IMG/VR virus record: IMGVR_UViG_3300044993_000395
Coordinates: 1-32,245 of that record
Direction: 5' to 3' (one strand)
DNA from: a virus
DNA: 32,245 nucleotides
In this document: positions 1 to 32,245 of the stretch, in pieces
Position numbering within the stretch: position 1 is the first letter of the stretch
Layout of the letters: each line of letters starts with the position of its first letter
Notes under the pieces: generated by a model
Databases searched by the model: none
What the model saw: only the letters and a program-made list of their open reading frames with translations
Told to the model about the DNA's origin: nothing
Position numbers and translations under genes: made by a program

Positions 1-160
1 ATATTTTAGGTATAGTTTAAAACTATACGTGCATATTTTAGGTATAGTTTAAAACTATACGTGCATATTTTAGGTATAGTTTAAAACTATACGTGCATAT
101 TTTAGGTATAGTTTAAAACTATACGTGCATATTTTAGGTATAGTTTAAAACTATACGTGA
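1..160. repeat. Five tandem 32-bp repeats, each with a 19-bp palindrome
   Basis: Five head-to-tail units of 32 bp begin at 1, 33, 65, 97 and 129 and are essentially identical; only the last diverges at its 3' end. Each unit contains the inverted repeat GTATAGTTT-A-AAACTATAC. There are no variable spacers, so this is not a CRISPR array. The array touches the window edge and may continue to the left. It lies about 60 bp upstream of the BRO-type gene at 224. An operator array or origin iterons are the two likeliest roles; the sequence does not decide between them. Confidence 0.9.
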
Positions 161-223
161 TATATTTTTTACTACTTAAACTTTTTATTTTTTATTTTAT
201 ATAAAAATATAATTTTATTTATT

Positions 224-1087
224 ATGTTAAATTTTCCTATAAAAAATGTAGAATACACTATTGTGTATAATGGTATTATTATTCCTATTAAAAGAATAGG
301 TAATGAAGATTAGTACAGAGCAAAAGAAGTGTGTGATAATTTAGAACTAAAAAACACATCATATGCAGTAAAAGTTATTAAAAGTGAATATAAAACTTTA
401 ATAAAAGAATCTAATGGTAAAGAATTTTTATATATTCACCGAAAAGGAGTCATTAAGTTATTAACTAAATCTAGAAAAAAAGGGCCAGAAAAGTTTGTTG
501 ATTAGATGATTGAAAAAATAGATGATTTAATGATTTATGGTACAGTTAGTCTTGATAATATTAATGTTCCTCAAAATAATTTCTTTTTAAAAGAAAAAGA
601 GCTAGAATTAAAAAACAAAGAGCTAGATTTAAAAGAAAAAGAGATTACACTTTTAAAACAAAAATATGAATTATTAAGTTACATTAATCAGGAAAATAGT
701 AATAAATTAGAAAATTTTAAAAATACTATTAAGTTAAAGCATAATATACATAAAAAAGCATTAGAAAAATATCCTGAAAATGAAAAAATTGCTAAATTAT
801 ATGAAAAAGTATTTATTAAAATAACTGAAGAAGTATCAAATTTTAATTTAGATTTAGATTCATGTGGATTATTTTTAGAAGAAATTGTTGAAACTTTACC
901 TTTTAATTTTTCACCAAATGCCATGATAAGTTTAGGGAAATATATAGCAAAATTACATAAACCTGTTGGTAAAGGTTCTAAAAATGGATTTATGTGCAAT
1001 ATTTATGAAATTACACCTGAATTAATTGAAAGTATTTATAAATAGATTGATGAAAATGATAAATATAATATTAAACTTTTAAATTAA
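224..1087 (+). CDS. BRO-N domain (antirepressor-like) DNA-binding protein
   Basis: The 287-aa protein contains three in-frame TAG codons, read as Gln near residues 30, 94 and 274. Residues about 15-100 resemble the BRO-N domain of phage antirepressors and baculovirus BRO proteins: a beta start (NGIIIPIKRIG), then a YRAKEVCDNLELKNTSYAV helix pair and a late YIHRKGVIKLLTKSRKKGPEKF segment. A strongly charged coiled coil (repeats of KEKELELKNKELDLKEKE) follows at about 125-160. The C-terminal 130 residues resemble the variable C-terminal domains of this class. The ATG at 224 is the first in-frame start after the palindromic array, and the gene ends in TAA before two strong terminators. A likely role is transcriptional control of phage genes, with the upstream repeats as possible targets (inference). 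Confidence 0.7.
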
Positions 1088-1139
1088 TTATTTATATAAA
1101 TATTATATTTTTCATGATTTAATTTTATTTTTTATTATA

Positions 1140-1170
1140 ACAGGGGAACAAAAAGTTTCCCTGTTTTTTT
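1140..1170 (+). terminator. Intrinsic terminator after the BRO-type gene (copy 1)
   Basis: The hairpin ACAGGGGAAC / GTTTCCCTGT has a 5-nt A loop and is followed by a run of seven T. It lies about 50 bp downstream of the BRO-gene stop. A second, related hairpin follows about 120 bp later in a duplicated context. Confidence 0.85.
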
Positions 1171-1259
1171 ATTTAAATTTTAAACTTTTTATTTATTTAT
1201 TTATATAAATATTAGACTTATTGTATTTTTCATATTTTTTAATTTTATTTTTTATAATA

Positions 1260-1289
1260 ACAGGAAAACAAAAATTTTCCTGTTTTTTT
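1260..1289 (+). terminator. Intrinsic terminator (copy 2 of a duplicated segment)
   Basis: The hairpin ACAGGAAAA / TTTTCCTGT has a 6-nt loop and a run of T. The flanks on both sides match those of the first terminator, so a unit of about 120 bp has been duplicated. The stems differ at paired positions in a way that keeps pairing. Confidence 0.8.
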
Positions 1290-1368
1290 ATTTAAATTTT
1301 AAACTTTTTATTTTTTATTTTATATAAATATAAATAAATTTTCTTTCATCATCTATTGTCATATATAT

Positions 1369-1396
1369 AAATGGTGGTTTTCCCACCATTTTTTTT
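1369..1396 (+). terminator. Third hairpin between convergent genes
   Basis: The 9-bp stem AAATGGTGG / CCACCATTT has a TTTTC loop and is followed on the + strand by T residues. It overlaps the stop region of the leftward gene ending at 1395, so it may also act on leftward transcripts, although no T run follows on that strand. Apart from the three hairpins, 1088-1394 holds only AT-rich repeats and no gene. Confidence 0.65.
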
Positions 1397-2101
1397 ATTT
1401 CATTTTACTTTGTAATTCCTTTCTTCTATTTTCAACAATTTGTCTTGTTAACTAAGCAAAAACTGTAACTGCATTAGTATCAATAACTTGATTAATTTTA
1501 GTTATATCATTGTTGCAGAGATGCATTATTGTGTTAAACTAAGGGTTAGTTTTGTTGTCAATATTAATGTTTAGTTCTTGGTCTTTTTGAGGTTTGTAGA
1601 TTTCTCTAAAGCTTTCTTTGATAGTGTTTTGAGAAGAAAAAAAAATTCTAAGATAGTGAAAATGTCTACAATAGATAGTTCATCTACAGCAGATTCCTAT
1701 TCTTTAGATTTCTAATCCTATTCAGTACTATATTTAAGATTTTTAGGTTTACACAGGATGGCAATTATTTTACCAATGTTGGCATTTAAGTCTTTTTGTA
1801 AGTGTTCAATGTCAACCTATTGTCCAAGTGATAAGTCATCAAAACTTATTTCATAGTTTAATACCTTAGGAACTTCTTGTTTAATTGGTATATCAGTTTC
1901 AATGAATTTGAGGGTATCAAATACCTTACTGTATATTGCAACAGGTAAATCTTGTAACTAATGTCTTTGACAATCTAATAACCCTGCTAATATATCAATT
2001 TTATCTGTCTTCTTATATATTTTTTTCTAGATTTTAAATTTCACTTCTTCCTAGGATTCAGGAACATTAACTGTTATATTTTTATATGTTATTTCTTTCA
2101 T
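1395..2101 (-). CDS. Probable tail assembly chaperone expressed by -1 frameshift
   Basis: From the ATG at 2101 the zero frame runs to a TAA at 1571 (176 aa, several TAG=Gln). At 1645-1637 the coding strand has nine T after GAA. A -1 shift there enters a second frame that stays open to TAA at 1395 and looks coding (SSQNTIKESFREIYKPQ, then QLTRQIVENRRKELQ), giving about 235 aa. The zero-frame part has the feel of phage tail chaperones: an N-terminal VNVPESQEEVKFK segment, then ISFDDLSLGQQVDIEHLQ and a closing IVDIFTILEFFF. A two-product gene with a slippery site is the hallmark of the lambda G/GT type of tail chaperone, although those usually sit just upstream of the tape measure, and this one sits after terL. 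An assembly indel in the homopolymer would give the same picture. I am confident of coding, less so of the function. Confidence 0.6.
1637..1645 (-). other. Candidate -1 slippery site (T9)
   Basis: On the coding strand GAA is followed by nine T and then CTTCTC. The zero frame reads TTT TTT TTT CTT and ends 23 codons later; the -1 frame reads TTT TTT TTT TCT TCT CAA and continues for about 80 codons of plausible protein. Slippage by ribosome or polymerase would yield the long product. Confidence 0.5.
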
Positions 2102-2483
2102 ATTGCTTAATTGTGTTTATGTCATTAATAAGGTCATTAAGTTTACCAGTTTGTAAAGGTTTGAATTGGATTAGTGTTTGTTCATTTTTATATTTATTAG
2201 GTAAATTGAAAATCTAATTAATCTATTCCTATTTATTTATGTTATCAACTTTTAGTTGTAATCTGCATATACAGGAATTTGATTCAAATTCAAATCTAGG
2301 TATCCATATGGTATAATAATAATAGTTATTTAATAATGCATCTATTTGATAATTAATGTTTTGTGTTATTACATACTATTCAGGAATTACCACACCGACT
2401 TCATCCTATTTTTGTCTATTAAATTTATTTTTAATCCATTGCATTGGATCTTGTTGATAACTTTTTTTAAGTGTAATAATCAT
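2082..2483 (-). CDS. Hypothetical protein with dense TAG use, next to terL
   Basis: A 133-aa protein that exists only if TAG is sense: five TAG codons fall in frame between the ATG at 2483 and the TAA at 2082, three of them in a short stretch around residues 85-90. It begins MIITLKKSYQQDPMQWIKNK and is polar, with a Tyr-rich patch at about 58-65 and a WIPRFEFES segment. It starts 21 bp after the terL stop and overlaps the start of the putative tail chaperone by 20 bp, so it is probably co-translated with its neighbours. I do not recognise a family. A small virion or tail-assembly protein is possible from context alone. Confidence 0.7.
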
Positions 2484-2504
2484 TTAAAATTTAAATATTT
2501 TTGG

Positions 2505-3827
2505 TTTAGTTATATTGTTATTTGCAGAAACATGCTAATTTGCTAAAGCTAAACTCATCACCATATCATCATGTAAACCATTAGGAGCAGAATAAATTAT
2601 ATTGCCATTTGTAGAAATCCTAAATTCAAAACTAATCAATTCATCAATAAGTTCACTTATTAAATTAGAATTATTGGTACAGTTTTTAATTTTACCTGTT
2701 TCTAAGTCTAATCTAAGATTATTGATTATAGTTTGCTTACTATCATTAGTTGTGTTAAATGCTTCAATCTTTTTATAACCTGTTTTTTGTAGTTGTTCAA
2801 TAATCAAACTACCAGGTCCATTTTTTTCAATTAATGCTTTAGATTGCTATCTAACTAAATGGTTAATAATCTTATTTGTTATGGTTTCCTAAGGTAGTTG
2901 GTTGAACTTTTCAATTTCAACAATTTCTTTGTGTTGATTCATTGTTGTTATAACAGTGTAGTCAGATTCTTTTGCAATATCAACACCAGTGAAGTAGTAG
3001 TTATTGTTAGTTTTTGTTTCTTGGTTGCATATAAGTAACTGATCAGTTCCTTTAAAAACAGACCCACCTGAATCAATGAATTCTGCTAAGATTTCCTGTC
3101 TATATATATCAGTACCTTGAAGTTTAAGCAGGTTTTCTTTCTCTGCATCCGGTATAAAAGGATTATCAAAAGTAGTTCCTCTACATACTATTTTTTGATT
3201 ATCCTTAAGACCCATTAAATGCCTATAGAACTAATTTTTGCCTCTGGGTGTTGAAACCAAATAAACTTGTCTTGGTGTAAAACAAATTTGTTTAATAACT
3301 GTATCCTAAGCAACATCAGGCATCTTAGCTGCTTCATCAATAAAAATATAATTTGCTTTATTCCAACCTCTTAAGTTTTCATAGTTGGCATAACTGAATC
3401 CATATATAATGCATCCATTAATAAGTTTAATCAGTTCACCTTTGTTATAAGCAGTAACCACTGGTCTAAGTATACCATGAAGTTCTTCAAGTAGGTTTTT
3501 GGTGAATGCATGTGATTGTGTAATCACATAAATTGGATTAATTTTATCATGAAGGGCGGTCAAGGCCGTTTTAAGAATTAAATTAATCAGTAAAGCTGTT
3601 TTGCCAAAGTTTCTGCCACACAGTAAAAATCTAAATTTAGCTGTGGATTTGCTTAATTGCAGAGCAATTTCATATTGTTTAGGGTGTAGTGGTTGACTTT
3701 TAAGTCTTGTTATGGTAGTTTGAATATTGAATTTATTTGTTTCTGCAATTCTATCTTTATTAAGACAGAAATCCAGATCATCATCTGATAAATCATTCTA
3801 GTTTGCAAATAGTTTCTTGGGATTCAT
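2505..3827 (-). CDS. terL: Terminase large subunit
   Basis: This 440-aa protein is the ATP-driven DNA-packaging motor and headful or cos nuclease. TAG codons split it into several standard-code fragments in one frame. Visible motifs: Walker A GRNFGKT at about 71-77, Walker B plus catalytic acid YIFIDEAAK (DE at 164-165), coupling motif STPRGKNQFY at 192-201 in which the Q is a TAG, and the RNase H-like nuclease with GVDIAKESDY (Asp 283) and the late HDDM at 419-422. Length is normal for the family. The ATG at 3827 was chosen as the first Met in the open frame; it lies inside the end of terS, giving a 35-bp overlap typical of coupled translation. The gene ends in TAA. Confidence 0.93.
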
Positions 3828-4239
3828 TTATGTCATTGATTTTATTCCATTCCTATTCAACATGTAGATTATTACCAATTAAATTAGTAACATTAAGATT
3901 TGCAGGACCTTGATATAATTTAACCAATGAATCTAAAATAGACTTTGCTAAATGTAAGTCATTTTGTGCTAAAGCAGCTTCATAAAGCATATCATATCTG
4001 ACTTTTAAGTCATTAACAAAGTCTTCTTTGCTCTAATCCAACTACATTTTTTTCCTGCAAATATATGCTAATTTATAACCTTTTGGATGACTTATACCTA
4101 ATTTTTTACATGTATTCTCTATGCTGTATCCTTCATTGAAGTATAATTCAGCAAAATCTTGTAAGATAGCAAGATTCTTTGGTGAAAGTTCTTGCGTTCT
4201 TAGATTATTTTCCAAATCATGTAAATGTTCAGTTTTCAT
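3793..4239 (-). CDS. terS: Probable terminase small subunit
   Basis: A 148-aa protein directly upstream of terL and overlapping it, in the position expected for the DNA-recognition subunit. The N-terminal half has a helix-turn-helix-like stretch (AELYFNEGYSIENTCKKLGISHPKGYKLAYICRK, broken here as ENTCKKLGIS and GYKLAYICRK), fitting the DNA-binding region of small terminases. The C-terminal half is helical (FVNDLKVRYDMLYEAALA, then HLAKSILDSLVKLY) and suits oligomerisation. Three TAG codons lie in frame; without them the protein would stop after 65 aa. It ends in TGA. The assignment rests on position, fold pattern and size rather than on a clear signature. Confidence 0.7.
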
Positions 4240-4457
4240 TATTTTTTATTTTTTTTAGGTTTAGTTTGTGTAGTTTGTGTAGTTTGTATATAAGCATTTA
4301 GTTCTTTAATTAGCTTTATCCAACATCTACTACATTTTGTATTGGAAAACTTTTTGTTTAAATAAATTGAACTTGCTTCTATTAAAGTGCTTTTATGTTG
4401 TTCAGATATTTTACCTGATTTCTGGATTTCTATTAATATTTGTTTTAATTCTTCCAT
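4239..4457 (-). CDS. Small hypothetical protein with a CxxC pair
   Basis: A 72-aa protein without TAG codons, starting MEELKQILIEIQKSGKIS and ending in a Thr/Gln/Lys-rich tail (TTQTTQTKPKKNKK). Residues around 42-47 read KCSRCW, a CxxC pair that could bind a metal but has no partner pair in this protein. Its stop codon overlaps the terS start by one base, and its start overlaps the end of the small membrane protein upstream. Family not recognised. Confidence 0.65.
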   Translation of the reverse strand: MEELKQILIEIQKSGKISEQHKSTLIEASSIYLNKKFSNTKCSRCWIKLIKELNAYIQTTQTTQTKPKKNKK

Positions 4458-4681
4458 AGCATTGTATTTATTTTTAAGTTAATTAATTCTGCTGTTAGAC
4501 TAACTAAAGATGCAAAGATTATTGAAGTAAACTAATGTATATTGATAATTAGCAAACCTAATAAAGTTAACTAAAAACTAGTGCATTTAAGACATAAATT
4601 TATTTTTATCTAATATTCAATAAAATCCAAAACTAAAATGTTAATCTAAGCTAAAGAAATAATGGTTAATATTATCTCCAT
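4445..4681 (-). CDS. Small two-helix membrane protein visible only with TAG as sense
   Basis: With TAG read as Gln an open frame of 78 aa runs from the ATG at 4681, inside the 3' end of the sigma-like gene, to TAA at 4445, inside the next gene. It has an N-terminal hydrophobic segment (MEIILTIISL, then INILVLDFI) and a second one (LTLLGLLIINI and FTSIIFASLVSLTAELI), with a KINLCLKC loop between them. Four TAG codons lie in the frame, which is why standard-code scanning misses it. It fills an otherwise empty 180-bp gap with the overlapping junctions seen throughout this operon, which argues that it is real. A lysis-associated or membrane-modifying role is possible, but nothing identifies it. 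Confidence 0.6.
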
Positions 4682-5183
4682 GTTTACTTATCATTATTTT
4701 TTTTAATGTTTTTATGTTTTTTTTATAGTTGCGGTATACATAAGAGTAGTCTTTATTTATTAGAATTGAAATCTCTTTGAAAGTACAGTTGCCTAATATT
4801 TTGCATTTTAGTATTGCTTCATCAATGAAATTAAAAGCAGGACTTGTTATCTCTTTGTATATTATGTAATCTAATTTTTCTTGATGCAAAACATATTCCA
4901 TGTTTGATATGGTTGCCTTGTTTGCTATATTTGCTATATTTACAGTATCTTCATGTGTCTTTAATTCATTTAGATAAATGTTTTTTGCTGACATAAGTAA
5001 ATAATTTGTGTTTATTTCTTTTGTCTTATTTTTTTCTAGTATTAAATATGTTTTCAAATAAGCTTCATGTAACAAATCAATTGCTTTTTGTGTGTTTACT
5101 TTATTATGTTTTGCAATTGATTTAACTAAGTAATCATATTTTTGATTTACTATTTGATTTAGCTTTATGATATTTGCGTTCAA
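4641..5183 (-). CDS. Sigma-70-like RNA polymerase sigma factor
   Basis: A 180-aa protein with no TAG codons. Residues about 30-90 resemble sigma region 2 (KAIDLLHEAYLKTYLIL, then TNYLLMSAKNIYLNELK), and residues about 130-165 resemble the region-4 helix-turn-helix (NCTFKEISILINKDYSYVY, then RNYKKNIKTLKKIM). The size fits short phage or ECF-type sigma factors. It lies in the operon with terS and terL; similar small sigma-like genes beside terminase are common in phages of Bacteroidetes (family knowledge). It may direct host polymerase to phage promoters, with the repeated leaders at 7020, 17440 and 26054 as obvious candidates. A non-sigma helix-turn-helix regulator is the alternative. Confidence 0.6.
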   Translation of the reverse strand: MNANIIKLNQIVNQKYDYLVKSIAKHNKVNTQKAIDLLHEAYLKTYLILEKNKTKEINTNYLLMSAKNIYLNELKTHEDTVNIANIANKATISNMEYVLHQEKLDYIIYKEITSPAFNFIDEAILKCKILGNCTFKEISILINKDYSYVYRNYKKNIKTLKKIMISKHGDNINHYFFSLD

Positions 5184-5424
5184 TGTATTCTAATGATTTT
5201 TTTAAGCTTGCACATAATTCATATTTTTCCAATTGAATCTATCTATCATACACGTTTTCAAAACTATTAAGAAATTCATTAATGTTAAAACTATCATCTA
5301 TTATCATAGTTTTTATTATTTCTTTAATTATATGTTCGTCAAATCCATGATATTTGACGCAATATAATAAAAGTTTTTTATATGAAATATCCTCAATTGG
5401 AATATTATATTTATTGTTCAACAT
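5134..5424 (-). CDS. Hypothetical helical protein upstream of the sigma-like gene
   Basis: A 96-aa protein with one TAG (Gln 62) that extends it from 61 aa to a TGA at 5134, overlapping the start of the sigma-like gene by 50 bp. The N-terminal part (IPIEDISYKKLLLYCVKYHG, then EHIIKEIIKTMI) and the basic C-terminal part (ASLKKSLEYIERKYHKAK) look fully helical. No family is recognised. Co-translation with the sigma-like protein suggests a shared role in regulation, for example as a partner or antagonist, but this is inference only. Confidence 0.65.
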
Positions 5425-5803
5425 AAAATTTTTCTAAATATTTTCTTGCTTTTATTGGATCATAATACTCTTGTATATAAGTGAAAAAACTATCTCTGGG
5501 TTTATACCCGGGGATAGGTATATTATATGTACCACCTAACTATTCCACAGAATCCATGTTTTTTATTTTAAAAAGTCTAAAAGACCTATTAGGTGCCTAA
5601 GAAACAGAAGTTCCAGCTAAATGATAACCCCTTAAATATAAACCACCTTTATATCTGCCCAAAACCAAAGGAACTACACTTCTTATGGTAATAATCTTAC
5701 CACCTGCAGTTCTATGATTAATTACCAATATCAACCCTGCTTTTATTGCTTCTTCCAACACTGCATTAGTAGGTTTATAAACTTCTGCTTTCTTAAGTTT
5801 CAT
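5411..5803 (-). CDS. Hypothetical beta-rich protein, possibly WYL-like
   Basis: A 130-aa protein. Two TAG codons are read through (after TSVS and after DSVE), taking it from 68 aa to a TAA at 5411. The core looks like short beta strands: AGLILVINHRTAGGKIITIR, VVPLVLGRYKGGLYLRGYH and SFRLFKIKNMDSVE. The order (a hydrophobic strand, PLVLGRYKG, LRGYHLAG, RLFKI) faintly recalls WYL-type ligand-binding domains, which follow a similar strand pattern, but the protein is short and lacks a DNA-binding part. It ends inside the start of the next gene. Treat the function as unknown. Confidence 0.6.
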
Positions 5804-5804
5804 T

Positions 5805-6131
5805 TTACTATATCAATTGATTTAATATTTGTGAGTTCATATCAAGTTTGGCATTCACTATATAGCGTGTTTCCTTCAATTTTGCTCTATATTTGCTAAC
5901 TTCTTCTTCTAATACATTCATTTTTATTTCAGTAACACCCCGCTTTGCCATTCTCTTGTATAAACCTTTTTTTTGTGCCTTAAACTCCTTGTTGTGTTCA
6001 TGCAATCTTCTTTTGGGGTTATTAGTATACCCATAATATAACACAACTCCATTCTGATCTATTAATTCATATATGTAGTACAATTTGTAAAATATTTCTT
6101 TTATTGTATATTTAACTTCTTCTTCTTCCAT
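5805..6131 (-). CDS. GIY-YIG family endonuclease
   Basis: A 108-aa protein with the GIY-YIG nuclease core: YYIYELIDQNGVVLYYGYTN (the paired YIY and YYGYT strands), followed by the NPKRRLHEH helix with the conserved Arg, and a conserved Glu further on (KETRYIVNAKL). There is no obvious DNA-recognition extension, so this is a compact free-standing nuclease. It sits between the lysin and unknown genes, a common place for homing or mobile phage endonucleases. The second-last codon is TAG (Gln) before a TAA at 5805. The start at 6131 lies 4 bp past the lysin stop. No intron is evident nearby. Confidence 0.85.
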
Positions 6132-6135
6132 ATAT

Positions 6136-6741
6136 TTATATATTTAAATCATTACTTTCCAATAAAGTATATGTGAAACTATTTCCCTAATATTTAACTG
6201 CTTTTTGATAGTGTGATAAAAACTGTTTATATAATGGATCATTTGGGCCACTTTGAATAACCTGACAACCTGCTGACCAATTGTCAACTCTATTCTAATT
6301 ACTAGAATAATGTATGTTTATGCCAAACCAACTTCCTGCATTTATGGTTTTCCAATCACAGTCTATAATGTCATCTCTGTTTTTATCTCTGAATAACTTC
6401 AGATTACCAACTTGTTGTAGAGCTGGATGTCCATAATGCCATCCTAAACAATGGGAAGCTCTATACTGTCCAGGCACTAAAATTGCAGTTCCAAAATCAG
6501 GTAACATAGGGTTCTTAAAATAAACTAAACCTGCAATAGTAGTACAAGGATATTCATAGATTTGATATTTCCCATTTACTTTATAAAAAACATAAAGATA
6601 ATCATCAAACTTATTGGAAACCTTATCACCTGATTTACTGGTTCTTACACCAACTGTATTAATATTATAATCACCTTTGGTGAACACCGTATATCCTTTA
6701 GATTCCATTGCATTTATCAACTGGTCAACTGTATATTTCAT
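6136..6741 (-). CDS. Lysin-position protein with a YkuD-like HxxxxxSxGC pattern
   Basis: A 201-aa protein directly downstream of the holin, overlapping it by 4 bp, so the position fits an endolysin. The sequence contains GWHYGHPALQQ, a FRDKNRDDIIDCDW strand resembling a calcium-type acidic loop, then FGINIHYSSN and VDNWSAGCQVI. The spaced His and SxGC pair resembles the catalytic pattern of L,D-transpeptidase-like (YkuD) folds, with the Cys in SAGC as presumed nucleophile. Two TAG codons are needed: one joins HYSSN to NRVDNW, so the catalytic Cys would be lost with the standard code; the other gives KYQGNSF. I infer a peptidoglycan-acting enzyme with lysis as the likely role. The assignment is by motif only. 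Confidence 0.6.
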
Positions 6742-6974
6742 ACTACTTTATTTTCATTATTATTTTTTTTATAAGTTTGGTAATCCCATGATGACAACCC
6801 AAATAAACCTGAAGCAAAAGTTAGTAAACCTCCAACTGCAAACTGGAATTGTTCATGTGTTGGAAACCCAAATATTAATATTAAAACTGCCCATAAAGTA
6901 ACCCAACCAGCAGTTCTTTTTGTAGACCCTGAACCATCAGGATTAGAAAATAAATCTTTTATAAACTGTTTCAT
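6738..6974 (-). CDS. Holin-like two-helix membrane protein
   Basis: A 78-aa protein with a polar N terminus (MKQFIKDLFSNPDGSGSTKR), two transmembrane segments (about 22-38, GWVTLWAVLILIFGFP; about 43-63, FQFAVGGLLTFASGLFGLS) and a short charged tail (TYKKNNNENK). Size, topology and the 4-bp overlap with the lysin-like gene fit a small phage holin that permeabilises the inner membrane. There are no TAG codons. It is the first gene after the repeat-bearing leader 6975-7276, so it is probably the promoter-proximal gene of the lysis/packaging operon. Confidence 0.75.
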   Translation of the reverse strand: MKQFIKDLFSNPDGSGSTKRTAGWVTLWAVLILIFGFPTHEQFQFAVGGLLTFASGLFGLSSWDYQTYKKNNNENKVV

Positions 6975-7019
6975 TTTTTTTATTGTTTTTTGTTGTTTAA
7001 ACCATCCAGGTTTGATTAT

Positions 7020-7250
7020 TTTTTTTATTTTGATATAAACTATAGGTTAAAACACTTTTTGCAATGTAGGTACCTTAAAATTCATTTATGCAAATATGAA
7101 CATTTGTTCATATGGTCTTGACCCCAATTTAAAAGTTTTATTATATCAGGATAGAGCTTAAAGCAAATTTTATACAAAATTTATATATTATTATATTAAG
7201 AAAATATATCCAAATTTTGCATTAAGTTCAAATATAACTTATAAAATGTT
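7020..7250 (-). repeat. Leader repeat copy 1, upstream of the lysis/packaging operon
   Basis: The 302-bp gap 6975-7276 has no gene. Its centre is a segment that recurs at 17440-17640 and 26054-26262. Read on the minus strand it contains, in order, the 50-bp quasi-palindrome (7219-7172), a GCTTTAAGCTC stretch, an ATATGAAC-4-GTTCATAT hairpin, and a conserved block TTTGCATAAATGAATTTTAA followed by GGTACCTACATTGCAAAAAG. The TTTG and TACATTGC boxes, about 22 bp apart, loosely match the Bacteroidetes -33/-7 pattern (TTTG, TAnnTTTG). In this orientation it points at the holin gene. Promoter or regulated leader is inferred. Confidence 0.8.
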
Positions 7251-7276
7251 TTTATGGGAATGTTCATAGTTACATT

Positions 7277-7558
7277 TTAGTTTTTACGGATTTCAGTTCT
7301 TAGTTCAAAAATAGCTTGTGATAAACTGACTTGACTATCATTAAGTTTTTCAATTGCAAATTCCAGTTTATCTAACACTTTTTCAAATTTATCTGTGTTT
7401 TGATTGATTGACTCAATTTCTTTTTTGAGTAGTGCAGTTTCTTTTTCTTGATCTTTTTTCATGTTTATCATATCATTGTTTATTTTAATATATAAACTTG
7501 CCAAACCACCTAAAAAAGTAATAATAGTGATTATATCAATAATATTTAGATTTTCCAT
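7277..7558 (-). CDS. Membrane-anchored coiled-coil protein, possible lysis accessory
   Basis: A 93-aa protein with an N-terminal hydrophobic helix (IIDIITIITFLGGLASLYI, about 5-23) followed by a long coiled coil (NMKKDQEKETALLKKEIESI, KFEKVLDKLEFAIEKLND). The layout resembles short phage membrane/coiled-coil proteins such as haemolysin XhlA-type or spanin-like partners. It has no TAG codons. It is the last gene of the large structural operon and precedes the leader and the holin, which supports a lysis role, but no diagnostic motif is present. Confidence 0.6.
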   Translation of the reverse strand: MENLNIIDIITIITFLGGLASLYIKINNDMINMKKDQEKETALLKKEIESINQNTDKFEKVLDKLEFAIEKLNDSQVSLSQAIFELRTEIRKN

Positions 7559-7568
7559 TTTATTTGTT

Positions 7569-8072
7569 TTATTTATAAAATATTATACCAGTGCTCTAAT
7601 TATTTTTATTATTGTTGCAATCATTGCAACTTCCTGTATAAAGCGGATAAAGTTGCTTATTTTTATTTAAATATTCTATTAATTCTTTTTTGAAGTAGTC
7701 TCCTTTTACTTCAAGTTCACCTCTTAAGTAAATCATATCTGCTTTATCAATAGAAGTAGTGTTTTCTGAAGAATGTTTTACAACTCCTATGTTTTCAACT
7801 CTATGCACAAAAAAAGGTAAAATATCATATAAAGAATAATAAACTAACGCAGGAGCAATCAAATCTAATAGTATTTGGTTAAGAATTGTAACCGTGTTAG
7901 TTGATATTTGTAATTGAAGTTGGTCAATTAAAGCAGTTCCTAAACAATCATAAAATCTAATTTGTTGTGCAATTAGAATACTACTTCTGTAGTGAGCAAC
8001 ATCTATATTTCTACTTATATTGGACTATTTATCAAAGTCCTCTTGCTTTACTAAAAGAACATTATTTGGCAT
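7569..8072 (-). CDS. Head-tail connector-like protein (DUF6712-like)
   Basis: A 167-aa protein with TAG codons at the DKQSN junction and near the C terminus (NNQSTG). The first half is helical (SNISRNIDVAHYRSSILI, then RFYDCLGTALIDQLQ), followed by LIAPALVYYSLYDILPFF and VENIGVVKHSSENTTS, then RGELEVKGDYFKKELIEYLN. The ALVYYSLYDILPFF...NIGVV pattern recalls a Bacteroidetes phage family (DUF6712) found next to portal and capsid genes. The start at 8072 overlaps the portal stop by 11 bp. The C terminus has a Cys pair in GSCNDC. Neck or adaptor role inferred from family and position. Confidence 0.55.
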
Positions 8073-9225
8073 TGCTTATTGTGTTTATTTCGTTTATACT
8101 TTCATAACCAATCATATTTCTTAGTTCATCTCTGGTTAATATGTTAACTAAAGTACTTTCAGAAAAACTAGTGCTAATTGGTTTATTATTTATAATTGAA
8201 GTTTCTTCAATGTTATTTTGTTTGGTTATTATATTTATTGCCTATAAAATATTATTTTGCAAATTTGCAATAGTTGTGTTATAAAATAGTTCATAGGCAA
8301 TCATTAATTCATTTGCATTACCACCTAAAGAACCAGAACCAGGTAAACTTGCTAAAACTGGACTAGGTAAATTATGTGCAGTGATTATTTTTTGCATACA
8401 GGTTTCATTTAAGTTATTAAATATATCCACATTATTATTTACATCAAATGTTTGAAAACTAGGAGCTCTAGTGTCTCCTGCATTATTTGGTTCACTATTT
8501 ATTACCAAGGCCTTAATATTTTCTTCACCAACAAAATATTTTTGAAAATTTCTAACAAATTCTTGTTCTGTTTGTTCATCAGGAAACTTATTAGAAGTTG
8601 TAACAATTACACTTGGAAAGAAACCTTTTTTTATATTGTTTAAATGGAAGACTCCTAGTCTTTTTTCTGCTTCAATGTAATTGATAGCTGAACTATAGCT
8701 TGGATGAGGATAAGGAGAATTATAAGGATTATAGTTGCCATATATAATAATTTGAACCGGTTCTTCTTCTTTATTAGTTGGATTATAAATTGGATAAGCA
8801 ACAGGTTTCTTTTTATTTGTTGTCTAATCTTCTTTATATAAAAGTGACACAATATTTCCAAATTCATCAACTTGGAATCTAATTCCTTTAATTGGCACAT
8901 AATCAAAATCTGCAATAGTAGTTCTATCTCTGCTCTATATTATTTTTAATGCATATCCACCAAAAATAATTAAATCACTTGCTAATTTGTTTATTAGATT
9001 TTTTTGTTTAAGTAAGTTATTAAATTCTTCATTACCTTCAAGTGATTCTCCTATTGTATAATATATCTTTGTGTTAATTATACTTCCATTAGTTGGTGAA
9101 TTAAGTAAATCTAAAAGGTATTCAGGATATAAATTATCTTGACCCTAAGATACTATATTGTATCCACTTGTTCTTATTGTTTTTGTATTATCAAATGATG
9201 ACTGCTTTATTAAATAATTTTTCAT
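8062..9225 (-). CDS. Portal protein
   Basis: A 387-aa protein reconstructed across TAG codons (VSQGQDN, IIQSRD, EDQTTN, NILQAIN). The order of features fits phage portals: the N-terminal arm with YNIVSQGQDNLYPEYLLDLL, the ASDLIIFGGYALKII segment, RTTIADFDYVPIKGIRFQ, a clip/stem region with AEKRLGVFHLNNIKKGFFPS, and the late helical crown with HNLPSPVLASLPGSGSLGGN and ELMIAYELFYNTTIANLQN. It would form the dodecameric ring at the packaging vertex. It is on the small side for portals. It overlaps the connector-like gene by 11 bp. Read with the standard code it is reduced to scattered fragments. Confidence 0.75.
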
Positions 9226-9229
9226 TTTA

Positions 9230-9898
9230 TCAACTTTTTATTTCTATTAAACTATATTCCACTGATCTAATTAATCCACTTGACCCCACTGCATTTGCAC
9301 ATGATAATCTAAGTTCCTAGGTATCACCTGGATTAAGTGTTATAATACAACCTATTGAATTAAATTGTTGTGAAGTATCTGCCTAAATCATTCTTGTGTA
9401 TTCAACTCCATTTTTGTATAAATACCAATAACTTACACCAACAAACTGTGCTGCATTACCAACAACATTTATTTCAAATAAATAACTTTTAGTTTCTGTT
9501 AATAAATGTGTTCCTTGAACTGCTTCAACATACTAATCTGTTGTTCTACTTGGAGCAGGTATAGGAATATTAATTATATTAGGATAATTAAATGGTCCTG
9601 TTAAATTTACATTTAATGGTGTAAACCCAATAAAAGGTGATTGAAAATAATTAGTTGGACTCTAAGTATTAATAGTAGTAAAAGGTGTAATATTATATGG
9701 ACCTGGAAACATTAGTGGTGGATTAAAATATAAACCAGTGTATAAACAAGCTAATTTAAGACCTATAATAGTTCCTGGTATATTACCATAATACAAAGCA
9801 AAAGTACCATTGTTCATTGGATTAATACCACCTGAAGCATTAGTTAATCTGTATAATGTATTATTAATAATTTTAGGTATAATATAGTTTCCTTCCAT
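9230..9898 (-). CDS. Hypothetical virion or fibre protein
   Basis: A 222-aa beta-rich protein with several TAG=Gln codons, ending in a TGA at 9230, 4 bp before the portal start. The N-terminal third is rich in Asn, Gly and Pro (ASGGINPMNNGTFALYYGNI); the C-terminal half reads like a beta sandwich (TKSYLFEINVVGNAAQFVGV, YWYLYKNGVEYTRMIQAD, TLNPGDTQELRLSCANAVG). The pattern YLYKNG...LNPGD is typical of TNF/C1q-like or jelly-roll receptor-binding domains in phage fibres and decoration proteins (inference). Similar features occur in the three genes upstream. Confidence 0.6.
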
Positions 9899-9901
9899 TA
9901 A

Positions 9902-10507
9902 TTAAGAATTAATTTTTGTCATAATCATAGTAAAGGAATTTACCGTGTAAATAGTTGTTAATGTACCATTTGAAGACAAAAATGCAGGTTGCAACCAATC
10001 ACCCAAATTAAAATTTCCAATACCACTTAAATTAAAATTATTGTTAGTATATGAACCAGGTTGTCTTAGACATAATAAACAATCTTTCATTGCATTAGTT
10101 GCACCAGAAACTGGAGGGGTATTAAAAGGTATACTAGCAGGTAATTTTATTAAGGACTAATACAATTGCAATCCTGATATTGCAGATGTTTGTATTTGAC
10201 AATCTATTTTATAAGTACCTGGGTTTGTACAAATTAAAGTTAATCCACCTATATCACCTGGATTGGGAATACCAGCAGTAGTTATTTGTGGATTAGTTGC
10301 TATAGTAAAATCATTTAGAACTGTATAAGACCCGTTAATAAAAGGTAAAGGATTTAATTGGTCAACTATCAAACCTGAAGTTTGTTGAAAAAAACTATAG
10401 TTTGTATAATTAGTTAATGGACCAGTTCTTTGCAAACTTATTGAATAATTATTTATTTTGATTCTATTATAACTTTGCTTATATTCTTCAGACTTAATAT
10501 AACTCAT
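9902..10507 (-). CDS. Hypothetical virion or fibre protein, N terminus shared with neighbour
   Basis: A 201-aa protein starting MSYIKSEEYKQSYNRIKINN, joined across a TAG (LQLYQSLIKLPAS). It is beta-rich with Asn/Thr/Gly-rich loops: TNPGTYKIDCQIQTSAISGL and GNFNLGDWLQPAFLSSNGTL. The start shares MSYIK with the next gene upstream, which suggests a common N-terminal attachment peptide or an old duplication. It overlaps its upstream neighbour by 4 bp and precedes the next gene by 3 bp. Family not recognised; a virion surface role is inferred from composition and position between capsid and portal genes. Confidence 0.6.
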
Positions 10508-10989
10508 GATAAATCTAATAATGTTTTAATTATCAAACTAAAAGAAGTATAACTTCCTGATTCAGTTCTACTTATATTTCTTATTTTGAATTCAATGGTG
10601 TCACCTGGATTCATAGTTAGATTATATTTATATGTGTAGTTAACACCTGTTGAATTATTAACAGTGTTATAAATAAGAGGACTTAATGGGTCCAGGATAT
10701 TATTATGAAAAATTGCACCTTCATAAATAGTGGTTCCTGCTGTTAGATGCCTTAGATTTTGTACGTAAACTTTTATTTCCATTATTTCTGTTGTGGTTCC
10801 ATTATATTGTAAAACACCTGGAGTTAATTCATTAAATTGATTAAAATTGAAATTATAAATTGGACCAGCAAAAGCTAATAATGAACCATAAGTATTTAAA
10901 ACCTAATTGTGATTAATTGAGGTAGTTATATTTCTATACTCAATCTAGGCCTATTTATCAATAGGTTTATTTCTTTTTATATAACTCAT
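10504..10989 (-). CDS. Hypothetical small virion protein
   Basis: A 161-aa protein starting MSYIKRNKPIDKQAQIEYRN with two TAG codons near the N terminus (both Q in KQAQI) and another in NHNQVL, plus an internal Met at about residue 70. The C-terminal part resembles a beta sandwich with a GDTIEFKIRNISR strand (EIKVYVQNLRHLTAGTTIYE, NYTYKYNLTMNPGDTIEFKI). The NPGD turn recurs in the neighbouring genes. The stop overlaps the next start by 4 bp (ATGA). Function unknown; presumed minor virion or fibre protein. Confidence 0.6.
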
Positions 10990-11714
10990 ATCAAATTCTA
11001 TTGTGTTCCATTAAATCTAAAAGTAAAACTTTCCTATGCATTATTAATAATAAACGTGGTTGAACCATCAATATTATAAGGTCCACCATTAACTGTAATT
11101 GGTAAACCTGAAGAACTACCTGCTGCATCTTTAATAACATGAATTTCACCTAATATTGGGTTATTAGGTAGGTTTACTGTTAAAGGTATACCTGCGGTTA
11201 AGGTGTCCATTAATACCATATAGTGATTAATGGCAATATTAAAAAAATTAGTTGAAATATTGATTTGAGCAGAGTTAACAATACCTATGTTATTTTGAAC
11301 ATAATTTGACTAAACTAACAAATTGTTGTTTTCAACAAATGCAGAACCATTAGAAACCAACAAAGTAGCAGGATTTAATGGTGTAGGTAACCCTGCTCCA
11401 CCTGATGATAAAATTCCAACCTAATCATTATTCAGGGTATCATAAATAAATTTAGCTGCTGCATAATCTTGATTTACAGTAAAATTTGGTTGACCATTAA
11501 TTAATTGATTATTTGCTGAAATAGTTATTGGGTTGGTAGATGCATTACCTGTTGCATCAACAACAACAACTGTAGTTCCTAATATAGGATTATCAGGTAA
11601 AATAACACTAACTGAACCTACTAATGTATTTACAATTATTTCTTGATTATCTCTGTTTGTTTGGTATGGACTAAGAGATAAACTATTGATTAATATATAC
11701 TTATTTCTGTTCAT
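10986..11714 (-). CDS. Fibre-like protein with two copies of a beta module
   Basis: A 242-aa protein with two copies of a module of about 60 aa. Copy 1 reads VILPDNPILGTTVVVVDATG then NPITISANNQLINGQPNFTV; copy 2 reads VNLPNNPILGEIHVIKDAAG then LPITVNGGPYNIDGSTTFII. A third relative lies at the C terminus of the protein at 12797-14023. This module (LPxNPxLGxxxxVxDxxG...ITxxxxxxxIxG) is widespread in phage head or tail fibres. A linker with NPATLLVSNGSAFVENNNLL connects the copies. TAG codons occur at the NND-V junction, in VQSNYV, in NNAQESF and near the end. Likely a decoration or fibre protein on the particle surface. Confidence 0.65.
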
Positions 11715-11718
11715 ATGC

Positions 11719-12330
11719 TTATTTTTCTAATATGCTTAATGCTATTTGTTTTGCAGTTTCATTGTAATATGATTTAGATGCAAAACCCGTTGAAGTATAG
11801 TCAATGCCTAATGATTGATTTGCTTCTGATTTAAGCTAGTAAAGCAATCTTGGATTTGCAGAAGTAATCTAAGTATACATCATTTCTGTAACATCCTCAT
11901 TTAGTTTAAAAGAAGCATATTGGTCTAAAACAAAACTTATTTTAGCACTTGCTAAAAGTATTCTATCTTTTCTACATTGAGTTGCTTGACAAACTAAATT
12001 TATCTAAATTTTTTCTAACTCTTCATTGGTTTTTATGTCATTCTAATTCACCTAAGAAGGTTTTTGAAACACTTCATAAGCAGCATTTTTTTCCTAGTCA
12101 GTTTGTGCATTCTATATGGTTGTATCTGTTACAATTTGATACTTAATGTAATCTCTATATTGCAGAAAATCCATTCTACCTGCATTATAAAGTACATAAG
12201 CAACTAAAACTGAATTTACCTATTCTTCTGTTACATTAAGAACATAAGAATCATCAACTACTCTAGCATTTTGCTAAATTTCTTCTGGTGTTGTAATTGA
12301 ACTAATAATGTCTTTTGTTATTTTTATCAT
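11719..12330 (-). CDS. Hypothetical protein with nine TAG codons
   Basis: A 203-aa, mostly helical protein with at least nine in-frame TAG codons, so no standard-code ORF exists over most of it. It starts MIKITKDIISSITTPEEIQQ, continues with VVDDSYVLNVTEEQVNSVLV, and has a Gln-rich helical middle (FQKPSQVNQNDIKTNEELEK) and AKISFVLDQYASFKLNEDV near the C terminus. It is unlike the beta-rich neighbours. The stop is TAA at 11719 and the start overlaps the previous stop by 4 bp. Family not recognised. A scaffold, chaperone or head-tail joining role would suit the position but is not shown. Confidence 0.65.
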
Positions 12331-12788
12331 ACCTCTATAAAATTTGTTGTATAATGTTTTACTGTTATTGTGTCTCCTGCTGCAGTTGCATTTCTAACAT
12401 ATATTTCATAGAAATCACCTGATGAGCAGAAATCTATTATTGATGTTGAAATAAAAACTGGTTGACCTGATGTATTTGCATAACATTCTTGCAAAGATTC
12501 AGGTATTTGTATACCATTTTTATAAACAGATATTCCTAAAAGTCTATTGTTTGAATTTACACTAATTGTGCAGTTAAATTGCAATAGAAATTTTCTAATT
12601 GCTCCTTGATATAGTAGTCTATTAACTATAGGTCTAACCCATAAAAATGAATCAATTATATTATGAGAACCAAAGTTAGCTTTATACTATGTGTTTGCTA
12701 AAGTTGCTACAACTCCTACTACATTGTTATTTGCTGCGGAAAAACAAAATGCTCCGTTGTCATCTCCACTAAATTTATTGTATGCCAT
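12327..12788 (-). CDS. Hypothetical virion protein, beta sandwich
   Basis: A 153-aa protein starting MAYNKFSGDDNGAFCFSAAN. It continues with VVATLANTQYKANFGSHNII and WVRPIVNRLLYQGAIRKFLL, then CTISVNSNNRLLGISVYKNG, CSSGDFYEIYVRNATAAGD and TITVKHYTTNFIEV. The last 90 residues look like a small beta-sandwich domain with a YKNG turn, as in the other fibre-like genes nearby. Its ATG lies 9 bp past the stop of the 408-aa fibre gene, and it ends in TGA. TAG codons occur at the NTQYK position. No family is recognised. Confidence 0.6.
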
Positions 12789-12796
12789 ATGCTTTT

Positions 12797-14023
12797 TTAT
12801 ATTATACTCTAATTTGTTGCTGTTGATTTTATGATAGTAACACTTTGATGGTTACTTGATATTATATAATTGGATGCACCATCAATTGTATGACCTGTAA
12901 AAGGATTTAAGGTAATATTGTTTGAACCTGCTAAACCATTAACATCTTTTATTACTAGTTCAAAACCAATTGGTGCATTATGTAAATTAATTGTTATTGG
13001 ATTTGTAGTTGTACATAAAAGTACATGATTTTTATTGTTTGTTGTATAAGTAGCTGTATTAACAGGTGTTATCTGTCTTCTTACCCCACCTACTTCTATT
13101 CTTAAAAGTCCATTAAATGTTAAACTTGCATTATCAACTCCTATTTCTAAGGTTTGATTAACACCATCTAATTTTATTTTACTTTGTTCTAAAGTTATTA
13201 AATTATCATTAATAATTTCTAAATAACCTAAATTCCCTTTTATTGTGCTTCTGTAAGAAGTTACATTATCAATAGATTGTAAAGTAAATTTTTGATTTTG
13301 GAAAGTTAAAGCAACTGCATTGTTATTAGCATAACTAAATTGATCTAAATATAAAATAGGTTTAGAAAAAAACGCAGCATAAGAAGTAACACCATCATCC
13401 TATGAAGTACTAAAATCTTTACCAAGGTTAGTCAACAAAGTACCTGCAGTATATAAAAAATTAGGGTTTTCAACCTAGGCAGTACCATTCTAATATAAAT
13501 GTGAACCAATTACTGATCCTGGTGATATGTTTAAACCTAAATTAGGTGTATAAATATAAGGAGTACCTGAATTAGGAACATAGATATATGCAATAACCAA
13601 TGTATTAAATGGATTACTAGGTATTACGGGTATAACCCCAGGGGTTCCTGCTAAATAAAATAAAGTAGAAGTGTTATCTGCATAAATAATATCAATTCTT
13701 TTATTAGGTGCCCCAGGTGGAGCAGGTATAGGAAAAGTAGTTGTTGCTGTAACATTATAGATAACTCCTGATAATTGATATGCACCTGGAGTTGTATTAG
13801 TTGACTAAGGTCCTACACCAACTACAGTAGTAACTAAACCATTTATTATTTTATCTTCAGAATAAGGAAGTTGAATATTAACAGTATTTCCATCAAATTT
13901 AGTTATTTCTAATATATTTCCAGGTATCATTTGACCTGAAACCTAGATTTCATCTGTTGTCTCATTGTACTTTTGCCAAGACTCACCTATTTTATCTGTT
14001 ATTGTTATTTGTTGTATACTCAT
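12797..14023 (-). CDS. Long head or tail fibre-like protein
   Basis: A 408-aa protein with several TAG codons (SWQKYN is normal; VGPQSTN, SQDDGV, QVEN, YQNGTAQ and TNQSII carry TAG). The start MSIQQITITDKIGESWQKYN leads into a domain with EITKFDGNTVNIQLPYSED, a Pro/Gly-rich linker (FPIPAPPGAPNKRIDIIYAD), strands typical of trimeric fibres, and at about 335-400 the repeated beta module INLHNAPIGFELVIKDVNG ... ITLNPFTGHTIDGAS seen twice in the 242-aa neighbour. Likely adhesin or particle-surface fibre. Two features of fibres that I looked for and did not see are a collagen repeat and a clear endosialidase-type C terminus. Confidence 0.65.
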
Positions 14024-14036
14024 GTTTTATTTATTT

Positions 14037-14630
14037 TTAAATCTAACCATCAAAATCAGAACTTATACATTCCTATATATAAACATTGGGCACTAAAGAA
14101 CTTAAAGCAAATTCTGAATAATATTGAGCACATTTGCAAGATAAACAATCAAATATAGATTCACCATATTCTTGTTCAATTTCCCTCATAGGCACATACG
14201 AAAAAGTATTTAACACAATTGTGTATCCATTATAACCAGTTGAAGTACCTGTAGTGTTTGTATTTGTGCTTATTGTTAACCCTTGTTCACCTAAAAACCA
14301 ATATTTACCATTTTTATCTTCAAATGCACATATAACTCTTCTATCTCTTAGTTTTTCTAAAACTACTCTTTTATCATAACTCAATCTAATCCAAGAAATG
14401 CCCAAAGTCTGCTTCTATAAAGTTTTATTTTGCAGTTCTTCTGTTAATTCACAAATATCTATGTTATAATCAAGATATACCTAATTTGGAAAATTTTTTA
14501 AACTTAAAATAATACCATCAGAATTTAACAAATACCCTTCCTAAAATGAATAATCTGCAATTGCAATTCTTTTAATACCTGGAACTGAATATCCACATTC
14601 CTCAAATGTCTTTAAAAATATACAATTCAT
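14037..14630 (-). CDS. Tail-tube-like or virion protein
   Basis: A 197-aa protein starting MNCIFLKTFEECGYSVPGIK with TAG codons in the FQEGYL, NQVYL and QKQTL region and near the C terminus. The central region reads WIRLSYDKRVVLEKLRDRRV, ICAFEDKNGKYWFLGEQGL and YTIVLNTFSYVPMREI. This pattern (a helix ending KLxDRxV, a strand FxDKNGxYWxLGE, and a C-terminal YTIxLxxxE/S strand) is paralleled in the 188-aa protein at 14972, suggesting a related fold of the tail-tube type. It has a Cys pair LSCKCAQ late in the protein. The assignment is by fold pattern and position downstream of the capsid genes. Confidence 0.5.
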
Positions 14631-14633
14631 GGA

Positions 14634-14900
14634 TTATGGTATTATTTTTAATTTTTGTGTAAACACAATGTTATTTAGATTATCCTTTAGGTAAAAATCA
14701 TAGTCTCCAGTTGTAAAACCTGTAAAATCACAAGTTAAAACAAAATTAAATTTATAACACAAAGTTAAAACAGGAAAAATCTGGGTTTCTTCCAAAGTAA
14801 ATAAATTCTTAACATACACAGTAAAACTAGAAAAATATGTTGTAAAATTATCTTTTAGTATTAAAATTTCTTGGTTAGGTTGTGGATATGCTAAATACAT
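14634..14900 (-). CDS. Small beta-sandwich hypothetical protein
   Basis: An 88-aa protein without TAG codons: MYLAYPQPNQEILILKDNFT, TTYFSSFTVYVKNLFTLEE, NFVLTCDFTGFTTGDYDFYL and KDNLNNIVFTQKLKIIP. The FTGFTTGDYDFYLKD turn resembles Ig-like or fibronectin-type virion domains. The stop is 3 bp before the start of the next gene. It is the first gene after the hairpin at 14937-14960, whose read-through from the capsid region may limit its expression. Role unknown. Confidence 0.55.
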   Translation of the reverse strand: MYLAYPQPNQEILILKDNFTTYFSSFTVYVKNLFTLEETQIFPVLTLCYKFNFVLTCDFTGFTTGDYDFYLKDNLNNIVFTQKLKIIP

Positions 14901-14936
14901 ATAAATATAACAAAAAACAAACAGTTTTTTATAAAA

Positions 14937-14960
14937 AAAAGGAGGGAATTCCCTCCTTTT
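14937..14960 (-). terminator. Palindromic terminator between capsid/tube genes and the fibre block
   Basis: AAAAGGAGGGAA / TTCCCTCCTTTT is a perfect 24-bp palindrome, one of the most GC-rich stretches in the window, with T or A runs on both sides, so it can end transcription in either direction. It lies just after the stop of the 188-aa gene. It would let major capsid and tube proteins be made in excess of the downstream fibre and portal genes. Confidence 0.8.
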
Positions 14961-14971
14961 TTAACCTTTTA

Positions 14972-15538
14972 TTAACTTATGGTATCAATATAAGCTTGAA
15001 TTGTTGTATAAGTACCTGAGTCAGGAACTAACTCTCTGTAGTTTTCTGTTTCTGTTGAAGTTAAAGTCAAAACAAAACCACTGTAGTCTGTTTCAGCTTG
15101 TCCAAACCCTGCATTCATAGTTGCAACTTTTAGACCATTTAACCTGCCAAAAACAAAATACCTATTTTCACCTTCAAATGTTGAACCACTTGGCCAAGCA
15201 ACTCTTGACTCAACAATAGCAACTACATTGGATAATCCTAAATCTTCAATTGTATTGATTATTGCTTGTTCAGACCTTGGGATTGAAAATCCAACAGTCT
15301 GTAAGAAATTCTTTTGCCCTGTGTTAATTTGAATAGTTGAAGTAGCTAACCCAGTTGAATTAGAAAATTCAAATTGGTAAAATAGTTTTAATGGTTGCAT
15401 GGTTATGGCCTGAACAGATGAATCTGTGTTTAGTACATATCCTGCTATATCTATTTTATTTGCTAACCATATTCTATTTATACCACCTACACTATATTCA
15501 CATAGTTCATTAACTCCTGATGTAATTAAACATGCCAT
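14972..15538 (-). CDS. Major tail (tail tube)-like protein
   Basis: A 188-aa protein without TAG codons. It begins MACLITSGVNELCEYSVGGI followed by NRIWLANKIDIAGYVL, then KLFYQFEFSNSTGLATSTI and NFLQTVGFSIPRSEQAIINT, and ends with VVAIVESRVAWPSGSTFEGE, NRYFVFGRLNGLKVATMNA and DYSGFVLTLTSTETENYRELV. The MAC(L)ITxG start and the GxxNG...Y.G..LTLTS.E tail match a family in phages of Bacteroidetes that is usually annotated as the major tail/tube protein (family knowledge; not searched). Position directly downstream of the capsid gene and lack of TAG codons suit a highly made protein. Confidence 0.6.
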   Translation of the reverse strand: MACLITSGVNELCEYSVGGINRIWLANKIDIAGYVLNTDSSVQAITMQPLKLFYQFEFSNSTGLATSTIQINTGQKNFLQTVGFSIPRSEQAIINTIEDLGLSNVVAIVESRVAWPSGSTFEGENRYFVFGRLNGLKVATMNAGFGQAETDYSGFVLTLTSTETENYRELVPDSGTYTTIQAYIDTIS

Positions 15539-15569
15539 ATTTTATTATTATTATTATTTTTTTTATATA

Positions 15570-16490
15570 TTATGAGTAATAAACAACATATTTACCAGCA
15601 TATATGTTAACACCACTCATGAATCTAGCTTTCAAACCAACTTTATCTGCCCCAGTTGTTTTACTAAAGTTAATTACTTCAATGTTTTGTACATCCTCAG
15701 TTAAATCAACTGCAACCCATAAATTCCATCTTAATGAAGCAACTATTCTATTAGCAGGTATACCATGTGTAAACAAAATAGGAATACCAAAGAAATCAAA
15801 ATCATCATTTCCAACTAAACCAATTCCTAAGTTGTTTACCTGTGAAGGTGAAGAAGCTATTGCCTGTCTAAACATCTTTTTAGTGTTAATAGGCATGTAA
15901 AACTTCAACTCTGGATCATTCATCATTACATCAGGTATTGCATCGTAAACCTTAGTCATCTCTGCAACTATATTAGCAGCTGTAAGAACTACACCAGGCA
16001 CTGTGATTACATTTGGATCATTTGCAAACAACTTCAAAAAACCATCACATAATGCTAAATATGAATTTGGACCAACATAGTTAACATCACCCTGCCATAA
16101 AATTTCTTCATAATTAGACATAGCTTTGTTTTTAACTATATCCATCTAATAACTTAATATATCACTAGGTACATCTGAATTTAAAGCACCCGCCCTCATC
16201 TGCTCACTAATAAAGCTAGTTTCCAAATCCTGTATACATATTGACTGATTAATCTTCATCTTACATACTGAAATAACCTTCTCAGTTAATTCAATATCTC
16301 CAGATTCAGTCCAATCACAAGAATCTTCTTGTAAACCAGCAACCCCATTTAAAGCAGGAATCTTTACTGAATCTTTCACACCTGTAATAAAAGAAATTGC
16401 ATCTTTTTGTAAAGAAGGTGCTCCAAAAACCAAATCTGTATAAAACTCAAGTGCCTGTCTACCACAATAAGTTGTTGAATCTATAAACAT
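15570..16490 (-). CDS. Major capsid protein
   Basis: A 306-aa protein joined over a single TAG (SDILSYQMDIVK) that would otherwise split it into 114 and 191 aa. Features fit an HK97-fold capsid: an N-terminal arm (MFIDSTTYCGRQALEFYTDL), an extended loop region with IPALNGVAGLQEDSCDWTES, the spine/peripheral domain around VYDAIPDVMMNDPELKFYM and axial-domain strands FFGIPILFTHGIPANRIVAS, RWNLWVAVDLTEDVQNI and KVGLKARFMSGVNIYAGK. The size is usual for the family. It lies 9 bp downstream of the protease gene. It ends in TAA. The call is by fold pattern and gene order. Confidence 0.8.
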
Positions 16491-16499
16491 ATTTTAATA

Positions 16500-17384
16500 T
16501 TATTTTATATTTTTACTTTTATTTTTTAAAATGCTTAGTAAAACATTTTGATCATTTGCCTGTTTTACCTCTTTTTTAGTTAAAACTGCTGGTTCACCAC
16601 CTATTTTCTTAATATCTTCTTTTATTTTTGATAACTCAGTTTTTAATTGTTGTAACTCCTTCTTAAGTTCATCAATTAAATCATCATTAGGTGTGTTTGT
16701 TGGATTTTTTGCTGTCTGAATTATACCATTAACCACAGTTATAACTGTTCCATCACTAAAAGTGTATTCACCATCTGGTAATGGGGTCATATCGGCCTCA
16801 TACCATATCTCAAATGTTTGGTCATCCCAAACTACCATAGTGCCGTCTTCTAAACTTGCAACTATTTGACTTTGTTTTAGTTTTTTACTCATATCTGTTT
16901 TTATTAAATTTACTACTGCTTCAATTGAAAATCCTTTGAATTTGCTTAAAAACTCATTGTCTATCTTAATAGAAGGTTTAACTGTGACCATAAATGTACC
17001 TTCAGGTATTAAATCTGTGGCCTGATCGGCCTTAACTAAATAAGATTCAACTATGGTTCCATTAACTTTCCTATTGCTGTCATGTTCTAAATTAAGATTC
17101 TTATGAAAACTATTTTCAAAAAACTTATCTCTTAATTGTTTTATTACTTCTTTACTATACCTTATGTAAAAGTAACTCCCATCTTCTGCTTTTCTCAATA
17201 TCAATTGATTAGGAATCAATATTGGACCTGTTAAATACTTAAAATCCTCAGAAGCATGAAATAATTTTACTTTATTCTGATGCGCAATAAACTCCCTTTC
17301 TATTGCTGGTTCACTAACTAAACTTAAAGCATAAATGCCTTCTGTATCATCCTGAAGAACTACATCATATATTGGATAAACCAT
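16500..17384 (-). CDS. Prohead protease with C-terminal scaffold (XkdF-like)
   Basis: A 294-aa protein without TAG codons. The N terminus MVYPIYDVVLQDDTEGIYAL followed by SLVSEPAIEREFI (21-33) fits the XkdF-like prohead serine protease family. Residues about 60-165 continue the protease domain (SYFYIRYSKEVIKQLRDKF, NLNLEHDSNRKVNG, GTFMVTVKPSIKID, KFKGFSIEAVVNL). NLNLEHD places a His in the position typical of this class, and FKGFSIEAV a Ser. The C-terminal third has a TPLPDGEYTFSDGTVITVVN beta segment and a scaffold-like coiled coil (DELKKELQQLKTELSKIKED). Gene order protease-capsid supports the call. Expected to mature the procapsid. Confidence 0.75.
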   Translation of the reverse strand: MVYPIYDVVLQDDTEGIYALSLVSEPAIEREFIAHQNKVKLFHASEDFKYLTGPILIPNQLILRKAEDGSYFYIRYSKEVIKQLRDKFFENSFHKNLNLEHDSNRKVNGTIVESYLVKADQATDLIPEGTFMVTVKPSIKIDNEFLSKFKGFSIEAVVNLIKTDMSKKLKQSQIVASLEDGTMVVWDDQTFEIWYEADMTPLPDGEYTFSDGTVITVVNGIIQTAKNPTNTPNDDLIDELKKELQQLKTELSKIKEDIKKIGGEPAVLTKKEVKQANDQNVLLSILKNKSKNIK

Positions 17385-17675
17385 ATTTATATAACTGTTT
17401 TTTATATCTGATTATTCAACTGACCACATTAAAAACTTTATTATAACTTAGATAGCTTGAAGCAAATTTTACGTAAAAATCGCAAACCTGCAAGATGCAA
17501 CCATGTTATCCAGATAATTTAATAGTTTTTAAATGGGTGTCAAGACCATATGAACATTTATTCATATTTGCATAAATGAATTTTAAGGTACCTACATTGC
17601 AAAAAGTATTTTAACCTATATAAAATATCAAATAATAAATTATTGTGTCCCAGAAGTGTCCTAAACGCAAAATTA
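17385..17675. repeat. Leader repeat copy 2, reverse orientation relative to flanking genes
   Basis: This 291-bp gap has no gene. The stretch 17440-17640 shares the hairpin ATATGAA-6-TTCATAT and the block TTTGCATAAATGAATTTTAA plus GGTACCTACATTGCAAAAAG with copies 1 and 3. Here the block lies on the + strand, pointing into the tape-measure 3' end and away from the protease start at 17384. The 50-bp quasi-palindrome is missing, and the GAAGCAAATTTTACG stretch beside it is inverted relative to the core. It lies between the tape-measure stop and the capsid operon start, so a promoter or processing role for the capsid operon is likely. Confidence 0.75.
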
Positions 17676-20600
17676 TCATATTAAAGCATTAGAATCAATA
17701 ACCTGAACTCTGTTTAATCCTTCTGCAACATCTACTACAGAAAGGAAGACTTTTGGTTGTATAATTTGGTTTGCATCAATTGTTTTTAATCCTTCAAAAT
17801 TAGGAGTTAAAACTCCACCTGTTTCATAACTTTTATCCGCATTAATAAAATCCAAAATTGGTTTATACTTTGCAGTTGACCTTTTGTTTATTACATATTC
17901 ACCACCTTCTACTTCTATGTTGTTAAACCTTCCTGTTCCTCTTATTCCACCTTCTGCATGACTAGGACCCTCTAATATACCACCTTCCTCAAGAGGCCTA
18001 ACTGCATCTATTATAGATACAACTAAACCAACTCCAGCAGCTACTGCTGCAGTTGTCAAAGCTACAGTTACAGGAGCAGCTACACCACCCTCTGCAGCGG
18101 CCTTACTAACTGCAGCTAAAGCATAGGCCAATGCTATAGCAGATTGAGCAGCAACTATAATCTTTGAAATCCGCTCCTGCTTCTTTGCATTTGCCTCCCG
18201 CTCCTTCTCCAACTTCTGCTCCTCCTCCTTCAACTTATTTATAGACTCAATCTGATTCTCAATTGCTTCCCTGTTCTTATCCCTTAACGCATTCTCCCGC
18301 TCTAATTGAGATATTATCTCTTCCCTCCTTGAACCCTCTGCAGACACCAATAAACTCTGCAACGTCTTTATCCTATCCTCAACTGACCTCAAACTTTCCT
18401 CCAACCTCTCCTTCTCCTTATCAAAAGTTTTTAATTTTTCTCTTATTCTAACTAATTCATTTTCAATTGCTTGACCATTAAGAGTTATAATTAAGTTTAT
18501 TGCATCTTTGATTGATTTTCCTAGGTCTTCAATACTTTTGGTTAGGAATTCTTTTTGGGATTCTGTTATGTTTTTGAATAATGATTCTGCTGCGTCACCT
18601 ATTATGTTGCTGAAAGCATTATTAGGGTCTAGTAGGTTTCTTAGATTATCTAAGAAAGATTTAGTTAAGGTTTCAGCTCCTTCTTTACCTTTTTGTTTTA
18701 AGATTTTTATGTCTATGTTGAATCTTAGTTTTGTTGCTTCTATTTCTTTTTGTATTATTTTGTCTTGTAAGTCTAAAAGTTCAACTTGTTTTTGATATTC
18801 TTCATCTGAGATTAAACTTAAGGCCTTTGCATTTTCTAATTCTAATCTTTTTAAGGTTAAGATTTCACCTTTTACATCTAAGTCATTAAGTGATTCTTCT
18901 AAGTTTTTGATTAGTAATTCATTTTCTAATTCAAGTTCTTTGTTTAATTGTTTTTGTCTTTCAGTTTTATCTGCAAATACACCTTCAGTTGAATTTAGAT
19001 TTTTACCAATTGTTTCATATAGAAATACTTCTTCTTTTAATACGTTTTTTGCTAATTCATTTTCTAAAGCAAGTTTTTTAGAAAGTTCATTGTTGGTTTC
19101 TTTTATGCTTATTTGTTGTTCAATTTCCCTATCAAATTGTTCTTTTTTTAGTTTATTTATTGCAATTTGATTTGCAATTTCAGTTGAATTAATTTCTTGT
19201 TTTAATTCATTAATTTTATTTAGTTCATCAACATTAATTATGTTAAGTTTTTGTTTTTCTTCTAATACTTTTAGTTCTAATAATAATCCATTTAATGTTG
19301 TTTTATTCAACTGCTCTTGAAGTGCTATTTTCTCTGAATATAAGTTAGTTTCTAAAGATAATCTTGTTTGTAATTCTGCTTTAATTATATTTAACTGCGA
19401 AATTTCCTTTCTAAATGTCTCTTCTAATATAGCTCTGTTGTTTGATATTCTTTTATTTTGCAAACTTATTAACAAAGTCTCTTTTTCCGCAAGTTTATTT
19501 GCTAATTCAATTTCATCTTCTGCGGTAAGTTTATTTGCTTTTTTTAATTTATTTAAGGTTTCAATTCTTTTGTTAAGTATTTCTAATTCAAGTGACCCTA
19601 TTTGATTTTCTAAAAAAGATCTTTGCTTAGCTCCTATTATTTCACTATTTAATAACTCTTCTAATAACGCTTTTTTCCTTGTTAATCTTGCTTCTTCTTG
19701 AGCACCAAGTCTTTTTATGTTTTCGGCCTCTTGTTGAGCAATTAGTTGATTTAAAGTTATGTTTTTGTTTCTGTAATTATTTGCTAATTCCAATAATTTA
19801 TTTATCTGTTCTTGATTTAAACCTAATTGCTTACTTGATGAAACAACATCATCTACTTTTAACTGAAAAAATTTTATTAATTCACCACCATAATCTAATT
19901 CATAGTTGAAATTCTTTAATTCATCTACCCATATTTTTAATCCATCTGCAACAACTTCATTTACTTGCTTTCTATTTTTAACTATTGCATCCAGTTCTTT
20001 TTCAATTTGCAAAATATCTAATTTTGCGGCCTCTATTGTAAGTTCCTGTTTTTTATTTATATCTAAAAAAGCATTGTTTGCTAAAGTGTTATAAGTATTT
20101 GCAAGTGCACTTAATGACTTATTTAATTGCTCAACTAATTTTAACTCTTTTTCCAATTGGGCATTTGCCAAGGACCTATTATAGGCCTCCTGGGCCTTTG
20201 TTAATGAACCTAAAGATTGTGTAAAAGCAACAATAGCATCAAACCCTGCAGTTACTTTTTCTAAAAAACTAGTCAATCCCCCTGAAAACTTAATAAAAAT
20301 TAAAGCAGCTGCAGTTAAGGCCCCACCTAATGCTATGGTTAAAGCAGCACCCTTAACTTTTGCAATATTTAAAGCTATTTGTGCCTCTGTTTGCTTATTT
20401 GTTGCTAAAGTAACAGCAGTTAAATATAATTTTTGAGCAACCAAAGAAGAATTATAAATTGATTCAGCTGTATTCCGAATACTTTGTATTGCCAAATAAG
20501 ACCGAGCTGCCCTTTCTAATACTGCAATTGAATCTGCTGCTCCTTCATTAGATAATTGAATTAATTGATTTGTATTTATTAAACTTTCTGCTATTTGACC

Positions 20601-20939
20601 TGTTGCAGCTAAAAAATTATCTATTGTTAAACCTGCGTTTATTTCTGCTTTTAATTTTTCTACATTTTGTATTGATTTATCCATTGCCTGAACAAACCCA
20701 GATTTAAATACATCTACATTACTTCTTATTGCTGTTATGGCATTGTCAGTTTGCTCTATCTCTGCAGCAAGTTTATTAAAAGCATCTGAACCCAGTTTTG
20801 TTTCCAATAAGGCCTGATTAAGACTATTTGATTTCTCTACTAATGAAACTAACATCTTTTGGGCCTCTTCTAATGTTGTTATGGTTTGTTGAGCACCATT
20901 TAAATTAAATTTAATATCTACACTTAATTGAGTTGCCAT
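17676..20939 (-). CDS. Tape measure protein
   Basis: A 1087-aa protein, the longest gene here, with no TAG codon over its whole length. It starts MATQLSVDIKFNLNGAQQTI and has long heptad-like coiled coils (for example KRIETLNKLKKANKLTAEDE, KEQFDREIEQQISIKETNN), one hydrophobic stretch at about 195-220 (GAALTIALGGALTAAALIF) and a second at about 935-985 (SAIALAYALAAVSKAAAEGG, LTTAAVAAGVGLVVSIIDAV). The C terminus reads FNNIEVEGGEYVINKRSTAK, usual for tape measures of Bacteroidetes phages. It sets tail length and helps DNA ejection; the length implies a long, siphovirus-like tail. Codon use shifts to G-ending codons around 18150-18430 (see findings). Confidence 0.9.
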   Translation of the reverse strand: MATQLSVDIKFNLNGAQQTITTLEEAQKMLVSLVEKSNSLNQALLETKLGSDAFNKLAAEIEQTDNAITAIRSNVDVFKSGFVQAMDKSIQNVEKLKAEINAGLTIDNFLAATGQIAESLINTNQLIQLSNEGAADSIAVLERAARSYLAIQSIRNTAESIYNSSLVAQKLYLTAVTLATNKQTEAQIALNIAKVKGAALTIALGGALTAAALIFIKFSGGLTSFLEKVTAGFDAIVAFTQSLGSLTKAQEAYNRSLANAQLEKELKLVEQLNKSLSALANTYNTLANNAFLDINKKQELTIEAAKLDILQIEKELDAIVKNRKQVNEVVADGLKIWVDELKNFNYELDYGGELIKFFQLKVDDVVSSSKQLGLNQEQINKLLELANNYRNKNITLNQLIAQQEAENIKRLGAQEEARLTRKKALLEELLNSEIIGAKQRSFLENQIGSLELEILNKRIETLNKLKKANKLTAEDEIELANKLAEKETLLISLQNKRISNNRAILEETFRKEISQLNIIKAELQTRLSLETNLYSEKIALQEQLNKTTLNGLLLELKVLEEKQKLNIINVDELNKINELKQEINSTEIANQIAINKLKKEQFDREIEQQISIKETNNELSKKLALENELAKNVLKEEVFLYETIGKNLNSTEGVFADKTERQKQLNKELELENELLIKNLEESLNDLDVKGEILTLKRLELENAKALSLISDEEYQKQVELLDLQDKIIQKEIEATKLRFNIDIKILKQKGKEGAETLTKSFLDNLRNLLDPNNAFSNIIGDAAESLFKNITESQKEFLTKSIEDLGKSIKDAINLIITLNGQAIENELVRIREKLKTFDKEKERLEESLRSVEDRIKTLQSLLVSAEGSRREEIISQLERENALRDKNREAIENQIESINKLKEEEQKLEKEREANAKKQERISKIIVAAQSAIALAYALAAVSKAAAEGGVAAPVTVALTTAAVAAGVGLVVSIIDAVRPLEEGGILEGPSHAEGGIRGTGRFNNIEVEGGEYVINKRSTAKYKPILDFINADKSYETGGVLTPNFEGLKTIDANQIIQPKVFLSVVDVAEGLNRVQVIDSNALI

Positions 20940-20948
20940 ATTGCTTTA

Positions 20949-23312
20949 TTATATTCTTGGTAATAATTTTATTGTTAATGGTTTTGGATTTATTACATTA
21001 TAAGGTGCAAAATTAATCAACCTGTAATATATACCATCTATTTTTATCAAAGTATTTGATTCTATTTTAGCATAATCAGTGTAGTCCATATACACAGAAA
21101 AACTTACTACTTCAGACTGCTCTAATTCCAATACATAATTATACTAATATTTTTCATAAAAATAGTTCCAATCTAAATTTAAATTAGTCGCAGCAGTCAT
21201 AGTCAAAAGTCTTATTATTGTAGCTGAGTTTGTAAAGGTATCCTAATATATAAAAGGTACATAAGTATGCAAAACATAAGGACTTTTTAATCTAAGTAAT
21301 CTTCTTTGAAACTTTAAATTCTAAGGTACATATCCTTGGGTAACTTTACCCTAAAAAGGAATATTCTGTGCAGGTGTGCCTACTAGTCGAATCTCTGGTT
21401 CAGACTAAACATCATTTTGCGGACTATTATAACCTGATTCAGTTGTAATCATTGGTATATCAATGGACTCTTTTATGCTGAAGTTTTCTTTGTAAACATA
21501 AGGTGCAGTTGAACTCATCAATTGCTAATTAATCTAAAAATTAACTGAAGTAACATCTACATTTTTAGTTACCAAAAAAAACTTTTGCATCTCTGTTTTG
21601 CTAAATCCAAGCTGAATAGTCTGCGGATTATCTTTTGTACGTAAATTCAAATCATAGGTGTAATTCTAATCTGTATCCCCAGTTACTAAGAAGTCTCCTG
21701 AATCATAGTTATAGTTAAACTCCAATTTACTATTGGTTAAAGTCTGCTCTGAAGACAAATATTTACCTTTTAACTCAATAGCAGTTTCAACTGGATTATA
21801 AAAGTTATCCTAAGTCTCAAAATATATTGTCTTATTGGTTGTGTCTTCTATTATATATAAATTATATAAACTTATAAAATCCTTTATAAACTCCAATTGT
21901 GAATCTGCAGGCAAATTATCCTGAATTATAAATTCATTAGTGTAATTTGCTTTTATCTGATACTCAATTGTATTTGAGGCATTAATGTTAAACAAATAAT
22001 TAGGTGATAACTGCTGAAATATCACAAGTCTATATCTATCCCCTTTACTAGGTGTAAAATTCACATTAGCAGTTAAATTCTAAGTATATGTACCAACAGT
22101 AGGCATGGGTAACTCCTGCTCCTATATAACCAACTCCGGATTCAAAATTACTGATTGACCCAATACAGTATCAACTAAATTATCTACATCTGTACCTATT
22201 TTTATTAAAGCAATCTTTGGATAAATCCCAATTGTACCAACTGCCTGAGTCTCAAAATTAAAATTTAAACTAAAATTATATGAAATCTCAGAAGTAGGTG
22301 AAACCTAAGTACTAGTATTCCAATTTATTAAACTGTTTACTGTGTTTTTATATTCATCAGCAGTATAGAAAATATGGTTTAACCCATGGTTTTCTGTGTA
22401 TTGCTAGGTATTTGGTAAACCTGCAATAGGTACATCAAATGAACCATAAAAAACAAAGTTGTTGTTAGATGGATAGTTGCTGTATATTGAAGCAAAATAT
22501 GAATTAGTAGGTCCAATGTATTTTGCTTTGTATCCACCTAAGGTTCCCTAGTTATATTTAACCTGCTTGTTTGCTGTATAAGGTATTATAAGTGTATCTA
22601 ACTCCTCTGAATCAATCTAAGAACCTAATACAGTATACCCAATATCACTAAATATTTGTCTAATTATTGCCCTTACATAAAAAGAAGGTGGAATATCACT
22701 ATAAGTTAATTTATTAACTTCTAATGGATTAATTAACTTATTTTGTAATGCAATAGTAGTATCAGTTGTATCTATATAATAACCAGGTGTTTGCTTAAAT
22801 GGAATTGAATAAGCACCATATGCAACCAAAGGAAAAACTAAAACATTATCATTAGAATGACCAACAGGGTCAACAATTTGATCAGACTAACTTTTTAATA
22901 TGGTTTCCATACCATAAAAAGGAACTGGGTCAAACTGTAAGTCTGTTAATTTTTTTTGATTAATCAAAGTGCTCCAAGCAATGGTGTTACTTTTTATGAA
23001 TCCTTGAATTCCTGTTTTACCATAGGCAGTTAAGATGAATACACCTTTTAATATGCTTAAACTGTTAACAAAAATCTCTGTGTTATATGGTTCAGTGTTA
23101 TTGAATTTGCCTCTGTTATCTAAATTAAAATTTAACCCAAATATATTTAGATTATTCTGAGTTGCAGGAAACTGCACAGTAAAAGAAGTTACATCTCCTC
23201 TACTATCAATTTGAGCAAAAGTTAAAACCTGCTTCTTTAATAATAGCGGAAAATCTTCTCTTTTATCTATGTCTACTTCTTGATTATTAATTAGAATTTT
23301 TAAAACCCTCAT
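20949..23312 (-). CDS. Baseplate / tail-tip protein
   Basis: A 787-aa protein that needs more than a dozen TAG codons read as Gln. N terminus MRVLKILINNQEVDIDKRED, then FPLLLKKQVLTFAQIDSRGD, VTSFTVQFPATQNNLNIFG: the NNQEVD...SFTVQFPAT..N pattern is the usual start of the large tail protein next to the tape measure in Bacteroidetes phages. C terminus reads IDGIYYRLINFAPYNVINPK and PLTIKLLPRI, also usual for that family. It starts inside the stop of the gene upstream (ATGA, 4 bp) and ends 10 bp before the tape-measure start. Probable hub or distal-tail component made before tail assembly. Confidence 0.65.
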
Positions 23313-24970
23313 TTGGTCAGATTATTTGTTTCTTCTAATTTTTGCAAAGTTAATCCTAGTTTATATAATTTTAACTGATTATCATATTCATAAGTGCTGT
23401 TCACAATGAAAACTCTTTCATAATCACCTGCTAAATTTTGCTTCATCCATATTGCATCAGATTCAAGCAAATTTGTTAACCATTTGTAATCAGATTCTTC
23501 CATCTAATCAGAAGTAAATTTATATTGAGTTTGATTGCTTATGGAATAAACTTCTCTATTTAACTTGTCATAATCATAAGTTGCAGTTGTGGTTGAAGTT
23601 GTGGTTACTAAAGATTCATGTGAAAGTAAACTATCATATCCTCCTAAGGAATTATGATAAATTAACTCTGTCTAAGTCTGCTCTGCATAACACCGTAAAG
23701 CATTGTTAAAAATATATTTAACTTTAGTTGTAACTGGCCTTTCATTAGATGGTCCTGTTAAATACTCACTAATCTATACCTCAATGAAGTTTATTTTACT
23801 ACCTTGATTTTGTTCCAATACTTGATAATTTATAAACCCAAAACTAATTGGAACATTGTATTGACCTCTTTTTAAAGTAGGTGTAACATTGGGATAAGAC
23901 CCTGAAAACACAGTTCCATCTTCAAATTCACCCATGTAGTTTACTTTTAAATAAGTTGTTTGATTATTATTCAGTGGTTCACTTAAATCAAACGGAACAT
24001 AGTGATATATAAAAGATATAGACAATAACTGAATTGGATCAACCCTGTATACAAAATTCTGTAAAGTAAGAATAGGACGGTATCCAGATGTAGGCAATCT
24101 ATCCTAATGCAACTCTGTTATATTATATGAATTATGAACAAACAACCGGAAATTTTCTGAACCATTAAATTTTCTTGATAACAAAATCTGCTCCCCATAC
24201 CTAAAAAAATATTGAGCTATTGCATTCTTTTCATAAGTTGGTGTTACACCACCAAATACTGGACTTGGTTTACCTAAAAATTGCTTCATCCACAGTGAAT
24301 AATCAAATTCAATTGGATTTTGACCAGTTGAACTTAAACCTTGCCAACTCCTATCTAAGATTATATCTGTTATTGGTAAAGTTGGAACAATTGTATTATC
24401 CAAACCATCTAAGTTTTCATCAACTATTAATTGAATAAACACATGCTAATTAGGAACTTGACCTGTGTAAACATCTATACTTTGACTAAAAATAAATGGA
24501 AAAGCAATAGATACTGGAATAGGTGAAGTAGTTGAAAAAAAAGGTACCGTAGGTACATTTAAATTATTCACTGGTTTTCCAGCATTTCCACTTACTGTAC
24601 TTACCCATCCTATTAGTTCAAAACCAGGTGTAGCAAAATACTGAAATATATATCTACTTTTTAAATATGGATTTGATCGCAACAACCAAAATAACTCCTG
24701 TATTGCATCAGTAGTTAATACACCAGCTTGAAGTTCACCAGGTTTTGGATTAGTCTTATAATAAATCCTTTGTCTATCAAACTCAAAATAATCATTGTTA
24801 TTTGCAGTCTAACCTCCATTGTAACTAATGGACCCAAATGCAGGTCCAGGTGAAATAGGTGGCGGAACCACAGGAGTTGATTCAAAACTCTAAGTAACTG
24901 GTTTACCAATTGGTAATATAGAATATCCTAATAAATTTTTGTAAGGACTGCTGCTTATTATAACACCCAT
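23309..24970 (-). CDS. Baseplate / tail-associated protein
   Basis: A 553-aa protein, first gene of the tail operon, with many TAG=Gln codons. It begins MGVIISSSPYKNLLGYSILP, has a Pro-rich linker (ESTPVVPPPISPGPAFGSIS), and continues with LQAGVLTTDAIQELFWLLRS, YIFQYFATPGFELIGWVST, VHNSYNITELHQD and RPILTLQNFVYRVDP. The last part (DYKWLTNLLESDAIWMKQN, STYEYDNQLKLYKLGLTLQK) is well conserved in appearance and ends in TGA 4 bp into the next start. The pairing with the 787-aa gene and the tape measure fits a tail-tip or baseplate protein. No enzymatic motif seen. Confidence 0.6.
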
Positions 24971-25031
24971 ATTTATATAACAAAATTAGAACTATTTTTT
25001 GTTATATATATATAATAATAAAAACCATGTT
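24971..25031. promoter_or_regulatory. 61-bp divergent promoter region with a 12-bp inverted repeat
   Basis: The only divergent gene pair in the central part of the window starts at 24970 (leftward) and 25032 (rightward). Between them TATATAACAAAA (24974-24985) and TTTTGTTATATA (24997-25008) form a perfect 12-bp inverted repeat with an 11-bp spacer. The arms contain TTTG on each strand, the -33 box of Bacteroidetes promoters, so two face-to-face or back-to-back promoters or one operator could be present. Roles are inferred. Confidence 0.6.
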
Positions 25032-25544
25032 ATGTCACCACATCAAATAATACAATCATTTAAATAGGCATCAACTCACATAGTTGGTATCAACAGTTTC
25101 ATGTTTGCAACTAATTTAGGTCAACTTGACCCTAATACTTCAAACAACCTGTTTTACCCTTGTCTTTAGCTTGAATCACCTATTGTGATTAATGATGGTC
25201 AAACACCTACTCAAGGTGATAGTTACTCAATTAGTTTCAATATCTTAGATAGACCAATGGAAAATAACTTGGATTAGGACTTTGAAAGAAGTAAAACCTT
25301 TAGTAACTGCTACTACTTAGGATTAGCAGTTGTAGAAGTTCTTAAAAAGAACCTAAAACCTGCTCCATTTAATGCTTCTGTGACACTTAATTCAACTATT
25401 TCTATTATTGATGAATAGGCAGATAACCTGACAGGAGCTAGATTTGAAGTAACAATCAACTGTCCTAAAAACATTAACATCTGTGAAATAGCAGATGATG
25501 GTATTTCACTTTTTGATTACTTAAATCCAAATAGACTATGTTAA
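25032..25544 (+). CDS. Tail-terminator-like or tail-completion protein
   Basis: A 170-aa protein that exists only with TAG as sense: four TAG codons at SFKQAST, PCLQLES, NLDQDFE and IDEQADN. It begins MSPHQIIQSFKQASTHIVGI and reads NLFYPCLQLESPIVINDGQ, GDSYSISFNILDRPMENN, NCYYLGLAVVEVLKKNLK and TGARFEVTINCPKNINICE. The order (YPxLxLE...YSxxFxxLD...D...EVxxxCPxxxxxC) resembles a family found beside the tape measure in Bacteroidetes phages, which I associate with tail termination; that link is tentative. Its stop overlaps the next ATG by 7 bp. Confidence 0.6.
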
Positions 25545-26047
25545 ATACAAACTTAATTTACTTAATTGGGTTTAAACACAAACTAAGTTTAAACCCTAAA
25601 ACTTAGTTGCAATTTATAATCCGTAAAATTGCAAAAATTGAATATAATCATGTTGGTGTACTCTACTTTGACCAAGACCTGCAAATGTAGTTGGTTTCTA
25701 ATGCAACATCCAAGGGTGTTAAATCACAAACCATACAAGATATTATAATTCAAGGTCACTTTGATGAATATCAGATATTCATTAAAAAAACACCAATTAC
25801 AAATCTGAATCAATGCTTTCTTAGAATCAAAAACATTGAACATAAGAAATATGACTATAGAGGACTACTATAGGACCAACTGCTTCTTAATACCATTGGA
25901 ATATAGTCCAAAAAAGAATCAGATGCAACACAAACTAAATTCTATTGCTATGAATCTGCTGCATATATCTTTGGTTTCAAAAATGCCTTTAAGGTAAAAC
26001 CAAAGGACTTTATGTCCCACTTTCAAAAAGTATATTTTAAAGTATAA
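25538..26047 (+). CDS. Permuted papain-fold (YiiX/NlpC-P60-like) peptidase or amidase
   Basis: A 169-aa protein with four TAG=Gln codons. The His comes first (IEYNHVGVLYFDQDLQMQL, His about residue 42) and the Cys later (TKFYCYESAAYIFGF, Cys about residue 139), the circularly permuted order seen in YiiX-like NlpC/P60 relatives. The middle segment IKNIEHKKYDYRGLLQDQLL matches the usual YDY-G-L motif before the catalytic Cys. Such enzymes are common in phages of Bacteroidetes, near tail genes, and probably cut peptidoglycan or other amide bonds. The start overlaps the upstream stop by 7 bp. Residues are read from the sequence; the catalytic role is by family analogy. Confidence 0.6.
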
Positions 26048-26053
26048 TGAAGA

Positions 26054-26262
26054 TGTTAAGCAAAATTTGGATATATTTTCTTAATATATAATATATAAAT
26101 TTTGTATATTTAATTTGCTTTAAGCTCTACCTTGATATAATAAAACTTTTAAATTAGGGTAAAGCATATGAAAAAATGTTCATATTTGCATAAATGAATT
26201 TTAAGGTACCTACATCGCAAAAAGTGTTTTAACCTATAGTTTATATCAAAATAAAAAAAATA
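26054..26262 (+). repeat. Leader repeat copy 3, upstream of the rightward pair
   Basis: Between 26048 and 26273 there is no gene. The stretch carries the 50-bp quasi-palindrome (26061-26110), a GCTTTAAGCTCTACC stretch, the hairpin ATATGAA-6-TTCATAT and the block TTTGCATAAATGAATTTTAA plus GGTACCTACATCGCAAAAAG. It matches copy 1 along its whole length, on the + strand and pointing at the gene that starts at 26274. Both full copies therefore lie a similar distance upstream of a gene cluster in the same relative orientation, which supports a promoter or leader role. Confidence 0.8.
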
Positions 26263-26273
26263 ATTCAACCAGG

Positions 26274-26750
26274 ATGATTAAAATCACAAAAACAAGTATT
26301 ATTGCTATTATTGCCATAGTAAGTTTAATAAGTTAGGCAAGTTAGGCAAGTTATGTAATTTAGACTTAGAAACCTGAGATTAGGGAAGTTTATAAAACGG
26401 ATACTATTTAGGTAAATAAATATTTGAAAACAGATACAATTAGAATCAAAGAAAAAGCAATACCCACTAAAACTGTTATATACAAAGTTGATACAGTATT
26501 AAGAGACAAGGTAATTCAAGATACCCTGATTCTTAATGTGCATAAGACCTTAAGAAACTTAACAATAAGCAAAATTGACACAAAAGGTTTAGTCTACCAA
26601 CAACATTACACAACCCCAATTTTATCAACTATCTTAATAGACCACAAAGGCAATGTAAAAATCAAAAAGTATAAAGCTCTTAAATAGTCAGCTGCAATCC
26701 TACTTACTGTAGGTACAGCAGTTTAGACTTTTAAGAAAATAAAAGGTTAA
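26274..26750 (+). CDS. Signal-anchored hypothetical protein, seven TAG codons
   Basis: A 158-aa protein. The N terminus MIKITKTSIIAIIAIVSLIS is a basic start plus a hydrophobic segment, either a signal peptide or an anchor, followed by QASQAS encoded by two copies of a 9-bp repeat (TAGGCAAGT). The body alternates Thr/Ile/Lys (VYKTDTI, YLKTDTIRIKEKAIP, TVIYKVDTV), giving short beta-like repeats. The end (AAILLTVGTAVQTFKKIKG) is a second hydrophobic patch. Seven TAG codons lie in frame, the densest in the rightward cluster. A spanin-like or envelope protein is possible from topology only. Confidence 0.6.
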
Positions 26751-26760
26751 GATTAAAAAT

Positions 26761-27252
26761 ATGAGTATAACAAGAAGAGAGCTTCAGGAGATAATAGGAG
26801 ATATAATAGTTGAAGAAATCTTGAAAGAAGGTTTTGCACAAGGTTCACCTGAAGGTGGGTATAAAAGTAAGAGTAAAGGGCGATATAAAGGTCTTGCAGA
26901 CCCTAATTCAAATTGGCAAAAAGAAGTTACTTATAAAATAGTCAATGATACTTTATTTGTGTTTACCCCAATCTACAATAAATACATACAACAAGGTCGC
27001 AGACCTGGTGCCAAAAAGATTCCAATTAAAGTCATCCTAAAATAGCTTAAAACTAAAAGACTGCGAAAAAGAAAAGGTAAACCAACTGACTTAAATTCAA
27101 TTGCATACGCAATCCAAAACGCAATCTTCAAAAGAGGCATCAAACCAAGACCAATGATCAAAAAGGCCTTAGAAAATGCCCAAAACATAATAACCATTGA
27201 CATAAGTGAATACATTTCACAAGGACTAACTAACCTCTTTAAAAAAACCTGA
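26761..27252 (+). CDS. HK97 gp10-like tail completion protein
   Basis: A 163-aa protein. One TAG after VILK takes it from 94 aa to a TGA at 27252. N terminus MSITRRELQEIIGDIIVEEI, then GRYKGLADPNSNWQKEVTYK, IYNKYIQQGRRPGAKKIPI and, after the TAG, a basic KTKRLRKRKGKPTDLNSIAY helix with IFKRGIKPRPMIKKALENA. The order YxxYIxxGRRPGxKxPI ... AYAIxxxIFxRGIxPRPMI fits the HK97 gp10 / minor tail-completion family. It begins 10 bp after the previous stop. Presumed neck or tail joining protein; the assignment is by motif order. Confidence 0.65.
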
Positions 27253-27297
27253 TTTTCAGACTTTTAAGAAACTAAAAGTTAGTTTAAAAAAAAAAAA

Positions 27298-27319
27298 TCC
27301 ATTAGATTGCTCTAATGGA
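27298..27319. terminator. Bidirectional hairpin between convergent genes (copy 1)
   Basis: TCCATTAGA-TTGC-TCTAATGGA is a perfect 9-bp stem with a 4-nt loop, preceded by a run of A (T on the other strand). It lies between the rightward gene ending at 27252 and the leftward gene ending at 27349. An identical copy occurs at 27778-27799. Confidence 0.8.
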
Positions 27320-27348
27320 CCTAATCTTAATGAAATTTATATACCATA

Positions 27349-27568
27349 TCAATGTCTTTTATAATTTTGTGCATTTTTAATAATAACTTCAGGTTTATGA
27401 AACCCTGCAATACCACCAATTGAATCCCAATCATTTGCAATCCAATTAAAATCTTTTTGCAAACTTATACTGATTCTTGGATTAGCAGCAATAACTGCTC
27501 TTCTTTTTTTTTTCTTCAATTCTTGCCAATTCAAATTCTGCTGCCAAACTTTTTAAATTGATTTTCAT
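27349..27568 (-). CDS. Small hypothetical gene broken or frameshifted at an A10 run
   Basis: The frame from the ATG at 27568 reads MKINLKSLAAEFELARIEEK then ends shortly after an A10 run (coding strand; 27504-27513). The frame that begins after the run reads RRAVIAANPRISISLQKDFN, IANDWDSIGGIAGFHKPEVI and IKNAQNYKRH to a TGA at 27349, and has only a poor TTG start of its own. Joining them needs a +1 shift, or one A fewer in the run, and would give about 72 aa. The two halves read like one small helical protein. It may be a frameshifted gene, polymerase slippage, or an assembly error. Confidence 0.5.
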
Positions 27569-27777
27569 ATTTTTTTAATTTTAAATTTTATAATACAAAG
27601 ATAAAACGTTTTTTTTTAACAAAATAATTTTTTTTAAAAATAGGTGTTTTTACTTATTTAGACTTTTAAGAAATAAAAAGTTTATTTTTACACCAGCATT
27701 TATAATACAAAGATAAGCAAAATTTTAATACAAAAAATAAAAAAATAAAAATAAGTGTTTTTACTTAGTAAAAAAAA
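27569..27777. repeat. AT-rich segment with imperfect direct repeats
   Basis: No gene is visible between 27569 and 27831. TTATAATACAAAGATAA occurs near 27590 and again near 27700, and a TAAGTGTTTTTACTTA-type stretch near 27644 and again near 27752, so a unit of about 110 bp has been duplicated imperfectly. TTTAGACTTTTAAGAAAT-type sequence between the two also occurs upstream of the copy-1 hairpin. The segment ends in the copy-2 hairpin. Probable terminator/promoter region. Confidence 0.6.
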
Positions 27778-27799
27778 TCCATTAGATTGCTCTAATGGA
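27778..27799. terminator. Hairpin, identical to the one at 27298 (copy 2)
   Basis: The same TCCATTAGA / TCTAATGGA stem with TTGC loop, with the A run in front and GGACCTAA after it, as in copy 1. It lies between the leftward gene ending at 27884 and the small gene starting at 27568, so it probably ends the replication-gene transcript. Confidence 0.75.
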
Positions 27800-27831
27800 C
27801 CTAACACACATATAACAAAACTTACACAATT

Positions 27832-27909
27832 TTATTTACCGAGGCATTCAATGCAGCAGCAATAATCGGGATGTTGTTCTTTATTAGAAGTCCTATTCAT
27901 CAAGGTCAT
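27832..27909 (-). CDS. Possible Cys-rich microprotein
   Basis: A 25-aa open frame overlaps the end of the 204-aa gene and then extends past it: MTLMNRTSNKEQHPDYCCCI then ECLGK. Four Cys in CCCIEC could bind zinc. It has its own ATG, ends in TAA and lies in the -1 frame relative to its neighbour. It may be a genuine small protein or an accident of overlap; there is little to decide this from one sequence. Confidence 0.3.
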   Translation of the reverse strand: MTLMNRTSNKEQHPDYCCCIECLGK

Positions 27910-28498
27910 TTGTGATAACTTGGTCAGCACCTGATTCAAATGGTAAACTATTTGATTCAAACTTTGCAATTTTTGCTTCATCTTTTGTTGGGTTAAAGAT
28001 TTTATTAATATCTTCAATAGGTGTATATTTGGGCATTGTTTTTGGTTTCCTATTGATTTTTATTTCATATTTAGTGGTTAGTTTATTACCAGTTTTAACT
28101 ATTTTTACTAAATATGGGTTGTTGATTACATTAATAGGTGTTTCATCCATTGCGGGGTCTCCTTTTGCCTGATTAACTAATTTATGAAAAGCAGTTACTG
28201 GAAGTTGAATTATTTTAACTTGATTAACTGCATCTTTGTTAGTTGAATTAACAACAAGCATTTGAATAATCCAGGTATGACGTGCGCCAGGTGTATTAGG
28301 TGCAACAATAGTTGCTTTACCATCTTCCTATAGTTCCTATCTATCAATATAGCAGATTCCTTGTTTATCAGTTACTAAGTAACCTGCTACATGTTGTTCT
28401 TGTAAATCTTTATCCTATCTAAAGAATAAATTTCCATCTGTGTTTTTGTTAGAATCCTTAGACTCAATAACAAACTTAGTAATGTCTTGAACTGTCAT
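27884..28498 (-). CDS. Hypothetical protein, possible nucleic-acid-binding role
   Basis: A 204-aa protein with several TAG=Gln codons (NLFFRQDKD, DRQELQED and the last codons DEQDF). It begins MTVQDITKFVIESKDSNKNT, continues with HVAGYLVTDKQGICYIDRQ, GKATIVAPNTPGARHTWII and QMLVVNSTNKDAVNQVKIIQ, then LTTKYEIKINRKPKTMPKYT and an acidic Asp/Glu-rich end (TNDLDEQDF). The acidic C-terminal tip and beta-rich core are what one sees in phage single-strand-binding proteins, and it lies downstream of the replication protein, but this is a weak resemblance. It starts 34 bp past the stop of the next gene. Confidence 0.5.
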
Positions 28499-28532
28499 TT
28501 TCTATTATATTTTATTGTCTTGTTAATAACAA

Positions 28533-28757
28533 TTAATCAAATATATTTTGTAATTGTTTGGTTATTGGATTAATTTCTTGTTGAACGTATTTATATACAT
28601 TCGTGCCTTCAGTTTTAATAACATGGTGTTGTCCATGTTCAACTAAACCTTTACCTTGAATTTTTAATTTCAAAATTGAAGGTTCTACCTTTTCTACTGA
28701 AACTTGTTCAGCATCCAAAACATGCGTGTTACTACTTGGTTCTAAAATGTACTTCAT
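28533..28757 (-). CDS. Small hypothetical protein
   Basis: A 74-aa protein without TAG codons: MKYILEPSSNTHVLDAEQVS, KVEPSILKLKIQGKGLVEHG, QHHVIKTEGTNVYKYVQQEI. It looks like a small beta-rich domain with a C-terminal amphipathic helix (NPITKQLQNIFD). It lies between the replication protein and the 204-aa gene, in the same direction, with about 30-bp gaps on both sides. Family not recognised. Confidence 0.6.
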   Translation of the reverse strand: MKYILEPSSNTHVLDAEQVSVEKVEPSILKLKIQGKGLVEHGQHHVIKTEGTNVYKYVQQEINPITKQLQNIFD

Positions 28758-28786
28758 AAAATTAAAATTTAATTATTATAGTAAAT

Positions 28787-31738
28787 TTATATTGAAAAGT
28801 TTTGTAATTTTTTAAATTTATTATTAAAATTATATATTTTTAATTGTTGTCTATCTTTTTTTTCATTACTTTTAAAAATGTCGAAAAAAAAGTCAATAGT
28901 AAATAATAAATGTTCAATTCTTAAAGTACCTCCTTTAATAGTTATAGAATTTTCTGCTAAAATATTTAGTTCTTTATCAGTTAAAGGTTTGTTTATATTT
29001 TTTAATGAATTTATAAATGTAATAAAGTCATTAATAACAGTTTCATTAACAATATTTTTAGTTTTTTTATTTTGTTCATTATTAATGATATAGTTTATCA
29101 ACTATTTTTTATTATTTGTATTATATTTTGCTAATTTTATTACTAATTCTTTTAGGTAATTTTTATGTATTATATTACTTAATTTATTTTTTAAATTATA
29201 TAAGGTCATAACTTTATCATCTTTTAAATTAATCAAAAAATCTTGATTATTTAAAAAATTAGTTTGTTCATATAAAGCATCCTAATTTGTTTTTTCTTTA
29301 TTTACTTTAGGCAAATCATTTTTATTATTTTCATTATTTTCATTATTAACTTCTAATTTTTTTGGTAGTTTAAAATTATTTTTCATTATTTTTTTAAGTC
29401 TTGTATCATCTTGCATACAATTATTTTGATTTTTGTAATCTTCATATAATATACCAAAATAATTAATATACTACATATTATTGTGATTAACAATATAAGG
29501 TGATTTAAAATAAATTAATTCACTTGGAATTTGATTATATTGGTCAAGATAAAATTTATTGGCGTTATATAAAACACTAAATGGATAAGTGTGTGTATTA
29601 ATTTCATCTATCATATATTTTTTAAATATAACAATTTGTTCAGGTGATTTTCTACATCTACCTGAAACTTGTGTAATAATTGCTGGGTCATTATCTAATA
29701 TAATATAAACAGTTTTTGTATTCTATAAAAAAGAAACACCATCTTGAATAACACTGGTACTTAAAATAATTCTATATTTTGTTTCCCCTGATGCTAAAGC
29801 TTCTTTATTTTCATGATTATTTTTATTATTATTTTTATTTAAATAAAGAATTTGACCTTTGTAATGTTCCATTAAACGTTCATTAACATTATTTCTATTA
29901 TTAGAATAAATGTATATTTTAGTATTTTCTTCTTTTAAAAATGAATTAATTATTGAAGGTAGTTCTTTAATAGAATAAAAATAAAAACAGTCTTTAAGTT
30001 TAGGTTCTTTTTTAATCATATTGATTATGATTATATTAGGGTACAAATAAAGATTTAAAGGGGTTGCTGTTAACCCTATAATTGTAGTATTTTCTTTTAA
30101 TAATTTATTGATTAATATAGTAGTGTTATTAATCATTTCTTTCCTGTAAGTCTAATCAAGAATTAATCTATGAATTTCATCAAGAAAAATATAATCAACT
30201 TCATAGTCTAAATCAACTATTAGTCTATAAGCTGATTCATAGGTTACCACTACTAAATTATTGCAATTTTCTTGAATTTTTTCATTAAAAGTTTTTTGAA
30301 AAGTATTTTTGTCGTAGTAAATAACTTTATTTACATAATTATTTTTACTAACTATGTTTTCTTCTTCACTTAATTCATCAGGTCCCAAAAATGAAAAAAC
30401 ATTTATATTTTTATTATCTAAATCAAAAAAATTTAAAGAATCTTCTAAATTTGACAGATTCATTACATTAGCTCTATTAGGTTGAACAAGTAAAAATAAC
30501 TTTGTTTTATTAGGTTCATAAAGTGATTTTACCTAATCAAGAAGCATGGTAGTTTTACCTGAACCAACATCTGAACGTATTAAAAATATATTTTCTTTCT
30601 TATTATTTGCAATTATTTTTTTTATTTCATTTAATTCTTCAGTACAATAATTATTATATTGAATAATATAATTATATTCAGATACAGGTTTACATAAATA
30701 AGGTTCAATCTACAGTTTTAATTGGTCTAAAAACTTATTGACTTCTGGTGAAAAATTAGCAGTATAATCAGTTTTATAATATTTTTCTATTGTCTTTACT
30801 TCTTCTATATTATCAATTTCATTATCAATGAAATTATATAAAATTTTCATTACTTCTTCTTCTTTTAATATTATTCCTTTTTCACTGTAATATGAATTGT
30901 AAATTGCTTTTTTGATTTGGTGAATGCCATAGATCCTACCATTGTTTTTTAAATGTATTTTATTATCATAAGTTATTTCAAACTATTTTAATTGAGTTGA
31001 ATAGTCAGAATTAACATTTAAAACTGTTTTTTTTGAATTCTTATATTTTTTGTTATATTTAGGTATTTTTGTAATTTTTATTTCGTCAGGAACATTAATA
31101 ACTATATTGTTATAATTAACATTATATTTTGTTTTACAAAGAAATATACCTTTAGCAGCATTTATTGATTCATCTTGTATCTAACCATCAATTATTAATT
31201 TTTTATCTTTTTCATCTAAGATATTATCAATAAACCATTGATTAATAAAATATTTAATGTCATCATTGTTTTCTTTATCAATTTCTAATATTGCTTTAAG
31301 ACCTAATCCTGATGGTGAAATAAAAAGTAATCTTGAATAATCAATTAACTTAATATAATACTTATTCAATAAAAACATACATTCATCATAAGTAATTATA
31401 CCCAACTCAATTTGATTTTTAAAATCTAAATCTAGTTGACAAAAATTAGTTGCTTTAAAATTTTCTTTAGATTTGCCTAAGATTCTTTGTTTAAAAGTTC
31501 CAAGATATAAAACAGGTAAATTACTTTTAGAGTTTCTAAATATTTCTTTTTCAGTATTTGAAATTTCATACCTTTTTGTTTTATCATTCCAATCAGTTTT
31601 ATCAAAATTATAATAAACATTTTTATAAACTTCTTTAATATCCGCTTTAATTTCAGACATTAATTTTTCTAAACCTTCATTACTAAATATAGTTGTCAAA
31701 GGTTCTTTTTCTAAATAATTTTTATATAAAAGAAACAT
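28787..31738 (-). CDS. VirE_N-type primase-like plus SF2 helicase fusion
   Basis: A 983-aa protein in one frame, with at least nine TAG codons. Residues about 35-185 resemble the VirE_N / BT4734-like domain found in primase-type proteins of Bacteroidetes elements (LPVLYLGTFKQRILG, ATNFCQLDLDFKNQIELG, LLFISPSGLGLKAILEI). From about 390 a superfamily-2 helicase follows: Walker A RSDVGSGKTTM (about 390), DEIH in DYIFLDEIHRLIL (about 520), IGLTATPLNLY (about 556), VIQDGVSF and QVSGRCRK (about 690, motif VI). The rest (about 750-983) is Asn/Lys-rich and helical. Probable replication initiator or primase-helicase. The ATG at 31738 was chosen for the AAGGAAA 8 bp upstream. Confidence 0.75.
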
Positions 31739-31756
31739 ATTATATTTCCTTAAAAG

Positions 31757-31806
31757 CAAAATTTGGATATATTTTCTTAATATATAATATATAAATTTTG
31801 TATATT
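31757..31806. repeat. 50-bp quasi-palindromic element, copy at the replication gene
   Basis: CAAAATTTGGATATATTTTC followed by TTAATATATAATATATAAAT and TTTGTATATT. The ends CAAAATTT / AAATTTTG form an inverted repeat. It lies about 20 bp upstream of the ATG of the primase-helicase gene and is near-identical to 26061-26110 and 31945-31994; 7172-7219 carries the reverse complement with a 1-bp insertion. Probable promoter/operator. Confidence 0.75.
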
Positions 31807-31832
31807 AAAGTTGTTTTATCTTTATTTTTTGA

Positions 31833-31857
31833 AAGGATACTTTTTAAAAGTATCCTT
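31833..31857. terminator. Hairpin in the 31807-31944 spacer
   Basis: AAGGATAC / GTATCCTT with A/T-rich inner pairs gives a strong stem of up to 12 bp around one central base. There is no clean T run on either strand, so it may end transcription of the gene to its right or stabilise an RNA end. A 28-codon frame at 31881 reading toward the 31945 element is not convincing as a gene, and nothing else is visible in the spacer. Confidence 0.5.
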
Positions 31858-31944
31858 CAAATTTTAAACCTTTTTAAATTTATGGAGTTAGAAAAATTTG
31901 TTCCTTCCATAAAAGTATTTTATAACCTGTTATTGAGGTTGATA

Positions 31945-31994
31945 CAAAATTTGGATATATTTTCTTAATATATAATATATAAATTTTGTATATT
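31945..31994. repeat. 50-bp quasi-palindromic element, second copy near the edge
   Basis: An exact or near-exact repeat of the 31757-31806 element, 138 bp further on in the same orientation. It lies just past the stop of the partial gene at 32010 and upstream of the primase-helicase gene. Two copies in direct orientation could be paired regulator sites. Confidence 0.75.
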
Positions 31995-32009
31995 TATTTT
32001 GTTTTTTTA

Positions 32010-32245
32010 TTAATAAAGGTTTGCTAATTCTATTGCTAAATCCAGCATAATAGATTTATATTCTTTGTATTCATATCCTAATCCTAAATTCTAATTTAAA
32101 TCATAAATACCAAGTTCAATTAGTTTGGTTTTATATTTATCTAAAATTTGTTGCATTTCAGGTTTAAATTCAATATTAAGTTCTAAACAAAGTTCTTTAG
32201 GACTTATGCAGTTAAATTCTAAAATTTCAATGTAATAATATATTT
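32010..32245 (-). CDS. Hypothetical protein, 5' end outside the window
   Basis: The C-terminal part of a leftward gene, open to the window edge and ending in TAA at 32010. The visible 77 residues include one TAG (NQNLGLG) and read YYIEILEFNCISPKELCLEL, IEFKPEMQQILDKYKTKLIE and LGYEYKEYKSIMLDLAIEL, mostly helical. No family recognised. It is followed by the two regulatory repeats of the replication gene. Confidence 0.6.

Follow-up and report, generated by a model that had tools for sequence, protein, structure and literature searches.

What does a tandem array of palindromes do at the edge of a phage genome record, and how is the gene directly beside it translated, given that its frame is open only when TAG is taken as a sense codon? 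The window studied here, 32,245 bases long, is the entire, linear IMG/VR record IMGVR_UViG_3300044993_000395, with base 1 at its left edge. Its G+C content is ~27%, and it encodes a tailed phage's terminase, portal, capsid, tape measure and tail proteins (assigned by Pfam/PHROGs), together with a GIY-YIG protein, an SSB-like protein and an SF2 helicase, which is a probable replication protein. The reading that we favor, with reasonable confidence, is that UAG is translated as tryptophan genome-wide, in early and structural genes, and that a palindromic array, probably an origin, lies beside a UAG-containing regulator gene. Features are collected in Table 1.

Table 1. Features of the 32,245-base window, with positions counted from its first base.
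Feature	Position	Strand	Description
Tandem array	1..160		Assembled as five units of 32 b; at least 5 in the genome if k was 127
19-bp perfect palindrome, copy 1	10..28		
AT-rich stretch	161..223		3 G+C of 63; between array and Bro-N gene
Bro-N protein gene	224..1087	+	287 aa; Pfam PF02498; open only with TAG as sense
In-frame TAG	311..313	+	Bro-N residue 30, aromatic position of family motif E-P-[YW]-F
In-frame TAG	503..505	+	Bro-N residue 94, conserved Trp of family motif F-K-x-W; P(W) 0.66
Intrinsic terminator after Bro-N gene	1139..1165	+	Terminator scan
Terminase large subunit (TerL)	2484..3827	-	Six in-frame TAGs
Portal protein	8062..9225	-	Four in-frame TAGs
Tape measure protein	17676..20939	-	1087 codons, 0 TAG, 61 CAA/CAG, one TGG
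SF2 helicase	28787..31759	-	990 aa, nine in-frame TAGs

The units of the array, at 1-32, 33-64, 65-96, 97-128 and 129-160, occupy intergenic, noncoding sequence. Units 1-4 are identical and unit 5 deviates only at its final position, 160, where A replaces C, so that exact 32-b periodicity spans 1-159 and breaks at 160. Each unit carries once the perfect 9+1+9 palindrome GTATAGTTTAAAACTATAC (copies 2-5 at 42-60, 74-92, 106-124 and 138-156). A scan allowing up to three mismatches returned ten rows over both strands, which are the five array places only, where 0.04 were expected (100 shuffles); the half-site GTATAGTTT occurred 10 times, all within the array, against 0.72 expected, and the closest unit-like sequence elsewhere in the window had 11 mismatches in 32. 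The original prediction, made from these letters alone, of near-perfect 32-bp units, five in number, each with a 19-bp palindrome, is confirmed by the periodicity and the palindrome scan, and its proposal that the palindromes all face the same side of the helix, fit for cooperative binding, agrees with a unit length of 3.05 helical turns (32/10.5). Searches beyond the window found the exact palindrome as four single matches in viral contigs; two of these (L006, L008) have flanks unrelated to those of the array, and the other two are on the minus strand. A 23-mer of the unit had no match in genome contigs, and a relative with an orthologous array locus was found neither in the viral contigs nor in the genome contigs.

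Several other identities for the array were considered and rejected. It is not a CRISPR array, the entire 32-b unit being constant and variable spacers absent. Its palindromes are not terminators, being AT-rich, lacking a T run and absent from the terminator scan list; nor was a circular genome opened at the array, for the end overlap is just 6 b. An RNA element was rejected on the lack of an Rfam match; the folding energy of 1-223 is low (z -7.2), and tandem palindromes alone give such values.

The number of units was also examined with respect to assembly. In a de Bruijn assembler, an exact array longer than k becomes a loop, and the contig that leaves it carries k bases plus 32 for each retained turn; in a toy graph with a long array, the exit contig held exactly k array bases at k = 77, 99, 127 and 141. 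The exact-periodicity length of 159 equals 127 + 32, and of all k values tried, just two leave a whole number of turns, 127 (one turn) and 95 (two turns), the chance of such a fit being ~1 in 32 for one preset k. According to PMC10914622, k = 127 is the top k in common metaSPAdes settings, and repeat-broken contigs terminate in shared sequences of maxK length. Since 159 = 127 + 32 is the start expected from a k = 127 assembler, five units are no evidence about the genome; if k was 127, there would be at least 159 b of exact periodicity and therefore at least ~5 identical units, and the real number may be far larger. A recent expansion, previously proposed from the unit number, thus loses its basis, as the count follows from a contig that starts one loop turn before the k = 127 exit. 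Assembly collapse, named beforehand as an outcome that would tell against the array, largely accounts for the unit number, while the existence of the array stands, and the array illustrates how an assembler's k can dictate the number of units in a record.

As for function, it is quite likely that the array binds a protein. That it is a putative iteron-type replication origin is our leading but tentative reading, to which we give slightly less than an even chance. Since the palindrome is found at no other locus of the window, a function confined to this single locus is favored. The array would be a cluster of identical sites for a dimeric DNA-binding protein, and these sites would most likely be iterons of an origin, with an initiator filling the 19-bp palindromes, which would share one helix face at a spacing of about three turns, and with the adjoining 63-b AT-rich stretch being opened. 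We infer protein binding, the identity of the initiator and the start of replication at the array. As in iteron origins, tandem direct repeats each contain an inverted repeat and have an AT-rich neighbor; this neighbor, which counts against an origin in not being unique, is one of five places with such extremely AT-rich intergenic sequence, where 44 of 32,183 segments of 63 b are as poor in G+C as 161-223. This stretch is possibly a DNA unwinding element, the promoter and leader of the Bro-N gene, or both. No replication initiator gene was recognized by Pfam among the 20 of 38 ORFs scanned in the window, which has the array at its left edge.

Known repeat systems invite comparison with the array. 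The lambda ori (O protein), as described in PMC7466680, likewise has, next to an AT-rich tract, a series of direct repeats that are themselves inverted repeats of ~19 bp; it differs in having four imperfect iterons within the O gene, whereas the array has a perfect palindrome, a spacing of 32 b, an intergenic location and no known O-like protein. RepA_N iterons of the plasmids pSK41 and pTZ2162 and of the Vibrio cholerae satellite PLE are ~30-bp semi-palindromic direct repeats, and in these, as in the array, the inverted halves join at a poly-A tract (accounts in PMC7145576 and PMC8263062); a RepA_N protein was not found in the 20 of 38 ORFs scanned with Pfam. This layout, in which direct repeats with internal inverted symmetry adjoin an AT-rich tract, matches that of lambda-type and RepA_N iterons and so supports the origin. 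The hr regions of baculoviruses, too, consist of direct repeats with core palindromes in AT-rich intergenic DNA, in genomes that also carry bro genes, and are described as enhancers and as origins in transient assays (PMC3545888). Those are insect viruses with several hrs dispersed per genome, in contrast to one array in 32 kb, and the likeness is a resemblance, with no kinship claimed. The array is a new example of an already known sort of element.

The gene directly downstream is, as originally noted, of the Bro-N type. Its start codon lies 64 b from the end of the array, and its product passes the PF02498 cut-off of 25.6 bits with TAG read as glutamine (30.4 bits) or as tryptophan (43.2 bits), scoring 35.6 bits with tyrosine. 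The Bro-N domain covers approximately residues 24-99 and is followed by a predicted coiled coil; a single-sequence AlphaFold model had a pLDDT of 46, too low to rely on. Besides the two in-frame TAGs of Table 1, a third lies at 1043-1045, and two further terminators (1259-1284 and 1369-1391) follow the first downstream of the gene. Within 1118-1346 a 119-b sequence stands twice in tandem, and both copies consist of an intrinsic terminator and then an AT-rich box that resembles 176-220, immediately upstream of the Bro-N gene; these copies may be left over from lost genes or small transcripts.

The strongest alternative to an origin, still an unlikely one, is an operator array, in which the palindromes would be the target of the Bro-N protein, or of some other regulator of the phage, that switches the Bro-N gene off or on. 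It would fit the short distance to the start codon, the predicted DNA-binding/antirepressor nature of the Bro-N domain and the arrangement of the gene as its own transcription unit with three terminators after it. To see how regularly such arrays accompany Bro-N genes, we surveyed 80 IMG/VR loci and 9 loci from phage records, of which 86 had at least 500 b upstream, using Tandem Repeats Finder (periods of 15-60, 2.8 or more copies and a match of 85% or better, within 500 b upstream). Results showed no tandem array upstream of Bro-N in any of the 86 loci, the Bro-N domains compared being remote from that of the window (13-23% identity among the members of set A3). Nine arrays occurred anywhere in the 673 kb of Bro-N loci, none having a palindrome arm of 8 or more, and a further 44 loci of remote kin and chance matches (528 kb) contained no palindromic array. 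Arrays are not a habit of Bro-N genes, although, given how remote the compared domains are, an operator private to this one gene is conceivable. Moreover, single palindrome copies before other genes of the window are absent, and at least five identical operators exceed what is usual for one promoter. The special tie between array and Bro-N gene that had been proposed is therefore not borne out by either the 86 loci or the other genes of the window; what holds of the original interpretation is a palindromic, intergenic array that neighbors a Bro-N gene and whose geometry would suit a dimer binding cooperatively, and the iteron origin, originally named as the rival idea, fits somewhat better.

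A neutral or selfish tandem repeat, without function and kept identical by recombination, is a slightly fainter prospect than an operator. At least five identical units are what recent amplification gives; against this, every unit retains a perfect 19-bp palindrome, rarely expected by chance as given above, and the array is intergenic. A partition (centromere-like) or other nucleoprotein site of an episomal phage is very doubtful: tandem palindromes do adjoin a gene for a DNA-binding protein with a predicted coiled coil, but the partners ParA, ParM and TubZ were not found in the 20 of 38 ORFs scanned with Pfam.

Other repeated elements occur in the window. A long intergenic element is present in three copies that are 86-93% alike (6987-7134 on the minus strand, 17527-17639 and 26165-26292 on the plus strand) and carries a GGTACC core and the 20-bp palindrome ATATGAACATTTGTTCATAT, of which 17548-17567 and 26166-26185 are variants; at 17547 its orientation is opposite to both adjacent genes, and it may serve the phage in control, for instance as a promoter/operator. 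An AT-rich element of 50-65 b, GCAAAATTTGGATATATTTTCTTAATATATAATATATAAATTTTGTATA, has four intergenic copies (7171-7257 on the minus strand, 26058-26122, 31754-31818 and 31942-32006), up to 95-100% alike in part, which are likely phage promoters. A perfect 35-b duplication with the hairpin TCCATTAG...CTAATGGA, at 27290-27324 and 27770-27804, is probably a duplicated terminator. A protein encoded at 4641-5183 on the minus strand weakly resembles sigma-70 (ECF) factors (NCBIfam TIGR02937, 25 bits against a cut-off of 42.9) and may direct late transcription.

The phage itself has no close kin among the sequences compared. By its major capsid protein (MCP), the nearest isolate is Nonlabens phage P12024L (Inhavirus), at 25% identity over 99%, which is similar in genome size and has a helicase of the same broad kind, but is annotated with the standard code and has no Bro-N gene in its record. 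Scans of viral contigs with single proteins (Bro-N protein, TerL and MCP) found no relatives. Remote loci were obtained with an MCP alignment (18), a tape-measure fragment (21) and a TerL alignment (29), and these are ~20-35% identical over long stretches, with short tape-measure pieces higher; close relatives numbered zero, and the MCP alignment found no relatives in genome contigs. By these comparisons the phage appears to stand alone, with only remote kin, among the viral contigs searched.

We then consider the code. Of the 38 ORFs, 29 including Bro-N contain TAG in frame, 123 times in total and 16 times in ORF 20949-23312, a major structural protein; the ORFs end in TAA (28) or TGA (10). 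UAG is, virtually beyond doubt, a sense codon in this phage. The same holds for the Lak and crAss-like phages of code 15, where UAG is sense throughout many genes and UAA and UGA are stops; they differ in that their UAG is glutamine, whereas here UAG falls at aromatic or tryptophan positions. TAG was first read as glutamine here as well, and TAG columns were then seen to align with aromatic residues of relatives. In TerL, relatives have Y/F/W opposite the TAG at 3306-3308 and W opposite those at 3231-3233 and 2889-2891; for the portal TAG at 8824-8826, eight of nine relatives show W (tblastn); and at Bro-N residue 30 the profile column gives W 3.75, Y 2.61 and Q -0.8 bits. From such alignments and the tests below we predict, with considerable confidence, that UAG is tryptophan and that UAA and UGA are the stops; that UAG is something other than glutamine seems almost certain.

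To compare the candidates, protein families were scored with TAG translated as glutamine, tryptophan or tyrosine (scores below are in bits, in the order Q/W/Y). In PHROGs, summed over 15 ORFs, tryptophan led glutamine by 59.6 bits and tyrosine by 24.2 bits; nine other TAG-bearing ORFs, scanned with tryptophan, either matched no family at E 0.1 or matched one that was not part of the TAG test, and five lay outside the PHROG scan. The contributors were Bro-N (phrog_2899, 25.5/41.6/33.0), TerL (phrog_2, 118.7/132.3/125.7), portal (phrog_11226, 101.6/117.2/113.9) and the tail ORF 10986-11714 (phrog_972, 40.2/49.3/43.6, the family used in the sum; the alternative phrog_20556 gave 42.9/46.4/47.6), with smaller differences for ORF 26761 (phrog_29822, 31.2/34.8/31.5) and ORF 12797 (phrog_20556, 22.4/25.9/24.8). 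For the capsid, SSB and six other ORFs the three readings differed by at most ~2 bits. Three families went against tryptophan, namely phrog_3000 with ORF 6136-6741 (104.5/100.3/103.4), Phage_portal PF04860 (24.7/20.5/21.5) and Helicase_C (26.5/24.0/25.2), and Terminase_6N favored tyrosine (45.3/45.8/47.9). The helicase in Pfam was neutral on the code, and it had no relative in PDB with either tryptophan or glutamine.

We also built our own profiles from relatives only, available for eight proteins, of which the five with TAG enter the sum; for the Bro-N profile, near-duplicates were thinned by eye, which left 58 of 80 rows from IMG/VR, and 8 of the 9 phage loci were used. With TAG translated as each of the 20 residues, tryptophan came first (737.9), followed by tyrosine (726.2), phenylalanine (718.9), histidine (714.5) and glutamine (705.6). 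Control codons were called correctly in 22 of 26 cases and the wrong ones were off by at most 3.1 bits; for the control codon TGG, phenylalanine came first and tryptophan second by 1.8 bits. Across seven subsets of TerL and Bro-N relatives, tryptophan was first in six, tyrosine in one and glutamine in none. In tblastn against 50,697 phage records, the Bro-N protein matched 12 with TAG as tryptophan (best E 1e-3) and none with TAG as glutamine, while the portal and ORF 10986-11714, searched with TAG as tryptophan, matched no phage record. Taken together, the sequence comparisons argue strongly against glutamine, and the case they make for tryptophan over tyrosine is good, coming mostly from the Bro-N protein, TerL, portal and one tail protein.

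Gene content bears on the same question. The tape measure protein has no TAG, while most genes are TAG-rich, which fits a tryptophan-poor protein; given the TAG share elsewhere, the probability of this is 2.5e-9 if TAG is glutamine, 0.036 if tyrosine and 0.24 if tryptophan. Columns with a tryptophan consensus were too few for a codon count to tell (5 or 6, with TAG in no more than one), and by Spearman's test the TAG density per ORF showed no correlation with TGG, glutamine or tyrosine codons. The small protein at 26274-26750 has a membrane segment, predicted by eye, and just after it a run of ten codons that includes four TAGs (SLIS-X-AS-X-ASYVI-X-T-X-KPEI); if tryptophan, these would be interfacial residues.

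That UAG encodes tyrosine is improbable. Tyrosine was top in a per-column test of 13 TAG columns (Y 14.8, W 12.7, F 4.4, Q -4.3), in which control codons were right in 38 of 44 cases and which misses Bro-N residue 94, and it was second in nearly all others; with few, remote relatives, tryptophan and tyrosine columns are hard to part. Against it, tryptophan is ahead by 11.7 bits in our own profiles and by 24.2 bits in PHROGs, and Bro-N residue 94 falls on a conserved tryptophan. Adding TAG would also bring tyrosine to 6.45% of residues, compared with 4.53 ± 0.65% predicted at 27% G+C from the fetched loci. The corresponding values are 5.14% against 3.72 ± 0.75% for glutamine and 1.66% against 0.92 ± 0.34% for tryptophan, which by TGG alone stands at 0.41%, and residue composition does not decide the code.

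Glutamine, as in code-15 phages, would make the aromatic alignments accidents of remote homology, and we regard it as extremely unlikely. Precedent favors it: the TAG-recoded phages described in PMC9523058, PMC7886860 and PMC11210395 read TAG as glutamine, metaproteomics having been applied to code 15 in the first of these, and glutamine is also favored by the three families named above as going against tryptophan. The PHROG, Pfam Bro-N, own-profile, subset, tape-measure and Bro-N tblastn results all stand against it. The positive control also behaves, since in Prevotella phage Lak-A1, with its reported glutamine for TAG, glutamine came first for Resolvase (86.5/69.4/74.3) and Terminase_6N (46.1/42.3/43.3), and with our TerL profile W, Y and F came near the bottom for this phage.

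With tryptophan again as the preferred reading, we asked for precedents. The phage reassignments reported in PMC7886860, PMC11210395, PMC10746230 and PMC12386605 are of TAG to glutamine or TGA to tryptophan, and a full-text literature search, with most subscription papers outside its scope, found no report of UAG as tryptophan in a phage. The authors of Codetta traced calls of UAG or UGA as tryptophan in yeasts to pseudogenes (PMC8629427). Such an artifact is unlikely here because TAG sits in long conserved genes throughout the phage. UAG as tryptophan is NCBI table 32, the code of Balanophora plastids, and to our knowledge it is otherwise known only from this plant plastid, which shares with the phage the reassignment proposed here and a very AT-rich genome and differs in being a plastid. 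If this reading of the code is right, phage recoding gains a new variant.

The array alone is a modest finding, and its value lies mainly in offering a possible origin that can be tested, in a lineage of phages that has no close relatives. If UAG is tryptophan, a biochemical question follows, namely how a tRNA with the anticodon CUA is charged with tryptophan, since tryptophanyl-tRNA synthetase (TrpRS) reads the anticodon; the window, part of an incomplete genome, has no tRNA genes of any kind and hence no tRNA-Trp with this anticodon. Phage stop recoding would also be wider than the reported changes of UAG to glutamine and UGA to tryptophan. Pipelines that read all TAG-recoded phages as code 15 would then misplace a residue at each such codon and hide homology, as with the Bro-N gene, whose matches to phage records (12 against 0) appear only when TAG is read as tryptophan and not as glutamine.

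Follow-up and report, generated by a model that had tools for sequence, protein, structure and literature searches.

We consider it somewhat likely that the related intergenic segments of this virus genome are copies of a dispersed cassette for initiating transcription, with a block that would bind a regulator or sigma factor; the virus is a TAG-recoded phage whose host probably belongs to the Bacteroidota. The window, that is, the whole stretch analyzed, is an entire IMG/VR virus record of 32,245 bases with 27% GC. Read in their own direction, copies 1 and 3 have the order U, A, P, B, where A is an AT-rich imperfect palindrome of ~65 bp, P is a promoter-like pair (TTTGCTTTAAGCT-N-TATAAT), and B is a block of ~74 bp (see the table). 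The three related segments reported in the initial annotation are present: TTTGCATAAATGAATTTTAAGGTACC occurs exactly three times, at 7069-7094 (−), 17567-17592 (+), and 26185-26210 (+), whereas 100 shuffles, with three or fewer mismatches permitted, averaged 0.00 occurrences. Copies 1 and 3 were described as similar throughout, and they are, with 88% identity over about 260-270 columns (93% over 217 bp) and each facing a gene start. Copy 3 reaches into coding sequence on both sides, covering the end of one gene and passing the next gene's start codon. For copy 2, the aligned length is 133 bp, with 85-86% identity. It was called reversed and partial, which is correct for its block B, reversed and covering the right half of the cassette only, but a separate, correctly oriented P makes the locus a composite. 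A search of the genome for further copies revealed two partial ones (31740-31818 and 31907-32006) that had been overlooked. Both lie beside the helicase gene and represent the left half of the cassette, with A and U modules and without block B. A therefore occurs four times, twice in the full copies and twice without P and B.

Coordinates and strands of the cassette copies, their modules, and the sigma-factor-like gene
Feature	Position	Strand	Remarks
Cassette copy 1 (U-A-P-B)	6980..7276	−	88-93% identity to copy 3; between a gene ending at 7277 and a holin-like gene starting at 6974
Cassette copy 2 (block B and degraded P remnant)	17507..17639	+	Opposite to the surrounding − strand genes
Cassette copy 3 (U-A-P-B)	26026..26292	+	88-93% identity to copy 1; neighbors are a gene ending at 26047 and a gene starting at 26274
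A module, copy 1	7156..7220	−	
A module, copy 3	26058..26122	+	AT-rich imperfect palindrome
Solitary A module	31740..31818	+	A itself at 31754-31818; adjoins the start of the helicase gene, which is on the − strand
Solitary U-A module	31907..32006	+	A itself at 31942-32006; upstream of the helicase gene
P of copy 1	7136..7167	−	TTTGCTTTAAGCTCTATCCTGATATAATAAAA
P of copy 2	17424..17478	−	TTTGCTTCAAGCTATCTAAGTTATAATAAAG; faces the head operon starting at 17384
P of copy 3	26114..26145	+	TTTGCTTTAAGCTCTACCTTGATATAATAAAA
Block B, copy 1	7041..7114	−	CATATGAAC...TTTTAACCTATA; palindromes ATATGAAN6TTCATAT and TTCATNTNTGCANANATGAA
Block B, copy 2	17547..17620	+	70/74 identical to copy 1
Block B, copy 3	26165..26238	+	
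ECF-type sigma-factor-like gene	4641..5183	−	Candidate regulator; TIGR02937, Pfam

Under the standard code, 53% of the record lies in stop-free stretches of at least 100 codons; when TAG is read as glutamine, the figure is 91%, whereas the same test changes the coverage of the distant relatives by 5 points or less. This jump identifies the record as a TAG-recoded tailed phage, and TAG is almost certainly a sense codon in the window (1-32245). Gene calling with TAG as glutamine is needed before intergenic signals can be judged, as the standard code produces many false gaps. A tRNA search of the record was empty and yielded no suppressor tRNA. The genes present include those for the terminase, portal, tape-measure, endolysin, single-strand-binding, and helicase proteins; of the proteins scanned, none was recognized as an immunity repressor or integrase. 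The best named relative of the capsid protein belongs to the flavobacterial phage Nonlabens P12024L (25% identity), and the endolysin relatives reside chiefly in Bacteroides and crAss-like phages. Based on these two proteins, the host is likely to be a member of the Bacteroidota.

Using genes called with the TAG-as-glutamine code, we compared the intergenic gaps pairwise. Four of the seven gaps longer than 200 bp (6975-7276, 17385-17675, 26048-26273, and 31742-32011) hold all or part of the cassette, and in all four the downstream gene runs in the same direction. The gaps without it are the tandem-repeat array at the contig end (1-223); 1088-1570, where convergent units meet and a tandem pair of similar terminator-like hairpins lies (within 1118-1331); and 27253-27883, after the helicase/single-strand-binding unit, with two identical ones. 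The latter are 35 bases long, at 27290-27324 and 27770-27804, 480 bases apart and 3' of the single-strand-binding gene. The cassette had been placed at every major operon border, but one such border is without it: the 61 bp at 24971-25031 from which the tail operon and the + strand genes diverge. This border contains 12-base inverted arms (TATATAACAAAA/TTTTGTTATATA), possibly a different divergent promoter. Terminator-like sites were absent just upstream of copy 1 (− strand) and copy 3 (+ strand), so these copies may be internal promoters rather than operon borders. An invertible segment between the copies was also considered and is not supported, given that the B blocks of copies 2 and 3 are direct repeats and the genes flanking copy 2 are co-directional. 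Misassembly at the repeats is unlikely, as the exact shared stretches are shorter than 50 bases.

The P element, with the consensus TTTGCTTTAAGCTCTA(T/C)C(C/T)TGATATAATAAAA, is conserved upstream of three gene blocks, namely the lysis/sigma/terminase block, the head block, and the + strand block at 26274. Its TATAAT lies at 7140, 17440, and 26141 in copies 1, 2, and 3, respectively. It is oriented toward the gene served in all three copies and adjoins block B in each, with A present at two of them. A genome of 27% GC contains many TATAAT-like strings, and generic promoter scans of the window showed no excess over shuffles. We performed a held-out test with a matrix trained on the P elements of copies 1 and 3 alone and with 15 simulated genomes. 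The P of copy 2 scored 20.6, ranking next after the training sites, versus a simulated maximum of 16.8. Its recognition by this matrix indicates that P is a reproducible unit in the correct place and orientation. In the same test, outward-facing P-like sites across A (7216, +; 31915, −) scored at or near the chance level and were not relied on for that reason; a weak P-like site on the − strand of 31907..32006, facing the helicase gene, was likewise at chance level. The −10 TATAAT of P resembles a housekeeping-type site, unlike typical ECF sites. The Bacteroidota promoter consensus is TTG-N17-23-TAnnTTTG; as the consensus of the presumed host group, it had no match inside any cassette, and the sole match near one (17668-17698) overlaps the end of the upstream gene.

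Block B consists of two overlapping palindromes, ATATGAAN6TTCATAT and TTCATNTNTGCANANATGAA, which have the middle TTCAT arm in common; neither occurs elsewhere in the window. All three copies have the same ATATGAA/TTCATAT arms, and only the six intervening bases vary, as the initial annotation had noted. Its conserved block of about 50 bp exists as well, but with different dimensions: the longest stretch invariant in the three copies is a 37-bp core (TTCATATTTGCATAAATGAATTTTAAGGTACCTACAT), within ~74 bp overall. At copy 2, the intact P (−) faces the head operon, and the adjacent B (+) is reversed and carries the decayed remnant of a second P; the orientation of the copies toward the genes that they serve thus does not extend to this block. 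Between copies 2 and 1, B is 95% identical (70/74) and its flanks are 77% identical (30/39; Fisher p = 0.010, an optimistic value because the core edges were picked by eye from the alignment). The comparison suggests that B is under selection even where it would be unable to lead a neighboring transcript.

These features may be combined as follows. P would be the start site for RNA polymerase, and A would serve as an AT-rich upstream activating element. B might function as a double-stranded DNA site with the dyad half-sites ATGAA/TTCAT/ATGAA, which is the weakest step. B would be bound by a regulator or a sigma holoenzyme of the phage, which would thereby coordinate the gene blocks, with B acting near P in either orientation. 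It is rather improbable that B is specifically an orientation-independent DNA control site with shared-arm dyads, coupling the transcription units via the phage ECF-type sigma factor or another partner protein.

The initial annotation proposed a shared late-promoter or leader-RNA system. A shared transcription-control region remains the best reading, and the RNA half is not supported. In a 5' leader RNA, B would form mutually exclusive hairpins as an attenuator or switch; TTCAT could pair with the ATGAA on either side, and in copies 1 and 3 B would lie within the 5' untranslated region of a P transcript. The predicted folds, however, were no better than those of shuffled sequences (z-scores of −1.5 for copy 1, −0.05 for copy 3, and −0.4 and +0.4 for the strands of copy 2). 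In the three-copy alignment, 8 of 72 pair cells were broken and none was compensated, three sequences offering little power to detect covariation, and an Rfam search returned no match. Furthermore, B in copy 2 is not downstream of the intact P, and the retention of its reversed sequence at 95% against 77% in the flanks argues for a DNA site and against a leader RNA, which we regard as very unlikely. An unlikely alternative, albeit a stronger one, is that the phage ECF-like sigma factor uses B as its late promoter (TTTGCAT ... TACCTACAT), forming tandem early/late promoters with P. The genome encodes an ECF-like sigma gene, in copies 1 and 3 B lies just before the start of the gene, and its TTTGC-to-TAC distance is similar to that of P. 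Phage-encoded sigma factors or polymerases generally use a small number of promoters, which are intergenic repeats with good conservation (PMC4331800). Nevertheless, in copy 2 block B is aimed at the 3' end of an opposite-strand gene and opposes all local transcription, making it ill-suited to a simple one-way late promoter. Other late blocks are not preceded by a B-like motif, and the 74 bp conserved here exceed what a sigma site would be expected to span.

The high identity of the copies, their sharp edges, their occurrence in both orientations, and the presence of A and B also apart from each other could reflect recent duplications or mobile non-coding modules spread by recombination, with homology for module shuffling as their only role. 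T4-type phages reportedly carry mobile regulatory cassettes (promoter early stem-loops; Arbiol et al. 2010), and a part in module shuffling has been proposed for cassettes of that type. The present cassette resembles these in arrangement, as promoter-like and palindromic units dispersed between genes, the promoter here being predicted. The T4 cassettes bear host sigma-70 early promoters, whereas the blocks served here are mainly late genes. Shuffling as the only role appears improbable, since every copy occupies an intergenic gap, B is conserved above its own flanks, and the P of copy 2 is retained in the correct orientation. Conservation among the in-genome copies is partly attributable to recent duplication.

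The initial annotation's designation of the 4641-5183 product as sigma-like is reasonable, and the product is a probable ECF-type sigma factor, judged from profile matches. It matched TIGR02937 (sigma70-ECF) over residues 8-163 with E = 1.2e-5, at 25 bits, below the cut-off of 42.9, and matched Pfam Sigma70_r2 with E = 0.086; the match to a Bacteroidota ECF family was weaker than that to TIGR02937. A two-sequence profile combining it with the Nonlabens protein retrieved a solved sigma factor with E = 0.038. In the distant relative Nonlabens phage P12024L, an annotated sigma region-2 protein is encoded a few genes before terL. An AlphaFold model built without an alignment was unusable (pLDDT 46). 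The gene belongs to the unit that would be transcribed from copy 1, and its product is a candidate user of block B or P. The same unit encodes a 130-aa protein with a WYL domain (5411-5803; Pfam E = 8.5e-5), which is possibly a phage regulator.

Protein searches recovered distant relatives only, at ~25% identity for the capsid and ~30% for the terminase. The endolysin relatives (41-44%) lie in contigs otherwise unrelated, the helicase search gave no relatives, and a terminase scan of genome contigs found none. The closest relatives thus reach ~25-44% at single proteins, in searched sets that may omit close relatives. The cassette is absent from the seven distant relatives, and exact DNA scans of the IMG/VR and GTDB genomes with block B gave no match. 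The best cassette match among the distant relatives (G007) falls in apparent coding sequence and reads as chance. Because no closer relative was found, the conservation arguments rest on copies within one genome, and because no relative carries the cassette, we infer its function.

Arrangements of this kind are known in phages; the sequence is new, in a poorly studied phage group. The timing of gene expression in stop-codon-recoded phages is, to our knowledge, poorly understood. The cassette and the sigma-like gene provide a concrete candidate promoter set for a phage without a cultured close relative. In phiEco32 and 7-11, the phage-sigma motifs are ~9-12 bp long, and Xp10 has a pair of 43-bp promoter repeats (PMC4331800); by this precedent, low-copy, highly conserved intergenic phage repeats are promoters. 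A low-copy conserved repeat upstream of structural and late blocks, a trait of phage-sigma late promoters, is also found here. As in those phages, the conserved intergenic repeats are few and precede structural blocks, and a sigma-like protein is encoded; unlike theirs, the repeat is 200-300 bp long, modular, palindromic, and once reversed, and the sigma role is putative. Mycobacteriophage stoperators (PMC9283540) are short, asymmetric, and numerous. They share with the cassette a genome-wide scatter of regulator-site-like repeats between genes and differ from its three palindrome-bearing copies, which stand in a genome whose scanned proteins include no identified immunity repressor or integrase.

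Separately, five tandem 32-base units occupy positions 1-168, at the very end of the contig, each containing the perfect 17-base palindrome TATAGTTTAAAACTATA. They represent either origin iterons or a repeat at which the assembly stopped.
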